A stretch of DNA of 64,000 nucleotides, taken from the NCBI GenBank assembly GCA_017964005.1, contig JAGCSR010000031.1:1-64000 (forward strand), read 5' to 3'. Position 1 is the stretch's first letter, and each line of letters opens with the position of its first letter. Below the pieces are notes generated by a model. It saw nothing but the letters and a program-made list of their open reading frames with translations. It searched no databases and was not told the origin of the DNA. This DNA is from Clostridiales bacterium (GTDB lineage: Bacteria; Bacillota; Clostridia; Saccharofermentanales; Saccharofermentanaceae). Positions 1 through 64,000 of this stretch are shown one piece after another. The position numbers and the translations under genes are program-made.

Positions 1-162
1 CAGCAGGTTCCGCCTCAGTATCAGCAGCCTCAGGCTCCCGTAGCTCCTCAGCCTCAGATGGGCGGCCATCCTCAGGCAACCGTAGCTCCCACTGTTGAAG
101 ACAGACCTTCCAAGTCCGCAAAGCCCTGGTTCATGTTCGGCAAGGACAACAACCAGAACTAA
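1..162 (+). CDS. 3' end of a Gln/Pro-rich protein (partial)
   Basis: Only the last 53 codons are in the window, read in frame 1 and ending at TAA 160-162. The visible part is a low-complexity Gln/Pro/Ala linker followed by a short tail, KPWFMFGKDNNQN. No domain is visible. FtsZ, which has a Q/P-rich linker and lies near nrdR in some Clostridia, is one possibility, but the tail does not match the usual FtsZ C-terminal peptide closely, so the identity stays open. The downstream gene nrdR starts 26 nt later on the same strand. Confidence 0.6.
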   Translation, partial: QQVPPQYQQPQAPVAPQPQMGGHPQATVAPTVEDRPSKSAKPWFMFGKDNNQN

Positions 163-188
163 AGAGGGACTCAGGAGCGTAACAACGA

Positions 189-722
189 ATGATCTGTCCT
201 TATTGCGCGAAAGACAATGATAAAGTTGTTGATTCACGTGCGTCTGAGTCGGGTTATGCCATAAGACGCAGAAGAGTATGCCTTGAGTGCAATAGCAGAT
301 TCTCAACGATTGAAAAGATCGAAGGGTTTCTTCCGACCGTTATCAAGAAGAACGGGACGAAGGAACCCTTTGTCCCTTCAAAACTCAAGACCAGTCTTGA
401 GATAGCATGTTCCAAGAGACCTGTATCCAATCAGGTCCTGACCGATATTGTATCCTGTGTCGAAAACGATATTTTGCAGCGTTACAGACAGGAGATCACA
501 AGCAACGAGATCGGCGAATATGTAATGAAGAGACTTTATGAAGTCGATAAAGTCGCATACGTAAGATTCGCATCAGTTTATAAGGATTTCACGGATCCTC
601 AGAGCTTTGCGGCTGAAGTCGCCAACATCTCCACTGTTTCTGCTGACGGTGAGTCTGCGGAAACTAAAGATGATGAATCAGGTAGGGATGCCGCGGATGC
701 GGCTGAAGATAAAGCAGACTAA
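189..722 (+). CDS. nrdR: Transcriptional repressor NrdR
   Basis: NrdR represses ribonucleotide reductase genes, sensing ATP/dATP through an ATP-cone. The N-terminus carries a zinc ribbon with CPYC (residues 3-6) and CLEC (31-34), followed by the basic segment RRRRVC and the ATP-cone (about 46-136, with VIKKNGTKEPF at its start). At 177 aa it is longer than the usual 150-160 aa because of a Glu/Asp/Ala-rich tail after about residue 145. ATG 189 follows AGGAG at 173-177. It heads a compact run of same-strand genes. No ribonucleotide reductase gene or NrdR box was noticed in the window. Confidence 0.95.
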   Translation: MICPYCAKDNDKVVDSRASESGYAIRRRRVCLECNSRFSTIEKIEGFLPTVIKKNGTKEPFVPSKLKTSLEIACSKRPVSNQVLTDIVSCVENDILQRYRQEITSNEIGEYVMKRLYEVDKVAYVRFASVYKDFTDPQSFAAEVANISTVSADGESAETKDDESGRDAADAAEDKAD

Positions 723-739
723 GTAAGGAGAGGTGTAAG

Positions 740-1453
740 ATGGCAGCAAAAAAGATCCTTTTGGTAGATGATGACTTGGGTATCATCGAGGTATTGAGAC
801 TTTACTTTGAGAAGGAAGGCTATGTTGTATCCACATGCAGCCAGGGCGATATGGCATTGGCAGCAGTTGATTCTTTCAAGCCTGACATCATTCTTTTGGA
901 CCTGATGCTTCCCGGCATGGACGGCAACGATATCTGCAGGGAACTGCGTAAGACATCGGATATCCCCGTTATCATGCTCACGGCAAGAACAGATACTTTG
1001 GATAAGGTACTGGGTCTTGAGCTCGGAGCTGACGATTATATTGCCAAGCCCTTCGAGCCTAAGGAAGTCCTTGCGAGAGTCAAGGCGGTCCTGAGAAGAT
1101 CCGAGAACAAGCCTGAAGCGGAACAGAGCGCTGTTCCCGATTCATCCGAGATAATCACATATCCCGGCTTCTCCGTTGATAAGGTAAGATACGTTGTCAC
1201 CATTGACGGCGAAGAGATATTCATGCCCCCGAAGGAACTGGAGTTGCTGTTCTTCCTGGCATCTAATCCCAACAGGGTATTTACCAGAGAGCAGCTCCTG
1301 GAGAATGTCTGGGGATATGATGTATACGTTGAATCAAGGACTGTTGACGTTCATATCAAGAGGATCCGCGCCAAGATCGAGAAGCCCGATGTTGAGCACG
1401 ATTGGTACATTCAGACCATTTGGAGCAAGGGCTATAAATTCGTAACCAAGTAA
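740..1453 (+). CDS. OmpR/PhoB-family response regulator
   Basis: DNA-binding response regulator of a two-component system, 237 aa. The receiver domain (about 4-118) shows the acidic pair DDD at 10-12, phosphoacceptor Asp54 in LLDLMLPG, Thr81 and Lys103 in IAKPF. A winged-helix effector domain fills about 137-237, with the OmpR-type ending WSKGYKF. Start ATG 740 has AAGGAGAGG just upstream. The cognate histidine kinase follows after 13 nt. The target genes cannot be told from sequence; general resemblance is to PhoP/ResD/WalR-like regulators. Confidence 0.95.
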   Translation: MAAKKILLVDDDLGIIEVLRLYFEKEGYVVSTCSQGDMALAAVDSFKPDIILLDLMLPGMDGNDICRELRKTSDIPVIMLTARTDTLDKVLGLELGADDYIAKPFEPKEVLARVKAVLRRSENKPEAEQSAVPDSSEIITYPGFSVDKVRYVVTIDGEEIFMPPKELELLFFLASNPNRVFTREQLLENVWGYDVYVESRTVDVHIKRIRAKIEKPDVEHDWYIQTIWSKGYKFVTK

Positions 1454-1466
1454 AGAAAGCCTTGTT

Positions 1467-3002
1467 ATGAAGAATAAGAAGGTATCGGCGAATTTTGCGG
1501 TATTTATAATCTCGTTCCTCATATTCACGACGGTTCTCGTTTTCGCGTTACTGTTGTTCCTGTCGTATGAGAATATGTACAATACTGAAGTGTCCGATAC
1601 CATCGAGGCAACGGATCTTGCTGCCAAGAACCTGGCGGTCGACATAAGGTCTATCATTCCGGAAGAAACCACGTTCGTATTCACGCGCGACAATGACGGA
1701 ACCGGCAATCTCGAACGCACGAGGATAATCGAGAAATTCGTTAAGTCCGAGATGTATAAGGAATCCAAAGAGATACTCATAGCGGATAAGGACGGGATAG
1801 TCTATATGACCAATCTCGCCCAGCCCGCCGAGTTCAGCCTGATAAAGGTAGCTTTCGATAACAATGCCAAATACCGCATCGACGACAAAGAAGGCATGGA
1901 GATGCTGGCGGATGCCGTGGATAAAGGCAATTCGGGCATCAGCAGGACCAGCGCCCAGGATATACAGTCGGTGTGCTGTGAGAATATCAGAGGAACAGAT
2001 TATTACGTTATAGCGGGAACTTTCGTCGGCACCGAGGAAGTAATAGATGATTACAAGTCTTTGGTGTTCGAGCCGGCCATAGTGGCACTCATGGCTTCGA
2101 TAGTCCTCTATGCCATGTTCATGTGGCTGTCGCTTCGTCCTGTCCGCAACATCTCGAACGTTATCCAGAAAGTATCCGAAGGCGACTATACCGCCCGTGT
2201 TGACGAGGCATATACCAATTCCGACAGTTTCATGAACTTCACGGTAACATCGGAGTTTACCGAGATGGGCAATACCGTAAACAACATGATCGAGTCGCTG
2301 CAGAATCAGGAGAAGGACAGGGAGATCTTCATCTCGTCCGTTGCCCATGATATCAGGACTCCGCTTACATCCATCAACGGTTTCGTTACGGCCATGCTCG
2401 ACGGCACCATCGGTGACAACGAGAGGCCTAAGTATCTGGAGATAATCAAGATGCAGGTGGGCAAGATCAAGTCTTTGGTCACATCCATGACGGAAGCTTC
2501 GTCTCTGTCCCATGTGTCGCCTGAGATGATGGAAGAATTCAATGTCAATGAGATGCTCTGCGATATAACCGATGACCTGGAGAGCCTGTTCGATCAGAAG
2601 AATATCACTCTCGTCAAATCCTTGGATCCCGGACCTCAGATCATAGCCTACGGAGAGACGATGGAGCTGGGCAGAGTGGTGAGTAACATTGTTACAAACG
2701 CAATAAAGTTCACGCCTGTGGGCGGTAAGATCAAGATCTCGACGGAGACTGACAGGAAAGAGCGGAAGATCTGGATATCGGTGGACGATTCGGGTCCCGG
2801 CATCCCCGCCGACAAGCGCCAGAGGATCTTCGAGAGCTTTTACAAGGGCGATCCTTCCCGTAAACAGGAAGGCTTCGGCTTGGGCCTTTACATTTGCAAA
2901 CAGATCCTTATGGGACACCGCCAGACCATAGTCTGCGAAGAGTCGACCGAATTGGGCGGCGCAAAGTTCGTATTCTCCTTCCCGTATCCGCCGGAGGAAT
3001 AA
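1467..3002 (+). CDS. Membrane sensor histidine kinase
   Basis: Partner kinase of the preceding response regulator, 511 aa. An N-terminal membrane segment (about 10-32) and a second one (about 198-220) flank an extracytoplasmic sensor region. HAMP (about 221-275) leads to HisKA with His294 in VAHDIRTPLTS, then HATPase_c with N-box TNAIKF, G1 box DDSGPGI and G2 box GFGLGLYI. All catalytic boxes look intact. The stop codon abuts the ATG of nth, so the genes are probably cotranscribed. The sensed signal is unknown. Confidence 0.94.
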   Translation: MKNKKVSANFAVFIISFLIFTTVLVFALLLFLSYENMYNTEVSDTIEATDLAAKNLAVDIRSIIPEETTFVFTRDNDGTGNLERTRIIEKFVKSEMYKESKEILIADKDGIVYMTNLAQPAEFSLIKVAFDNNAKYRIDDKEGMEMLADAVDKGNSGISRTSAQDIQSVCCENIRGTDYYVIAGTFVGTEEVIDDYKSLVFEPAIVALMASIVLYAMFMWLSLRPVRNISNVIQKVSEGDYTARVDEAYTNSDSFMNFTVTSEFTEMGNTVNNMIESLQNQEKDREIFISSVAHDIRTPLTSINGFVTAMLDGTIGDNERPKYLEIIKMQVGKIKSLVTSMTEASSLSHVSPEMMEEFNVNEMLCDITDDLESLFDQKNITLVKSLDPGPQIIAYGETMELGRVVSNIVTNAIKFTPVGGKIKISTETDRKERKIWISVDDSGPGIPADKRQRIFESFYKGDPSRKQEGFGLGLYICKQILMGHRQTIVCEESTELGGAKFVFSFPYPPEE

Positions 3003-3650
3003 ATGGGAAGGATATCTGCAAAAGACAAGAAGATATTGGCTGACGAAGTGTGGGAACGACTGAATAAGGAGTTCCCCGATTCTTCCTGTTCCCTCGAAAA
3101 GGACAGCCCCGAAAGGCTTGCGGTCAGGGGGATATTGTCCGCTCAGTGCACGGATGTAACGGTCAATAAAGTGTGCCGCGTGCTGTTCGACAGATATCCT
3201 TCCATGGAAGATATCCTGAAGGCGGATATCGACGATATCGGCAAGATCATAAGACCCTGCGGGCTCACCAAGTCCAAGACCGCGTCGGTCATGGACTTTG
3301 CCGGATTATATGAAGGTGAGTGGGGACACAAAGTCCCGGATTCCAGAGAAGAACTCATGCGCTGCCGCGGGGTGGGAAGGAAGATCGCAAATCTCATCCT
3401 CGGCGAAGTGTACGGCATACCTGCGGTGGTAGTCGATACTCACTGCAAGCGCGTTATGTACAGGATAGGGATCACATCTTCGGAAGACCCGAAGAAAGCA
3501 GAAGACGACATATGTAAGTTTTTCGAAGATCATAAGTGGATAAGAACAGGACATCTGTCAGTGGATCTGGGACGGAAATACTGCAGGTCACAAAAGCCCT
3601 TGTGTGATGAATGCCCGCTCAAGGATGTCTGCAGGAGGGTCGGATTATGA
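3003..3650 (+). CDS. nth: Endonuclease III (DNA glycosylase/AP lyase)
   Basis: Base-excision repair enzyme for oxidised pyrimidines, 215 aa, a normal length. The helix-hairpin-helix is in LMRCRGVGRKIANLILGE, whose Lys is the family's Schiff-base residue. The catalytic Asp is in VVDTHCKRV. The C-terminus holds a 4Fe-4S cluster loop with cysteines spaced C-x6-C-x2-C-x5-C near the end. ATG 3003 directly follows the kinase stop, and its end overlaps the start of recG by 4 nt (ATGA), indicating coupling of two repair genes. Confidence 0.95.
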   Translation: MGRISAKDKKILADEVWERLNKEFPDSSCSLEKDSPERLAVRGILSAQCTDVTVNKVCRVLFDRYPSMEDILKADIDDIGKIIRPCGLTKSKTASVMDFAGLYEGEWGHKVPDSREELMRCRGVGRKIANLILGEVYGIPAVVVDTHCKRVMYRIGITSSEDPKKAEDDICKFFEDHKWIRTGHLSVDLGRKYCRSQKPLCDECPLKDVCRRVGL

Positions 3651-5782
3651 AGGTAACCCTGACCAGTCCCGTGGAGTCTTTATACGGCATAGGTCCCACC
3701 GCATCGGAAAAACTGGGGAAGCTTGGGATCCGCAGCATATACGACCTCATAACATATATCCCCCGAAGATATAACGACTGGAGCAATATTTCCGATATCC
3801 TGCACGCTCAGGAAGACCTTGAGGTCTCCATCAGAGGCATGGTCCTGACTATGCCTTCCATGAATGCCAAGAGCAAGCTCAAACCCGTGAGTTTCTACAT
3901 CGGAGACCACGGCATCAGGATACTGGTGACTTTCTTCAACCAGCCTTATCTTGCGGATAAGTTTAACAGGGGAGACGAAGTGTTCTGTCACGGCAAGCTC
4001 TCGGTCTTTAAAGGCGGTCTGCAGTTCGTAAATCCTTATATGGAGAAGGCCGAGTCCGTTGATGAGGATAACCTGGTAAAGCCGGTGTACAGGCTTACTG
4101 CCGGTATCACTTCCAAACAGATCCAGAAGTGGGTCAAGACCGCCCTTGATCTGTGCGCGGATCAGATGCTCCAGGTGATCCCCGAAGAGATAGTAAGAAG
4201 GAGGGGCTTTACCACTCCCGGAGAGTGCTACAGGAAGATCCATTTCCCTTCTGATATAGAGGAAGCGAACCGCGCCAGACTTCAGATCGCATATGAGGAA
4301 CTGGTGCTCCTGGGGATCGGCATGAGGATGAACCAGAAACGTTCGTCAGATGAGATCGCGCCTGTTGTCATTCCCTCAGGATCACTTCCCGCTGACAAGG
4401 CATCCGCTTGGAAGAAGATAATCGCAAATCTGGGATTCGAACTTACCGATGATCAGAAAAAAGCCATAAGGAACATACAGGCAGATCTCATGCGTGAAGA
4501 ACCCATGAACAGGCTGGTCCAGGGTGACGTCGGATCCGGCAAGACAGCGGTGGCTCTCCTTGCCATGGCTATGTGCGCGATAATGGGATATCAGTCGGTG
4601 CTCCTGGCCCCCACATCTGTCCTTGCAACCCAGCACTTCAATACCGCCCTGTCTCTTCTCAAAGGTTCGGGGATCCAGACCGAACTGCTCCTGGGAAAGA
4701 CCTCTCAGTCCGAGAAGACCAGGATAAAGAAAGCCATCGAAGAAGGGCATGCCAAGATCATTATCGGGACCCACGCGCTCCTGACGGATGATATCGTTTT
4801 CGATGACCTTGCCCTCGTTATCGCAGATGAGCAGCACAGGTTCGGAGTAAAGCAGAGATCCAAGCTCCTGGTAAGAAAGACACCTTCCGGGTTCGGACCC
4901 AACAGCGTGCATAATCTCGTAATGACGGCAACTCCTATTCCCAGGACCCTTGCCATGGTCTTATACGGTGATATGGACACCACGATCATTAAGCAGAAGC
5001 CCAAAGGGAGGATACCGATCAAGACCTACTTTACCGCAAGCAAGGATTCGGATGATATCAGATCACTTATCCTGAAGATGCTGTCGCAAGGTGATCAGGT
5101 CTATATCGTCTGTGCCAAGATCGATGATGAGACTGAAGAAGAAGGAACATTCTTCTTAAGATATGATGATACCGATGACTCGATCACCAGCGTCGTCCAG
5201 ATGAAAGACAAACTGGATAAGTGGGGCATCACCAAGACCGCGCCCGCCGAGATCCTGTACGGTCCCATGCCCGAAAAAGATAAGCTCAATGTAATGGACC
5301 GGTTCTCCGATGGAACGGTAAAGATCTTAGTATCTACGACCGTAATCGAAGTCGGTGTTGATAACCCCAATGCCAATGCCATGATCATAATGGATGCTGA
5401 CAGGTTCGGACTGTCAACGCTGCATCAGCTCCGCGGCCGTGTCGGAAGGGGAGGAAGACAGAGTTACTGCCTGCTGGTATCCGAGAACAGGTCCGAGACC
5501 GCATTGATGAGGATGAAGATGATGTGCGAATCCGATGACGGGTTCGAACTTGCAAGAAAAGACCTGGAACTTCGAGGACCGGGAGACTTCTTCGGAACAC
5601 GCCAGCACGGGATCCCGGCGCTTCGTGCGGCAAACCTTTATACGGATCTTGAACTTGCAAAGCAGGCCGTGACCGAAGTGTCTGAAGTATTGTCTTCGGG
5701 GAGCGCTGAAGCAGGAAAGATAGAACAGAATATCAAAGAGCTTTTCGACTTAAGATTTGCGGAATCTGCGAGGACGTTATAA
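3647..5782 (+). CDS. recG: ATP-dependent DNA helicase RecG
   Basis: Branch-migrating helicase that remodels stalled forks and Holliday junctions, 711 aa from ATG 3647. A longer reading from ATG 3611 would run inside nth and is less likely; 3647 gives the ATGA overlap and a normal RecG N-terminus. It has an OB-fold wedge domain (about 60-150), Walker A GDVGSGKTAVA, DEQHRFGVKQR (DExH box with the RecG QHRFG signature), motif III TATPIPRTLA and the C-terminal helicase lobe with LRGRVGRGG. It overlaps rsmD by one base. Confidence 0.96.
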   Translation: MKVTLTSPVESLYGIGPTASEKLGKLGIRSIYDLITYIPRRYNDWSNISDILHAQEDLEVSIRGMVLTMPSMNAKSKLKPVSFYIGDHGIRILVTFFNQPYLADKFNRGDEVFCHGKLSVFKGGLQFVNPYMEKAESVDEDNLVKPVYRLTAGITSKQIQKWVKTALDLCADQMLQVIPEEIVRRRGFTTPGECYRKIHFPSDIEEANRARLQIAYEELVLLGIGMRMNQKRSSDEIAPVVIPSGSLPADKASAWKKIIANLGFELTDDQKKAIRNIQADLMREEPMNRLVQGDVGSGKTAVALLAMAMCAIMGYQSVLLAPTSVLATQHFNTALSLLKGSGIQTELLLGKTSQSEKTRIKKAIEEGHAKIIIGTHALLTDDIVFDDLALVIADEQHRFGVKQRSKLLVRKTPSGFGPNSVHNLVMTATPIPRTLAMVLYGDMDTTIIKQKPKGRIPIKTYFTASKDSDDIRSLILKMLSQGDQVYIVCAKIDDETEEEGTFFLRYDDTDDSITSVVQMKDKLDKWGITKTAPAEILYGPMPEKDKLNVMDRFSDGTVKILVSTTVIEVGVDNPNANAMIIMDADRFGLSTLHQLRGRVGRGGRQSYCLLVSENRSETALMRMKMMCESDDGFELARKDLELRGPGDFFGTRQHGIPALRAANLYTDLELAKQAVTEVSEVLSSGSAEAGKIEQNIKELFDLRFAESARTL

Positions 5783-6348
5783 TGCCGAGAGTAATAGCAG
5801 GACAGTATAAAGGAAGGGTGCTTGCTGCCCCCGAAGGAGATAAGACCAGACCTACTACGGATAAGGTCAAGGAGGCCCTGTTCTCGATAATACAGACCAG
5901 GGTTCCGGATTCAAGGCTGCTCGACCTGTATTCGGGTTCGGGGCAGATCGCCATAGAGGCATTGAGCCGCGGTGCCGAAAAGACGGTGCTGGTGGAAAGA
6001 AATCCCAAAGCCTGCAACGCGATAAGGGAGAATCTTACGAAGCTGGATATCGGGGAAGATGAAGCATCGGTCATGAGGATGAATGTTGCGGATGCACTGC
6101 TCCTTCTTGCTAAGGAGAAGGCATCTTTTGATATAATCTATATGGACCCGCCCTATAAGGACGCGCCCAAGGCAGCAGCCGCTGCAGCAAGGGTTATCTC
6201 GCAGAACGGGCTTCTTGAGGAAGACGGATTATTCATCGTGGAGCACTCGAGAGACTTTGATATCAAAGACAGTGTAACGGAATTGGAATCCTTTCGTTCT
6301 TGTAGTTACGGGCTTACAGTGTTAACATTCTTTAAGAAGGGTATTTAA
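5782..6348 (+). CDS. rsmD: 16S rRNA (guanine-966-N2)-methyltransferase
   Basis: RsmD methylates G966 of 16S rRNA using S-adenosylmethionine. The 188 aa show the family start MPRVIAGQYKGR, the SAM-binding motif LLDLYSGSGQIAIEAL and the catalytic motif MDPPY. The length is typical. The gene overlaps recG by one base and is followed 23 nt later by coaD, the common rsmD-coaD pair. Confidence 0.95.
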   Translation: MPRVIAGQYKGRVLAAPEGDKTRPTTDKVKEALFSIIQTRVPDSRLLDLYSGSGQIAIEALSRGAEKTVLVERNPKACNAIRENLTKLDIGEDEASVMRMNVADALLLLAKEKASFDIIYMDPPYKDAPKAAAAAARVISQNGLLEEDGLFIVEHSRDFDIKDSVTELESFRSCSYGLTVLTFFKKGI

Positions 6349-6371
6349 AACAATAAGATGAGGTGGCGGAA

Positions 6372-6860
6372 TTGAAGATATATCTTTTCCCTGGTACATT
6401 CGATCCATTCACGAGAGGACACCGCGACATTGCCCGCCGCGCGTCCGGTCTTTGCGACAAGCTGATCGTTGCCGTAATGGAGAATTCCGCCAAGAAGCCT
6501 GTCTTTACTTCTCAGGAACGTGAAGAAATGGTTCGCGCTTCAATAAGCGAATATGATAATATCGAAGTGATCAGGTCTTCCGGACTTTTGGTGGACATCT
6601 ATAAGGACATGGGATGCTGCGCCGTCGTAAGAGGCATAAGGTCAGAGTCTGACTTCAGATATGAAGCTGAGCTCACCCTTGCCAACAGGCTCTTGTATCC
6701 CGAGTATGAGACCGTGCTGATACCCTGCAGGGACGATCTGTCTCTCATCAGTTCCAGCATAGTCAAGGAAGTCGGTCACTACGGAGGGGATATATCCAAG
6801 ATGGTTCCCGCCGAGATCGTTGATAAGGTTAAAAACAAACTTACTGAAAGGAAGTCTTAA
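6372..6860 (+). CDS. coaD: Phosphopantetheine adenylyltransferase
   Basis: Converts 4'-phosphopantetheine and ATP to dephospho-CoA. Nucleotidyltransferase motifs are FPGTFDPFTRGH and SSSIVKEV. I chose TTG 6372 (LKIYLFPG...) because GAGGTGG (6360-6366) sits 5 nt upstream; GTG 6363 would add three residues but lies inside that ribosome site. The protein is 162 aa, the usual length. A coiled-coil gene starts 2 nt after the stop. Confidence 0.93.
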   Translation: MKIYLFPGTFDPFTRGHRDIARRASGLCDKLIVAVMENSAKKPVFTSQEREEMVRASISEYDNIEVIRSSGLLVDIYKDMGCCAVVRGIRSESDFRYEAELTLANRLLYPEYETVLIPCRDDLSLISSSIVKEVGHYGGDISKMVPAEIVDKVKNKLTERKS

Positions 6861-6862
6861 CT

Positions 6863-7345
6863 ATGGAAAACAATTCAAATCAGGGAAGATACGACCCTCT
6901 GGCACACATCGATTACATGATCGATACCATCAAGGATGCGACCAGCGTTCCTTTCACGGATAAGTGTTCAATCGAAAGAACCGAGATGATCAATTCTCTC
7001 CAGTCCTTGAAGAACAATCTCCCCGGCACGATTGCTCAGGCTAACGATATCGTAGCCCGTGCCCAGGACATCATCAGCACCGCACGTGACAAGAACAAGA
7101 AGATCATCGACGATGCCAACAGGATGTATGCCCTGAAGGTCAACGATCACGAGATCACCAGAGGCGCAAGGGAGCAGGCAGCAGAGATCATCGCCAAGGC
7201 TGAGGCTCAGGCAGAAGAACTGCGCCGTGACGCTCACCTCTATGTCAAGCAGCAGCTCGAGAGACTCAACGAGACATTGGCTGAGAGCACCGCTAAGGTT
7301 CAGACGAACCTCAAGGAGATCGATTCGGCTATCGACAATCTGTGA
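6863..7345 (+). CDS. Coiled-coil protein of unknown function after coaD
   Basis: 160 aa, charged and almost entirely helical by eye, with no membrane segment and no catalytic motif. A long Ala/Glu/Gln/Arg stretch (about 55-150) resembles the peripheral-stalk type helices often annotated as ATPase or V-ATPase subunit H-like in Clostridia. Same-strand genes between coaD and hemW-type genes are common in this class. A good terminator follows at 7369-7406, so it ends the nrdR-coaD cluster. The function is not known to me. Confidence 0.75.
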   Translation: MENNSNQGRYDPLAHIDYMIDTIKDATSVPFTDKCSIERTEMINSLQSLKNNLPGTIAQANDIVARAQDIISTARDKNKKIIDDANRMYALKVNDHEITRGAREQAAEIIAKAEAQAEELRRDAHLYVKQQLERLNETLAESTAKVQTNLKEIDSAIDNL

Positions 7346-7368
7346 TCTTAACTGGCAGGTAACAGGCA

Positions 7369-7406
7369 GATCCCGGTGAATGATCAGTTCAGCGGGATCT
7401 TATTTA
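7369..7406 (+). terminator. Rho-independent terminator after the coaD cluster
   Basis: Perfect 7-bp stem GATCCCG (7369-7375) with CGGGATC (7393-7399), extended inside by TGAA/TTCA, followed by TTATTTAT. It separates the housekeeping cluster from the ATPase/Toprim pair. Confidence 0.75.
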
Positions 7407-7424
7407 TAGACAGAAGGTGACATT

Positions 7425-8618
7425 ATGCTGTTGGGATGTGAATTCATAAACTTTGATGTTTTCGATAACGATAAGATAGGGATCCTGATAGAAGATTCCG
7501 CTTCCGGTGCCAAGGGATGCCGCCTCCGTAACATGACGGCACTCATCGGACGGAATAATACGGGCAAGTCCTGTTTCATCAATACTTTCGAGTTCATAAA
7601 GGACTGTGTTACCACCAATGTGGCTCAGGCTTCCATAGAAGGGACACGTCCGGGATTCGCCAATATGGTGGAGGACCGGACGAAGCCTGCGGTGTTCCGC
7701 ATGTTCTTCAAGGTCCGTGACAGGGCGACCTTCAAGTCCAAATATCTCCAGTACGAACTTAAGGTAAGCTGTGACCCTTACGGAAGGCCTTTCGTGGAAT
7801 CGGAGAAGGTTATCCGTTCGGATAAGAGCGAAGAGGAAGGCAAATATATTCCCGTTACCGTAATGGAGACGGCCCGGGGCAAAGGCAGGATCGCTTACCC
7901 TAAGGCACCTGCGGGAGTCATGGGTGATATCGAGTTGGAAGACGAGCACCTGACAGCCCTTTGTATCTACGGGAAGCTCTCCGGCTATACCGATATGTGT
8001 GATCTTTATAGAGAGATATCAGGATGGTTCTTCTGTAAGTTCTCCGCAGGAGACCCCGATACGGATTACCTTACAGGCAAGGCACCCGGCGGACATAAGC
8101 ACCTTAATAAGACAGGATCCAATGTCCGCAATGTCTTAGAGTACCTCAAAGCCGAGAACGAAGAGATCTATCTTGCAACGATCGAGAAGATCAAGGAGAA
8201 GATCCCCAACATGAAGAAGCGCAAGAACCTTCCCATGGAACTGGCGGATTCTCCCGACAGGCTCTTCTTGTATCTGCTGCTCCTTAACGACAAGAGCCCG
8301 AGATCCACGATATTCATGGAGACTCCGGATAAGGACCTGTACCACGATATGGTGGATGTGCTGGCGGATGAGATGCGCGAATATTCCATCAATAACAGAT
8401 ACAGCCAGATAATATTCTCCACCCATAACCCGTACATCATGGAAGACCTGGCGCCTTCGGAGGTCTGGGTGTTCAAGAGGTCCTTCGATACTGAAGAAGG
8501 AGATGTCGAGATAACCTGCGCAGGAGCCGATCCTCTCGTTGAGGAACTGTTCCGTCAGGGCGTCGGAATGGGCGCCATCTGGTATGGAGGACATCTGGAC
8601 GAGGAGAGCGAAGAGTGA
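7425..8618 (+). CDS. AAA ATPase, OLD/AAA_21-like, partner of Toprim-like protein
   Basis: 397-aa ABC/SMC-like ATPase. Walker A is GRNNTGKS at residues 42-49. The C-terminal half has a Walker-B-like strand with a somewhat degenerate acidic turn (IFMETPDKDL) and an H-loop, FSTHNPYIMEDL. The signature region is poorly conserved (LADSPDRLFLYLLLLND). It starts at ATG 7425, preceded by AAGGTG, and overlaps the next gene by 4 nt. ATPases of this type paired with a Toprim-fold protein are known in OLD-family and phage-defence modules such as PARIS, Rlo and AbiL. A role in defence is inferred from architecture only. Confidence 0.8.
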   Translation: MLLGCEFINFDVFDNDKIGILIEDSASGAKGCRLRNMTALIGRNNTGKSCFINTFEFIKDCVTTNVAQASIEGTRPGFANMVEDRTKPAVFRMFFKVRDRATFKSKYLQYELKVSCDPYGRPFVESEKVIRSDKSEEEGKYIPVTVMETARGKGRIAYPKAPAGVMGDIELEDEHLTALCIYGKLSGYTDMCDLYREISGWFFCKFSAGDPDTDYLTGKAPGGHKHLNKTGSNVRNVLEYLKAENEEIYLATIEKIKEKIPNMKKRKNLPMELADSPDRLFLYLLLLNDKSPRSTIFMETPDKDLYHDMVDVLADEMREYSINNRYSQIIFSTHNPYIMEDLAPSEVWVFKRSFDTEEGDVEITCAGADPLVEELFRQGVGMGAIWYGGHLDEESEE

Positions 8619-9307
8619 ATATAGAGATACTTGCAGAAGATAAATCCGGTGCCGTTGTCGTGAAGAGGATGGTGGAGGCGATCTGCCGCAAAGAGTGTCA
8701 GGATATGCCGGCAATAGAAGTGCGCCCTCACAGAGGCTGCGGCAAGCTTCCCGGGGACTGGTCCGCCAAGCCCGGCAAGTTCGCGTCCGGCCTTCTGGAC
8801 CTCCTTCCCGCCAAGTGCCGGGCATACGATAACATCTATAAGGACGGCGACCTGATCTTAGCGGTCGTGATGGATTCGGATAACCACGATCCAAATGAAC
8901 TCCGGGCGCAGCTTTATTCCGTTACGAATAAATATGCCCCCGACATAAGATGCGTTATCGGTCTTTGCACGGAAGAAGTGGAAGCGTGGCTCCTGGGAGA
9001 CCGCAAAGCCCTTCTGGAAGCATATCCCGAAGCAAACGTTGATGTTATAGATTCCTACGAGCAGGACAGTGTGTGCGGAACATGGGAGCTCCTCTGCCGC
9101 GCGGTCTGTCCCGATACATACAGGAGCATAATCGAAGTAGGGTATCCAGCCATCGGTAACTACAAGGCCAAGTGGGCTGACAATATCTCCAACTTCATGT
9201 CACCCGACAGGAATATCTCCCCCAGCTTCCTCTTGTTCTCCAATGCCCTCACTGCGGCCCTCAAGAACCCTGTTCCCGTTAAGAGCATCCACAGGAGATC
9301 CTTCTGA
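8615..9307 (+). CDS. Toprim-like protein (DUF4276/RloB-like), partner of AAA ATPase
   Basis: 230 aa. The pattern of a Toprim fold is visible: an early acidic residue in ILAEDKSGA (Glu8), an Asp pair in VVMDSDNHD (Asp87 and Asp89), and a later TEEVEAWLLGD (119-129), which resembles DUF4276 proteins. Such proteins serve as nuclease or effector partners of OLD-like ATPases. It overlaps the ATPase by 4 nt and hemW by one base, so all three are probably translated from one message. The nuclease role is inferred, and the exact family needs a profile search. Confidence 0.7.
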   Translation: MNIEILAEDKSGAVVVKRMVEAICRKECQDMPAIEVRPHRGCGKLPGDWSAKPGKFASGLLDLLPAKCRAYDNIYKDGDLILAVVMDSDNHDPNELRAQLYSVTNKYAPDIRCVIGLCTEEVEAWLLGDRKALLEAYPEANVDVIDSYEQDSVCGTWELLCRAVCPDTYRSIIEVGYPAIGNYKAKWADNISNFMSPDRNISPSFLLFSNALTAALKNPVPVKSIHRRSF

Positions 9308-10497
9308 TGGGCAGGAGCTTTTATGTCCACATCCCGTTCTGTGAGCGAAAATGTCCCTATTGTGATTTCTATTCCGTTGCAGACAGGTCGGATGCAGCTT
9401 CATATATCGATGCGCTGATACAGGAGATACGGGCCTTCTCGGATTCCGGTGTCAGGTTCGATGACATAACGGATCTTCCTGATACTTTATATATCGGAGG
9501 CGGCACGCCTTCCTGCATTCCTGCGGAAGATATTGCAAGGATCGTAAGCAGTATAAGAGATCTGTTCGGTCTTCGCGGGGATGCCGAGATAACAACAGAA
9601 GTAAATCCTTCGTCTCTTACACCCGATAAGGCCTTAATCTATAAGGAATGCGGCATCAACCGTGTATCCATGGGCGTGCAGTCCCTGGATGATCAGGTCT
9701 TAAAGACCTTGGGAAGACTCCACGATTCCGAAGGCGCAAGACGCGCGATAGATATCCTTAAGAAAGCAGGCTTTGATAACATCTCCTGTGACCTTATGAG
9801 CGGGATCCCGGGGCAGACAGTAAGTTCCGCAGAAGAAAGCGCAAGAGAGCTTACTGAACTTGGGATAAAGCATGTGAGCTGTTATTCTCTAAGCATCGAG
9901 GAAGGAACACTTTTCGAGCAAAGATATAAAGACAATATTGAAGATCTGATCCCTCCGGAAGAAGAGCGGGAGATGTATCACAGGGTCAGGGCGCTTCTTG
10001 CAGCGAAAGGCCTTGCCCGTTACGAGATATCCAATAACTCCGTCGGAGGATACGAGAGCCGCCACAACTTAAACTACTGGGCAGGAGGGAACTACTATGC
10101 TTTCGGCGCCGCTGCGGCAGGTTATCTTCAGAATATGAGATTTATCCATCCGGCATCTGTTGCAGGATATATCGATTGCGCGCGCCAAGTGACACCGGAA
10201 GAACTGAAGGAATACTTTGACAGCAAAAAGGACGGGTCCGACCTTCTTACAACAACAGATATAATGACAGAAGAAGAGAAGATCAAAGAATACCCGTTCC
10301 TTGCCTTAAGGACTGCCATGGGCATGAGCCGGAAGGAATTTTCCGCAAGGTATCAGAAGACCATAGAAGCGGTCTTCGGCGATGCGGTCAGGAAGAATAT
10401 CGAAGAAGGTCTCCTGGTATCGGAAGGTGACCGGATATTCCTGTCTGACAGAGGATTTGATCTTGCGGATAAGGTTATAAGGGATATGATATGGTGA
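9307..10497 (+). CDS. hemW: HemW-type radical SAM protein (heme chaperone / HemN-like)
   Basis: 396 aa. The radical-SAM cluster motif is CERKCPYC (Cys12, Cys16, Cys19) after VHIPF, followed by YIGGGTPS and the TTEVNPSS and INRVSMGVQS motifs. This short HemN-like class lacks the extra N-terminal part of true coproporphyrinogen dehydrogenase and is thought to deliver heme. Usually hemW follows lepA; here it follows the ATPase/Toprim pair with a one-base overlap. No lepA is present in the window. Confidence 0.92.
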   Translation: MGRSFYVHIPFCERKCPYCDFYSVADRSDAASYIDALIQEIRAFSDSGVRFDDITDLPDTLYIGGGTPSCIPAEDIARIVSSIRDLFGLRGDAEITTEVNPSSLTPDKALIYKECGINRVSMGVQSLDDQVLKTLGRLHDSEGARRAIDILKKAGFDNISCDLMSGIPGQTVSSAEESARELTELGIKHVSCYSLSIEEGTLFEQRYKDNIEDLIPPEEEREMYHRVRALLAAKGLARYEISNNSVGGYESRHNLNYWAGGNYYAFGAAAAGYLQNMRFIHPASVAGYIDCARQVTPEELKEYFDSKKDGSDLLTTTDIMTEEEKIKEYPFLALRTAMGMSRKEFSARYQKTIEAVFGDAVRKNIEEGLLVSEGDRIFLSDRGFDLADKVIRDMIW

Positions 10498-10564
10498 AAA
10501 TTATGAGGATTTCAAAAAAATTGAGGTTTTTTCGAAAATAATGAAACCTGAGACCCCAGGATTG

Positions 10565-10589
10565 CACTTATATAAGTGAACGGCCGTTC
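10565..10589. promoter_or_regulatory. Two abutting perfect palindromes upstream of the ECF sigma gene
   Basis: CACTTATATAAGTG (10565-10578) and GAACGGCCGTTC (10578-10589) are perfect palindromes sharing one base. They lie between a GAAACC box at 10543-10548, which resembles ECF -35 elements, and the TTG start at 10615. An operator or autoregulatory region is likely; the binding protein is unknown. The 117-nt gap after hemW holds no other recognisable feature. Confidence 0.4.
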
Positions 10590-10614
10590 GAATAAACAAG
10601 TTGAGGTGAAGGAA

Positions 10615-11187
10615 TTGAAAGAAGCAGAAGCCCTGGCTTTGCTGAAGACAGGCGACGAGGAAGCATTGGAATGGTTTATTGACAGATACAGTGCCTATGT
10701 GGGGACTGTGGTCAATAACATCCTGAAGGGATCCATGAGCCGCGAAGATGTTGAAGAAGTGGTATCTGACGTGTTCGTAACCCTTTGGAGATCAGCCTCC
10801 AAGCTATACCCTCTGAACCTTAAAGGTTACTTGAGTCGCGTTGCCCGCAGTCTTTCCATGCAGAAATTGCGGGAGAGGGTGGACGGGCTCCCATTGGACG
10901 AGGACATTCTTATAATAGATGATTACTCGCTATTCGACAGACTTGATAAAGAAGATCAGGACGCTCAGGTGAGGAAGGCGGTATATTCACTTCCACAGCC
11001 TGACAAAGAGATCTTCCTGAGATTTTACTACTACTGTCAAAGCGTATCGGTAATCGCAGAACAGATGCAGATGAACCAGTCCACGATCAAGACCAGGCTA
11101 AGGCGGGGAAGAGAAAGACTTCGCACTCAACTTGAATCCATCAAAGAAATACAAGGGGGCGACCTTAATGCTGCAAAATATTTATGA
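10615..11187 (+). CDS. ECF-type RNA polymerase sigma factor
   Basis: 190-aa sigma-70 family factor. Region 2 covers about 5-80, with EEVVSDVFVTLWRSASKL matching the core-binding part, and region 4 about 120-180, with IAEQMQMNQSTIKTRLRRGRERL as the helix-turn-helix. Start TTG 10615 is chosen because GAGGTGAAGG lies 6 nt upstream; GTG 10576 would read through two palindromes. Its end overlaps the membrane anti-sigma-like gene by 20 nt, the usual ECF pairing. Confidence 0.9.
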   Translation: MKEAEALALLKTGDEEALEWFIDRYSAYVGTVVNNILKGSMSREDVEEVVSDVFVTLWRSASKLYPLNLKGYLSRVARSLSMQKLRERVDGLPLDEDILIIDDYSLFDRLDKEDQDAQVRKAVYSLPQPDKEIFLRFYYYCQSVSVIAEQMQMNQSTIKTRLRRGRERLRTQLESIKEIQGGDLNAAKYL

Positions 11188-12184
11188 CCTTATGGAAAAT
11201 ATTGAAGATTCTTCCGTTATGCTGGAAGAAACCAATGTCGTCTCCTCTGAAAGGATCAAGGAGTTGACAAAAATGAAAATACATAATGATTCAAACGTAA
11301 CTGTAAAACACACAAGACGCAACTGGAAAAAGACAATCCTGACAGTAAGTATCGCTGCGGCGGTCGTAACGGCAGTGGGTGCCGTATCTTTTGCGGCACT
11401 CAAGGGAGGACTTGAAGGAGTAGCTTTCGGGAATAATGGAAACGGGAATACAGAAGCAACAGAGCATGTTGAACAACCTGTCGACAGTGATGAGACAGGC
11501 GTTGCGGCAAAACAGACATCTGAAGATACCGACGTATATTCCGTAGATGATAAAGTCCAGATGATCTCTTTGCAGGGATTCTCTGACTCCCCCGAATACC
11601 TGGCTGCACAGGAATGGAAAGACTTTGAAGACGGATACGATAAGGACAGGAAGATCCTGGATCAGGTTGGCAATAAGGCAACAGAGTGGGATGAGAAGTA
11701 CGGAACATATGGTGTCTACTCTCAGGATATGGCTGACAAGGTCGACGAGATCGTATCCAAGTATAACCTTTCTCTCCACGGGAAGATCGAAAGTGCCGAA
11801 CAGCAGGATCTCGACGAGAAGTATGACGTTGTCATGAAGGATGCAACCTATGTGGGTTACTGCTTCCCTGACGGAACATTCCAGGTCGATGGCGAATTCG
11901 GCAAGTACGACTTCCAGCTGAGACGTACGGTCAAGGGAGTTCTCGATACGGTATATCTCAATGTCGGTATGATCAATGACTATGAGCAGTGGGAATATAA
12001 GACGGCAAGCGGCAAGACTGTCCAGCTCGCATTGAGCGAAGACAAGGCAGTCATCCTCGCAAATCTCGACGACAGCTTCGTAACCGTCAATGTCCTCTTA
12101 ACCTTGAGTGAAGACGGTCCGGTGCCCATGTCAAAGGCTGACCTTGAGAACATGGCAGATCAGATCAACTTTGCAACACTCTGA
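11168..12184 (+). CDS. Membrane anti-sigma-factor-like protein
   Basis: 338 aa from ATG 11168, which has AAGGGGGCG upstream; longer readings lie in the sigma gene. A cytoplasmic N-terminus of about 55 residues is followed by one membrane segment (TILTVSIAAAVVTAVGAVSF) and a large extracytoplasmic domain of unrecognised type. The gene is coupled to the ECF sigma gene, so it probably sequesters that sigma and senses an envelope signal. No zinc-binding HxxxCxxC anti-sigma motif is visible. Confidence 0.75.
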   Translation: MLQNIYDLMENIEDSSVMLEETNVVSSERIKELTKMKIHNDSNVTVKHTRRNWKKTILTVSIAAAVVTAVGAVSFAALKGGLEGVAFGNNGNGNTEATEHVEQPVDSDETGVAAKQTSEDTDVYSVDDKVQMISLQGFSDSPEYLAAQEWKDFEDGYDKDRKILDQVGNKATEWDEKYGTYGVYSQDMADKVDEIVSKYNLSLHGKIESAEQQDLDEKYDVVMKDATYVGYCFPDGTFQVDGEFGKYDFQLRRTVKGVLDTVYLNVGMINDYEQWEYKTASGKTVQLALSEDKAVILANLDDSFVTVNVLLTLSEDGPVPMSKADLENMADQINFATL

Positions 12185-12202
12185 TAAATCTTAAGTTACT
12201 GT

Positions 12203-12496
12203 TTAAGTTCCAAGCGGGGGCTGTCTCAGATGAGAGGCGGCCCCCTTTTGCTTGCTGATGTCACTTCTTTTCGTGGTATAAGATTTAAGATGATTCCTGC
12301 ACCTGTTTGCCGTCATGGTCATAAGGTAGGACTTCTCTTTATCCCGTCTTAAGGGGATATGCTTTTCCAGAAGCTTTACGAAAACATCCTGAACGATGTC
12401 CTCGGCGTCCTGCTTCGAGCCTACAGATGAGACTTCAAACCTGTAAAGATCATCCGAATAGGTATCAAAGAGCCTGATATCTTCTTCGTTTTTCAA
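12203..12496 (-). pseudogene. Remnant of an ECF sigma factor gene (region 2 only)
   Basis: 97-codon minus-strand frame from TTG 12496 with GGAGGGT 8 nt upstream. The first 75 residues are a clear sigma-70 region 2 (DAEDIVQDVFVKLL, then a YLMTMTANRCRNHL segment). Region 4, the DNA-binding half, is absent, and the last 20 residues read through the terminator of the convergent ECF operon. This looks like a truncated gene whose 3' part was lost. It may still be translated, but it could not recognise a -35 element. Confidence 0.75.
12216..12249 (+). terminator. Rho-independent terminator of the ECF operon
   Basis: GGGGGC (12216-12221) pairs with GCCCCC (12240-12245), with an inner GTCTC/GAGA extension, followed by TTTT. 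It overlaps the 3' end of the minus-strand sigma remnant. Confidence 0.8.
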
Positions 12497-12661
12497 TCTT
12501 TTACCCTCCGTGTTGTTTTTCGAGATCTCACTAATAGTACAATCCAGACTTACAGCTTCTCACATAATCTTCCGCGAAAACGTGATTTTTCGAAAACGGT
12601 GCGCCTGCCCTAAGAAAAATAAGGCAGAATATGGGCATTGCCTCTTTCGCTCCGATAATCA

Positions 12662-12690
12662 TTGACTTATTTTGTCATTAAGAGTATATT
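12662..12690 (+). promoter_or_regulatory. Sigma-A promoter of the hrcA operon
   Basis: TTGACT (12662-12667), 17-nt spacer, TATATT (12685-12690). The predicted transcription start falls inside the CIRCE operator immediately downstream. Confidence 0.85.
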
Positions 12691-12694
12691 CTAT

Positions 12695-12721
12695 TTGGCA
12701 CTCGATGAGTGAGAGTGCTAA
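12695..12721 (+). promoter_or_regulatory. CIRCE operator (HrcA binding site)
   Basis: TTGGCACTC-N9-GAGTGCTAA, one mismatch from the consensus inverted repeat TTAGCACTC-N9-GAGTGCTAA. It overlaps the start of transcription and precedes hrcA, so HrcA should repress its own operon until heat shock. Confidence 0.95.
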
Positions 12722-12744
12722 TCGAATGAAAGGAGCCTCTGAGA

Positions 12745-13797
12745 ATGGATCTGGATCCCCGCAAGAAGGAAGTCCTGCACGCCATCGTGGACGATTATGT
12801 GTCAACGTTCGAGCCGGTAGGTTCGAAGGCTTTGATCGAGCGCCACGGCTTTGACGTCAGTTCCGCGACACTTCGTAACGAGATGGCGGATCTTGAGCAT
12901 ATGGGGCTCCTGGAGAAGCCTCATACATCTGCAGGCCGTATCCCGTCGGATAAGGGATACAGGGAATATGTTGATTCCCTGATGAAGGTGGAGCCTCTGT
13001 CGAAGAAGGAGCAGGCCAAGATCGAAGAGAATATCAAGTCTTCGGTGGGAGAACTGGGTGACCTTATCAAGGGTGCCGCGGATACTCTGTCCCAGGCAAC
13101 GGGCTTTGTAAGCCTTACCTGTTCCCCCAGGCTTAAGAAGAGCTATCTTACACAGCTCAAGATGTTGATGATCGAGCCGGGCAAGGCTCTGGTCGTTGTT
13201 GTGCTGTCGGCAGGTGTCGTCAAGGATAAGCTGGTCAGGATCCCCAACTTCATTACGGATAAGCAGATCTTCGATATCTCTAATGCGATCGAGAAGAATA
13301 TAACGGGAAAGCCTCTGGATGAGATCACACTGATCACAGTATCCTCTGCTCTTAAGGGCGGATCGGATATCCCGGATTCTTTGCTTAATCAGGTGCTGTA
13401 CGAAGCGTACGCGGCGATCAAGCAGGCCGACAGGATGGATGTATATCTGGAAGGCGAGCACAGGATGCTGTCCCTGCCCGACTTCAGTTCCATGGGACGC
13501 GCGACCCAGCTTCTGGGATCTCTTGCCGATGACGGCATGGTCGCAGGATATCTGAACGAGATGGAAGCTCAGGAGAAGCATAATCAGGATTCCTATATGA
13601 TCAGGATCGGCCAGGAGATCACTTTGGAGGGCTTCGACGACTGCAGTTTCATCACGACCACCTACAATATGGGCGACGGCGTACAGGGCAATATAGGCGT
13701 TATAGGACCGAAGAGAATGGAATATTCGAAGGTCATATCACAGATCGATTTCGTCAAGAAGAACCTTGATGAACAGATAAAGATAATAAACGAATAA
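12745..13797 (+). CDS. hrcA: Heat-inducible transcription repressor HrcA
   Basis: 350 aa. The N-terminal winged helix (about 1-75) includes SSATLRNEMADLEHMGLLEKPHTSAGRIPSDKG-type sequence, the family hallmark; a GAF-like middle domain follows. Start ATG 12745 is preceded by AAAGGAG. HrcA binds the CIRCE site at 12695-12721 and is kept active by GroEL in related bacteria. It is the first gene of hrcA-grpE-clpP-dnaK-dnaJ-prmA. Confidence 0.96.
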   Translation: MDLDPRKKEVLHAIVDDYVSTFEPVGSKALIERHGFDVSSATLRNEMADLEHMGLLEKPHTSAGRIPSDKGYREYVDSLMKVEPLSKKEQAKIEENIKSSVGELGDLIKGAADTLSQATGFVSLTCSPRLKKSYLTQLKMLMIEPGKALVVVVLSAGVVKDKLVRIPNFITDKQIFDISNAIEKNITGKPLDEITLITVSSALKGGSDIPDSLLNQVLYEAYAAIKQADRMDVYLEGEHRMLSLPDFSSMGRATQLLGSLADDGMVAGYLNEMEAQEKHNQDSYMIRIGQEITLEGFDDCSFITTTYNMGDGVQGNIGVIGPKRMEYSKVISQIDFVKKNLDEQIKIINE

Positions 13798-13812
13798 GAA
13801 AGGATGGATGAC

Positions 13813-14424
13813 ATGGACAACAACGATGAGATCTTTTTCCCGCAGGATGACGAGGCTCTTGATGAGACCGGTCCCGTAAGCGGGGAGGAATCTTCGGAAG
13901 ATGATGTTTTCGATGCGGCAGCACCTGATACCGAAGAGGACGATCTTGATGAAGAGGAAGAAGAGGAAGCCATAGCAGACGATCCTTCTTCCGACAGGAA
14001 TGAACTTGAGGCAAGATACATGAGCCTCTACGCGGAGTATGAGAATTACCGCAAGAGGAGCATTAAGGAGAAGGAGAGCCTTTATGCAGATGCCGTAGCA
14101 GACGTAACCGGAAGTTTCTTAGGCATCATGGATAACATCGACAGGGCTCTTGAGACGGCAAAGAGCGCAGATACCAATTCGGCAGAAGATGTCCTGAAGG
14201 GCATCGAGATGATCTCCAAGCAGACGGCAGACGTTCTGGCTAAGATCGGAGTCGAGGAGATCGAATGCAAGGCAGGAGATGTTTTCGATCCGGCGATTGC
14301 CGAAGCGGTGATGCACATTGATGATGAATCTTTAGGCGAAGGCGTTGTATCAGCGGTTTTCGCTAAAGGATATAAGTACAAAGACAAAGTGATCAGACAC
14401 GCAGTGGTCCAGGTCGCAAATTAA
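13813..14424 (+). CDS. grpE: Nucleotide exchange factor GrpE
   Basis: Releases ADP from DnaK in the Hsp70 cycle. About 203 aa: a very acidic N-terminus (to about 60), a long helix containing [18 protein letters not shown], and the C-terminal beta domain with [11 protein letters not shown] and [11 protein letters not shown] prefer ATG 13813 because AAGGA (13800-13804) is then 8 nt away; ATG 13804 overlaps it. The following gene is clpP rather than dnaK. Confidence 0.95.
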
Positions 14425-14443
14425 ATCTAAAGGAGAAACAACT

Positions 14444-15058
14444 ATGGAATTTAACGAGTATATGGGATTAAGATCCAGCCTGGTACCCACTGTAATCGAG
14501 CAGTCCTCAAGAGGAGAAAGAGCATATGATATATTCTCGAGGCTCTTAAAGGAGAGGATCGTCATCCTGTCCGAGGAAGTAAATCACGTAACTGCAAGCC
14601 TTATCACGGCACAGCTCCTCTTCCTGGAGGCAGAAGATCCCGATAAGGACATCCAGTTCTACATCAACAGCCCCGGAGGATCCGTATCCGACGGTCTTAT
14701 GATCTACGATACGATGAAGCTCATCAAGCCTGACGTTCAGACCATCTGCATGGGTATGGCAGCATCCATGGGTTCTGTCCTTCTCGCAGCGGGAACACCC
14801 GGCAAGAGATGCATCCTTCCCAACGCTGAGGTCATGATCCACCAGCCTTTGGGCGGCGCTCAGGGTCAGGCAACAGAGATCCTGATCGCTGCAGACCACA
14901 TCAGGGATACAAGGCAGAGACTGAACCAGATCCTGGCTGATTCCTGCGGCAAGCCGATCGAGAAGATCATGGAAGACACAGACCGCGATCACTGGATGAA
15001 GGCAGAAGAAGCATTGGAATACGGGATCGTAGATAAGATCCTTGCAAGTAAGAAATAA
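14444..15058 (+). CDS. clpP: ATP-dependent Clp protease proteolytic subunit
   Basis: 204-aa serine protease subunit that forms tetradecamers with Clp/Hsp100 ATPases. The catalytic triad is visible: Ser in GMAASMGS, His in MIHQP and Asp in [15 protein letters not shown] precedes ATG 14444. It lies between grpE and dnaK on the same strand with 19-nt and 29-nt gaps, so it should be under CIRCE/HrcA control. clpP is more often next to clpX or tig. Confidence 0.96.
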
Positions 15059-15066
15059 TCCGGTAA

Positions 15067-16950
<1,884 letters not shown>

Positions 16951-16978
16951 TATCCCCTGACTATAAGGAGAGATCGCT

Positions 16979-18118
16979 TTGGCAGATTCAACGAGAGATT
17001 ATTATGAGGTGTTGGGCGTAAGCCGCAATGCCACCGAAGAAGAATTAAAGAAAGCATATCGCCAGACAGCCAAGAAGTATCACCCGGACTTAAATCCGGG
17101 TGATGCCGAGGCTGAGGCGAAGTTCAAAGAGGCCAACGAAGCGTACGCTGTCCTGTCGGATGCCGACAAGCGCGCACGCTATGACCGTTTCGGACATGCA
17201 GGCGTTGACGGTGCCGCGGCAGGCGCGGGATTCAACGCAGCCGAGTTCGACTTCGGCGACCTGGGAGACCTGTTCGGATCCATCTTCGGCGGATTCGGCG
17301 GAGGTTCCCGCAGAAGGAACGGCCCCATGCAGGGAGCCAACCTCAAGTACGGCATGAGCCTTACATTCATGGAGGCGGCTTTCGGATGCGAGAAAGATAT
17401 CAACATCAGCAAGGAAGACCTGTGTTCTGCCTGTAACGGTTCGGGCGCCCAGCCAGGAACCACACCGGAGACATGTCCTACCTGCCGGGGCGCAGGACGC
17501 GTTCAGCAACAGACCCAGACCCTGTTCGGTATGACCATGGTCACCAAGGACTGTCCCACATGTCAGGGAAGAGGCACGGTCATCAAGACCCCTTGTACCC
17601 AGTGCCGCGGAGCCGGCCGCAGACAGATCAAGAAGTCCTTGCATATCAAGGTTCCCGCAGGTGTCGATACCGGTGATTATCTGCCTCTCAAGGGCGAAGG
17701 TGAGCCCGGCAGGAACGGCGGTCCTTACGGAGACCTTTATGTGCAGTTCAAGGTCAAGAGCCATGATGTTTTCGCAAGGAGCGGCATGAACACCTCCTGT
17801 GACGTGCCGATCACCATGACCCAGGCGGCTCTCGGAGGTTCCATCGAACTTCCTACGATCGACGGAACCGTCTCTTATCAGATCAAAGAGGGCACTCAGC
17901 CCGGCGATACGTATACTATCCGCGGAAGGGGTATCCCAAACAAGAACAATCCCAATTCCCGTGGGGACCATACCTGCAGGTTCGTTGTGGAAGTGCCGCA
18001 GCGCCTGTCGGAAGACCAGAAGAGGAAACTTCGCGAATTTGAAGCGACACTGACAGACCGCAACTACGTCAAGCGCTCCGGATTCTTCACAAAGATAAAA
18101 GGTATATTCAACAAATGA
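16979..18118 (+). CDS. dnaJ: Chaperone DnaJ (Hsp40)
   Basis: 379-aa type I J-protein that stimulates DnaK. It has a J domain with HPD in [10 protein letters not shown], a Gly/Phe-rich linker (about 75-110), four CxxCxGxG-type zinc repeats ([32 protein letters not shown]) and the C-terminal substrate domains. The start is TTG 16979 with AAGGAGAG upstream. Its last bases overlap prmA (ATGA). Confidence 0.96.
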
Positions 18119-19143
18119 GATGGGCAGAGTTTACGATCTATACGACAGATGAAGCTTCCGATGCCGTCTGCGAGATGCTTACCGGCATCGGCGCCGACGG
18201 TATAGCTATATGCGATCCTGATGAGATCAGAAGGATATTGGAAGATCCCGCAAGCCTCACATATGCGGATGAAGGCTTTATCGACAGCTTAGGCGAGAAG
18301 GTCGTCATCAAGGCGTATTTTGCCGAGCTTGACGACGGCTATATAAGGCTTGGCGCCAAGGAAGAAGAGTTCGTAAACGACGAGTTCATAAACATGATCT
18401 ACGGCAATATCACGGGCAAATCCGTGACAACCGAAGAAGCAAAAGAACTGCTCTCTTCCAAGCTTTCTGATATCGGAGAATTCCTGGATGTGGGCGAAGG
18501 CCTTAAGAACTTTAAGTACGTCAAGGACGAGGACTGGGCCAATAACTGGAAGCAGGACTATAAGGCATTCAAGATCTCTGACCGCGTTGCCATAGTGCCT
18601 TCATGGCTCCCTCTTGATTCTATCGACGCTCAGGTGAAAATAATGCTGGATCCCGGTTCCGCCTTCGGCACGGGGACCCATGAGACCACATCCATGTGTG
18701 CGGAATTTATAGACCAACTGGTGACGGATTCATCTTCCGTACTGGATCTTGGCACGGGTTCGGGTATCCTTGCCATAATCGCGGATAAGCTGGGAGCAAG
18801 AGAAGTCGAGGCGATAGATATCGACAAGCTGGCAGTGGATGTCGCAAAGGAGAACCTTGAGATCAACGGGTGTCCCGATGTGGTCTGCCACACGGGCGAA
18901 CTCAAGGATGCCGCTAAGGACGGGTACGATCTTATCATTGCCAACATCATCGCCGACGTTATCGCCATGATAGCACCCGACTTCCCGGGTAAGCTCAATC
19001 CCGGAGGAAAGATCATTTGTTCGGGAATAATTAATACAAAAGAACCAAAAGTCCTCGAAGCCTTTAAACAAGCGGGTTTGGAGGTTGTTGACAGGCGCGA
19101 GAAGAACGATTGGGTAGCTCTTGTCGTAAAATCCATTGGTTAA
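18115..19143 (+). CDS. prmA: Ribosomal protein L11 methyltransferase
   Basis: 342 aa. The N-terminal substrate-recognition part is followed by the SAM-dependent methyltransferase domain with [27 protein letters not shown] and the NPPY-like [10 protein letters not shown]. Placement after dnaJ is typical of Clostridia. No rsmE follows, although it often does. No convincing terminator was seen in the 108-nt gap after the gene. Confidence 0.95.
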
Positions 19144-19251
19144 TCTGACGAAATTTACGTCTTTATTTATATCTATTGGCTTGTGTTTTAATCTCCGCCC
19201 CGAGAGTACAATTAAATTGTAGTTTTATATCAACGCAATCGGGGCACAGTA

Positions 19252-20415
19252 ATGAAACAAGTTCTATCCATCTCGGATTCTTTTGAGAATACTTGTTACG
19301 ACTTCAGATCAAAGACCCGCACCTTCAAGAAGTACGGTGTGGAACCCTTTATCTGTGTCCCTTTGTACACGAGCGTTGACGGCTCATCCCTGAAGAACGA
19401 TATAAGTGAATCCATTATGTTCTGCTTCGATTCGGTTCAGGTAGATGCTATTGCCATAGGACTTGTACGTGACCCCGAAGATGTAAGGCTCATAGCATCT
19501 GTATTGGAATCGGTTCAGCACAATATCGTTATCTCAGAGCCCGGACTCATTGACGATTCCGGTAATGTCATGGTATCTGCAGAGACTTATGAGGAGTTCA
19601 GCACGAGGCTTCTCCCTCAGGTTCAGTTCATCTCGATCAACCTTTTGGAGACAGAAGTCCTTTCCGGTATGGAATGTCACGACAGGAATGACGTGCTGCT
19701 GGCTGTAAAGCAGATCTACGATACATTCAACTGCATCATCTATGTCAGGGGAGGCAATGCTACGGAGAATGCCGATCTTCTGTTCGCAGGATCCATCGTA
19801 AGGTGGTTCCCGCCTCAGCAACTGCCTTTCTCATATTCTCCCGACAGGTCTTTCCTGGCGGCTGTTGCCTGCGAACTGGTTTCCGAGAAGGGCATAATCC
19901 AGGCAGTAGCATCTGCAAGAAAGTTCTATGAGGGAACCGAAGAAGAGAACAAAGAACAGCTTGCCAAGATCCGCGCGGCGCGTGAAGAGGCAGAAGCTTA
20001 CAAGAAGGCTAAGGCAGAAGCTGCGGCGGCCTATGTTGAACCTGCAGCAAAGCCTGAAACACCCGAGAATGTTGAGCCCGAGCAGGTATATGAGACTGAA
20101 GTTGCAGAAGCAACCGTTGTAGAAGAACCCCAGGCAGATGAGAATATGGACAGAATGGCTTCTCTTACCAAGACTCCTTCTCTCATATCACCCGCGAAGA
20201 CCCTCCGTGATATAGCTCACAGCATCAGTTACGATGACAAAGCTGCAGAAGCTCCGAAGAGCACTGTATCCGACATCAAGCAGAAGCCTGCCATGCCGAC
20301 TCTGGAGACTCCCGATATCGCCGGCAAGGCCCGCCAGGCATATTCCGGCAAGACCGGTACTGCGTCCGAGATCGACGCAATGAAGGAGAGGCTCAAGAGG
20401 ATCGCAGGAATGTGA
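19252..20415 (+). CDS. ThiD/PdxK-fold pseudokinase with charged C-terminal tail
   Basis: 387 aa. Residues 1-225 align by eye with hydroxymethylpyrimidine kinase ThiD: SDSFENTCYDFRSKTRTF at the substrate loop, VDAIAIGLV, VQFISINLLETEVLSG, IIYVRGG and a final helix ending ASARKFYEG. The catalytic GTGC/GTGD anion-hole loop is replaced by SPDRSF, so kinase activity is doubtful. Residues 225-387 are Glu/Ala/Lys/Pro-rich, probably coiled coil plus disordered. No thiamine genes adjoin it. The gene is monocistronic, closed by a strong terminator. The fold is inferred with fair confidence; the function is unknown. Confidence 0.65.
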   Translation: MKQVLSISDSFENTCYDFRSKTRTFKKYGVEPFICVPLYTSVDGSSLKNDISESIMFCFDSVQVDAIAIGLVRDPEDVRLIASVLESVQHNIVISEPGLIDDSGNVMVSAETYEEFSTRLLPQVQFISINLLETEVLSGMECHDRNDVLLAVKQIYDTFNCIIYVRGGNATENADLLFAGSIVRWFPPQQLPFSYSPDRSFLAAVACELVSEKGIIQAVASARKFYEGTEEENKEQLAKIRAAREEAEAYKKAKAEAAAAYVEPAAKPETPENVEPEQVYETEVAEATVVEEPQADENMDRMASLTKTPSLISPAKTLRDIAHSISYDDKAAEAPKSTVSDIKQKPAMPTLETPDIAGKARQAYSGKTGTASEIDAMKERLKRIAGM

Positions 20416-20436
20416 TCTTTATCAGTATTGATCACA

Positions 20437-20468
20437 AGACCTTCCCGTTCCCGGGAAGGTCTTTTTTT
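20437..20468 (+). terminator. Strong Rho-independent terminator
   Basis: AGACCTTCCC (20437-20446) pairs perfectly with GGGAAGGTCT (20453-20462) and is followed by seven T. It ends transcription of the ThiD-like gene. Confidence 0.93.
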
Positions 20469-20541
20469 AGGACAGAATAACAGGTCTATACTATTCAATT
20501 ATTGGTGCCTGAATGGATTCAGAACCACTTCCGATCAGGAT

Positions 20542-20818
20542 ATGAGGATCTTTTCTTCTTTGCCTGATATTGCAGATTATTTTACTAATCCGGAGGATTT
20601 TATTTTCGATAAGAATCTTCCGTTGGTAATCAACTATTCAATCCAAAATACAATTATAGCTCCCTTTATTCTTAAAACAGGGGGATGTTGCGGATCTGGC
20701 ATTAGCAGTAGATAAAGACAGTCAAGGTTATATCGGGAGAACAATATTGACGCTGGAATGGGCCTATGTAAATTCAAGAAGGATTGTCCGACCTGAAGTG
20801 GATTGGCTGAGGATATAA
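20542..20818 (+). pseudogene. Small gene broken by a frameshift in a G5 run
   Basis: Two frames join into one plausible 90-odd residue protein if one G is removed from the run at 20680-20684: MRIFSSLPDIADYF... continues as DVADLALAVDKDSQGYIGR and ends ...RPEVDWLRI at TAA 20816-20818. The start is uncertain; AGGA lies too close to ATG 20542 and the open frame runs further upstream into the terminator. I do not recognise the family. The frameshift may be a real inactivation or a homopolymer error. The rest of the 463-nt gap between the two flanking genes holds only the terminator. Confidence 0.5.
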
Positions 20819-20878
20819 TAAGACTATTGTCTCTTGACTTTTTACGCTTATTCGTGAAACTTTCCCGAAAACAGAAGC

Positions 20879-23311
20879 TTACGCGCCGAACACCTTATCT
20901 GCGCATCTTACTGTGGCCATTGCGTCAGCTGCGTAGAAGTCTGCGCCGATCATGTCGGCATATTCCTGGGTCAGTACGGCGCCGCCCACGACTGTCTTGC
21001 AGTCGGGCTTGGCAGCCTTGAGCTGCTTTATGGTCTCTTCCATATTGACGACAGTGGTGGTCATGAGAGCGGATAAGCCTACGAGCTTGATGTCTTCTCT
21101 GACGGCAGTCTCAACGATTACTTCGGGAGGGACATCCTTACCCAGGTCGATTACTTCGTAACCGTAGTTTTCGAGCATTACCTTAACGATGTTCTTACCG
21201 ATGTCGTGGATATCGCCTTTGACGGTTGCCATTATGACGCGGCCTTTGATCTCCTGTTTCTCGCCGGCCATGGATGTCTTTATCACTTCGAAGGCGGCTT
21301 TCGCGGCGTCGGCGCTCATTAAGAGCTGAGGAAGGAATACTGTGCCTTTCTCGAAGCCCTTGCCGACCTCGTCTAAGGCCGGGATCAGTTCTTCGTTGAT
21401 TATGGTCATGGAATCCTTGGATTCCAGTTCCGTCTTTGTCGCAGCAACTGCGCCGTCCTTAAGACCTCTCCTTACGCAATCGAAAAGAGTATTTGAAGAA
21501 GATGTGCCTTGCACCTGAGATCCTTTGCTTCCCGCGTCTGCGCCCTGCACGGCCTCGCCTGCTGCGAGCTTGGCATAAGGGATATAGTCGGCATTGCGTT
21601 CGATGAATCTTGAGCACTGCGGGTCGCGGTCCAGGAGAGCGTTGGATGCGGTGATTGACTGCATCATGGGCTCACACCCGGGGTTTATGATCGCCGCGGT
21701 AAGACCTGATGTGATCGCCATGGTAAGGAAATTGGAATTGACGATCTCTCTTGCAGGCAGTCCGAAAGATATATTCGACACGCCCAGTATAGTGTTGCAG
21801 TCCAGTTCATCCGTTGCGCGGCGCACGGTCTCCAGGGTCGTTACCGCGGAGTGAGTGTCAGAGGATATCGTCATGCACAGTCCGTCGATCACGATGTCCT
21901 TGCGGGGGATCCCGTACTTGTCGGCGGCCTTCAGGATCTTATTTGCGATCCTGATTCGATCATCTGCATTGTCCGGGATACCGTCCTCGTCCAAAGTAAG
22001 TGATACCAGCACGCCGCCGTATTTTGCAACAAGGGGCATGACAGCTTCGATATTCTCCATCTTGCCGTTGACGGAGTTGATCATGGGTTTGCCGTTATAG
22101 ATCCTGAGAGCCCGTTCCAGCGCGCTGATATCGGTAGTATCTATCTGAAGCGGCAGGTTGGTAACGCTTTGAAGTTCCTTGACTACCCGCTCCATCATGT
22201 CGGGCTCATCGATCTCCGGAAGGCCGACATTGACATCCAGAATGTCCGCACCTTGATCTTCCTGCTTGATGCCTTCGCCCAGAATATAGTCTATATCGTT
22301 CTCGCGAAGCGCCTGCTTGAAGCGCTTCTTGCCCGTAGGGTTGATCCTCTCGCCGATGATGACGGTGGGATTCCCGCCGCCAATCTCGACGGATGCCGCG
22401 CCTGAGGATATGACACACTTGTTCTTGGTCACAACCGGTATGAAGGGCATCTTGGAGATATTGTCATGGAGGAGCTTAATATGTGCGGGAGTCGTGCCGC
22501 AGCATCCGCCGACGACAGCAACTCCGAGCTTTGCGATCTCTTCCATCTGGAACAGGAATTCTTCGGGTCCGACGGTGAATACTGTCTTGCCGTTCTCTAC
22601 TACGGGAAGTCCCGCGTTCGGGTTGACGACTACAGGGATGGATGAAGCCTCGACGATCCTCTTGACGACAGGATACATGTCGGCAGGGGACAGGGAACAG
22701 TTGATACCGAGGGCGTCGACCTTCAAGCCTTCCAATAGCGCCACTGCCGCCTCAACGGTGCCGCCGGTGAGCATCCTGCCTTCGGTATCGAATACACAAG
22801 TTACTATTATAGGAAGATCGCAGTTCTCTTTGGCTGCCAGAACGCAGGCCTTGACCTCGTAAAGGTCGCTCATGGTCTCGACTAAGATGAGATCCGCTCC
22901 TGCTTTGGCTCCGGCTTTTACCGTAGTTGCGAATATCTCATATGCCTCATTGAAAGACATATCTCCCATGGGTTCCAGGAGTTTGCCGCAAGATCCCATA
23001 TCCAATCCGATGAACGCATCGCACCTTGCGGTGTCGCGCCTTGCCTTATCCGCAATCTTAACGCCCGCGGTGATTATGTCTTCGAGTTCATCGCCGTACT
23101 TCAATACATTGGCTCCGAAAGTATTGGTCGCGATGATGTCAGCGCCGGCATTCAGGTATCCGGTGTAAAGGTCATATATATCATCAGGTCTTGTGACATT
23201 CCATCTCTCGGGGAGTTCACCTCCGGCAAGGCCTTTGTCCTGAAGGAGCGTTCCGGTCCCGCCGTCACAGAACAGCCATTCGCTGCCGAGCTTATCGATA
23301 AGGTTTCTCAT
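20879..23311 (-). CDS. metH: Cobalamin-dependent methionine synthase lacking the activation domain
   Basis: Transfers a methyl group from methyltetrahydrofolate via B12 to homocysteine. 810 aa with, in order, the homocysteine domain (zinc ligands in GINCSLSP and GGCCGTTPAHI), the pterin-binding domain (IIGERINPTGKKRF), the B12 cap helices and the B12-binding domain with GDIHDIGKN. The AdoMet-binding reactivation domain found at the end of E. coli MetH is missing; a separate homologue lies at 27714-28373. AGGAG precedes ATG 23311. Confidence 0.95.
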   Translation of the reverse strand: MRNLIDKLGSEWLFCDGGTGTLLQDKGLAGGELPERWNVTRPDDIYDLYTGYLNAGADIIATNTFGANVLKYGDELEDIITAGVKIADKARRDTARCDAFIGLDMGSCGKLLEPMGDMSFNEAYEIFATTVKAGAKAGADLILVETMSDLYEVKACVLAAKENCDLPIIVTCVFDTEGRMLTGGTVEAAVALLEGLKVDALGINCSLSPADMYPVVKRIVEASSIPVVVNPNAGLPVVENGKTVFTVGPEEFLFQMEEIAKLGVAVVGGCCGTTPAHIKLLHDNISKMPFIPVVTKNKCVISSGAASVEIGGGNPTVIIGERINPTGKKRFKQALRENDIDYILGEGIKQEDQGADILDVNVGLPEIDEPDMMERVVKELQSVTNLPLQIDTTDISALERALRIYNGKPMINSVNGKMENIEAVMPLVAKYGGVLVSLTLDEDGIPDNADDRIRIANKILKAADKYGIPRKDIVIDGLCMTISSDTHSAVTTLETVRRATDELDCNTILGVSNISFGLPAREIVNSNFLTMAITSGLTAAIINPGCEPMMQSITASNALLDRDPQCSRFIERNADYIPYAKLAAGEAVQGADAGSKGSQVQGTSSSNTLFDCVRRGLKDGAVAATKTELESKDSMTIINEELIPALDEVGKGFEKGTVFLPQLLMSADAAKAAFEVIKTSMAGEKQEIKGRVIMATVKGDIHDIGKNIVKVMLENYGYEVIDLGKDVPPEVIVETAVREDIKLVGLSALMTTTVVNMEETIKQLKAAKPDCKTVVGGAVLTQEYADMIGADFYAADAMATVRCADKVFGA

Positions 23312-23345
23312 TTGTAGGATCTCCTGCTCGAAAATCTTTTCGATT

Positions 23346-23354
23346 ATTATATCA
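23346..23354 (-). promoter_or_regulatory. Extended -10 promoter element for metH
   Basis: On the minus strand, TGATATAAT gives an extended -10 (TG-n-TATAAT), 35 nt upstream of the metH start. No good -35 box is present. It lies back to back with the promoter of the divergent lipoprotein gene. No SAM or cobalamin riboswitch fits in the short leader. Confidence 0.5.
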
Positions 23355-23356
23355 AA

Positions 23357-23385
23357 TTGAATTATGATTTTCGGTGTTGTATATT
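23357..23385 (+). promoter_or_regulatory. Sigma-A promoter for the stalked lipoprotein gene
   Basis: TTGAAT (23357-23362), 17-nt spacer, TATATT (23380-23385), 70 nt upstream of ATG 23455. Confidence 0.65.
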
Positions 23386-23454
23386 ATGGTTGTGGATTTG
23401 CTTGGAAGAATGGGATACATCATTCAACAAGATTGGGAAAAAGGGGGATTTATC

Positions 23455-24366
23455 ATGAGAAAAGTTATATCCGTTATTCTGCTCTGTTCGCTTATCGCAG
23501 CTTCCGGTTGTTCCGGAGCCGTAACCGAGACAACAGTAACCACCGAGTCGTCTCAGACGTCAGAGGCTTCTCAGACAACGACTGAAAGCACGACCGCCGC
23601 AACCACCGAAGAGACCTGGGAGATAACGACGGAGACCACAGAAGAAGAAACTGAAGAGGAAACGGAAGAGGATCCTGTTGAAGATCCTGGGGAAGAAGAT
23701 CCGGTCTATGAAGCTTTGGACAAACTTCCCATGGAAGATGCCGCCAAAGGTTTTGATAAGCTCGAGGACAGCAGCAAGATCACGGGTGATCTCTTAGGCG
23801 TTAACGTGACCGGAGACACCATATACGGACTCTTTTCCAAAAAAGTCAGCCTGTCCGAGAAAACAGTAAAAAGCTTCAAGGTCGGAGACAGCATAGGATA
23901 TAAGGATACAGATGCAGTAGGTTCGCCCGATCTTAAAGTCGCTAAGATCAGCAAAGACGGCAAGCACTTAATGATCGAGCTTGCTACCTCCGATGATCCT
24001 GAAGATTATTGTGAATGGTCGATCTTCTGGAACGATAATACGGACTGCTATGAGATAACAGGATCCAGTGATATCGTTTATGCTGAAAAGATAGGATATA
24101 TGGCAGTAGCTATCGCCCCTGATTGTAAGGTAACGGACTCTTATGAATGGTTTACGGAAGATGAAGTAAAAGAAGCATATAAGACGGCCGAGAAGACGGG
24201 GAATCCCTTGTTTGATACTTTCTACTGGTTCTCCAGTTTATATAACAGCGAAGATGCAGATCAAACCTACAAACTCCGCAATAACGGATGGTACGCGGCT
24301 GACAGCTTTTTTGATGCCACCATCAAGAATGGTAAGATCGTAAAACTCCACTTCTGGACAACGTGA
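23455..24366 (+). CDS. Lipoprotein with Thr/Glu-rich stalk
   Basis: 303 aa from ATG 23455, which has AAAAAGGGGG upstream; longer frames add no sensible sequence. The signal peptide ends in lipobox AASGC, then a stalk of about 60 residues that is Thr/Ser-rich and later Glu/Asp-rich, then a globular domain of about 220 aa. That domain is not one I recognise. It should be anchored on the outer face of the membrane. It stands alone between a promoter and a terminator. Confidence 0.75.
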   Translation: MRKVISVILLCSLIAASGCSGAVTETTVTTESSQTSEASQTTTESTTAATTEETWEITTETTEEETEEETEEDPVEDPGEEDPVYEALDKLPMEDAAKGFDKLEDSSKITGDLLGVNVTGDTIYGLFSKKVSLSEKTVKSFKVGDSIGYKDTDAVGSPDLKVAKISKDGKHLMIELATSDDPEDYCEWSIFWNDNTDCYEITGSSDIVYAEKIGYMAVAIAPDCKVTDSYEWFTEDEVKEAYKTAEKTGNPLFDTFYWFSSLYNSEDADQTYKLRNNGWYAADSFFDATIKNGKIVKLHFWTT

Positions 24367-24388
24367 TCTTGAGACAATAAACCAACTG

Positions 24389-24428
24389 CGGCAGGGCGCG
24401 CTTATGAGACGGCGTCCTGCCGTTTTTT
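24389..24428 (+). terminator. Rho-independent terminator
   Basis: CGGCAGG (24389-24395) pairs with CCTGCCG (24416-24422), followed by six T. It ends the lipoprotein gene; the T-run overlaps the stop codon of the convergent gene. Confidence 0.88.
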
Positions 24429-26010
24429 ATGAAATGATTTCATCATCATTGATCAACATCATATATTTAAGTTTCATCATGGTGTGGTTGGCAACCGGAT
24501 TATGTATCAGATTAATATGATGGCTGTCTGCTTTATCCATGCGCGCGCGGCTGATATTAAAATACTCCCAGTTTGCGGGATCGACCCCATCATCCCAATA
24601 GCAATCTATCTCGTAATAAACGCCGTCGATCCTGATGATATCCCAATAATGTGTATCGGAACCGACCTGAAAGCAATCAAGTCCGGCGAGGGTCATCAGC
24701 AGAGCTGTCGCTTCAGCCCAATCACCGCAGATACCGCTGCCTTTCATCAGGATATAATATCCGTCCGGCATAATAGGCCCGCTCCACGATTTAGATTCAG
24801 CGATCTTGTGAAGTTTTCTGTATATGGCGATCTCTTTTTCAAGTTCATTCATATCATCTGTTATTGTTTCCTGCACGATTGCACGGGCTTTATCAAGAAC
24901 TTTCATGGTATTGTCGTAGTCCTGCGTGAGTGCAAAGATCAGCTGCGCGTTGCTGGCAATGGTATCCCAATCGGTTATCGGATTATTGTGCAGACTGATC
25001 TCCACCAAGTTTTCCATATCCTTGATCGGCGCGATGCTTGTAATCCGGTTACCGCTGAGATAGAGATGTGTCAATGATCTTATGGAAGTAACAGGAGTGA
25101 TATCACTGATGCAACAGCTTTGCAGCGAAAGGTATTCGAGAGATTCGCACCGTGAAAGATCGGGAATGGTATCTACTGCAGCAAAACCGAAAGTGATATC
25201 CTCCAGTAACTTGAGATCCGCGAGCGGAGAAATGTCGGAAATGTTGCTTACTTGAACATTTATACTGCGAAGCCCCGTAAAGTATTCGATCCCGTTCAGC
25301 GTGGCCGATGTCTCATCGATCAACTCAATGTGTTCCACTTTCGACAGATCGTCTGCAGTAAGGGCTGCTCCTTCAGGAAGCCCGAGATACTCTCTGGCTG
25401 CTCTTGCCAGCGCGGCATCCACTGCACCGTCGGGAGTGGCAGGATCATAGACCGGTTCAGGAACAGCAGCTTGAAGGGATTCTCCGTACGGATCATCCTG
25501 CCGTTCGTAGTGACCGTTGTACGGTCCGGGTTCCCCTTTATTATCTAGGAAAGTAACATCTGCCGACTCTCCGTCAGATGTCACTTTTATATATATTTCT
25601 TCATCCTTGTATTCGGCAGTAACAGTTCTATCGCTCAGCGCACATTCAACATCAAAGATCTTGAAGATCCATTCATGATCTTTATAAATATTCGAAAACA
25701 TAAAACCGAGCCTGCCTTCTTTGCGGAGAAGGTCTAACTTGGCAGCATCAGGCCGGCCTTCTTCCTGCGTATAATATTGCATCAGATAGGAACCCGTTAC
25801 ATCCGCAGGCTCAGGTTCTGCAGTCGTTGTAGTCGTTACGGCAGTCTCAGACGAAGATGTTGATGTCACCAAAGCAGCGTCAGTTGTTGTATCTACTGTC
25901 TGCGAAGGTTCTTCCCTAACAGTGCATGACACAGCTGTAAGAATGAATACAAGTGACAATAATAATGAAGTGATCCTTGCCGCGCATTTTGCGGCTCCGT
26001 TCTTGATCAT
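24427..26010 (-). CDS. LRR-transglutaminase-like lipoprotein
   Basis: 527 aa from ATG 26010 (GGGGGG upstream); the frame also extends to ATG 26055. Signal peptide with lipobox TAVSC, Thr-rich stalk, a beta-type region, then internalin-like leucine-rich repeats (units such as LTHLYLSGNRITSIAPIKDM), then a C-terminal transglutaminase-like domain. A Cys-His-Asp triad is visible in GSGICGDWAEA, DTHYWDIIRID and YYEIDCYWDD. It is probably a surface protein that binds through the repeats and acts as a protease or transamidase. This combination is uncommon; the function is inferred. Confidence 0.75.
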   Translation of the reverse strand: MIKNGAAKCAARITSLLLSLVFILTAVSCTVREEPSQTVDTTTDAALVTSTSSSETAVTTTTTAEPEPADVTGSYLMQYYTQEEGRPDAAKLDLLRKEGRLGFMFSNIYKDHEWIFKIFDVECALSDRTVTAEYKDEEIYIKVTSDGESADVTFLDNKGEPGPYNGHYERQDDPYGESLQAAVPEPVYDPATPDGAVDAALARAAREYLGLPEGAALTADDLSKVEHIELIDETSATLNGIEYFTGLRSINVQVSNISDISPLADLKLLEDITFGFAAVDTIPDLSRCESLEYLSLQSCCISDITPVTSIRSLTHLYLSGNRITSIAPIKDMENLVEISLHNNPITDWDTIASNAQLIFALTQDYDNTMKVLDKARAIVQETITDDMNELEKEIAIYRKLHKIAESKSWSGPIMPDGYYILMKGSGICGDWAEATALLMTLAGLDCFQVGSDTHYWDIIRIDGVYYEIDCYWDDGVDPANWEYFNISRARMDKADSHHINLIHNPVANHTMMKLKYMMLINDDEIIS

Positions 26011-26039
26011 AAGGCCCCCCAAATTTCTTTCTCCGGCCA

Positions 26040-26065
26040 AGTATAACATAAACATGTGTTATACT
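26040..26065. promoter_or_regulatory. Symmetric divergent -10 elements in a perfect inverted repeat
   Basis: AGTATAACA (26040-26048) and TGTTATACT (26057-26065) are exact inverted repeats around 8 nt. Each arm contains TATACT reading outward, one towards the LRR lipoprotein and one towards the kinase-like gene at 26088, so both genes may start from one shared control site. Confidence 0.5.
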
Positions 26066-26087
26066 CTTTTTTGGGGAGGGATTCCGC

Positions 26088-27680
26088 ATGAAGAAGAGAT
26101 CATACCTTAGTTTTGCATTGACCAGATTTATCGTTGCATTGATCATAGCAGCGATCATCTTTGCTATTACATTTGCAATCATTAACCGTGAGTTTACAGA
26201 TTCCGTTTATATGGGTTTTGAGGATACGGGGAACCGCTTCGCTTTAATGCTCGAAAACTATGCGACGGGCAAATACGATGGGACGAGCCTCAAAGTAGGA
26301 CTGAACTTCTATTCCCCCGATTATCTGAGGATAGCCAGGATCGATGATGACGGCAGTCTTGATGTTATCTATGAGACGGACAGGGAAGTCATCACGCTGC
26401 AAAAACACACCAACGAATGGATCTTTGTAACCCGGGATGAAGATCTTCTTTCCGAAGGCAAACGGCATATAGAATCCACGATGAACAACCGCCCCGTTAC
26501 TTTCGATTACAGAAAGTGTGATGAGTTTTGGTCCATTTTGGATGACAGGAAGAATATGTACGGCTTTAACACATTCGATCTCTTAAGCCGCGGATCTGAG
26601 AATGATCTGTTCCTGAACGCGGTTTACGTTTGCGGGTATTTCACAGCTCCGTTCATCTGGATCGATACATACGATATGGATGATGTGACCCTCAGATTGG
26701 GCAGGGTCATCAGAGGCGATTCATTGGGCGGCGAGTTCTATCTGGATACCGGCAACATGGTATCAGATGATGCCCTGTACTTTACCAATATGCGCAGATA
26801 TCCTGAAGCCTTTATGGCGCAGGAGGGGAAGATCTTCCAAATCAACAACATTAATGATCTTAAGTCCGGTGACGTCGATCCCGAGACAGCTGACAATATC
26901 TTGAGTCAGAGCCCGTATCATTCGAGCGTACAAAACGGCGATCTTCTGTCCCAGGGTTATTTTCGTATCGTGGAGCACGACGGTTACACATACGTTCTTG
27001 AATATGTCATGACCACTGTCCCGTTTGAAGAATTCTTCCGCCCGTTCCTGATCGGTTTTGCATTATTCCTTCTTGTTGCTGCGGCAGCAGTTGCATTCAT
27101 TGCCGCTATAAGACCTTACCGTCAGCACAAGAAAGCTTATGAGAATGTACTGTTCAGGCTTAATATGCTTGATGCTCTGGCCCACGGCATGAAGGCTCCC
27201 ATGAAGGACCTGGAAGACGTTGCAGGGGTGCTTAAGGAAGATATGGCTGATGCATCAGGCAGGATCCTTGAGAATATTTCCCGGATGGATTCTGACATGG
27301 ATTCGATCGTTAATATCGCGCACAGGCAGGAGATGGTCTTGTACGAGACATCCGTCCGCAGCGTGATACAGGATGTGGCTGCCAAATATATGGCGGATGT
27401 TGAGATCATCGGCGACAAGGATATCTTCATGGACGAAGACTACTTCAAGATCGCGATGGGCTGCCTTATCGAGAATGCCGTAAAGCATAAGACGGAAGAC
27501 TCCAAGATCGAGGCAGTGATCACGCCTTCTGAGATAACCATCAGGAACAATACCGCTGCCGGTGAGTTCACCCCCGGCGAAGGGATCGGCATAGCACGCA
27601 AGATCATAGAACAGCTCAAACTCAAGCTTACAACCGAACTTAAGGATGGGGTTTTCGAGGCGAAGATAGGGAAGAAGTAA
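26088..27680 (+). CDS. Orphan, degenerate membrane histidine kinase-like protein
   Basis: 530 aa. An N-terminal membrane segment (about 9-32) and a second (about 312-338) bound a large extracytoplasmic sensor domain. The H-box is LAHGMKAPM (His366), where Gly replaces the usual acidic residue after His. The ATPase part has an N-box LIENAVKHKT but no clear DxGxG G1 box, only GEGIGIARKI. Phosphotransfer may be impaired. No response regulator is adjacent. GGGGAGGG precedes ATG 26088. Confidence 0.72.
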   Translation: MKKRSYLSFALTRFIVALIIAAIIFAITFAIINREFTDSVYMGFEDTGNRFALMLENYATGKYDGTSLKVGLNFYSPDYLRIARIDDDGSLDVIYETDREVITLQKHTNEWIFVTRDEDLLSEGKRHIESTMNNRPVTFDYRKCDEFWSILDDRKNMYGFNTFDLLSRGSENDLFLNAVYVCGYFTAPFIWIDTYDMDDVTLRLGRVIRGDSLGGEFYLDTGNMVSDDALYFTNMRRYPEAFMAQEGKIFQINNINDLKSGDVDPETADNILSQSPYHSSVQNGDLLSQGYFRIVEHDGYTYVLEYVMTTVPFEEFFRPFLIGFALFLLVAAAAVAFIAAIRPYRQHKKAYENVLFRLNMLDALAHGMKAPMKDLEDVAGVLKEDMADASGRILENISRMDSDMDSIVNIAHRQEMVLYETSVRSVIQDVAAKYMADVEIIGDKDIFMDEDYFKIAMGCLIENAVKHKTEDSKIEAVITPSEITIRNNTAAGEFTPGEGIGIARKIIEQLKLKLTTELKDGVFEAKIGKK

Positions 27681-27713
27681 GAGCCGGAGAATGTACTGAT
27701 GCCAGGGAAGGAT

Positions 27714-28373
27714 TTAGTTCTTCTTGAATCCGCAGCTGTCCTTCAGGCTGCACTCCGCGCAGGAAGAGCAGGACTCCGGGACGTAGTCGGAAGAAGGCAG
27801 CATTCCGATGAACGCGGTAACGGACTTTGAAGGGATCATGAGGAGCGAATCCGTAAGGGAGATCCCGCAGTTCTTGTTCATACTGAGGATGCGCTCGAAG
27901 TCTTTCTGAAGGTCAAGAGGGAGGTCGCCGTAGCCGGGGGAGAAGCGGGGCTTGAGTGAGTGCCCGGTGGCTTCTGCATAGCACCTTATCTGCTCATTTA
28001 TCATGTCGCAGTATTCTTCTACAGCGGCGGCGCCTGCAGCCTGCAGAACAGCGGCCCGCATGATGTCGGAGCGTTCGTAGCGGCGGATGAGCCTATCGAC
28101 GCCGATGCCGATGGTGAAGGCGGCCATAACGACCTTATCGCATCCTGAAAGATTACGGGCAAGGCCTTCCGACTTTATGGAAAGTCCCGCAAAAGAGATC
28201 GTATCTTCGGTAAGTTGTTCAATATCGAATATCTTATGGACGGAGTGCGGGGTCATGACCTGCGTCATCTCGGCCACAGCTTCATCCATTATCGCGCGCA
28301 CGGAATCGTCCGGGCGGATCTTCTGATATCCCAGGTACCTTTCGATCTCTTTTTGGGGAGGGACTATCTTCAT
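27714..28373 (-). CDS. Stand-alone methionine synthase activation protein
   Basis: 219 aa resembling the AdoMet-binding reactivation domain of MetH, with the signature RFSPGYGDLPLDLQKDF and ISLTDSLLMIPSKSVTAF. It presumably regenerates oxidised cob(II)alamin on the MetH at 20879-23311, which lacks this domain. A separate reactivation protein of this kind is known in Thermotoga and many Clostridia. The C-terminus is Cys-rich (CSSCAECSLKDSC). Its start overlaps the metF stop (ATGA), and it is the last gene of the transporter-metF operon. Confidence 0.85.
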   Translation of the reverse strand: MKIVPPQKEIERYLGYQKIRPDDSVRAIMDEAVAEMTQVMTPHSVHKIFDIEQLTEDTISFAGLSIKSEGLARNLSGCDKVVMAAFTIGIGVDRLIRRYERSDIMRAAVLQAAGAAAVEEYCDMINEQIRCYAEATGHSLKPRFSPGYGDLPLDLQKDFERILSMNKNCGISLTDSLLMIPSKSVTAFIGMLPSSDYVPESCSSCAECSLKDSCGFKKN

Positions 28374-29233
28374 GAGATTATGCTCGACAGCGATTCTTTG
28401 ATGCCTGCCGCGATCTCGGGCTTGTTCATGGAGTAGACGTGGATGTGGTTGACGCCGTTGGCGATGAGGTCGATTATCTGCTCGGTGGCATAGATAACAC
28501 CGGCCTGCGCCATCTTGTCCGGATCGTCGCCGAAGCGGTCCACCATGGTACGGAACCTCTGAGGGATCGTGGCGCCGGACATGGCGACGGACCTGTCGAC
28601 CTGGCGCGCGTTGGTGATGGGCATTATGCCTGCGATCACGGGAACATTGATCCCGGCTTCGCGGATCCTGTAGAGGAAGTTATATAACGTATTGTTATCG
28701 AAAAACATCTGTGTGGTGAGGAAGTCGCACCCCGCCTCGACCTTCTCTTTCAAGTGGATAATGTCTTCAGACTGGCGGGCGCACTCGATATGTCCTTCCG
28801 GATAACAGGCGCCGCCGATGCACATATCGGGGGCGATCTCCTTGATGTCACGGATGAGCTCCGCGGCGTAGTTATAGTCGAAAGCGACACGGCCGTCCTT
28901 GGGGATGTCGCCTCTTAAAGCCATGATGTTGTCGATGCCACGTGACTTATATTCTGCGACCATCTTCGCGACGTGCTCTTTGGTCGAGGACACGCAGGTA
29001 AGGTGGGCGAGAACGGGGGTGTTGTATCTGTTCTGGATGCGGTAAGCGAGTTCTGCCGTGTTGGCGGAGGTTCCGCCGCCTGCGCCGTAGGTTACGCTCA
29101 TGAAGTGGGGGCCGAGTTCTGCGATCTTCTCGGAGGCCGCCTCAACGCTTGCGAACTTATCGTCGGTCTTTGGAGGGAATACCTCGAAAGACAATGTCAC
29201 TTCGTTATTCTGTAATATCTCTTTTACTGTCAT
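28370..29233 (-). CDS. metF: 5,10-methylenetetrahydrofolate reductase
   Basis: Makes methyltetrahydrofolate for methionine synthase. About 287 aa with FAD-barrel motifs: LSFEVFPPKTD, FMSVTYGAGGGTS, ALRGDIPKDG and TTQMFFDN. ATG 29233 is chosen because GGGGAGG lies 5 nt upstream; ATG 29260 would overlap the upstream ABC gene. It is 23 nt downstream of the ABC ATPase gene and overlaps the MetH activation gene. Confidence 0.95.
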   Translation of the reverse strand: MTVKEILQNNEVTLSFEVFPPKTDDKFASVEAASEKIAELGPHFMSVTYGAGGGTSANTAELAYRIQNRYNTPVLAHLTCVSSTKEHVAKMVAEYKSRGIDNIMALRGDIPKDGRVAFDYNYAAELIRDIKEIAPDMCIGGACYPEGHIECARQSEDIIHLKEKVEAGCDFLTTQMFFDNNTLYNFLYRIREAGINVPVIAGIMPITNARQVDRSVAMSGATIPQRFRTMVDRFGDDPDKMAQAGVIYATEQIIDLIANGVNHIHVYSMNKPEIAAGIKESLSSIIS

Positions 29234-29256
29234 ATAAACCTCCCCGATACGGGTTG

Positions 29257-30030
29257 TCATTCACGCCAGAGCGATGCGATCTGCTCCATGTGCGCTGCGA
29301 CATCCATATCGTAAACGTCGTTGAGTACGGACTTGTAATCGATGTCACCCGTGTTCCCCTTGGTGACCAACCTGCCGTCCTTTAAGAATACTATCATATC
29401 TGACATCATCCGTGCCATCGAAATATCGTGATAGACCCCTATCAATGTGTTTTTGTGTGCTGTGCCGTCGGATGTTACTGTGGATCCCGAAGCCCATTCC
29501 AAAAGAACATCCGAGATCTCTTTGGTGAACCTTACATCCAGGTGGTTCAACGGCTCATCCAGGAGGAGTACCGGCGTTCTCTGAGCCAAAGTCCTTGCCA
29601 GGAACACTCTCTGCTTCTGACCGCCTGACAGCATGGATACGGGAGTGTCAGCCAGAGAAGACAGGTTCGTCTGTTTCAGGACCTCGTCCGTTATCTTATC
29701 CTGTTCCCGTCCGCCGTTGGCGTAGCATCCGAGCTCCACGGTCTGCCTTACCGTGAACTCAAAGGAGTTCTCTGAATACTGGGTGAGAAGCGATATGAAG
29801 CCGGCGGCTTTCCTGCGGGAAAGCGACATTATAGGGTGCCCCAGAACTTCCGCGGTCCCGGAAGACGGGATAAGACCGGACATCGCACGAAGGAGAGTGG
29901 TCTTGCCGCAGCCGTTGGGCCCTGCGAGAGCGACCTTTGTGCCCTCGGGTATGTCAAGGGTAATGTCCTTTATGACATCGCCTGCACCGTACCCGGCTGA
30001 GAGCTTTTCGAGATGAACGGCAGAAGACAT
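29257..30030 (-). CDS. ABC transporter ATPase, FecE/BtuD type (probable cobalamin or siderophore)
   Basis: 257 aa. Walker A is GPNGCGKTT, signature LSGGQKQRV, Walker B VLLLDEP, then the H-loop in GVYHDISM. It powers the FecCD-type permease encoded just upstream (one-base overlap). The substrate is not readable from the ATPase. Its place directly before metF and the MetH activation gene points to vitamin B12, but heme or siderophore importers have the same architecture. Confidence 0.88.
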   Translation of the reverse strand: MSSAVHLEKLSAGYGAGDVIKDITLDIPEGTKVALAGPNGCGKTTLLRAMSGLIPSSGTAEVLGHPIMSLSRRKAAGFISLLTQYSENSFEFTVRQTVELGCYANGGREQDKITDEVLKQTNLSSLADTPVSMLSGGQKQRVFLARTLAQRTPVLLLDEPLNHLDVRFTKEISDVLLEWASGSTVTSDGTAHKNTLIGVYHDISMARMMSDMIVFLKDGRLVTKGNTGDIDYKSVLNDVYDMDVAAHMEQIASLWRE

Positions 30031-31073
30031 CAGGCTTTCCTCCTTGCAAAATATACATAAGCGAAAAAGGGTGCCCCGATGATCGCCGTGACCGCGCCAA
30101 CCGCGATCTCGCGGGGGGCCAGAAGGGATCTGGCGATGAGGTCTGCGATCGCCATGAAGGTGCCGCCGTAGATCATTGCCATGGGGAGCACGATCTTGTT
30201 GGAACTTCCGAAGATCTTGCGCACCACGTGAGGCGCTATCAGGTCGATGAAGCCGATGAGCCCTGCAAGGCAGACTGCAACGCCGGTAAGGAGCGCCGTT
30301 ATGGCAAGCGTGATGTTGCGGACACGGGGGACTGCAACGCCCATGCTCATGCCCTGTTCGGTGCCAAAGGTCATGATGTCAAGTTCTCTTGCGAAGAACA
30401 GCAGCACGATGAGTGATATGACGGCAACTGCAGCCATGACACCTGCATGGGTCCAGTTCCTGCCCGAGAAGGTCCCTGTGAGCCATATGGCGATCCTGGA
30501 CCTGTGGTCGGGGAAGAAGGACGCAATGAAGGTGACGACGGCGTTTAGGAACAAGGACAGGACCATTCCGATAAGAACGATCGTGTCGGATCTTGAACCC
30601 TTATCCAGCACGGACGTCAGGGCGAGGACCGCGATAACCGTCACAAACCCGAATATGAATCCCGTTGCGGGCATGAGGAGCGAACCCAGCCATGGGATCG
30701 TTATCCCCGACACCATTATCAGGGCGACCCCGACGGAAGCGCCGGAAGATACGCCCAGCGTGTAGGATGATGCCAAGGGGTTACGGAGTACCGACTGCAT
30801 AACCACTCCCGATACCGACAGCGCGCCTCCAACGAAGAAGGCGGTGATGACCCGGGGCATCCTTATGTCCCACAGGATAGCGGTCATGTTGGGAGTTATG
30901 TTCTCGGGAAGTGTTATCCCGAAGATCTTATGCATTACGATAGCGACCGAATCGGCAGGATTAATGGCAACGCTCCCGATACCCATGCATATCACAAGGG
31001 TAACGAGAGCGACTGCGGCCGATATTACTATCGGGATTATGTAATTCTTATGCTGCCTTTTCGAGTGCTGCAT
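30030..31073 (-). CDS. FecCD/BtuC-family ABC permease
   Basis: 347 aa with about ten hydrophobic segments. Family motifs include RMPRVITAFFVGGALSVSG near the start, LRNPLASSYTLGVSSGAS, and GLIGFIDLIAPHVVR, the ATPase-coupling loop. Its first 26 nt overlap the binding-protein gene. It should form an inner-membrane dimer importing an iron-chelate or cobalamin. Confidence 0.93.
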   Translation of the reverse strand: MQHSKRQHKNYIIPIVISAAVALVTLVICMGIGSVAINPADSVAIVMHKIFGITLPENITPNMTAILWDIRMPRVITAFFVGGALSVSGVVMQSVLRNPLASSYTLGVSSGASVGVALIMVSGITIPWLGSLLMPATGFIFGFVTVIAVLALTSVLDKGSRSDTIVLIGMVLSLFLNAVVTFIASFFPDHRSRIAIWLTGTFSGRNWTHAGVMAAVAVISLIVLLFFARELDIMTFGTEQGMSMGVAVPRVRNITLAITALLTGVAVCLAGLIGFIDLIAPHVVRKIFGSSNKIVLPMAMIYGGTFMAIADLIARSLLAPREIAVGAVTAIIGAPFFAYVYFARRKA

Positions 31074-32001
31074 AGTATTCGGGATAGACCGCCTGAGCCA
31101 TCTCGATCATCGCTTCGGTGATGTGGGCATTAGGACGGTTGCTGGCATTCTCGTTGATGTAGAAGATGTTGCCGTCAGAAACTGCCTTGATGGTATCCCA
31201 GCCGGGACGTGTCGCAAGAGCGCCTGTTACATCGTCCATGTAGGATACGGAATGGAGGATCACATCAGGGTTGGATGCGATAACGTCCTCTTCGCTTAAT
31301 GCGAGCCAGCTGTCCTGATCGCCGAAAACGTTCTTTGCGCCGATAGCTGTGATCATCTCATCCATGAATGTGTTCTTGCCTACGGAATATACAGTGGGAT
31401 AATCGTCGGTGGGAACAGACAGGAAGAAAGCCACGCTCTTCTTGTCCTCATCCTTGATGTTGTTGGCGATGCTCGAGATGTTGACTATCTCTTTGTTCAT
31501 GCTCTCGACTATCTTGGAAGCCTGCTCGGTCTCGCCGATGCAGTCACCTACGAAAACTATATCTTCCTGAATTCCCTTGATGGAAGTGCTGGAAGGGATA
31601 TCAGCGATGCAGATGCCTGCATCGGATACTGTCTGGTAGGGATTTGCGCCGCCGACATAGAGCATTCCGGATGTGAACATGATGTCGGGCTTGAGATTGA
31701 TGATGCTTTCCTGATCGGGAGTATCCAGTGAATAGACTGCAACATCAGAAGATAACTGATCCTTATATTCTGCGGAATATTCATCGATACCGACGATCTT
31801 GTCCTTCTGTCCCATGTCGATCAGTGTCTGGGTGATGGCGGGGTTCAAGGAAACGATCTTCTTGACCTCTGCCGGTACGGTGATGGGATTGCCTGCTCTG
31901 TCGGTTCCGGGCTTAGGTGCCGAAGCTTTGCTGCATCCTGTAAAGATTCCTGCCGCAAGGGATATTACCAGCGCGCAGGATACGATTGCTGTTTTTTTCA
32001 T
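31048..32001 (-). CDS. Substrate-binding lipoprotein of the FecB/BtuF-type importer
   Basis: 317 aa with signal peptide and lipobox FTGC at the expected site, then a helical-backbone binding protein: VKKIVSLNPAITQTLIDMG, then IVGIDEYS, and the YPEYYAAL ending. It captures the ligand outside the membrane for the permease and ATPase encoded downstream. First gene of a five-gene operon ending in metF and the MetH activator; cobalamin is the favoured ligand by context. Confidence 0.88.
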   Translation of the reverse strand: MKKTAIVSCALVISLAAGIFTGCSKASAPKPGTDRAGNPITVPAEVKKIVSLNPAITQTLIDMGQKDKIVGIDEYSAEYKDQLSSDVAVYSLDTPDQESIINLKPDIMFTSGMLYVGGANPYQTVSDAGICIADIPSSTSIKGIQEDIVFVGDCIGETEQASKIVESMNKEIVNISSIANNIKDEDKKSVAFFLSVPTDDYPTVYSVGKNTFMDEMITAIGAKNVFGDQDSWLALSEEDVIASNPDVILHSVSYMDDVTGALATRPGWDTIKAVSDGNIFYINENASNRPNAHITEAMIEMAQAVYPEYYAALEKAA

Positions 32002-32035
32002 AATATCTTGCCTCTTTCTTAGTAAGTCACGGCTA

Positions 32036-32052
32036 ATTATATCACAATGTGA
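32036..32052 (-). promoter_or_regulatory. Extended -10 promoter with overlapping palindrome
   Basis: On the minus strand TGATATAAT forms an extended -10 upstream of the binding-protein gene. It overlaps the near-palindrome TCACAATGTGA (32042-32052). The 57-nt gap leaves no room for a cobalamin riboswitch. Confidence 0.5.
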
Positions 32053-32058
32053 GAAGTT

Positions 32059-33093
32059 TTATTGCTGTACAAACGGATACATTGCCAAAGCCATGAGGAC
32101 TGCGAGAAGGAGCACCAATACCGGCACTATTACCAACGTCCATCCGATCTTTGCCAATATCCTGACTGCCCGTTTGGGATGAAGCACAAAGGGAAGGTTG
32201 GAAGCTATATGGACCCAATCGCAGAAAAGGTCAAGTTCGAACAGGAATATCGCGGTAATGAAGATCCTGTTGGCTATATTGATATATAACGGGCCGTTAT
32301 CCAAATTTACTCTTATCAGAAGGGACAGATAATACGCATATCCCACGCAGGCGAAAACTGCCTTGCCCACATTCCCGGTCCTAAATCCCGGAGGAGGGAG
32401 GATCGAGTGCTTAAGGTCGACCACGGAATACTTCATTGCTTTGACTGTCTGGAACCTGAACTTGGGATCCATAGCGGCGGCGCGTTTTGCGATCTTCTTC
32501 ATCCTGGCCGAATCCGGGAACATCTTCTCTATGAGCTTGCCGAAAGCATATATGTCGGTCCTCTCGTCCGACGCTCCGAATCCGTACTGCTCGGGAGCAG
32601 CATATCCCTGGGTTCCGATCAGTGTGGTGTCCCGGGATTCATCGGGTTTTGCGATCTTGGCGGCATCAAAGTCGATGAGGACGGCGCTGCCCTGACCGGT
32701 AATAAGTATGTTCGAAGCCTTGATATCCCGGTGTATTACGGGTTTGGGGAGACTGTGAAGTTCTATGAGCGCGTCTGATATCTCGCGGAAGAACTTCATG
32801 CGCTCTTTCTTTGAAGGTTTGTTCTTCTCCAGATATTCTTCCAGTGTCACACCGCTTAAGTGTTCTTCGATCACTATATATTCTCCGCCGCAGAAGTTCT
32901 CGAAGCGCCCGTGACATAAGATCTTCGGAAGATGTTTTGATTGGAGGGACGCCAGCTCGTCATAGACTTCTTCGTTATAGTAGGTGAGTTTTTTGAGCAC
33001 GCCGACATCCCCGGTCAATTCGTTGATCACCAGGGTATGGCCGGCACCGTCCAATGAGTGCAGTTCCTTGAATAATGACGGATCACAGTTCAT
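32059..33093 (-). CDS. Membrane-anchored serine/threonine protein kinase
   Basis: 344 aa. The Hanks-type kinase domain (about 15-235) has HRDIKASNILI for the catalytic loop, IDFDAAK in place of DFG, and the activation/APE segment GTQGYAAPEQYGFG. After the kinase come hydrophobic segments (about 245-345), so the kinase sits on the cytoplasmic side. No PASTA repeats are present, unlike PrkC. Its 3' end lies 58 nt from the binding-protein gene start on the same strand. Confidence 0.85.
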   Translation of the reverse strand: MNCDPSLFKELHSLDGAGHTLVINELTGDVGVLKKLTYYNEEVYDELASLQSKHLPKILCHGRFENFCGGEYIVIEEHLSGVTLEEYLEKNKPSKKERMKFFREISDALIELHSLPKPVIHRDIKASNILITGQGSAVLIDFDAAKIAKPDESRDTTLIGTQGYAAPEQYGFGASDERTDIYAFGKLIEKMFPDSARMKKIAKRAAAMDPKFRFQTVKAMKYSVVDLKHSILPPPGFRTGNVGKAVFACVGYAYYLSLLIRVNLDNGPLYINIANRIFITAIFLFELDLFCDWVHIASNLPFVLHPKRAVRILAKIGWTLVIVPVLVLLLAVLMALAMYPFVQQ

Positions 33094-33158
33094 AAGATGA
33101 ATATATCAGAAAAAGTCCAAAACGTGAATGTCCGGGCATTCCGGGATGAATGTAAATG

Positions 33159-33270
33159 CTCACCGATTTTGCTCAACAAATCGCAAAAAGTTGAGTAAAT
33201 TCGGTGAGTTTACTCCAAAACTCACCAGTTTTGCTCAATAATATGCCGAAAGTTGAGTGGAATCGGTGAG
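33159..33270. repeat. Two tandem 50-bp imperfect-dyad repeats
   Basis: Units at 33159-33208 and 33221-33270 (62-nt period) both begin CTCACC, contain TTTTGCTCAA and GTTGAGT, and end TCGGTGAG. Each can fold: CTCACCGA pairs with TCGGTGAG and CTCAAC with GTTGAG. They occupy the middle of the 391-nt gap between the divergent kinase and zinc-ribbon genes, whose remainder shows only a promoter at 33333-33341. The role is unknown; a REP-like element or regulatory dyad is possible. Confidence 0.75.
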
Positions 33271-33332
33271 TTGACTGATCGTTTGCCGACGGCTTCTATT
33301 ATGAAGATCTTCATCGTACTTGCCGCGCCCCG

Positions 33333-33341
33333 TGTTATAAT
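33333..33341 (+). promoter_or_regulatory. Extended -10 promoter for the zinc-ribbon operon
   Basis: TGTTATAAT (TG-n-TATAAT) about 145 nt upstream of ATG 33485; no clear -35 box. Confidence 0.45.
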
Positions 33342-33484
33342 TCAATCATAGAGACTTCCTTATATTGATGCACTTAAGATGATTTAGAGCAGATAAGACG
33401 GTAAAGAGGCGCAGGCATTTGGTCCGCAGCGGATCTGAGAAGGATACCGGGAGCGCGGCAGATCAGGAAAGGAAGTGACCCTTC

Positions 33485-34069
33485 ATGTTTTGCAGAGAAT
33501 GCGGAGCAGAGGTAGATAACAACGCATCGTTCTGCGGTTCGTGCGGAACGAAGATATTCCGGCCTGAGGCCAAAGCGGAAAGCAATGTGAAGGTGTGCCC
33601 GCAATGCCGGCATATTAATGTTGCCCGGGCAGATTTTTGCGCTTCCTGCGGCTCGCCCCTTGGAGGCGGAACCACAGTTCGTGAAGAACCTCAGGTAGCC
33701 CCTGCCACCCCGATTCCGGTTGTGCCTGATAGGAAAGAACCTCAGGCAGCCCCTGTCGCAACGCCGCCGGTGGTGCCTGCTAATGTGAGCAGTCCTGTTC
33801 CTGCGGCAGAAGATAAGAAACCCAAACGAGAGAAGAAACATAACCACGGCGGGCTCAAAGCCCTGCTGATAATCATATGCATCCTGCTCATAATCGCAGG
33901 CATATGGCTGGTTCCCAACGGGATACAGGCAGCGCGTGAAGGCAAGCCCGTGCGCGCTCCGTGGGAGACAGCCGAGACATTCGCGGAAGAAGAGGAAGAC
34001 GATACCGAGGTGCCTATGGATTGGATGGACATACCGCCGGTAGGAGCTGACGGAGAGGAGGATGAGTAA
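33485..34069 (+). CDS. Double zinc-ribbon single-pass membrane protein
   Basis: 194 aa. Two zinc ribbons at the N-terminus: FCRECG...FCGSCG (residues 2-20) and VCPQCR...FCASCG (about 38-58). A Pro/Ala/Val-rich linker with repeats (REEPQVAPATP, RKEPQAAPVATP) leads to a basic stretch, one membrane segment (about 120-142) and an acidic tail. It is followed directly by the large HExxH protein gene (stop and start one base apart), suggesting the two proteins act together at the membrane. The function is unknown. Confidence 0.8.
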   Translation: MFCRECGAEVDNNASFCGSCGTKIFRPEAKAESNVKVCPQCRHINVARADFCASCGSPLGGGTTVREEPQVAPATPIPVVPDRKEPQAAPVATPPVVPANVSSPVPAAEDKKPKREKKHNHGGLKALLIIICILLIIAGIWLVPNGIQAAREGKPVRAPWETAETFAEEEEDDTEVPMDWMDIPPVGADGEEDE

Positions 34070-34070
34070 T

Positions 34071-37000
34071 ATGTGGAAGAAGAACAAGTTTTTACTTATA
34101 CTCCTTACTCTGACCTTGGTTCTTGCGATCCTGGTAACAGGCTTCGGGTGGCCCGGATATATGCTCGGTTTGATCCCGAAAAGTCAGGCCGCAAGTGACA
34201 CCATAACCAGCAAGGCGAAGGCTTTCTCCGAAGGAAGCAGCAAGGCGTTTTCGATCGAACCCGTTCCGGGAATGACGATATCCGCGGAAGAGAATGCTCT
34301 TGATAAGGATAGGACATTCAAGGTAAAAGAAGCTAACGATAAGGAATTTGACCGCCTTGTTGATCAGTTCCGCGAGAAGATCGACGCTCCCGCTATGGTC
34401 TACGGGGCCTGGGAGGTTGATGCCGGACTTAAAGATGACGAATCCTTCCCCGGAACGTACAATCTGTCTCTTGATCTCGAAGAATTCGGAGTGGACGAGG
34501 AAGACTGGGAGAACTGCAGACTTTACAGGATAGACGACAGCGGAAAGTGGACTGAATATTCCACATCCGTAGATAACGGCAAACTCTCCATGGACAGCAA
34601 TCAGAACAGTTTTGTATTCTGGGCGATATTCACGGCTCTGATGCCGGTCATGGTTGACGAAGTAGAACGATACAATTCTAATGCCTATCTGATGCCGGAA
34701 CTGAAATCATCGCTGCGTCAGAAGAATATTGACAGTTTCGATGTTAATATCGATGGCAAAAAGGACAGGTTCCGTATCATACTCGATATAGCTTCAGTAA
34801 AGGAAATGGTATATACGGTGGGCAATGAGTATAAGAATGCACAGCTCAGGGTTATGGAAAAGGCAGTCATGGATGCAATTAACATCAAAGTTTCTGATGA
34901 AAGCATTAGAAAAGATATAATTGCTAAAATTCCCGAGATACAAGATCCCACTGTGTTGGGTGTCGAACTGTGTAAGATTATGGATTCCCACAAAAAAAAG
35001 TATGCTGATGAAAATACATTTAAGGAAGCGAAGATAGGGTTGCGTAAAGCCGCTGTTGGAAATCTAAAAAAATATACCAATGAGCAGCCTGAGGTTAAAC
35101 AACATTTGAATTTTATGAATAGTCTTAAGGAAGACAAACCGACTTTTGAAACACTGAAGGCTTCTTTTGATCAAGTTAATCAGGTAGCCAGCTATCTCGA
35201 AAAAACTTATTATTTTATCAAGGACGAGATAAATGTTCAGCTTCCCACTACTGTCATAGAAGTTCATCTTAGTGATAAGACCGGCTCTCAAAATGCAGGG
35301 GTTGCGATCAATCCGATATTCAACTATGCCAAGATACTTAATCCCAAAGCTGCGGTAGTGGCGCTTGGTGTCACAGAATCCATTGGGGACATCAAATGGG
35401 AAGATCTTAACATCCTGGGTAATCCCGCGCTCGTTATTTCCATGGACAAGGTGGCGGACCGGAGTCAGAGCGATTATGATGAACTGCTGCTTACCATGTG
35501 CCACGAGCTGTTCCACATCTGTCAGAGGGAATATGTTATGTCAATCAGGGCAAATTATTGTTTTGACGAGATGACGGCACAGAGTGTCGAAGTCGACGCA
35601 TACAACTATTTCCTCGGAAATCACACGATACAGACTACAGATCACCTGGATAATCTCGGCAAGTGTCAGTACTATGCGGTTCCGTTGGACTCATTCATGG
35701 CGGGTTATCCAGAGGGGTTTATCGGAACAGAAGACGGATGGGATAAACCTTTGTTTGGAAAAGGTGCTAATGTCAGCTACGGAAGAGCGGGCTTCTTTAT
35801 TTATCTTAAAGATAAATTCAAACCCTCCTATGACACGGTCCTCAGGCGCTATAAATCCCTTTGGGGGAAGAGGGCTGTGACTACGATCCTCAAGACAGTA
35901 TTCGGAGAAGAATCCGATGCGCTTAAGAGCCAGCCGGATAAGGCGCTGTCCCATTATTACTATCATTTCATCACATCGCAGAAGACTACCGACAAGCTCA
36001 TTGCCAAGGCAAACAGTCAGGGTCAGGATATTTTTTCTCCCAAGACAACACTCGGAGCAAAAGACGAATCTCTCATTACTCTTCATTATGATTACAGCAC
36101 GAGAGTAAGGCGGCTTCTGGTTAAGAAACTTAACGAGAAGGATAAGCAATATGCGATAGTCGCAAGGAAACCATGGTTCACCAACAGCTGTGCAGACCTG
36201 AGGCTCAAGCCTGCGAACATGGTAAAAGACAAAGACTATGTCGAATTAAAGGACGGTGTCTTCATCAAGCCCAGGGATTACCCGAAGGATCTGGCTGTCC
36301 CTGCCTGCTATATGATGGAGGTCATATGCGGGGACTATACCCCTCCGCAGATCGTGCACAGCCAGGCGTTCTACGGCTATAACATCTGTCTTCTGACTCC
36401 GATCCAGGAACCCGAGATGGAGACCAAGAACGGAGTCCTCAAGATAAAAGAGATAAAACGTCTGGATTACCGCAAGGATTATGTAGACAGAGTAGTGGCA
36501 ACCATTACCCTGGGTAAGGACACGCTCCTGACCGCATCATCGACATACAATATGTTCGGTACGATAAAGGACTGGCAGATAGACCTGTCCGATCTGAAGC
36601 ACAATGGCAAGGCATTGACATCCAAGGAGAAGAAGGAGCTGAAGATCACTTTCCGGGAATGCGTTACGGGGACCTTTGACCTGGATAACCTTGACAACGC
36701 ATGTCTCGGTCCGGGTGAACCCTTCAAGGTTCCGGTGGATTTCGATATCACAGGAACATATAATTCTCAGGCCTCGTTGTCGGATTTCTCTTTGGGCGAA
36801 TATGCAACCAAGATGGTCGGCGGCCTCGCGGAGATGATAGCCCGCATGTTCGGAGCAGATCCGTCCGATGAGGATATACAGAATGCGGTGGACGGGTCCG
36901 TCGAGATCAACGCGCAGGAGTTGTCTTATTCACAGATAATCACGATCGAACTGATCAAGGACAACAGGTACAAAGTTGAGATGGATGCAGATATAGGTAA

Positions 37001-37244
37001 GTTCTCATATGAGGGTACTCTCAACGAAGACCTTACACTCTCGCTCAAGCTCAAAGGCTTTACGCCCAAATACCAGGGTGACGGCAACGGCCTGGATGTT
37101 ACGGATGATTTCTTCGCGAAGATCGAACTGCAGTTCCAAAAGGATGATTCGGGTGAGCCTTATATCGACGGATCGTATGTGGTCACATCCAACATGATCA
37201 ACGGCACATACACCTGCAGGGGAACGAAGATCCCTGAAGAATGA
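34071..37244 (+). CDS. Large membrane-anchored protein with HExxH (putative metallopeptidase)
   Basis: 1057 aa from ATG 34071, where AGGAGG ends 9 nt upstream; ATG 34062 abuts that site. An N-terminal membrane segment or uncleaved signal (about 6-28) precedes a long extracytoplasmic protein. HELFH at about 478-482 followed by Glu in CFDEMTAQS 18 residues later fits a gluzincin zinc site. The C-terminal third is beta-rich, of unknown type. Codon use becomes clearly more A/T-rich between about 34.7 and 35.26 kb. The protease role is inferred from the motif alone. Confidence 0.72.
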   Translation: MWKKNKFLLILLTLTLVLAILVTGFGWPGYMLGLIPKSQAASDTITSKAKAFSEGSSKAFSIEPVPGMTISAEENALDKDRTFKVKEANDKEFDRLVDQFREKIDAPAMVYGAWEVDAGLKDDESFPGTYNLSLDLEEFGVDEEDWENCRLYRIDDSGKWTEYSTSVDNGKLSMDSNQNSFVFWAIFTALMPVMVDEVERYNSNAYLMPELKSSLRQKNIDSFDVNIDGKKDRFRIILDIASVKEMVYTVGNEYKNAQLRVMEKAVMDAINIKVSDESIRKDIIAKIPEIQDPTVLGVELCKIMDSHKKKYADENTFKEAKIGLRKAAVGNLKKYTNEQPEVKQHLNFMNSLKEDKPTFETLKASFDQVNQVASYLEKTYYFIKDEINVQLPTTVIEVHLSDKTGSQNAGVAINPIFNYAKILNPKAAVVALGVTESIGDIKWEDLNILGNPALVISMDKVADRSQSDYDELLLTMCHELFHICQREYVMSIRANYCFDEMTAQSVEVDAYNYFLGNHTIQTTDHLDNLGKCQYYAVPLDSFMAGYPEGFIGTEDGWDKPLFGKGANVSYGRAGFFIYLKDKFKPSYDTVLRRYKSLWGKRAVTTILKTVFGEESDALKSQPDKALSHYYYHFITSQKTTDKLIAKANSQGQDIFSPKTTLGAKDESLITLHYDYSTRVRRLLVKKLNEKDKQYAIVARKPWFTNSCADLRLKPANMVKDKDYVELKDGVFIKPRDYPKDLAVPACYMMEVICGDYTPPQIVHSQAFYGYNICLLTPIQEPEMETKNGVLKIKEIKRLDYRKDYVDRVVATITLGKDTLLTASSTYNMFGTIKDWQIDLSDLKHNGKALTSKEKKELKITFRECVTGTFDLDNLDNACLGPGEPFKVPVDFDITGTYNSQASLSDFSLGEYATKMVGGLAEMIARMFGADPSDEDIQNAVDGSVEINAQELSYSQIITIELIKDNRYKVEMDADIGKFSYEGTLNEDLTLSLKLKGFTPKYQGDGNGLDVTDDFFAKIELQFQKDDSGEPYIDGSYVVTSNMINGTYTCRGTKIPEE

Positions 37245-37272
37245 TCCTTGACACACCAATCGCATATCTCAG

Positions 37273-37281
37273 TGGTATAAT
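37273..37281 (+). promoter_or_regulatory. Extended -10 promoter upstream of the pilin-like peptide gene
   Basis: TGGTATAAT (TG-n-TATAAT), 64 nt upstream of ATG 37345. A TTGACA at 37248 lies too far away (22-nt spacer) to be certain as its -35. Confidence 0.45.
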
Positions 37282-37344
37282 TTCAGTTGACAACAGAAAC
37301 GGCCATGTATAGATATACCGTGATTGACAAAGGGGGGCCATGTC

Positions 37345-37497
37345 ATGAGAAAGATCGGGAAGTCCAATAAGAGAGGCTTTACATTGTTAGAGCTTGTTAT
37401 TATTATCGTTATAGCAGTCATCTTTCTGGCGATCATCATTCCGCCGATGGCTCAGGCCCTTAGCAATGCGAATGATTATTGGAATTATTATTCGTGA
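37345..37497 (+). CDS. Fifty-residue type IV pilin-like peptide
   Basis: Short frame from ATG 37345 to TGA 37497, with AAAGGGGGG 7 nt upstream. The sequence has a basic leader (MRKIGKSNKRG), a prepilin peptidase site G-FTLLE with Glu5, and a hydrophobic helix rich in Ile/Val ending IIPPMAQALSNAND, then NYYS. That is the complete N-terminal module of a type IV pilin or pseudopilin with no globular head. No pilus assembly genes occur in the window. It could be a mini-pilin, a membrane peptide or the remnant of a truncated pilin gene. Confidence 0.65.
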   Translation: MRKIGKSNKRGFTLLELVIIIVIAVIFLAIIIPPMAQALSNANDYWNYYS

Positions 37498-37508
37498 TGC
37501 CGGGGTGC

Positions 37509-37543
37509 GGCCCGCCACATATGCGGGCCCCAAGTTAGTTTTT
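37509..37543 (+). terminator. Hairpin after the pilin-like gene (weak terminator or attenuator)
   Basis: GGCCCGC (37509-37515) pairs with GCGGGCC (37523-37529); five T follow only after a 9-nt gap. It may partly separate the pilin-like gene from the next lipoprotein gene. Confidence 0.4.
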
Positions 37544-37558
37544 GTGGGGGGTTATAGT

Positions 37559-38197
37559 ATGAATGTCAGAAGAAAGATCCCGGCAGTAATGCTGGTTCCC
37601 GTTATCGCGGCTCTGCTTCTTACCGGATGTCCTGAATTCACGGACAAAGATACGGAGCTTATAGATAACGTTAAATACTGCATGCGCAAGCCGCTTATCG
37701 AGAGCGGCAGCGACGACAAGGCGGGGGTCGTCTATTCGATCGTATGGGACGGAGATCCGGATCACACTGTTTTCGAGATAAAAGACACATATAAGGATGT
37801 GCCCGTAACCGACATCGGAGCGAAAGTTACGGGATTCTGCGCGGAAGCGGCAAGCGATTACTGTTACTATGACTCCAAGATCTATAAGCGCAATGCTGAA
37901 GGACCTTATGAGATAATCGATGAGGAAGTGACATTTAAGCCCGTAGTCTTCACGCTGAAGTTCGGAGCCAATATCGATTCTCTTTGCAGCGACAAAACAA
38001 GTGCCTTTGCGGACGATCTCGTCTTTCTGAAGGACGGCAAATACATCTGTTACCAAACTTACTATCTGATCGAGTGTCCCGAAGAGAATAAGACCTTCTA
38101 TTCCGAGGACGGCAAACTCTACAAAAGAGCCGACGACTCTTTGGTCTTTTCGTTCAGGTATGCCGCGGACAATGTGATAAAGGCTGCCGAGGAATGA
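37559..38197 (+). CDS. Putative lipoprotein
   Basis: 212 aa from ATG 37559, preceded by GGGGGG; upstream codons of the open frame overlap the pilin-like gene and are rejected. The signal peptide has lipobox LLTGC. The mature part is polar with several Tyr/Cys residues (CAEAASDYCYYDSKIY) and no family I recognise. It lies 61 nt after the pilin-like gene on the same strand, with a possible attenuator between. Confidence 0.7.
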   Translation: MNVRRKIPAVMLVPVIAALLLTGCPEFTDKDTELIDNVKYCMRKPLIESGSDDKAGVVYSIVWDGDPDHTVFEIKDTYKDVPVTDIGAKVTGFCAEAASDYCYYDSKIYKRNAEGPYEIIDEEVTFKPVVFTLKFGANIDSLCSDKTSAFADDLVFLKDGKYICYQTYYLIECPEENKTFYSEDGKLYKRADDSLVFSFRYAADNVIKAAEE

Positions 38198-38211
38198 TGA
38201 TCTTCTGAAGC

Positions 38212-39201
38212 TTAATAAAGCAATAACTTATCGTCATCGGCGAAAAGGAGCTTTGTCTTCAAAAGTCCGTTGCCGCCTTCTTGCGTGAAGTCACGGATCT
38301 CGATATAAGCTTTGCACCCGGAAGATACATTGTAAAAGAAACAGAATGAATCCTCATCAAATTGAGGGTTGTCTGTTTTATATGCTTCACCGTAAGCATT
38401 ATCAAGTTCTTGCTTGGTACTGTCATATTGCTTTTTTATCTCTTCCCGGGTCTGGGGAGTATCTCCGATATCGACAGAAGTTGAACCGATGTTGGTAAGC
38501 TCCAATTCAATGCAGCGGACAGTATCTTTATCAGGATCAGTCCAGATTGTCAGGCTGTTATACCTGAAAGAATCCTTGGTCAACAAAAGTATATAACCGT
38601 TCAATATCGTAGGAATGCCGTTTATCGTATTTTCCAGTTGATGTCCGTACATATCACCTGCTGCGACACCGAAATGTTCTCCGATCATCTTCTCAGCTTC
38701 AGTCTTATCTTTGCCGATCACTCCGCTCATAAGCTGAAAGAGAGAACCGTAGGGTGTGTCCGAAGGAGCGCTCATTGACTCGCCGATATTTGTTGTTTCT
38801 CCTGCCGGATCAGACTGCGCTGTATCGGATTGTTTTCTAAACGTATACCATGGTTCCTCCTGGATGGCTTTTTTGTAGAGATACAGGGTATTCCCCGACA
38901 GGAAATAAGTAAACTCTAATGTGTTTGTCCAATCGCCCTTATCGATGCCATTACCTTCATCAATATAAAAATCGATGAGCCTCTTGGACTTATTCACTTC
39001 AACGATCCCCTTTTCGGAGGTATCCCCCAGTACAGTATGCAGGGTCCATTCGTACGATCCGTCTTCATTGATGGTCACCTCTTTATAGAATTCTTCCGTA
39101 GTTCTCCATGTTCCTGCAAATTCTTTGATGCTCGAATTGCCGCATGAAGCTATACCGAATACCAACGAGATCAAGATAACGACTGCGATTGCTTTCTTCA
39201 T
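38212..39201 (-). CDS. Putative lipoprotein with lipocalin-like domain
   Basis: 329 aa from ATG 39201, where AAGGTGAG is 5 nt upstream (ATG 39219 is a weaker choice). The lipobox is GIASC. Residues of about 30-120 resemble a small lipocalin-like beta-barrel (FAGTWRTTEEFYKEVTI, then NTLYLYKK). A hydrophilic second domain follows. It is convergent with the preceding lipoprotein gene, 14 nt apart. The ligand is unknown. Confidence 0.7.
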   Translation of the reverse strand: MKKAIAVVILISLVFGIASCGNSSIKEFAGTWRTTEEFYKEVTINEDGSYEWTLHTVLGDTSEKGIVEVNKSKRLIDFYIDEGNGIDKGDWTNTLEFTYFLSGNTLYLYKKAIQEEPWYTFRKQSDTAQSDPAGETTNIGESMSAPSDTPYGSLFQLMSGVIGKDKTEAEKMIGEHFGVAAGDMYGHQLENTINGIPTILNGYILLLTKDSFRYNSLTIWTDPDKDTVRCIELELTNIGSTSVDIGDTPQTREEIKKQYDSTKQELDNAYGEAYKTDNPQFDEDSFCFFYNVSSGCKAYIEIRDFTQEGGNGLLKTKLLFADDDKLLLY

Positions 39202-39250
39202 AATACTCACCTTATTCATGACCTAAACATTTGCGTGGTATCATTAACAC

Positions 39251-39490
39251 CTACATCGACTTCATGATAGCGTATCCCATAAGCCAGAGAAACGCGTATG
39301 CCGCCGCACAGGTTAGGGTCACGTGCATTGCGATAATGAACGCGACCATGAAACCGAGCTTTTTCCTGCGGTGCTCACGTTTAGCCTTTACACACTCAAC
39401 TATGAAAAGGACTGCCGACGGGATCACAAAAGCCGCAAGGGCAATTCCCATGATGCATAAAAAAAGTTCATCACTTTTCATACCGCCCAT
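39251..39490 (-). CDS. Small two-TM membrane protein
   Basis: 79 aa with two hydrophobic segments (about 8-32 and 48-76) around a basic loop (KAKREHRRKK). GGAGGGAG lies 6 nt upstream of ATG 39490. No family recognised. It is 49 nt upstream of the lipoprotein gene on the same strand and may share its message. The 209 nt upstream of it show nothing clear apart from a TATAAT at 39676 pointing the other way. Confidence 0.65.
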   Translation of the reverse strand: MGGMKSDELFLCIMGIALAAFVIPSAVLFIVECVKAKREHRRKKLGFMVAFIIAMHVTLTCAAAYAFLWLMGYAIMKSM

Positions 39491-39699
39491 AACTATCTCC
39501 CTCCATATAACATGATCCGGATATTTTTTATTCTACCACTTAACGGGACAGGCTGCGATATATCAGTTATCAGTCTGCCTTAACACTGTTAACGGTTCCT
39601 GCACCGCATTGTTGCATTTTCCGTTCCGAAAGATATGATATTGGTTGAATGACCTTCCTGTTATCGTCTTTCGTGTATAATTAATTCGGAGGTGCCCGG

Positions 39700-40695
39700 A
39701 TGTCCATAGTATTGCTCAACATGGTGATATCAACGATCGTGATCTGTGTTATTGTCGCGCTGACCATGATCGCCGTTGCATTGATCGTCGTGTCGATCGT
39801 AAGAAGTTCGATCGCAAAGAAGAAAGGCAAGAGAACCAAGAAAGTCGGTCTTTGGGTCGGTATTTCCATGCTTGTTGCCCCCTGGATCTTCATAGGAACT
39901 TTATTTGTCATATCGCTTATAGGTGACAAGTATTACAATACGTGGAACTTGAATAAGGAAGAGATCACCAAGGCCGTTGTGGCAGAAAATCCGGATGCTC
40001 TTTATGAGATGATGGCAGACGACGTTGTTTCAAGGAATGATATCAGCAAGGATGATCTGAAAGCATTCATGGATCAGATAGATTTCGAAAGACTGAGTGA
40101 TGAAGAACTTGAGAAATACTATAAGGCTGTCAATGCCGGAAAGGACTTCCACTATAGACCTTATACAAGTCATGAAAACGGAAGGACCCAGAACTGTTTC
40201 CAGTACACTATGTACGCTGTCAATGGTGAAGACGGGAGACTCTATCTGTCCGGTGTAAGAGGAGATGCCAAGGGTAAGGAATACGTAGGCATTTACTACA
40301 TCATGTACAAAGTGGGCAATGATTTTATCGAGTTCGGAGAGCAGCCCCCGAGTGAAGTTAATAATGGAAAAAAGGTTTCAGGTGTAGACGATTACGGGAG
40401 CTTCACTAAGAAGAAGACCCGAAGCTTCGATGGAGAATACTTTGCCAAGTGTTTTGATTCGGACAATGGAAATAAGAAGATCAAGATCTTCTCCATGACC
40501 GGGGAAGAGGTTGCTTCATTCACACCCTGCAGGGCAAGGGATTTCTGGGGTATTTGCTGGGCGAATGATTCTTATGACCTTTGGATCCAGTCAGGTGACA
40601 TAGGCGTGGTATGCTACAGTAAAGTCGGAGATGAGTGGGTCTTGAATGAAGACGCCGTGAGGCCCGACTACATCATAAGCAGATACGACAAATGA
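39700..40695 (+). CDS. Membrane-anchored protein, DUF5104-like ectodomain
   Basis: 331 aa. Two N-terminal hydrophobic segments (about 3-30 and 46-72) surround a basic loop. The outer domain starts WNLNKEEITKAVVAENPDAL and continues DISKDDLKAFMDQIDF, which resembles DUF5104-type Clostridial proteins. The last part forms beta repeats. GGAGGTG precedes ATG 39700, and TATAAT lies at 39676-39681. The assignment to that family is tentative. Confidence 0.65.
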   Translation: MSIVLLNMVISTIVICVIVALTMIAVALIVVSIVRSSIAKKKGKRTKKVGLWVGISMLVAPWIFIGTLFVISLIGDKYYNTWNLNKEEITKAVVAENPDALYEMMADDVVSRNDISKDDLKAFMDQIDFERLSDEELEKYYKAVNAGKDFHYRPYTSHENGRTQNCFQYTMYAVNGEDGRLYLSGVRGDAKGKEYVGIYYIMYKVGNDFIEFGEQPPSEVNNGKKVSGVDDYGSFTKKKTRSFDGEYFAKCFDSDNGNKKIKIFSMTGEEVASFTPCRARDFWGICWANDSYDLWIQSGDIGVVCYSKVGDEWVLNEDAVRPDYIISRYDK

Positions 40696-40713
40696 TAAAC
40701 GGGTTAATGGAGA

Positions 40714-41193
40714 TTATTTTCTAAATTCGGTTTTAAGCTTATCTATTGTCTCTAACAATTCCTTTTTGACTGATTCGTTATAATTGTCCTTAGCATAACT
40801 GATTATTTCTTGTATATCCCTGACACTTTTATCGTATTTATCCATCCAAGGAAATACCGGCAGAATCCATATATGAAAGTGTGATGAGCTCTCTTCCTGG
40901 ATGATCAGCACTTCTTTGCATAAACCGATCTTTTTCATGTTTTCTATTGTCAGATTTAACACATCCATTATTCTGTGCCGTTCTTCATTAGACAGATCAT
41001 TTATACTTTTAATATGTTTCTTTGTTCCTAAGATCATGAAGCCGACAATAGGGATTTCCGGATCTTGCGCTATTGTAATCAGATCATCTTCATAAATATA
41101 TCCGCCCGGAGGGATCAATTTGTGATCAGCAATATCACAACCCATACAATCAAAAGAGATTTCGTTACCCAATATATCAATAGTTTTATTCAT
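40714..41193 (-). CDS. HIT-superfamily protein with altered histidine triad
   Basis: 159 aa from ATG 41193 (AGGTGA upstream). The N-terminus CMGCDIADHKLIPPGGYIYEDD looks like the HIT-family Cys-x2-Cys and strand, and the active-site strand reads SSHFHIWILP, that is H-x-H-x-W where the usual triad is H-x-H-x-H. HIT proteins hydrolyse or transfer nucleotides. The gene is visibly more A/T-rich than its neighbours, suggesting transfer. A galactose-1-phosphate uridylyltransferase-like activity cannot be excluded. Confidence 0.7.
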   Translation of the reverse strand: MNKTIDILGNEISFDCMGCDIADHKLIPPGGYIYEDDLITIAQDPEIPIVGFMILGTKKHIKSINDLSNEERHRIMDVLNLTIENMKKIGLCKEVLIIQEESSSHFHIWILPVFPWMDKYDKSVRDIQEIISYAKDNYNESVKKELLETIDKLKTEFRK

Positions 41194-41218
41194 AATTATC
41201 ACCTGTAATTATTTTAGC

Positions 41219-41270
41219 AAAAACCCTCAGCTGAACGATATGCCGCAAACGGCGTATCGTTCAACAAGGG
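41219..41270 (-). terminator. Terminator of the PadR-CPBP operon
   Basis: Long hairpin read on the minus strand: CCCT and TGAACGATACGCCG pair with CGGCATATCGTTCA and AGGG around a TTTG loop (one mismatch), followed by TTTTT (41219-41223 as A on the plus strand). Confidence 0.85.
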
Positions 41271-41280
41271 TGTGTCGGCG

Positions 41281-42468
41281 TCAGTTCACTACAACTGTTA
41301 TCTGGGGGTTATCCCCTACGGCATTGTCTTCGGCACGGATCTCGGTGTGATAGGATCCCACAGGGAGAGTCATCTTGTCTGCTAAAGTTTTCGCTGTTAA
41401 TGTTTTCTTCAGGGGTGAATCTATCAGTGTCTTTCCGTGCTCATCTTGAAGAACGAAGGAATAGTCACCATCTTGGTTGGAAGTTACAACGACCATTATC
41501 GAATACTCCCTTTCTTCCTCTACGGCAAAGTCCATCGTGACATCTTTTTCTTCTTCGGTTACGGTATAACTCATCTGGCTCTGTACGATCGTTTTGTGAG
41601 CGGAGAAAGATGCTGCTGTCAGAACTGCTCCGCTGATGAACATCACTGCAGCGATTATGCCTGCGATGAGGAACCTTATCTTCCTGTGCTTGTCTGGGGC
41701 GATCATCCAGCAGCCCAGGACGAAGAGGAAGGGAGCCGTGATGCCGATTATGAGGTAGGTGCCAAGGGTCTGAGGGGTGATGCTTGAGGAAGCATCTAAG
41801 TTCAGTCCCGAGTTGACAGCAAAGATGCCGGCCAGGGCGGACACTGCGTTGTTCGCGAAATGCATGAACATTGACAGTATCATGTTGTTGCGCTTTATCA
41901 CTACGAAAGAGAGGATCGCGCCCAGTATCGCCGTTGCTGCAAAGCGGTAGGCCGATACGTGGTTGATGCCGAAGAGCAGGCCCATTATCAGGACTATTAC
42001 CCAGTCTTTCCTGATGGATCTGAAGCAGGAGAGGATCGCGCCCCTGTGGATCGCTTCCTCACAGATAGCGGGTGTCACCGTTATGAGAAGGAAGACCAGG
42101 ATAGGATTCCCGGTGTAAAGGCTCATCATGGATTCCATGGTGTCTTCAACCCAGGAAGGGAAGATGACACCGACCAGCATGGTTGCGATCAGGGATATAT
42201 TCTGTCCGCTGATTATGAGGAAGAGGCTGCCGAAGAATTCTCTTGCAGAGAATTTCTTTATCGGGAACATCTCCTTTATCTTGACCTTGCGGATCAGGCA
42301 GAATCCTATCGCCAGCAAAAGGAACATCACTTCTGTTAAGACGAGTCCCAGTTTTCCCCAGTTAGCCTGCATGTAGGCTCCTGCCGTCAGGAAGAGTGCC
42401 ATTAGAACCGCGAAGAGCACTATGCCCATCCAGGGCTTAAGCCTTTCCTGATTTGCGATCTTTTCCAT
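41281..42468 (-). CDS. CPBP-family intramembrane metalloprotease
   Basis: 395 aa with about eight membrane helices. The Abi/CAAX motifs are CEEAIHRGAI (EExxxR) and later MFMHFANNAV (FxxxH-type), with GINHVSAYRF between. The C-terminal 100 residues form a soluble beta domain outside the membrane. The family includes bacteriocin self-immunity and prenyl-protein proteases. It is the last gene of the PadR-DUF2812 operon and is followed by a strong terminator. GGAGG precedes ATG 42468. Confidence 0.85.
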   Translation of the reverse strand: MEKIANQERLKPWMGIVLFAVLMALFLTAGAYMQANWGKLGLVLTEVMFLLLAIGFCLIRKVKIKEMFPIKKFSAREFFGSLFLIISGQNISLIATMLVGVIFPSWVEDTMESMMSLYTGNPILVFLLITVTPAICEEAIHRGAILSCFRSIRKDWVIVLIMGLLFGINHVSAYRFAATAILGAILSFVVIKRNNMILSMFMHFANNAVSALAGIFAVNSGLNLDASSSITPQTLGTYLIIGITAPFLFVLGCWMIAPDKHRKIRFLIAGIIAAVMFISGAVLTAASFSAHKTIVQSQMSYTVTEEEKDVTMDFAVEEEREYSIMVVVTSNQDGDYSFVLQDEHGKTLIDSPLKKTLTAKTLADKMTLPVGSYHTEIRAEDNAVGDNPQITVVVN

Positions 42469-42492
42469 TTTTCTATCCTCCTTTATTCCCGC

Positions 42493-43062
42493 TTACTCAT
42501 GTATCTTGCGCTCTTTTTTGAGCTTGTTTATCCTGATTACCCTCTTGATGAAATCTATGAGTGCTATCACCATGAGGATCGTAACTCCTGATGCCGTTAT
42601 GAGATTCAGCCAACGCACCCCGTTGTTGGGAGTAAATGCCATATAGTAATTAAGGGCCGAACACAGTCCGCAGACGATCACTACAAAGAGCAGGTACCAC
42701 ATCATGACGCTCTCGTATGTGATCTTCGATTCGACATCCGAATAGAGTTCGATTCCGTTGGGATAATCTTCCTTCAGGGCTCTTAAGTAGACCCAGCAGG
42801 TGTTGGGATAATCGATCGCGCAGACTTCCGTGATCCCCATCTCCTCTAAGAACTTGAAGTACTCAATGTTCTTGCTGCTGGTAGAGCTGCCCTTAAGGAA
42901 TATCTCCTTGTAGATATATATGCCGGGCTCTGAATCGTCAAACTCGAAGGTGAATCTTCCGGCTCTTACCAGTGCATAGCCGTGCTCAGCCATATCGTTG
43001 ACCCAGGCCTGTTCCTTCTCGAGCTGCCAGATCCAAAAGAGCTTATGAACTTTTTTACGCAT
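42493..43062 (-). CDS. DUF2812 membrane protein
   Basis: 189 aa. The N-terminal DUF2812-like domain begins HKLFWIWQLEKEQAWVNDMAEHGY and contains FLEEMGITEVCAIDYPNTCWVYLRA; two membrane helices follow (about 118-140 and 150-172) and a basic tail. DUF2812 genes are regularly next to padR genes, and the PadR gene here ends 2 nt upstream. It may be a sensor or envelope-stress partner. The function is unknown. Confidence 0.82.
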   Translation of the reverse strand: MRKKVHKLFWIWQLEKEQAWVNDMAEHGYALVRAGRFTFEFDDSEPGIYIYKEIFLKGSSTSSKNIEYFKFLEEMGITEVCAIDYPNTCWVYLRALKEDYPNGIELYSDVESKITYESVMMWYLLFVVIVCGLCSALNYYMAFTPNNGVRWLNLITASGVTILMVIALIDFIKRVIRINKLKKERKIHE

Positions 43063-43063
43063 A

Positions 43064-43375
43064 TCATTTCCCCTCCATCAACGTCTTGCCGTTATCCACG
43101 AGCTCCTTAAGCCTTGAATATTCTTCCTCAAGGACTGCTTTGCCCGCCTTGGTTATGACATATTCCTTCTTGCGGCTCTCGGGGTTCTCGGGGAGCTGGT
43201 CTATCCAGCCCTTCTCGACGAGTGTGTTGATCGCTCCGTAGAGCGTCCCTGCCGCGAGCTTCACTCTACCATTGGACAGTTCATTCACGTTCTGGATAAT
43301 CCCGTAGCCGTGCATCGGCTTAAAAAGTGACAGAAGTATGTAGTAAACAGCTTCTGTTAAGGCTTGCTGTGCCAT
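43064..43375 (-). CDS. PadR-family transcriptional regulator
   Basis: 103-aa winged-helix repressor of the short PadR type: LTEAVYYILLSLFKPMHGYG, LAAGTLYGAINTLVEKGWI and a C-terminal dimerisation helix. GGAG precedes ATG 43375, and the gene overlaps the small membrane-protein gene (TGATG). It most likely controls its own operon through the operators at 43614-43632 and 43647-43665. Confidence 0.92.
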   Translation of the reverse strand: MAQQALTEAVYYILLSLFKPMHGYGIIQNVNELSNGRVKLAAGTLYGAINTLVEKGWIDQLPENPESRKKEYVITKAGKAVLEEEYSRLKELVDNGKTLMEGK

Positions 43376-43548
43376 CAGACGTTCTCCTTTCCATTCTTCT
43401 GTAAGTAGATGCTTGCAATAGAGACTGACAGGGTGCTTATCGCTATAATGAACATGCCGAATCTCATATAATCCGTAAAGAGAAGTATGAGTCCTGCGAT
43501 CTCTGCCAATACGAGCAATATCATTGCGATTGTTTTCATTGTCTTCAT
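43375..43548 (-). CDS. Small two-TM membrane protein, first gene of the PadR operon
   Basis: 57 aa from ATG 43548, where GGAGG sits 8 nt upstream; ATG 43581 lacks a ribosome site. Two hydrophobic helices (about 5-24 and 27-47) and a short basic end QKNGKENV. No family recognised. Its stop overlaps padR. Confidence 0.7.
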   Translation of the reverse strand: MKTMKTIAMILLVLAEIAGLILLFTDYMRFGMFIIAISTLSVSIASIYLQKNGKENV

Positions 43549-43613
43549 TGTCTTGTCCTCCAAGTTTTGTTCTTCCCTCATTTATTATCGGGCGCCGTTA
43601 TATCCGTTGCCGT

Positions 43614-43632
43614 TATATCGGCTTCCGATATA
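43614..43632. promoter_or_regulatory. Downstream PadR-operon operator (TATATCGG dyad)
   Basis: TATATCGG-CTT-CCGATATA, the same 8-bp arms with 3-nt spacer as the site inside the promoter, and centred 33 nt from it (about three helical turns). A partial half-site TATATCCG lies at 43599-43606. Confidence 0.7.
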
Positions 43633-43644
43633 GTTTCTGACATG

Positions 43645-43673
43645 ATTATATCGGGGACCGATATAGTTGTCAA
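43645..43673 (-). promoter_or_regulatory. Consensus sigma-A promoter with operator between -35 and -10
   Basis: On the minus strand TTGACA (43668-43673), 17-nt spacer, TATAAT (43645-43650). The dyad TATATCGG-GGA-CCGATATA (43647-43665) fills the spacer, so a bound repressor, probably the PadR protein encoded downstream, would block polymerase directly. Confidence 0.85.
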
Positions 43674-43751
43674 GAACTTTTCGAAAAAAATTCCTGCATT
43701 TTTACTGTCTGCAGAGAACGTTTGCTTAGCAGTATATCCGCTCGTTAATGA

Positions 43752-43760
43752 TGTTATAAT
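43752..43760 (+). promoter_or_regulatory. Extended -10 promoter for the solute-binding lipoprotein
   Basis: TGTTATAAT (TG-n-TATAAT), 37 nt upstream of ATG 43797; no good -35 box. Confidence 0.55.
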
Positions 43761-43796
43761 GTTTATGGGATAATTGAGAACCCGGGGGGGTTATGT

Positions 43797-46184
43797 ATGA
43801 AAAGAGTCAAGTTTATATCTGTTGCAATGGCTGCCGTCGTTCTGGCGACGATGCTTTCGTCTTGTTTTACCTCGACCAAAAAGGGATCAACCGTAGTTAA
43901 GGAAGATGATCCGTGGTACGAATCGACTAAATTTGAGATGGTAAGAGACATCAAGATAGGCGAAGAGGCAAGTGACTGTAATTTATGTGAAAGTAATGAC
44001 AAGATATTTTCCCTGTACTGCGTAACATGGGATAAGTGGTGTAACACCAGAACGGTTCTTGATACATATGATTATGAAGGCAATCTTCTAAACCGCCTTG
44101 AGGTAACTTTGCCTGAAGATGTTCAGATCGGTGATGTTTATAATTCCACTGTAGATCCTGAAGGGAAATTTTTAAAAGGTGTTGTTAATCTGTGGTATCC
44201 GACTTATACCGATCCGGCCTTTATCGAGATCGATACAGAGAGCGGAAAAGTAACAAAGATCAAAGAAATGTATGGGGAGGAAGCCAAGAAAGTTATAAAG
44301 CCCGAGTTTGATCTCATGGCAGTAGCATCTTCAGAAGAATATACAGTCGCAATGCTTTGGGGTACTTATCGCACCGGCGGCGACACGAACCGTCAGCTGC
44401 TTTTGTTTAAGAATGAGGAATTTGTTCAGGATCTTGATCTTTCGAATATTACTTTCTTTTATATTCTGGGTAATTTTTCGATCGATGAATCTACGGATTC
44501 CATCTTTATAGGTGTTGATGCTACGGATGACAACTTATCTTTGGAATTTGATATGACGACCGGGGAACGGAAAAGCGTCAGGTCTTTCCGGGAGATAGGC
44601 GGAGAAGAAGTTGATTTTGCAGAATACACTACCACAAATAACGGAGATCTGTGTAAGATCGATTCCCTCGGTAATATTCTCAAGATAGATACCGACACAA
44701 AGACTCCCGTGACCGTTATCGATTCTGACTGGTACACGCCGTATTTCTATCCGGTCTATTCTGAAGATCAGGGAGTCAGATCCAAGCTCATAAGCTGCAG
44801 TGAAGAAAGAACGGTAATCCTGGAAGATACATATATTATGTATGGGAGTGACGTGCCGGAAAACCATTCGTATCTCCGGGTGCTTACAAAGGCTGATAAG
44901 AATCCTCATGTCGGGAAAAAGATCGTAGAGATCGCATTTCCGCCTAATTCAGGTGTCTCGGATTATCTGGCGAAAACGATATATGAATTCAACAGATCAG
45001 ATAATGAATATCTCTTAAGGGTATGGGATAAATATCATTCCGGGTTTACACTGGGTTTGGTATACGGAGATTATGAAGAGAATGATCAGGATGTATACAG
45101 GATGATCCAGGACCTTAAAGGCGGCGATGCGCCGGACATCGTCCTCAACATCCAGAAAAACTATGCGATGAATGATGGAGTGTTTATGGATCTTACAGGG
45201 TTGCTTGATCCCGAGGTCCTGGATAAACAGTACAAGAATATTATCGAGGCCGGAAGGATCAATAACAGACTGTACTTCCTGCCGGTTACTCTCGAGATAG
45301 AAGGGCTTGTTACCAATAAGGATCTGCTTAAGGATGGTGCAGCCGGCATTACTTTCGAAGAATTCGAGAAATTTATAAAGGACAATATGAACGGTTCATC
45401 GCCGTATGATTATCCGAGGTCAACGGCCTGTAACAAGCGCACGTTTTTACTGTCATGCATAGATACGAAGAGGGCCATAGAAGGAGATAAGATCGAATTC
45501 GGAACGGATCAGTTCCGTACTGCAGCCCAATATGCGAAAGATCACTTCGAGTACGATAACGAGAAGAGCATACCCAAGGAATACACACAGGATTGGTCAA
45601 GGTACAGAGGTGAATGTTATTACACCAAGATCGGAGATTATCTTGATTATGTTATTGCCTGCTACAAGTCAAAAGGAAACTATAAGATCATCGGCACACC
45701 GTCAACAGATGCTTCAGGTCCCAGGTTCAAAGCCATGGAGACGATATCAGTATCAGCGAAAACGGATGTAAAAGACGGCTGCAAGAAGTTCTTGGATTAT
45801 CTGTATTCGGGAAGAGCGTATGACTCTTCCGATTGTGAATTCAGATTTATTGTCACTAACAAGGAGATCATGGACAGGAATATCGAGATCCTGTCAAAGA
45901 AGAATAACGATGAATATAAAAAGTTCAGGGCCAGTGTCAGCAGCGGTGCCTTTATTCCGGCCCCCGGCTATGAGAAGGCTTTTGGCGATAAGGAAGCAAC
46001 TGTTGAGATGGGTGAGAACTTTAAGGAAAGTCTGTCTACGATCTCCACATACTATTACGAAGATCACACAATAGTACAATTCGTTGACGAAGAACTGGCA
46101 CCATACTATGCAGGCGACCGTTCTCTTGACGATGCCATAAAATACATTAATGACAGATTAACCAAGTACGTAAGGGAGATGTAA
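43797..46184 (+). CDS. Large extracellular solute-binding-type lipoprotein
   Basis: 795 aa. Lipobox MLSSC, then an N-terminal beta-rich region of about 350 residues, then a family-1 extracellular binding-protein domain (from about 380: VGKKIVEIAFPPNSGVSDYLAKTI-like start, GGDAPDIVLN, LYFLPVTLEIEGLVTNKDLL). Such proteins bind sugars for ABC importers, but no permease or ATPase genes are adjacent. A run of G precedes ATG 43797. It starts a same-strand group of three lipoprotein genes. Confidence 0.78.
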   Translation: MKRVKFISVAMAAVVLATMLSSCFTSTKKGSTVVKEDDPWYESTKFEMVRDIKIGEEASDCNLCESNDKIFSLYCVTWDKWCNTRTVLDTYDYEGNLLNRLEVTLPEDVQIGDVYNSTVDPEGKFLKGVVNLWYPTYTDPAFIEIDTESGKVTKIKEMYGEEAKKVIKPEFDLMAVASSEEYTVAMLWGTYRTGGDTNRQLLLFKNEEFVQDLDLSNITFFYILGNFSIDESTDSIFIGVDATDDNLSLEFDMTTGERKSVRSFREIGGEEVDFAEYTTTNNGDLCKIDSLGNILKIDTDTKTPVTVIDSDWYTPYFYPVYSEDQGVRSKLISCSEERTVILEDTYIMYGSDVPENHSYLRVLTKADKNPHVGKKIVEIAFPPNSGVSDYLAKTIYEFNRSDNEYLLRVWDKYHSGFTLGLVYGDYEENDQDVYRMIQDLKGGDAPDIVLNIQKNYAMNDGVFMDLTGLLDPEVLDKQYKNIIEAGRINNRLYFLPVTLEIEGLVTNKDLLKDGAAGITFEEFEKFIKDNMNGSSPYDYPRSTACNKRTFLLSCIDTKRAIEGDKIEFGTDQFRTAAQYAKDHFEYDNEKSIPKEYTQDWSRYRGECYYTKIGDYLDYVIACYKSKGNYKIIGTPSTDASGPRFKAMETISVSAKTDVKDGCKKFLDYLYSGRAYDSSDCEFRFIVTNKEIMDRNIEILSKKNNDEYKKFRASVSSGAFIPAPGYEKAFGDKEATVEMGENFKESLSTISTYYYEDHTIVQFVDEELAPYYAGDRSLDDAIKYINDRLTKYVREM

Positions 46185-46185
46185 T

Positions 46186-46761
46186 ATGAAGAGGATCATT
46201 TCAGTTATACTGGTCTTGTTGATGTCGCTGACTGTCGTATCCTGCGGCGAATATAAGGTCAAGGATGAAGATAAGGCACTGTCGGTCTATTCATGTTCTA
46301 AAGACAACATGTTGGGGCTGGAGAAGATCGTGATATTCGAAGACGGGGTCGCCGTTGTAATGGATAAGGAAACGGCGGATAATTCACCCTGCGGGATAAA
46401 CGCCGATGAGGTGATCAAACAGCAGAAACTGTATATATCAATGGATCTGTCGTGTTCTATCTACACAGCTAAATCAAAGGATTTAATTGAGGTAAGTGAT
46501 GGTAAATGTATCATATCTGAGCGCATTAGTTCAACCGAACCGGGCGGTGACACCCCCTAGATAGATCCTGATAATGGGATCAAGGTCGAATCGATCCATA
46601 TAAACGAGAGGATCATCACGATCAACGACGGCAATATAAGTATAACTTATAACGAACAGATTCCGGGCGGATTTATCGAATATTCACAGAGCTACGATGC
46701 CTCGATCAAAACTTGGGGCAGGATCAAACAATCAACTAATAATTTCGGGGTGGAGGGGTAA
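46186..46761 (+). pseudogene. Lipoprotein gene interrupted by one in-frame TAG
   Basis: ATG 46186 opens a lipoprotein (lipobox TVVSC) that stops at TAG 46558-46560 after 124 codons. The same frame then continues open for 66 more codons with well-formed sequence (IDPDNGIKVESIHINERIIT, then EYSQSYDASIKTWGRIKQ) to TAA 46759-46761, just before the next gene. A single nonsense change therefore splits a 191-codon gene. The 124-aa product may still be made. Family not recognised; part of the solute-binding lipoprotein group. Confidence 0.75.
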
Positions 46762-46766
46762 ATAAT

Positions 46767-48260
46767 ATGAAAAAGTTTATGTCAACAATACTTATTGCAG
46801 CATTAGGCCTGGGAGCATGTTCATGTTCAGTTGACAACCCCGGGGAAAGCAGTATCATCACTTCCGAAAATACAACTGCCGCTGTTGAATCATCAGAAGA
46901 TACCACCCTTGAAACGACAGCAGAAACAACAGCCGCAACCACGCAGACCACACCTTCTGTTGAGCCGTCCGAACTTGATCCTGACAATTTAAAGGTCGGC
47001 GACATAATCAAGTTCGGCAACTACAAGGGACATACTGCATGGCGTGTTCTTAATATCGTTGGATCCGAAGCCTATATCACTTCAAATGATATATTGGACA
47101 AACGCATTTTCGATGAAAGTTACAACGGGTGGAACAGTGACGGCTGCGCGATACGTCTGTGGCTGAACGATGAATTCATAAATGAAGCTTTCACTGACAA
47201 AGAACGTGAGATGATCGTAGATAAGACCGGAGATAAAGTCCTTCTCATGTCTGTTGAAGAAGCATACAGATATTTTGAGGACGATAAAGACAGGCTTTTT
47301 GAATTCCCCGAAGAGGACGACGCCCCGGGATATTGGCTCCGCAACAGAGGAATAATCAGCGATCACGCGGCATTGGTAGAATGCGATTATCTGTCGAACG
47401 GCCATATCAGTGAATTCGGTGCTGCTGTCAACTACGAGTGGGGTGTACGTCCTGCGCTCTGGATCAGGCTTGATGGGAAACAAGGCGATACCGTGCCTGT
47501 CGAGGTCTATGAATCCGGTCCTTTCATCTTTACCAAAACAGGTGACGATACCGATCTTACCGGACTTACGGAAGAAGGCAAGAAAGAGGAGGATCTGGTG
47601 ATCCCCGCTGGAGTTAAGATCTTCACGACGTTTTCCGATGGTCATCCCAAGAATATAACTTTCGAAAGTGACGACGATGTGGACTATGGATATCTTCTGT
47701 CCATGTCAAGTACTATAGAGTCAGTAACTCTTCCCAAAGGACTTACCAAACTCGGTTATCACTCGAACTGCCCGCGTCTTAAGGAACTTGTTATTCCCGA
47801 AGGCGTTAAGGAGATTCCCGTTAATTGTTTTCATGAGGATACATCTCTCGAGAATGTCGTGATCGAAGGTGACCTTACCACCATCTCCAATATGGCTTTT
47901 GGCGGCTGTGAGGCATTAAAGGCTATCGACATTCCGGATTCCGTCTCGACAATAGGAGACTATGCATTCATTGGCTGCAAGAACCTGCGCGAGATAAGGC
48001 TGCCCAAGGGCCTTAAGAAACTCGGTGAGCATGCATTCGTCGAAAGCGGGAGAGAAGTGATAACAGTTCCTCCCGAAATGGAGCTGGAAGAATGGTCTCC
48101 CGCAGCATTCGCACCTTCTGATGAAGCAATGGCAGACCCCGGTTATGCCATATTCGTAAGAACTGTGCTGCCCTATACCGTAAGGGTCAAAGAAGGATCC
48201 TGGGCTGACATCCACTTCGATGAAGTATTCAACGGGGATGCGACGAAAGAATACTATTGA
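46767..48260 (+). CDS. Lipoprotein with DUF6273-like and BspA-type LRR domains
   Basis: 497 aa. Signal peptide with a Cys cluster (GACSCS), a Thr/Glu-rich stalk (about 25-65), then a DUF6273-like domain (VGDIIKFGNYKGHTAWRVLN, RLWLNDEFINEAFTDKER, YWLRNRG...VRPALWI), then BspA/LRR_5 repeats (LKAIDIPDSVSTIGDYAFIG, LREIRLPKGLKKLGEHAF). It is probably a cell-surface adhesion or binding protein. The start lies 5 nt after the stop of the interrupted lipoprotein gene. Confidence 0.8.
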   Translation: MKKFMSTILIAALGLGACSCSVDNPGESSIITSENTTAAVESSEDTTLETTAETTAATTQTTPSVEPSELDPDNLKVGDIIKFGNYKGHTAWRVLNIVGSEAYITSNDILDKRIFDESYNGWNSDGCAIRLWLNDEFINEAFTDKEREMIVDKTGDKVLLMSVEEAYRYFEDDKDRLFEFPEEDDAPGYWLRNRGIISDHAALVECDYLSNGHISEFGAAVNYEWGVRPALWIRLDGKQGDTVPVEVYESGPFIFTKTGDDTDLTGLTEEGKKEEDLVIPAGVKIFTTFSDGHPKNITFESDDDVDYGYLLSMSSTIESVTLPKGLTKLGYHSNCPRLKELVIPEGVKEIPVNCFHEDTSLENVVIEGDLTTISNMAFGGCEALKAIDIPDSVSTIGDYAFIGCKNLREIRLPKGLKKLGEHAFVESGREVITVPPEMELEEWSPAAFAPSDEAMADPGYAIFVRTVLPYTVRVKEGSWADIHFDEVFNGDATKEYY

Positions 48261-48884
48261 TCAGATCTTCTTTTTCTTCCTGCCGGCCAGAACAGGTGCA
48301 TCGTCAGAAGCATCATCTCCCAGCATCAGCTTCGATGATACCTTCACCTTAACGGTTGCCGTAAGAGGCGGGGTATCGTAAGGAGCGTCAACTGAATTCG
48401 CAGATACCGTTATTGTGGCGGTTCCGTCACCTGTGGCGGTAACGACTCCGTACTGGTCAACCGTTGCTACTGATTCGTTGTCAGATTCATATTCGAAATT
48501 ATTAAGTCCTGCAGGCTCCGGCTCTGTCGATACCAGGATCGGATATTGGTCTCCCGCATTAAGATTGATCTCGGCTTCTTGCGGGACTATGGAATCCGGG
48601 ATCGCAGGATCTTCTTCTACGATCTTAAGCAGAAGATCACGGCTGACACCGTTCTTGAGATGTGCCGTCAGAGTGACTTCTCCCGCACCGTTAAACTTGA
48701 CCAGACCATTTTTATCCACGGTCGCAAAGTCTTTGTCAGAAGATGTCCAATCAACTGACTTGTCTTCGGCATCAGGCGGTATAACTGATCTCGCCATCCA
48801 CGACAAAATCCGCATTTCATGCAGGAAAAACTGGAAACAGAATACGAGTTCACTTACGAGAACGAAAAATATCATCTGTATCAT
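48261..48884 (-). pseudogene. Truncated Ig-like (Big_2) surface protein, 3' part
   Basis: Minus-strand frame in which the region 48261 to about 48785 encodes two Big_2-type Ig-like domains (SVDWTSSDKDFATVDKNGLV and EYESDNESVATVDQYGVV) and a tail ending AGRKKKKI. The first domain lacks its opening strand, and the codons upstream of about 48785 make unlikely protein that overlaps a plus-strand fragment. There is no signal peptide. The 5' end of a larger surface protein was probably lost at this junction. Confidence 0.68.
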
Positions 48885-48902
48885 TTAGCAATAACAGAAT
48901 AA
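48789..48902 (+). pseudogene. C-terminal fragment of a lost plus-strand gene
   Basis: A 37-codon open stretch ending TAA 48900-48902 reads QNPHFMQEKLETEYEFTYEN and then EKYHLYHLAITE, which looks like a genuine protein terminus but has no start or ribosome site. It begins exactly where the minus-strand Ig-like gene loses its 5' end. Low confidence because of the short length. Confidence 0.4.
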
Positions 48903-49052
48903 CTGATACAAGAGGTTCGGTGCCAAAGTGATGCCGAACTTCTCTTCATATTGTGATAGACTAAAACTCATAAAATACTGAACTACCAATGCGGTGATTG
49001 CGCATGAGGCATGGTTGTAAGTAAGACAGCAGGCGACTTTAGGAGTTTTGTT

Positions 49053-50096
49053 ATGCAAAAGTTGTTTAGGAAACAAAAATCAGGTTTTGCCCTTGTGACG
49101 ATCCTTCTTATCGTTACCATGCTGTCTGCGTGTTCTGTTTCTCATGAGGATAAAAAGATTCCCGTAAAGGTACTGATCCTGCCCAAATTCGAGCAGGAAG
49201 AACTTACGGGGGATTTCCCCGGAGAGGCACAATTCTTCTTCGACGGATACCTTAAGGGAGGAGAAGAGTATGAGATCGGGCAAGGCTCTGATAAGAACAA
49301 GCTATATTACAAAGACGGTATCGCAATGTGCATACTGGGTCAGGGGAAAGTTAATGCGGCGTTAAACACATCAGCCGTTCTGTCTGACTCAAGATTTGAT
49401 CTTTCTGATGCATATATATTGTCTATTGGCTGCGGCGGTGCTGCGGAAGGATACGCGATCCCCGGAGATGTCTTAGTTATAACTGCTATAGCAGACTTTG
49501 ATCTCGGACATTGGACGGATGCAAGAGAATTAAGCAGCGAGGACGGGAAGACGTGGTTTCATGACGAAAGCTTCGATGACATAGCATTTGTCAAGCTTAA
49601 CAAAAGCCTTACGGACCGTGTATTCGAACTAACTAAGAATGTGAAGCTCGATACAACAGAGAGAACGGAAGCCTTCATTCAGAAAGAGTATCCCGGGGAA
49701 GAGTGGGCAGACCGTAAGCCACGGGTAATGCGCGGTTCATCCGTCACGGGAGATCAGTACTGGAAAGGTATCTACGGACATAAGACCGCGCAGATGATAA
49801 CGGAAACATATAACCTGGAAGATCCTTTTGCCGTAACAGAGATGGAAGATCTTGCGGTCGCCCAGGCAGCAAAGCGCTATGGAATGTTGGACCGCCTGAT
49901 CGTTCTGAGAGTCGGAGTAAATATGGATGTGTTCCCGACAGGCATTTCACCCGAGATGATCTGGGATCCCCAGACAGATGATCACGTTGCATCGGAAGGC
50001 AGTTTGGAATCGATCGATATTTTTGAGACTGCAATGAAGAACCTTTTCGAAGTTGGCAAAGTGGTGATAGATCATCAGATCGCGGCCGATAGATAA
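49053..50096 (+). CDS. Purine nucleoside permease (NUP) family lipoprotein
   Basis: 347 aa from ATG 49053, which has AGGAG upstream. Lipobox MLSAC. The rest matches the NUP family named after a yeast nucleoside permease: VKVLILPKFE, GEAQFFFDGYL, ILSIGCGGAAEGYAIPGDVL, ADFDLGHWTDA, and near the end VLRVGVNMDVFP. The fold is that of nucleoside phosphorylases, so an extracellular nucleoside-binding or phosphorylase-like role is possible. It is convergent with the XRE-HD gene, across the GTATACC array. Confidence 0.85.
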   Translation: MQKLFRKQKSGFALVTILLIVTMLSACSVSHEDKKIPVKVLILPKFEQEELTGDFPGEAQFFFDGYLKGGEEYEIGQGSDKNKLYYKDGIAMCILGQGKVNAALNTSAVLSDSRFDLSDAYILSIGCGGAAEGYAIPGDVLVITAIADFDLGHWTDARELSSEDGKTWFHDESFDDIAFVKLNKSLTDRVFELTKNVKLDTTERTEAFIQKEYPGEEWADRKPRVMRGSSVTGDQYWKGIYGHKTAQMITETYNLEDPFAVTEMEDLAVAQAAKRYGMLDRLIVLRVGVNMDVFPTGISPEMIWDPQTDDHVASEGSLESIDIFETAMKNLFEVGKVVIDHQIAADR

Positions 50097-50135
50097 TAGA
50101 GTATGAGGTTTATGCAACTTCGCTCTGATCATTCT

Positions 50136-50433
50136 GTATACCAAATGCGTATAAATGAGAGAATGGGATACCGGCAATATACCAAATAATTGAATTAGTA
50201 TGGTTTGGTATACGTCGTGTATGCCAAATTGGGAAATTTAATCAGGATGGTATACATTTTTATCCTCGAAAAACTGTTCCGGCAGATGACGATATATATT
50301 TTTGGGGCTGGTGTATACCGAATTATCGAAAATGCGCATTATGGTATAACAAGTTGTATACCATTCCGATATAAATCAATTTGCGGTATATCGTGAGTAT
50401 ACCAAAGCAATAAAATTGCAGGGGAAGGTATAC
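50136..50433. repeat. Array of eleven GTATACC half-sites
   Basis: Copies of GTATACCAAA or its complement TTTGGTATAC, with 0-3 mismatches, at 50136, 50177, 50204(-), 50219, 50246(-), 50313, 50341(-), 50356, 50383(-), 50397 and 50424(-). After the first two, the strands alternate strictly. Close pairs form dyads such as TTTGGTATAC-N5-GTATGCCAAA (50204-50228). They fill the 347-nt gap between two convergent genes, where there is no gene and no U-run terminator. The motif is unknown to me; a cluster of protein-binding sites is the simplest reading. Confidence 0.8.
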
Positions 50434-50443
50434 ATAACTTTGA

Positions 50444-51259
50444 TTACATAAGTCTCTTGTAGATGTCAAGCATGCTGTCCATCTGATATCGGAGGAGCCA
50501 GGCAGCGTTGTTGTAGGGAAGATAGTCCTTGATCACTGCGATAAGTCTGGGAAAGTATTCTTCGGTCTCGCGGATAGTACGGTATATGCGTTCACGGCTC
50601 AAGCCCCTCGCAATCGTCGTCATGTTATCGCATCTGTCGATGCACTTGATAAGACAGGCTTTGGGGTCAGTTGCTATAGCATCGAAGTATGCTCTCATTA
50701 CAGAATCTCTGTTGGAAGGAGTTGTTTTTGAGTGGGTAAGCAATCCGACGAGTTTACGTGTATCGTCGCTGACAGGTAGTTCATCTAATGTCTTGCCGCA
50801 ATCCTCGACTACATCGTGGAGCAGGCATGCCGCGATGATATCATCTTCGGTTATGCCCATTGCCAGAGCGTGACAGGCCAAAGTCAGAGGATGATAGATG
50901 TAGGGGACTTCAGATTTCTTCCGTTTCTGTCCTTCATGAGCGCAAGTTGCGTATTCCACGGCCTTGAGGCTGTCGGTAAGACCCAGGTTCTTGCAGGTCG
51001 TCTTAATGAAGGTCTTCATGTGTTCCCAGTTGTAGATGGAATCTTTTACTGTAAAGATACCTTCACGTTCTTCGACAAGAGCTGACAGTGATATATCGAA
51101 AAGCTCGGCAAGCTTGATGAGCTTATCTATATCGGGACTGTACTCGCCTCTTTCCCAGGATGACACAGCTTGGAAACTGACCCCTACCGCATCTGCCACC
51201 TGCTCCTGCGTAAGTTTGCGTTCCTCACGATATAGCCTGATATTCTTGCTGATATTCAT
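50444..51259 (-). CDS. XRE regulator fused to an alarmone-hydrolase-like HD domain
   Basis: 271 aa. Residues 1-62 are an XRE helix-turn-helix (LTQEQVADAVGVSFQAVSSWERG). Residues of about 95-265 resemble the (p)ppGpp hydrolase domain of RelA/SpoT and MESH1: AHEGQKRKK, YIYHP (His123), LLHDVVED (His148, Asp149) and KCIDRCDNMTTI (Asp208), all four metal ligands in place. It could sense or degrade alarmone while binding DNA. Its start overlaps an 84-aa gene by 4 nt. Its 3' end meets the GTATACC array. Confidence 0.85.
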   Translation of the reverse strand: MNISKNIRLYREERKLTQEQVADAVGVSFQAVSSWERGEYSPDIDKLIKLAELFDISLSALVEEREGIFTVKDSIYNWEHMKTFIKTTCKNLGLTDSLKAVEYATCAHEGQKRKKSEVPYIYHPLTLACHALAMGITEDDIIAACLLHDVVEDCGKTLDELPVSDDTRKLVGLLTHSKTTPSNRDSVMRAYFDAIATDPKACLIKCIDRCDNMTTIARGLSRERIYRTIRETEEYFPRLIAVIKDYLPYNNAAWLLRYQMDSMLDIYKRLM

Positions 51260-51510
51260 CTTTGGCCTCCCATAAGCCCCATGGCCTTTTCTGCCGGAAT
51301 CTCTTCGATCTCATCCATAATGGTAAGGTTGTACATCTTATAAGGCGAATCAGCAGGTTCATAAGGATCGTATCCCATAAGTTTATCCTGTATCAGATTC
51401 CGGTCATCATCAACCCAGACGCCGTTTTTGTAAAGATAATATCTTCCATCTTCCTTCTTGCCGAGCCGGCGCCCGAAGATCAGATAGAAATTAACAATCT
51501 TATCCTTCAT
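51256..51510 (-). CDS. Small protein of unknown function upstream of XRE-HD gene
   Basis: 84 aa, hydrophilic, with YYLYKNGVWVDDDRNLIQDK and a Glu-rich C-terminus. GGAGGTGATC precedes ATG 51510, an almost perfect ribosome site. It overlaps the XRE-HD gene (ATGA) and shares its promoter. I recognise no family; a two-gene regulatory or toxin-antitoxin-like unit is possible but unproven. Confidence 0.65.
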   Translation of the reverse strand: MKDKIVNFYLIFGRRLGKKEDGRYYLYKNGVWVDDDRNLIQDKLMGYDPYEPADSPYKMYNLTIMDEIEEIPAEKAMGLMGGQR

Positions 51511-51554
51511 ATGATCACCTCCATCAGCCTTAGGATAAAGGATCTCATACCATT

Positions 51555-51583
51555 ATTGTAGCGAGCGGGAGTTGAAGATTCAA
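51555..51583 (-). promoter_or_regulatory. Sigma-A promoter of the XRE-HD operon
   Basis: On the minus strand TTGAAT (51578-51583), 17-nt spacer, TACAAT (51555-51560), 45 nt upstream of ATG 51510. CATACCATT at 51546-51554, next to the -10, resembles the half-sites of the array at 50136-50433. Confidence 0.7.
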
Positions 51584-51703
51584 TACAGAATTCAAGCGGT
51601 GCTTGAGTCAGGTTAATGATCAGTTTGATTCGGAACAGTGATTCTCATCAAGTCGATTTGTGATGTAAAATATGGATAACTATATCATTCCGGGAGGTCC
51701 CCT

Positions 51704-52276
51704 ATGGCAAAGATAAGTTTACCCGCATATAACGATTATTGTCCTCAGACACTTTTCCTGTACGGTACATACGATGAGAACGGCGATCCGCACTTCGGGC
51801 TGTTCTGCTGGTTCAGTTACATCTGGGACGGGGAGATGGGCGTCATGTGCTGCATCGGCGGCAATAAGCCCACAAGGACCAATATCGAACGTAATAAGGT
51901 GTTTTCTGCAAATCTCGTTACCGAGAAGCTCCTGCCTGTCGCAGATTACCTTGGCAATGTCAGCGGTGAGAAGTCCGGCAAGATGGATATCGGACTTGAT
52001 ATAGGGAAGGGTGCCGCCCTTGACGTTCCTGTCCTTAACGATTCCCCCGTGAACTTTGAGCTTGAGGTCACCGATTTTATACAAAAGCACGATGGTGAGA
52101 TCATGCTGTGTAAGATAAGGAATGTCCTTCAGGATGAGTCTTTATCTTCGGATGAGACTGTTGCAGACAAGCTTGCCCGGATAGCTCCCGTCAGCACCAC
52201 TGCCCATACATATCTGGGGTACGACGGCAGGGATATGGGAGGCTGGGGAGAACCCATGAAGGCAATCAAAAGTTGA
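51704..52276 (+). CDS. Flavin reductase-like (FMN-binding split barrel) protein
   Basis: 190 aa. The start (CPQTLFLYGTYDENGDPHFGLFCWFSYIWDG) and later NIERNKVFSANLVTEKLLPVADYLG fit the flavin reductase-like domain, which binds FMN and reduces flavins or other small molecules. AGGTCCCC and GGGAGG precede ATG 51704. It stands alone; the partner oxidoreductase is not evident. Confidence 0.82.
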   Translation: MAKISLPAYNDYCPQTLFLYGTYDENGDPHFGLFCWFSYIWDGEMGVMCCIGGNKPTRTNIERNKVFSANLVTEKLLPVADYLGNVSGEKSGKMDIGLDIGKGAALDVPVLNDSPVNFELEVTDFIQKHDGEIMLCKIRNVLQDESLSSDETVADKLARIAPVSTTAHTYLGYDGRDMGGWGEPMKAIKS

Positions 52277-52374
52277 TATTTAGTTAATAATTTGTTCTTG
52301 CCGAACATGCTACAATACAGTTAATAAGTAAGATCTGATCGGGTTTTCGGGTTGAGTTGACGGAGGATCTTAAG

Positions 52375-52578
52375 ATGAAAGACAAAGCTTATAAACTATG
52401 TTGTTCCAAATGCCATAAACAGATAGGGACACTCCTTACGCAGGGAAGCGGAGGCGCCGATAATCTGGTGCTGCCCTGTTATCTTGAAGGGATCGAATAC
52501 GAGAGCAGCGTTATCCAGAGTATCGTAAGAGAGGGCAGGTCTTTGGAGATGGTATGTTTCAGGTGCAAGAAGATATAA
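52375..52578 (+). CDS. Small Cys-pair (zinc-ribbon-like) protein
   Basis: 67 aa from ATG 52375, with GGAGG 9 nt upstream (TTG 52357 lacks one). Two CxxC pairs, CSKCHK near residue 11 and CFRCKK at the very end, could hold one zinc. Nothing else is recognisable. A terminator follows at 52611-52640. Confidence 0.65.
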   Translation: MKDKAYKLCCSKCHKQIGTLLTQGSGGADNLVLPCYLEGIEYESSVIQSIVREGRSLEMVCFRCKKI

Positions 52579-52610
52579 GAGGCATATCTTGGATCAGACA
52601 GATGATCTAC

Positions 52611-52640
52611 GGGGCAGGTCTTAGGGCCTGCCTTTACTTT
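52611..52640 (+). terminator. Rho-independent terminator
   Basis: GGCAGG (52613-52618) pairs with CCTGCC (52627-52632) around an 8-nt loop, followed by TTTACTTTA. It closes the small Cys-pair gene. Confidence 0.65.
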
Positions 52641-52720
52641 ACTCAAAATATCAAGTACGGATCACGGGGTCTGATATACTAGGATCAAGATCGATCTGAC
52701 TATTCTCGAAAGGAGCGGAC

Positions 52721-53521
52721 ATGAGCACACTCGAACTTCTGGCAAATGTTCTTGAGTATATCGAACAGCATATTACCGAAGATATCCATACGGATGATAT
52801 TGCCAAGGCTTGTTTTTGTTCCCGTTCGTCACTTGAGAAGATCTTCCGTTTTGCAAATCACATCTCCGTTCGTGATTACATCATCAGGAGAAGGATGACC
52901 AGGGCGGGAGCAACACTTGTTATGTGCCCTGACATGAGCATACTCGATGTGGCGGTGATGTACGGTTATTCGAGCAATGAGGCTTTTACCAGAGCGTTCA
53001 GACAGGTGTGGAACCAATTGCCGTCCGAACACCGCGCCAGAAAGCGGCCTACGGAACTTTACCCGAGGCTGGATACGCCCCGGGAGTCAGGAGATGATCT
53101 TATGAATAATATCAGGAAGTTTGACATCAGGAATCTTTACGATATCTTTCAGCAGCGCCGGGATTGCTGGTTCATTTGCGCAGACATAAAGCACCTTATC
53201 CCCATCAACGAGATCTCGCGCAAGGCGGGAGACCTGGCGATAGTCGAGTCCATGGCAAGGCTTGATGCAGTCGCAGAAGAAGACGACATCGTCTTCAGGA
53301 TCGGCGGGGACGAGTTCGTCATACTTACCGCAAGTCCGGATGAAGCGGCTGCCAGGGAGAAGCAGGACATGATCCTGCTTCATAACGGGGAATGCATCAA
53401 CTTCGAAGGCCGGGATATCCCGCTGTCACTTTATGTATGCACATTAAAACTCGATAAAAAGACCGAAAGGTACGGCGAGCTCTTCACGGCCCTCTGGAAA
53501 GCTGTGGCTGAAGTAAAGTGA
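52721..53521 (+). CDS. AraC-type helix-turn-helix fused to a GGDEF domain
   Basis: 266 aa. An N-terminal AraC DNA-binding domain (about 5-105) with two helix-turn-helix units (IHTDDIAKACFCSRSSLEKI; MSILDVAVMYGYSSNEAFTRAFRQ) is followed by a short linker and a GGDEF-like domain. The latter shows CADIKHLIPIN, KAGD and RIGGDEFVIL (GGDEF at 195-199), but is shorter than usual and has several changes in the substrate loop. Direct coupling of DNA binding to diguanylate cyclase or c-di-GMP/GTP sensing is suggested. GGAGC precedes ATG 52721. Confidence 0.82.
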   Translation: MSTLELLANVLEYIEQHITEDIHTDDIAKACFCSRSSLEKIFRFANHISVRDYIIRRRMTRAGATLVMCPDMSILDVAVMYGYSSNEAFTRAFRQVWNQLPSEHRARKRPTELYPRLDTPRESGDDLMNNIRKFDIRNLYDIFQQRRDCWFICADIKHLIPINEISRKAGDLAIVESMARLDAVAEEDDIVFRIGGDEFVILTASPDEAAAREKQDMILLHNGECINFEGRDIPLSLYVCTLKLDKKTERYGELFTALWKAVAEVK

Positions 53522-53573
53522 CATTGTCTGTTATACTGTATTTTACAAGAACAATGTAAAGGACACCTTAGAC

Positions 53574-54125
53574 ATGAATAAGACCGGAACACGCGATATA
53601 GAGACTGCAAGACTCCTTCTTCGAAGGTTCGTTATAGAAGATGCGGATGCAATGTACGCCAATTGGTGCTCAGATCCTGAAGTAACCAGATTCCTTACCT
53701 GGCCGACACATATTGATGTTGAGGTAACGAGAAGTGTCCTGAACGATTGGATCCCGCAGTATGATAACGGCGATTACTTCAATTGGGCGATGGAACTTAA
53801 GGACACGGGTGAGCTGATCGGCAACATTTCAGTTGTGCAGGTCAGGGAAGATATCGGAGAAGCCCATATGGGTTACTGCATGTCCAAGGCTCATTGGGGC
53901 TGCGACCTGATGCCTGAGGCTCTGACCGCGGTTATGGATTATCTGTTTGATGTGGTCGGGATGAACAGGGTCAGCGCGGTGCATGACGTTAATAACCCCA
54001 AGTCAGGCCGCGTTATGGACAAAGCCGGTATGAAGAGGGAGGGGATACTCCGTCAGGCCGGCAGGAACAATCAGGGCATCATCGATGAAGTTTGGCATTC
54101 GATGATAAGGTCCGATCGGACCTGA
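53574..54125 (+). CDS. GNAT acetyltransferase, RimJ/RimL type
   Basis: 183 aa. RLLLRRFVIEDADAMYANWCSD at the start, IGNISVVQV, IGEAHMGYCMSKAHWGCDLMPEAL for the acetyl-CoA pocket, and VSAVHDVNNPKSGRVMDKAGMKREG for the C-terminal motif. The substrate, whether a protein N-terminus or a small amine, cannot be told. TATACT and an ACATTGT/ACAATGT inverted repeat lie in the 52-nt gap before it. Convergent with the SLH-like gene. Confidence 0.92.
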   Translation: MNKTGTRDIETARLLLRRFVIEDADAMYANWCSDPEVTRFLTWPTHIDVEVTRSVLNDWIPQYDNGDYFNWAMELKDTGELIGNISVVQVREDIGEAHMGYCMSKAHWGCDLMPEALTAVMDYLFDVVGMNRVSAVHDVNNPKSGRVMDKAGMKREGILRQAGRNNQGIIDEVWHSMIRSDRT

Positions 54126-54128
54126 AGG

Positions 54129-54524
54129 TTATCTTATCGACAGAAGACGCCTTATGTGATCTTTGTTGACCTCATCGCTGTCTTCGCCGTCCAGGTCAAA
54201 CCACAGGAACCTTCCGCCTTCCATTAAGTCCTTTGCATCCATTACACCGTGAAGGTACATCTGGGCTATGTGATTCGCGCATACCCTGCAGTCGTAAAGA
54301 TCTCTTAAGACCTCGGCATCCTTTATGTCGAGGTCTTGAATATTTTTGACTTTGAGAAGGTACATATGGAGGATCCGGGCAACATTCTTGCGGGTTATCG
54401 GGTCTTGGCGGAAGACCTCGTCCTGAACCTCAAGCCATCCTGCTTGTCTTCCACGCTCGAAAATATTGACAGGGTCTTCTCCTGTTTCCTTGCAGAATAA
54501 ACTGATGAATCCTTCAGTCGTCAT
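54129..54524 (-). CDS. Small SLH-like protein overlapping the alpha-galactosidase gene
   Basis: 131 aa from ATG 54524, overlapping the GH27 stop (ATGA). DPITRKNVARILHMYL and VCANHIAQMYLHGVMDA resemble the two halves of an S-layer homology repeat, with a preceding weaker copy. There is no signal peptide. It may be a detached C-terminal module of the enzyme encoded upstream, or an independent partner. Weakly supported. Confidence 0.55.
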   Translation of the reverse strand: MTTEGFISLFCKETGEDPVNIFERGRQAGWLEVQDEVFRQDPITRKNVARILHMYLLKVKNIQDLDIKDAEVLRDLYDCRVCANHIAQMYLHGVMDAKDLMEGGRFLWFDLDGEDSDEVNKDHIRRLLSIR

Positions 54525-56263
54525 GATGCCGGTGTGATCCTTATGATCTTCGAATCGCAAGGCCCGAGAGGACCTGCTGAGAAAATACGGTCAGTCGTCC
54601 TTACGGTCTCTTTGGTGTAAAGATCTCTGATGTCAAATCCTGACGCGTTTGCGAATAAATCCCTATTGACCATCTTGCTCCCGATCTTGTCGAGAATCAG
54701 TTCTATGGATATCTTCGGGTCATCTGCTCTTGTCTCTTTATCGAGGTTAAAGAACGCCAGGGCTAAATCTCCGTTTGCAAGAGGCTTTGCCAGCACATCG
54801 ATCCTTCTTATGTCTCTTATGTATTCCTTGTCGGGTTCTTCACATTCGATAGTAGTAAAGATCCTCTTGGCCTGTATCCCCAGGGGATCCTGGTTGAGTG
54901 CGATAAGGTCTTCGTCGGAGATGATGTTATGGACCGCATCTCCTTTTGAGACTTTGCGGAGGTCGAGTCCCAGCATCAGGGGCGCATTCAGCATGCACCA
55001 CATAGCCATATGCGAGCGGCTCATCGTATCGTCGATCCCGTTCATTCCTATCACCATCATGTCCGGGTCGTTCCAGCCTTTGGTGAGTCCTGAGAATTCG
55101 TCCATGATCACAGCCTTGTTGTACTGGGATGTGATGGACAGAGTATAATCGTCGTTCCAGGACGCTTTGCCCGGCGTGCCGTCGGATCCGACCTGGAATT
55201 TGATATCGTTTAATATCCTCCAGGAATCTCCGACCTTATGTCCCCAGTCCTGAGGCTGTGTCTTGCCCCATTCGCAGATGGACATGGTGATGTTGCTGCC
55301 GCCGGCTTTATCCAGCTCTTGTCTTATTCTGGTATAAGACTGCAGGGTGTTTTCCTGCCGTCTGTGGTTCATCAGGCGGATCCTGTTCGTTCCTTTATGA
55401 AGTCTGATGCTAATTGTATCAGATATAACGAATTCTTCCGGGCTTTCCGTTGCAGGAAGGAGACCGTCGAAGAAAACCTCGTCATTGACTGCGGCCTGAA
55501 GCCACTCGCCGATTCCTTCTTCGCGTCCCGTTGCATATGTTACGTTGAACTCCGAGGTCTTATCTTTATCCGACAGTATCTCCCAAATGAGTTCACTGCT
55601 CTGAAGTCCGACGGGTGTGCGGTCGGGAGCCGTGCCGTCGTAGGTCCCGATGAAGGTCACATATCCGTCCTTGACCTCGGCTCTGGTTCCGGTAATGATC
55701 GCATCTTTGGCTTCATGCGTTATGCCGTCGATCTCGATACTCTTTATGTTCGGCGCGAAAGTAAACCTGGCATTCTCCGTATCTGCGAAAGTCGCATTGT
55801 CCCAGGGGTAGTAGCAGTTATCGACTTTGATGAAGTCTATGCCCCACTTTACGTAATCCTCGCAGTCCTCTTTCTCATGTCCGCAGATACCGACTTCTAT
55901 CCCTGAACACAGCTTCGTTCCGATATCGTTATACATCCCGAACTTAAGCCCGTTTGCGTGTATGAAGTCAGATAACTTTCCGAACCCTGAAGGGAACTTC
56001 ACATCATCTGCCGCAAGGCGTCCTTCGATCCTTACAGGCATGTAGCAGCCGTCGTCGAGGACAATATATTCATATCCGAGTTTATCGAGACCGAGTTCCA
56101 GGATCTTGCCGACCATGGTACGGGTCAGTTCTTCCGTGTTCCCGCTCCCGAAAGCATTCCAGCTGTTCCAGCCCATGGCAGGGAGCCTTTTTGTCCTGTG
56201 ATCTGACCTGGAGAAGCTGTCGTGCCTTAAGTCTTTGTCTTCGATGGGGGAGGGTCTGTCCAT
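54521..56263 (-). CDS. GH27-like alpha-galactosidase with inserted domain, intracellular
   Basis: 580 aa without a signal peptide. Barrel motifs are MGWNSWNAFG (30-39), YIVLDDGCY, nucleophile Asp148 in FIKVDNCYYP and the acid/base motif KGWNDPDMMVIG (395-406). About 150 residues (160-310), mostly beta, are inserted between the nucleophile and acid/base regions; this looks like a carbohydrate-binding-type domain. It should release galactose from alpha-galactosides such as raffinose-family sugars taken up by the cell. No transporter is adjacent. AAGGAG precedes ATG 56263. Confidence 0.85.
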   Translation of the reverse strand: MDRPSPIEDKDLRHDSFSRSDHRTKRLPAMGWNSWNAFGSGNTEELTRTMVGKILELGLDKLGYEYIVLDDGCYMPVRIEGRLAADDVKFPSGFGKLSDFIHANGLKFGMYNDIGTKLCSGIEVGICGHEKEDCEDYVKWGIDFIKVDNCYYPWDNATFADTENARFTFAPNIKSIEIDGITHEAKDAIITGTRAEVKDGYVTFIGTYDGTAPDRTPVGLQSSELIWEILSDKDKTSEFNVTYATGREEGIGEWLQAAVNDEVFFDGLLPATESPEEFVISDTISIRLHKGTNRIRLMNHRRQENTLQSYTRIRQELDKAGGSNITMSICEWGKTQPQDWGHKVGDSWRILNDIKFQVGSDGTPGKASWNDDYTLSITSQYNKAVIMDEFSGLTKGWNDPDMMVIGMNGIDDTMSRSHMAMWCMLNAPLMLGLDLRKVSKGDAVHNIISDEDLIALNQDPLGIQAKRIFTTIECEEPDKEYIRDIRRIDVLAKPLANGDLALAFFNLDKETRADDPKISIELILDKIGSKMVNRDLFANASGFDIRDLYTKETVRTTDRIFSAGPLGPCDSKIIRITPAS

Positions 56264-56309
56264 GTCCTTATGCTCCTTAATATCCTGATATCCTGATTAT
56301 ACAATATAG

Positions 56310-56325
56310 TGGAATAAATGTTCCA
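56310..56325. promoter_or_regulatory. Palindrome upstream of the alpha-galactosidase gene
   Basis: TGGAATAAATGTTCCA, with TGGAA/TTCCA arms, 47 nt upstream of the GH27 start, next to a minus-strand TATAAT at 56299-56304. A candidate operator for sugar-dependent control. Confidence 0.4.
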
Positions 56326-56422
56326 GGATATGTCAAAGCCTTTAATATCAGGGCATATAAGGCTAAACATAGATGCGTATCTATATGACGCTGATAACAA
56401 GAGAACATAGCCAAAAAAACAT

Positions 56423-56451
56423 TTTACAAAGTGATACAAAACTTGTAAAAT
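56423..56451 (+). promoter_or_regulatory. Promoter of the Na/Pi cotransporter gene with overlapping inverted repeat
   Basis: TTTACA (56423-56428), 17-nt spacer, TAAAAT (56446-56451). TTTTACAAAGT (56422-56432) and ACTTGTAAAA (56441-56450) form an inverted repeat covering both boxes, so a regulator could act here. Confidence 0.5.
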
Positions 56452-56492
56452 GCAGGCTGAAAGAAGAGTTTTATGATATGGAGATTTAAGAA

Positions 56493-58262
56493 ATGGATAT
56501 TTTTTCGTTTATTACTCTTTTTGGAGGATTGGCTTTCTTCTTGTTCGGAATGAAGGTCCTTTCCGATTCCCTTAAGAAAACAGCGGGCGGCAAGCTCGAA
56601 TCCCTTTTGAAGAAAGCAACCGATAACCCCATCAAGGGACTTGGTATCGGCGCCATCATCACGGTTGCGATCCAGTCCTCATCTGCCATGACCGTCATGC
56701 TGGTAGGTTTTGTTAACTCCGGCCTCATGGAACTGGCAGAGACTGTAGGCGTTATCTTCGGATCTGACATCGGGACCACACTTACTGCATGGATCCTGTC
56801 CCTGTCCGGTATCGACGGCGGAGACGTGTTCATCCTGAGGTTCCTTAAGCCTTCCTGCTTCTGCCTTGTATTCGCCCTTATCGGCGTCCTGCTGCTTCTG
56901 GCGGCTAAGAAGCAGAAGAACAAGGACATCGGCACCATGCTCCTGGGCTTTGCCATCCTCATGCAGGGCATGACCATGATGAGCGACTCCATGGCTCCGC
57001 TTCGTGAGATGGAAAGCTTCACTGACATCCTTACCACATTCAAGAATCCTTTCCTTGGTGTTCTTGCAGGTGCTGTCATCACAGGTATCATCCAGAGTTC
57101 CGCAGCTTCCATCGGTATCCTGCAGGGCTTGTCCATGACAGGTCAGCTTTCATACTCAGTTGCGATCCCCCTGATCCTGGGTGCCAATATCGGAACCTGC
57201 GCCACGGCAGTCCTGTCTTCCATCGGTGTCAACCGTGACGCTAAGAGAGTTACCGCGATCCATGTTGAGATCAAGGTCATAGGCACCATAATCTGGCTCA
57301 TAGCTTTCTGCCTCATGAACTATGTTTTCGATGTTCCGTTCATGGACGACAAGATCGGAATAGTCGGGATCGCTATGGTCCACTCCATCTTCAATATCTC
57401 CAATGCCATAATACTTATGCCTTTTAAGAACCTGCTGGTAAAACTTTCCAAGATCTTCATCAAGGAGAAGGCAGATGAGAAGGAGTTCATCCTGGATGAG
57501 CGTCTCATGCTTACACCTCCTATCGCTGTTGCCGAGTGCCGCAATGTCATGAAGAAGATGGCATCCAAGGCCAAGACCGGACTTGATATCTCAACCCTCA
57601 TGCTCCTGAACGGTTATAACGATCCGGACTTTGAGGCTATCAAGAAGAATGAGGAAGGCATTGATAAATACGAAGATATCATCGGATCCTACCTAATGAA
57701 GCTGACTACCACACAGCATCTGTCCGAAGTAGACAAGAAGAAGTCCTCTATGATGCTCCAGACAGTAGGTGAGATAGAGAGGATCGCGGACCACGCCAAC
57801 TACCTTTCAAACTCTTCCGAAGAGATGCACAACAAGAAACTGGTATTCTCCGATAATGCAGATGAGGAACTTAAGCGCATCATCAGTGCAGTCCGTGAGA
57901 TCTACACCATGGCCATAGACTGCTTCATGTCAGATAATGCAGCAGGTGCTAAGGATATAGGTCCCTTGAGGATCGTTATCTCCGAGATGAGTGATGAGTT
58001 CAAGGCAGCCCACGTCGAAAGACTTGCATCCGGAACCTGCACCACATCCCAGGGATTCGTATTCAATGACATCCTCTATAGCTGCGTCCGTATCGCAGAG
58101 CACAGCCTTAACATCGCTGCGATCTCCTACAGGTTCAACAGCCCTTCCAACGAGGACTACACTACATACATGCACGACTTCAAGCAGTTGAAGGATAAGG
58201 CCAGCGAACGCAAGTATCAGGAATACCACGATAAATACGCTCACCCTGTAAAAGCAGAATAA
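56493..58262 (+). CDS. Na/Pi cotransporter family protein with PhoU-like tail
   Basis: 589 aa. Two copies of the Na/Pi cotransporter repeat (first: GLGIGAIITVAIQSSSAMTV; second: VITGIIQSSAASIGIL) in a membrane region up to about residue 320, then a cytoplasmic helical PhoU-like domain (about 345-570). It probably imports phosphate with sodium. The QSS motifs, the hallmark of the family, are both present. GGAG precedes ATG 56493, and a strong terminator follows. Confidence 0.93.
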   Translation: MDIFSFITLFGGLAFFLFGMKVLSDSLKKTAGGKLESLLKKATDNPIKGLGIGAIITVAIQSSSAMTVMLVGFVNSGLMELAETVGVIFGSDIGTTLTAWILSLSGIDGGDVFILRFLKPSCFCLVFALIGVLLLLAAKKQKNKDIGTMLLGFAILMQGMTMMSDSMAPLREMESFTDILTTFKNPFLGVLAGAVITGIIQSSAASIGILQGLSMTGQLSYSVAIPLILGANIGTCATAVLSSIGVNRDAKRVTAIHVEIKVIGTIIWLIAFCLMNYVFDVPFMDDKIGIVGIAMVHSIFNISNAIILMPFKNLLVKLSKIFIKEKADEKEFILDERLMLTPPIAVAECRNVMKKMASKAKTGLDISTLMLLNGYNDPDFEAIKKNEEGIDKYEDIIGSYLMKLTTTQHLSEVDKKKSSMMLQTVGEIERIADHANYLSNSSEEMHNKKLVFSDNADEELKRIISAVREIYTMAIDCFMSDNAAGAKDIGPLRIVISEMSDEFKAAHVERLASGTCTTSQGFVFNDILYSCVRIAEHSLNIAAISYRFNSPSNEDYTTYMHDFKQLKDKASERKYQEYHDKYAHPVKAE

Positions 58263-58278
58263 GAAGTAATCTTCCCGG

Positions 58279-58311
58279 GGGTCGTCTCACACGAGGCGAC
58301 CCTTGTTTTTT
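58279..58311 (+). terminator. Rho-independent terminator
   Basis: GGGTCGTCTC (58279-58288) pairs with GAGGCGACCC (58293-58302), one G-T pair, followed by TTG and six T. It ends the Na/Pi cotransporter gene. Confidence 0.9.
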
Positions 58312-58348
58312 GCCCGCATCTTAAGTTGCCTTGCCTTTTTGATCAAAT

Positions 58349-58412
58349 CCCCAAAATCCTTGATCTGATCGAAAATCTGATGGTGAATTTTCGATCATAT
58401 CCTTGTTTGGGG
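58349..58412. repeat. Long imperfect hairpin between convergent genes
   Basis: GATCGAAAAT (58367-58376) and ATTTTCGATC (58387-58396) are exact inverted repeats, nested inside CCCCAAA (58349-58355) and TTTGGGG (58406-58412). There is no T-run and no gene. It lies between two terminators. Structural or protein-binding role unknown. Confidence 0.6.
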
Positions 58413-58424
58413 GAAGATATCTGC

Positions 58425-58472
58425 AAAACTAAAAGACCGCTCCGGCCCTTATTCCGATCAGGAGCAGTCTTT
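58425..58472 (-). terminator. Terminator of the LytTR-DUF3021 operon
   Basis: On the minus strand AAAGACTGCTCC pairs with GGAGCGGTCTTT around a 17-nt loop (one mismatch), followed by TAGTTTTG. Confidence 0.75.
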
Positions 58473-58497
58473 ATTGTTGTTAATAGATCACGGGGGA

Positions 58498-58935
58498 TCA
58501 TTTCTTCATTTCCTGGATCTTGTCGTTCATGACCTTGGCTTCGTGACGGTAATATCTCATGAAGCAGAACCAGATGATGAATGCTACTGCGAGCTGGATG
58601 CCTGCGATGGCAAGTCCCTGCCAGATTGTAGTTGCGGCGCCAAACCACCCTACTGAATAAGCTACCACTGTGTAGATGGTGCAGCCGATGCCCATGTGGA
58701 TCAGGACCTTTACCGGCATGGGGAGTTTATCGATGTTGTAGACGAAGGTGGGAAGTCCGAATCCCAGTCCGATGATGGCGCAGCCTGCAACCATCTGGGT
58801 GAACCTGTAGTTTTCCAGGGAGAAGTTGCCTTGGTATCCGATATCGAAAACTACTCCGATGATGCAGAAGATGACCATTGCCATTGCGATCCCTGCTAAT
58901 GAACTTTTGATAAGGTCTTTTACTATGTTTCTCAT
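58498..58935 (-). CDS. DUF3021 four-TM membrane protein
   Basis: 145 aa with four hydrophobic helices and a basic C-terminus (MRYYRHEAKVMNDKIQEMKK). DUF3021 proteins are regularly encoded with LytTR regulators and hold them in check, as in the streptococcal HdrRM/BrsRM systems; the LytTR gene is 12 nt upstream here. AGGAGG precedes ATG 58935. Confidence 0.87.
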   Translation of the reverse strand: MRNIVKDLIKSSLAGIAMAMVIFCIIGVVFDIGYQGNFSLENYRFTQMVAGCAIIGLGFGLPTFVYNIDKLPMPVKVLIHMGIGCTIYTVVAYSVGWFGAATTIWQGLAIAGIQLAVAFIIWFCFMRYYRHEAKVMNDKIQEMKK

Positions 58936-58947
58936 TTTGTAATCCTC

Positions 58948-59385
58948 CTATATTCCAAGATATTTTTTGAATTCCGGCAGATATTTCCTGGACACATAAT
59001 CTTTGCAGCCGTTCCTCAGTTTGAGGAGAAGGGTGCCGGTGAATCCGGGTTCTATGCTGTCCATATAGGACAGGTTGATCAGTGTTGTCTTGGATATCTG
59101 CATGAACTTTGAACCAAGTTGCTGTCCCACTTCGTACAGGCGTTTGCGGGAACGGTATCTGTTCCTGTCGGTATAGATTATGGTATCTTTATCCTCAACC
59201 CTTACCATGTATATCTCATCGGACTTTAAGACGACGATGTCTTCTTCGTTTGCCAGGGCTGTGATCGGTTGTTCTGTGGAACTGAACAGATCTACCATGC
59301 GCTGGATCTCATCCGTCATCTTATCGGTACAGATCACCGCATATGCTTCTTTGTATTCAGGTGAGATATCAACTTTAACTTTCAT
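58948..59385 (-). CDS. LytTR-family DNA-binding regulator
   Basis: 145 aa from ATG 59385, which has AAAGGAGG upstream; the frame extends further but without a ribosome site. There is no receiver domain. The LytTR domain occupies about 45-145: VVLKSDEIYMVRVEDKD, RYRSRKRLYEVGQQL, FMQISKTTLINLSYMDSI and LRNGCKDYVSRKYLPEFKKYL. It is probably autoregulated through the direct repeats at 59454-59490 and inhibited by the DUF3021 partner. Confidence 0.92.
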   Translation of the reverse strand: MKVKVDISPEYKEAYAVICTDKMTDEIQRMVDLFSSTEQPITALANEEDIVVLKSDEIYMVRVEDKDTIIYTDRNRYRSRKRLYEVGQQLGSKFMQISKTTLINLSYMDSIEPGFTGTLLLKLRNGCKDYVSRKYLPEFKKYLGI

Positions 59386-59422
59386 TCCATGACCTCCTTT
59401 CGCTTTGTTGGTCACAGCATAC

Positions 59423-59490
59423 AGTATAACGCGGAACCAGTCACAGAAAATGCGGTAAGTGGCAAAAAATCGAAGGTGAAATGCAAAAAA
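59423..59490 (-). promoter_or_regulatory. Putative LytTR direct-repeat operator and -10 element
   Basis: On the minus strand TTTTTTGCATTTCACC (59475-59490) and TTTTTTGCCACTTACC (59454-59469) repeat in the same direction 21 nt apart, two helical turns, as LytTR sites usually do. A TATACT -10 lies downstream at 59423-59428 and the -35 position is poor, which fits activator-dependent transcription. Confidence 0.55.
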
Positions 59491-59553
59491 GCCGTACAAT
59501 AGTGTCGGATAGAAGGGACAGACAGTAAGTATAAAAGCAGAAAGGGATATAAG

Positions 59554-60207
59554 ATGCCTCCGAGCCACCATTCGCATTCATCACACTCATCTCATTCGTC
59601 GCACTCGTCGCATTCGCATTCGCATTCTTCGCACTCGTCACGTTCTTCGGGCGGCAGCAGTTATTCGTCCGCAAGGGTCCGGAGCAACCAGCCTTCAGGG
59701 TGGAATACAGCAAGGCACGGAAATACCATTAACTATTATTTCCGTGACCACGACTATGTGTACTATCCCCACGACTGGACAAATGAAGCGGGAGTCACAT
59801 TTAAGGAAGGTTATTACGACGAGAACGGCGTCCACTATACAAACATTGCCGCAGCCAACGTCCAAACGACACTTACGTGTAAATACTGCGGCACGAAGAT
59901 GCTGTATAAGTGGCAGGAAGGAACGATCCCGAACTGCACGTCCTGCGGAGGCCAGATCCAGATCGATAAGATAGATGTGGTCAAGTCAACGTCAGTGTGG
60001 AGTTCCAAGAGGCCGGTGTGGATATCCCTGTTCGTGTATCTCGGGATCACCTTTGCTTTCCCGGTTCTTTGCGTGACAATAGCTTTTTTCTACATGATCC
60101 CGACAAGTACGACACTTCCAAACTCTGGCATTTTGAGGATAAGAACAAGAACGATCTTTACTGATAATTTGCCTCATAATAAGTTTGCCAAAGTTGGTTT
60201 ACTATAG
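59554..60207 (+). CDS. His/Ser-rich zinc-ribbon membrane protein, possibly frameshifted at its end
   Basis: 217 aa as read. The N-terminus is a His-Ser repeat of about 30 residues, then a Tyr-rich region, a zinc ribbon (CKYCGTKM...NCTSCGGQI) and one membrane helix. After T6 at 60084-60089 the sequence looks unnatural (TSTTLPNSGILRIRTRT); in the -1 frame it reads LHDPDKYDTSKLWHFED and ends at TGA 60162-60164, which is more protein-like. T-TTT-TTC there is a canonical slippery heptamer. The function is unknown; metal binding is likely. Confidence 0.68.
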   Translation: MPPSHHSHSSHSSHSSHSSHSHSHSSHSSRSSGGSSYSSARVRSNQPSGWNTARHGNTINYYFRDHDYVYYPHDWTNEAGVTFKEGYYDENGVHYTNIAAANVQTTLTCKYCGTKMLYKWQEGTIPNCTSCGGQIQIDKIDVVKSTSVWSSKRPVWISLFVYLGITFAFPVLCVTIAFFYMIPTSTTLPNSGILRIRTRTIFTDNLPHNKFAKVGLL

Positions 60208-60250
60208 TAAACTGACAGCAGGTTAATTAAATAGATCAGGGGGATTTATT

Positions 60251-61927
60251 ATGAGAAAGAGTATGTGTGCCGCGGCAGCGGTTGTCATGCTGATCAACGC
60301 GTTTTGTCTGACTTCCTGTTCTCCGGGGAAAGTCACACCCAAACCCGATCCTTCGGACACATCCGGGACCACGGTTACGGCTGCCGCATCTGAGACAACG
60401 ACAGAAACTTCGGCGGAGGAGACGACTGAGGCAACAACGGAAACATCCGAGACGAGTATTCAGACTCTTGTGACACCTCCGGATAAGGGCTGTCAGATAG
60501 CTTTCCCGACAGGTGATGTCTATAACTACGATATGGATCTCAAGTTCGATCCGGATAAGAAGACAGTCGGTGGGCATGTTGTTTTCGAGTATTTCAACGA
60601 TTCGGAAGATACCTGGAAGAAGCTGTGCATGAGGGATTATCCTTCGCTTTTTGCAGAAGACGGTTCACACGGCAAGAATTCCGATGGCGGAATTACCGAG
60701 ATCGAAAATATCGAAGATGATAAGTGCGGCAAGCTCAAATACAAAAGAGATAAAGAAGATGTCTCGGTCCTCTGGATCGATCTGTCCGAGCCTTTAAAGC
60801 CGGGTGAGAAGCGTGTCCTGTCATATGACTTTACTGCCAAGATACCTGCTGTTGCCGACAGGTTCGGCTACTATAAAGACATCTATAACGTTACGAACTT
60901 CTATCCCATTCTTGCCGAATACAGGGACGGCGCATGGTCACATGAAACCTTCTCCGATACAGGCGAATGCTTCTATTCCGAGATATCAAACTACAAGGTC
61001 AAACTCGATGTTCCGTCAGGTTATATCGTCGCATCATCCGGAGAAGAGATCGATTCATCCGAGAAGGACGGGATCCTTACCTACAACTTCGAAGCGCCCT
61101 TCGTAAGAGACTTCGTATTCTGCGCCGGAGACAAGCTCAAGAAGGAACAGAAGCAGCTGGGCGATGTCATGGTCAATGTCTATTACAACGAGGCGGACAA
61201 ACCCGATATCGATTTGGACAAGCTCGTTGAGAAGACTTATAAGACTGCGGATATCTCTCTTACGACATATAACAGCGAGTTTGGCAAGTATCCTTATGAT
61301 GAACTCGATATCCTTTATGCAACCATTGCGGCAGGCGGAATGGAATATCCGAATCTTGTTATCATCGATAATTCCGAGGCTGAGACACTGGCAGATGACG
61401 CTCACGTAGTTCACCTGGAGATGGATATATGCCATGAGATCGCGCACCAGTGGTTCATGAATATCGTCGGATCTGATTCGGGCAGGGAGCCGTGGCTCGA
61501 TGAGACCCTTGCATCCTATGCCGAGATATTGTATCTGCAGGAGTCCGGTCAGGAAGAGAATTCACACATCACATGGGTAAGCCGTGAACGTTTTGACCTG
61601 AGTGCTGCGGACGAATCCAAACCGGATTCCATGCCTCACGGAATGTTCGAGACTGATACGGATTATATTGATCTTGCCATAGACGAGTATAAGGATGATT
61701 TCAACTACATAAACAACATCTACGGTCTCGGCAAGGCGTTCATGTATCAGACAGAACAGCTGATCGGCAAGGAAGAACTGCATGCCGTGATCCGCGCTTA
61801 TGTCCAGGCAAATGCTTTCAAGAACGCAGACACGGAAGATTTCTTCGAGGTCTTCTACAAATACTTGGGTCACGATAACGATAAGGTAGAGAACATGATA
61901 GACATGATGTTTTCTACTTTGGACTGA
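60251..61927 (+). CDS. M1-family metallopeptidase lipoprotein, copy 1
   Basis: 558 aa. Lipobox CLTSC, a Thr/Glu-rich stalk (about 30-75), an N-terminal beta domain (YDMDLKFDPDKKTVGGHVVF), then the M1 catalytic domain with substrate motif AAGGMEYPNLVI and zinc site HEIAHQWF (395-402) followed by WLDETLASYAE. It is probably an aminopeptidase or related enzyme on the outer face of the membrane. A paralogue of the same length follows 24 nt later. Confidence 0.88.
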   Translation: MRKSMCAAAAVVMLINAFCLTSCSPGKVTPKPDPSDTSGTTVTAAASETTTETSAEETTEATTETSETSIQTLVTPPDKGCQIAFPTGDVYNYDMDLKFDPDKKTVGGHVVFEYFNDSEDTWKKLCMRDYPSLFAEDGSHGKNSDGGITEIENIEDDKCGKLKYKRDKEDVSVLWIDLSEPLKPGEKRVLSYDFTAKIPAVADRFGYYKDIYNVTNFYPILAEYRDGAWSHETFSDTGECFYSEISNYKVKLDVPSGYIVASSGEEIDSSEKDGILTYNFEAPFVRDFVFCAGDKLKKEQKQLGDVMVNVYYNEADKPDIDLDKLVEKTYKTADISLTTYNSEFGKYPYDELDILYATIAAGGMEYPNLVIIDNSEAETLADDAHVVHLEMDICHEIAHQWFMNIVGSDSGREPWLDETLASYAEILYLQESGQEENSHITWVSRERFDLSAADESKPDSMPHGMFETDTDYIDLAIDEYKDDFNYINNIYGLGKAFMYQTEQLIGKEELHAVIRAYVQANAFKNADTEDFFEVFYKYLGHDNDKVENMIDMMFSTLD

Positions 61928-61951
61928 TGATATGGTAAAGGGGGATTACAA

Positions 61952-63628
61952 ATGAAACATAAGATATCATTAACACTTATAGCTTTGGCGCTTACAGGTT
62001 CGATGGCTCTGTCATCGTGTTCGCTTGTCAAGCCTTCAGAAACAACAGAAGAGACCACTGCAGCTTCAACAACAGAAGCAACTATGACCGAGAGCGCATC
62101 TGAGAGTACAACGGAATCAGAGACTGAGGCTACAACGACTACGTCTGAGACGACCACATCCGAGACGAGAGTAATAGAACCCATAACGCCTCCCGAGAAG
62201 GGCTGCGCCATCGAGTTCCCGGACCGTGAAGTGTACGATTACAAGATGGACCTCAAGTTCGACCCTAAGGATCAGACGATAGGCGGGCATGTTGTTTTCG
62301 ATTTCTATAATGATTCAAAGGATACCTGGAATGAACTGTGCCTGAGGGATTATCCATCACTGTTCGATTCCGAGAAAGTTTACGCAACGGGCCTGAAGAA
62401 GGGCGGCGGATTGACCGTGATAAGTAATATCAAGGACAGCAGGTCCGGGTCTTTGTCTCATAAACGTGATGGAAGCGATGTGTCGGTGGTATGGATAGAT
62501 CTCGATAAGCCTTTGGCGCCTTCTGAGCACATGACACTGGAATACGACTTCGTTACCATGATCCCCAATAACCCCGACAGGTTCGGCGTGTACGGCGGCA
62601 TCTATAACGTCTGCAACTTCTATCCTATCCTGGCGGAATATGTTGACGGCGGCTGGTCCCATTTGCCTTACATCTCGGAAGGTGAGTGCTTCTATTCCGA
62701 GATCTCAAACTACCATGTTACGATCGAAGCTCCCAAGGCATATACATTTGCTTCTACCGGAAGCGAGGTGTCGTCCGACCAGTCCGGAGATAACCTGATC
62801 CATAAGTTCGAGGCGCCGTTCGTAAGAGATTTCGTGTTCAGTACCTGCGAGTTCTATGAGAAGAAGACGAATAAGTTGGAAGGCGTTGATGTCAATGTGT
62901 TCTACAGTTCCGACAAACCTGCGCAGCTGGAGATGAACGGAGTAGTGGATGTGTGTTTTAAGACTGCCGAGACTTCATTGAAAGCATTCGGCGATGCTTT
63001 CGGCAAATACCCGTATGCGGACCTCGATATCGTCCTGTCGGAACTTGCGGCAGGAGGAATGGAATATCCGAATCTCGTTATCATCACGAACGATGTCTGC
63101 CATGACTATGTCAGGATGTTCAGATCCTACGATCAGCTGGAGGTATGTCTTGCACACGAGATCGGACATCAGTGGTTCATGGGTATAGTCGGATCCAATT
63201 CGGCAGCCGAACCCTGGCTTGATGAATCTATTACATCCTATACGGAACTTGTTTATTACGAGTATGTAGGAGGAAAGCAGTTTGAGAATCAGGTAATGGG
63301 ATACACCAGCAAGGATTGGGATATGTCGGCGCTGGACAGGGACAAGGACGAGAACTCAGGCTATTATGTTGATTCCCCGTACTCGGAGTTTGCTACCGAT
63401 ATGGACTATGTCAGTATGATCTACGGTACCGGCAAGGGCTTCTGTTATCAGATGGAAGAAGCGGTGGGGCGCGATGAGTTCCACGGGGCCCTTCGTGCAT
63501 ATGTGCATAAGTATGCCTTCACGAATGCCAATACCAAGGACTTCCTTGCGGTCCTTTACGGGGTTGTCGGACGAGACAACGACAAGCTTAATAAGATCAT
63601 CAACAATATGCTCCGCACTAAGATCTGA
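61952..63628 (+). CDS. M1-family metallopeptidase lipoprotein, copy 2
   Basis: 558 aa, a paralogue of the preceding gene over the whole length. Lipobox LSSC, Thr/Glu-rich stalk, the same beta domain (YDYKMDLKFDPKDQTIGGHV), LAAGGMEYPNLVII and zinc site HEIGHQWF (402-409) with WLDESITSYTE. The divergence in the stalk and the signal peptide shows that the duplication is not recent. GGGGGA precedes the ATG. The two copies are probably cotranscribed. Confidence 0.88.
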   Translation: MKHKISLTLIALALTGSMALSSCSLVKPSETTEETTAASTTEATMTESASESTTESETEATTTTSETTTSETRVIEPITPPEKGCAIEFPDREVYDYKMDLKFDPKDQTIGGHVVFDFYNDSKDTWNELCLRDYPSLFDSEKVYATGLKKGGGLTVISNIKDSRSGSLSHKRDGSDVSVVWIDLDKPLAPSEHMTLEYDFVTMIPNNPDRFGVYGGIYNVCNFYPILAEYVDGGWSHLPYISEGECFYSEISNYHVTIEAPKAYTFASTGSEVSSDQSGDNLIHKFEAPFVRDFVFSTCEFYEKKTNKLEGVDVNVFYSSDKPAQLEMNGVVDVCFKTAETSLKAFGDAFGKYPYADLDIVLSELAAGGMEYPNLVIITNDVCHDYVRMFRSYDQLEVCLAHEIGHQWFMGIVGSNSAAEPWLDESITSYTELVYYEYVGGKQFENQVMGYTSKDWDMSALDRDKDENSGYYVDSPYSEFATDMDYVSMIYGTGKGFCYQMEEAVGRDEFHGALRAYVHKYAFTNANTKDFLAVLYGVVGRDNDKLNKIINNMLRTKI

Positions 63629-63633
63629 TATCG

Positions 63634-63693
63634 AAAACTGAGAACCTCAACATCTAAAACTGAGTATCTTAATCCGTTCGGATACCCTATAAT
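63634..63693 (+). promoter_or_regulatory. Direct repeats and -10 element before the beta-helix gene
   Basis: AAAACTGAG occurs at 63634-63642 and 63656-63664, 22 nt apart, followed by TATAAT at 63688-63693. No -35 box is evident, so an activator may bind the repeats. Confidence 0.4.
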
Positions 63694-63730
63694 ATTACTT
63701 GGACTAAAACGTACCGAGGAGGTATCTTGA

Positions 63731-64000
63731 ATGGCTAAGATCTATTATGTTGACGCAGGTGTTGCAGCATCCGGTGACGGAAGTCAGTCTGCTCCTTTTA
63801 AGACTATCGGCGAGGCGGCAAAGATCGCGCTCCCGGGAGATGAAGTTATAGTAAGAGACGGGATATACCGTGAGCACGTAATCCCTGCCAATGCAGGTAC
63901 GGAAGATGCCCGCATCGCATACCGTTCCGAGACCCCTCTCGGTGCCGTTATTACCGGAGGTGAAGAAGTAAAAGACTGGAAGCCTTACGAGGGCAATGTC
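63731..64000 (+). CDS. Right-handed beta-helix protein, start only
   Basis: First 90 codons, cut by the window end. AGGAGG precedes ATG 63731. The sequence KIYYVDAGVAASGDGSQSAP, then FKTIGEAAKIALPGDEVIVR and DGIYREHVIPANAG, is typical of pectate-lyase-fold and DUF1565-type proteins. There is no signal peptide. A polysaccharide lyase or glycosidase is possible; the catalytic part is not in the window. Confidence 0.75.
   Translation, partial: MAKIYYVDAGVAASGDGSQSAPFKTIGEAAKIALPGDEVIVRDGIYREHVIPANAGTEDARIAYRSETPLGAVITGGEEVKDWKPYEGNV

Follow-up and report, generated by a model that had tools for sequence, protein, structure and literature searches.

The window analysed here, that is, the whole stretch of 64,000 nucleotides, contains an array of inverted repeats in a gap between two convergent ORFs, one of the NUP family ending at 50096 and one for a protein with an XRE-type HTH and an HD domain (XRE-HD) ending at 50444. 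The gap is free of genes, in agreement with the original prediction. The features of the locus are as follows, the two neighbouring genes being given for context only:

49011..50096, plus strand: left neighbour, ORF of the NUP family (PF06516), ending 40 bp before the array
50136..50433, unstranded: whole array, six inverted-repeat units in two blocks of three
50136..50171, unstranded: unit 1, GTATACC-N22-GGGATAC, with one imperfect arm
50177..50213, unstranded: unit 2, ATATACC ... GGTATAC
50219..50255, unstranded: unit 3, GTATGCC ... GGTATAC
50256..50312, unstranded: centre between the blocks, 57 bp without a half-site
50313..50349, unstranded: unit 4, GTATACC ... GGTATAA
50356..50391, unstranded: unit 5, GTATACC ... 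GGTATAT
50397..50433, unstranded: unit 6, GTATACC ... GGTATAC, exact in both arms
50444..51259, minus strand: right neighbour, ORF with XRE-type HTH and HD domains, its stop 11 bp from the array

By a motif scan of the window we observed seven exact copies of GTATACC or GGTATAC within positions 50130-50440 (311 bp) versus two in the other 63.7 kb, which corresponds to 22.5/kb in the array and 0.03/kb in the rest of the window. The eventuality that GTATACC would be as frequent elsewhere, which had been named as fatal to the original prediction, is thus not what was found. Any other 311-bp stretch of the window contains at most one exact half-site, and the maximum reached in 5000 composition shuffles of the array was four. 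When arms with one mismatch are allowed, the array comprises 12 half-sites on strictly alternating strands (+50136, -50165, +50177, -50207, +50219 and -50249 in the first block; +50313, -50343, +50356, -50385, +50397 and -50427 in the second). They form the six units of 36-37 bp, GTATACC-N22/23-GGTATAC, repeated with a period of 41-43 bp. Adjacent units are separated by 5-6 bp, hence the N5/N6 dyads described earlier; the two that had been located at 50204-50228 and 50341-50365 are both present, and a further one lies at 50383-50405. The cluster of eleven half-sites initially reported is therefore real but its count has to be raised to twelve, the missed one being probably GGGATAC at 50165, and when this copy is included the strands alternate from the first copy and not only after the second one. 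The reading of the array as an unusual cluster of sites, probably for a DNA-binding protein, stands, as does the statement that it does not serve promoter autoregulation, the array lying away from any promoter; no promoter-like or terminator-like site was seen beside it. Given its diverged arms, this copy may be a relic. Elsewhere in the window, at 60443-63241, a pair of stretches at a distance of about 1.7 kb shows piecewise identity of 73-76% and probably represents tandem paralogous genes.

The array had also been proposed to be a decoy or titration array of the adjacent XRE-HD protein, and we considered an autoregulatory site of this protein along with it. The idea is suggested by adjacency only, the end of the array being 11 bp from the stop codon of the gene. 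We examined it in a sample of 85 draft genomes of the genus (64-100% complete), among which the genome containing the window, G000, is a 2.46-Mb assembly of 61 contigs. We found the XRE-HD gene in 25 of the 85 genomes, G000 included, and none of its 26 other loci has a GTATACC array behind it, on which ground we rejected this idea; one paralogue in G019 is followed by an array, with a different half-site. In addition, none of the other three arrays of this type in G000 was seen to adjoin an XRE-HD ORF. The adjacent protein is thus very unlikely to be the cause of the array, and we give its use as a decoy practically no chance. Instead, this type of array goes with a nuclease-like gene, which we call X.

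Pattern and similarity searches of G000 revealed three further arrays with the same two-block layout, in L024 (contig C22), L025 (C13) and L026 (C48). At most positions, the half-site offsets of the four arrays differ by no more than a few bases, the L026 array having a 10-bp insert and one extra unit, and the sequence between the half-sites is mostly dissimilar. Three of the four have no X alongside. The fourth begins 8 bp past the stop codon of an X gene (G000:C22:206322-207113, or L024:3320-4114), and from its half-site and its layout the window array belongs with this gene. With a sequence profile of one three-unit block, we found such arrays in further species of the genus too, about ten in G019, four in G067 and several in G028. 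The arrays of G067, one linked to X and three orphan, have CTATACC...GGTATAG in common, with the half-site changed on both arms. A CGAAAA-like core is enriched within the units, yet it occurs in 12% of them only. G-rich 5-nt dyad loops noted in G000 were dropped as a feature, because they come from a small sample and from a layout that lacks an orientation. Two other sequences were noted in these searches. A 6.3-kb viral contig contains four GGTATAC-N5-GTATACC dyads (L092:275-573), three of them spaced by about 64 bp, in an unrelated context. A second palindromic element, AGATC...GTCAAC/GTCAAG...GTTGAC/CTTGAC...GATCT, recurs in G000 and G028 immediately 3' of X genes or of arrays (L024:4464-4550; L199 and L198, downstream of X; L203).

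The protein encoded by X has about 265 amino acids, with a PD-(D/E)XK-like nuclease domain in its C-terminal half that matches the nuclease domain of PADLOC PDC-S68 (E 5e-25). The signature VRSKSE...PDF...EH-G is invariant; among 64 sequences, E163 and D193 are conserved at 100% and E208-H209 at 98%. The catalytic signature of PD-(D/E)XK enzymes is therefore present in a variant form, since a His replaces the Lys. We found no family match for X in Pfam or NCBIfam, no transposase match in Pfam, NCBIfam or PHROGs and no sequence match in the PDB. X occurs in 82 of the 85 congeners in 1-12 divergent copies each, the copies being often 40-50% identical to one another, and it is under purifying selection (dN/dS of 0.09-0.47 in close pairs). 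Among 398 sampled genomes of the phylum, near-full-length X was found outside the genus in four only, from another family of the same class, and most of these copies have private arrays too. Phages carry only the nuclease domain, fused to RecD-like helicases (phage contigs L236-L244), and no arrays were found by these helicase-nuclease genes.

The link between X and the arrays was measured with a detector of units made of a word and its reverse complement, applied to the surroundings of 65 X loci, which are paralogues and hence non-independent samples. At least two units were detected beside X at 52 of the 65 loci, against two of the 65 X gene bodies and three of 65 Markov shuffles; for at least three units the figures were 33, zero and zero. 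The remaining 13 loci have no array by this detector. Almost all lineages of X have a half-site of their own. Reading the flanks of X revealed half-sites private to single copies, such as GATACACA, TTTAGTCGAAA, TTTGGGATGA, TTTAGTAGAA, TTTGGTGCAAA, TATACGGA, GGTCCAC and others. Yet another private half-site was seen in G106 (contig C22, L288), where a copy of X has an array TCAGACTACCA...TGGTAGTCTGA just upstream.

For a prospective test, three half-sites were picked from X-linked arrays and then scanned in the 85 genomes. TCATCCC-N-GGGATGA gave 37 units in its owner G019, five of them beside X, and at most one unit per genome elsewhere, except in G063, which has three, two of them flanking an X. 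For TTTCGACTA-N-TAGTCGAAA we found three arrays in its owner G000, one of them beside X, and none in the 84 other genomes. TTATCCC-N-GGGATAA was present as 49 units in G016 and six in G093, both owners of such an X, and at most once per genome elsewhere, except for 56 units in G106. Many dispersed arrays of the three half-sites are thus found almost only where the matching X is present, with one exception: in G106 (78% complete), none of the four X copies that were read has a TTATCCC array by it. Likewise, G028 (92% complete) has GTATACC arrays and no matching X among the copies read. These two genomes are either true exceptions or cases of assembly gaps. Altogether, that the window array is a member of this family is well supported, and it is almost certainly an orphan of the X-linked arrays.

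The half-sites do not simply follow the phylogeny of X. The three X genes with GTATACC-type arrays are not grouped in the X tree, so half-sites must drift or converge, and half-site distance is only weakly correlated with X distance (Spearman 0.20, Mantel p 0.012), indicating that specificity drifts fast. In G019, arrays of a related half-site, GGGATGCA/TGCATCCC, abut a TCATCCC array (L252:220-420), and the array behind the XRE-HD paralogue has this same half-site pair (L286), which suggests half-site drift.

We observed that the periods of the units cluster near 42, 52, 63, 74 and 84 bp (41-43, 50-53, 59-66, 74-76 and 83-85 bp), that is, about 4, 5, 6, 7 and 8 turns of B-DNA. Most successive units of the X-linked arrays are 50-53 bp apart; in the window array and its G000 sisters the distance is mostly 41-43 bp. 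The argument rests on the separate clusters, since the phase statistic reflects mainly the 52-bp class, and 10.5 bp does not stand out in it. Steps of whole turns are expected for proteins bound on one face of the helix and unexpected for RNA. They make a folded 3' RNA element, another of the proposals in the original prediction, less likely, although the array folds as a single strand better than its shuffles on both strands (z of -4.7 and -2.8). We did not count this folding as evidence because any set of inverted repeats folds well and the score cannot separate an RNA from DNA dyads. A more specific version would have the array transcribed and acting as an RNA, for instance as the RNA of a type III toxin-antitoxin system such as ToxIN, in which the toxI repeat of 36 nt is present 5.5 times (PMC5086642); repeat units of about 36 nt that precede a nuclease gene are reminiscent of this arrangement. 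However, the units are palindromic with a free inner sequence, some arrays lie 3' of X, many orphans have no X and the window array lacks a promoter-like or terminator-like site. Moreover, Rfam gave only chance-level matches for the window array and no family at the gathering score for the sister arrays, and X has no match to ToxN in Pfam. Altogether, an RNA function appears improbable to us.

A scan of the sequence collection raised the idea of the array as a cluster of operators for a repressor of the BlaI/MecI/CopY family, since the same GTATACC half-site is found in Lachnospiraceae promoters of BlaI-type genes. Some 20 of 30 database matches to GTATACC-N-GGTATAC-N-GTATACC are promoters, most of them of such genes, and G000 itself has seven BlaI-family genes, with GTATACC in the promoters of two. 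CopY/BlaI-type operators keep the dyad TAC-N4-GTA (TACANNTGTA, PMC7253601), one site per promoter and mostly with N4 in the promoters that we found, whereas the dyads of the window array are N5 or N6, in a set of six units away from any promoter; furthermore, X-linked sister arrays have entirely different half-sites. We therefore rejected this idea on dyad spacing and context, and it is hardly tenable. As a separate observation, a set of promoters from Lachnospiraceae and their relatives, the majority belonging to repressor genes of the BlaI/MecI type, have in common an extended operator, TTGACA..GTATACC-N-GGTATAC-N3/4-GTATACC (L062, L064, L065, L067, L069, L070, L072-L074, L076-L083, L085 and L086).

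Arrays were also found to be copied as a whole to new intergenic sites. In G019, two pairs of arrays are near-identical in unrelated flanks (231 bp at 98.7% and 320 bp at 98.1%), and the copied pieces extend 15-50 bp past the array; terminal inverted repeats are absent from them, and no clear target duplication was seen. Several near-identical arrays lie at contig ends, as expected of recent copies. For the orphan arrays with both neighbours assessable, a simple longest-ORF rule gave eight convergent, six codirectional and three divergent gaps. In G028, we observed an IS-like, MITE-sized repeated element with inverted ends GGTTCTTCACGGAATTC that carries a four-unit GTATACC array and a long hairpin (L094:1-489, L096:4736-5200, L097, L098 and L099). 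Arrays could be passive cargo of MITEs derived from insertion sequences, as the G028 copies within this element would have it; but no such ends are present in the window array, in its sisters from G000 or in the copies of G019, and the half-site tracks X and not an IS. The terminal inverted repeats and target duplication that define a MITE are absent from the window and G019 copies, only the G028 element having inverted ends, and we find transport by MITEs very hard to accept as a general explanation.

X genes and arrays thus co-occur, with half-sites matched within genomes. Our preferred reading, which we hold to be probable as a whole, is that the arrays form a helically phased family of inverted repeats adjoining X genes, with a half-site common to both, of which the window copy is a dispersed member, and that X drives their spread. 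From these patterns, we infer that X binds DNA and spreads the arrays. X would read the half-sites on double-stranded DNA, with one dimer per 36-bp unit, and along an array several dimers would be aligned on the same side of the helix. The PD-(D/E)XK-like domain of X would cut or join DNA, such that the arrays spread or stay uniform within a genome; when an X lineage drifts to a new half-site, its arrays would follow. We lean slightly towards such a spreading mechanism. In this view, the copy in the window would be either a target that is still maintained or a relic of one.

The chief rival to spreading by X is a stationary system, in which X binds phased arrays for regulation, for chromosome organisation or as a defence nuclease held in check, the copies arising by ordinary recombination. 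The X-linked arrays of at least three units are mostly 5' of X (28 upstream and six downstream), as operators would be, helical phasing is compatible with cooperative binding, and the nuclease domain of X resembles that of the candidate defence proteins PDC-S68. Nevertheless, arrays are also found 3' of X, many are distant from X, in gaps between convergent or codirectional genes, and whole arrays have been copied into unrelated flanks. A stationary system is, in our opinion, rather unlikely, and we retain spreading by X.

X may belong to a new kind of repeat-enzyme system, with a large PD-(D/E)XK-like family in which each member has its own half-site, spreads or maintains its arrays in trans and diversifies together with them; we are evenly divided on this generalisation. 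If X acts on the arrays, it would offer a second, independent answer to the question posed by REPINs and RAYTs, of how a chromosomal enzyme sustains a population of extragenic repeats, and the enzyme would be of a nuclease type that is not known to play such a part. The many paralogues of X, taken with their matching half-sites, would then be ready-made specificity pairs for the study of DNA reading and for tests of co-evolution between enzyme and repeat. X-linked arrays also account for a class of intergenic repeats that breaks assemblies in this genus.

A partial search of the literature found no published description of X with its arrays. Several known systems share some of their properties. 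Like the RNA repeats of ToxIN, the arrays adjoin a nuclease gene and are often upstream of it; however, X is not ToxN-like by Pfam, and the repeats are inverted, of variable period, 3' of X at six loci and often orphan. The RecD-like helicases of the PADLOC PDC-S68 type have a C-terminal PD-(D/E)XK-type domain homologous to that of X, which carries its own N-terminal region of about 150 amino acids instead of the helicase. The closest resemblance is to the REPIN-RAYT system (RAYT, REP-associated tyrosine transposase), in which separate groups of repeats, each beside its own single-copy gene, are thought to co-evolve with it (Bertels & Rainey 2011, PMC3116915). As in that system, the X arrays are extragenic inverted repeats dispersed within one genome, each repeat type has one cognate enzyme gene adjoined by a repeat (G106 and G028 excepted), and the gene of a DNA-processing enzyme diversifies together with its repeats. 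In contrast, X is PD-(D/E)XK-like and not a Y1/HUH tyrosine transposase, its repeats are arrays of 2-8 units with arms of about 7 bp spaced by whole helical turns, and there are usually several X lineages per genome. Since its enzyme is not the one that defines REPIN-RAYT systems, X is not a member of them; together with its arrays it would rather be a functional counterpart of RAYTs and their REPINs that employs an unrelated enzyme. X and its arrays therefore look like an undescribed repeat-plus-enzyme system, which resembles REP/RAYT and is distinct from it.
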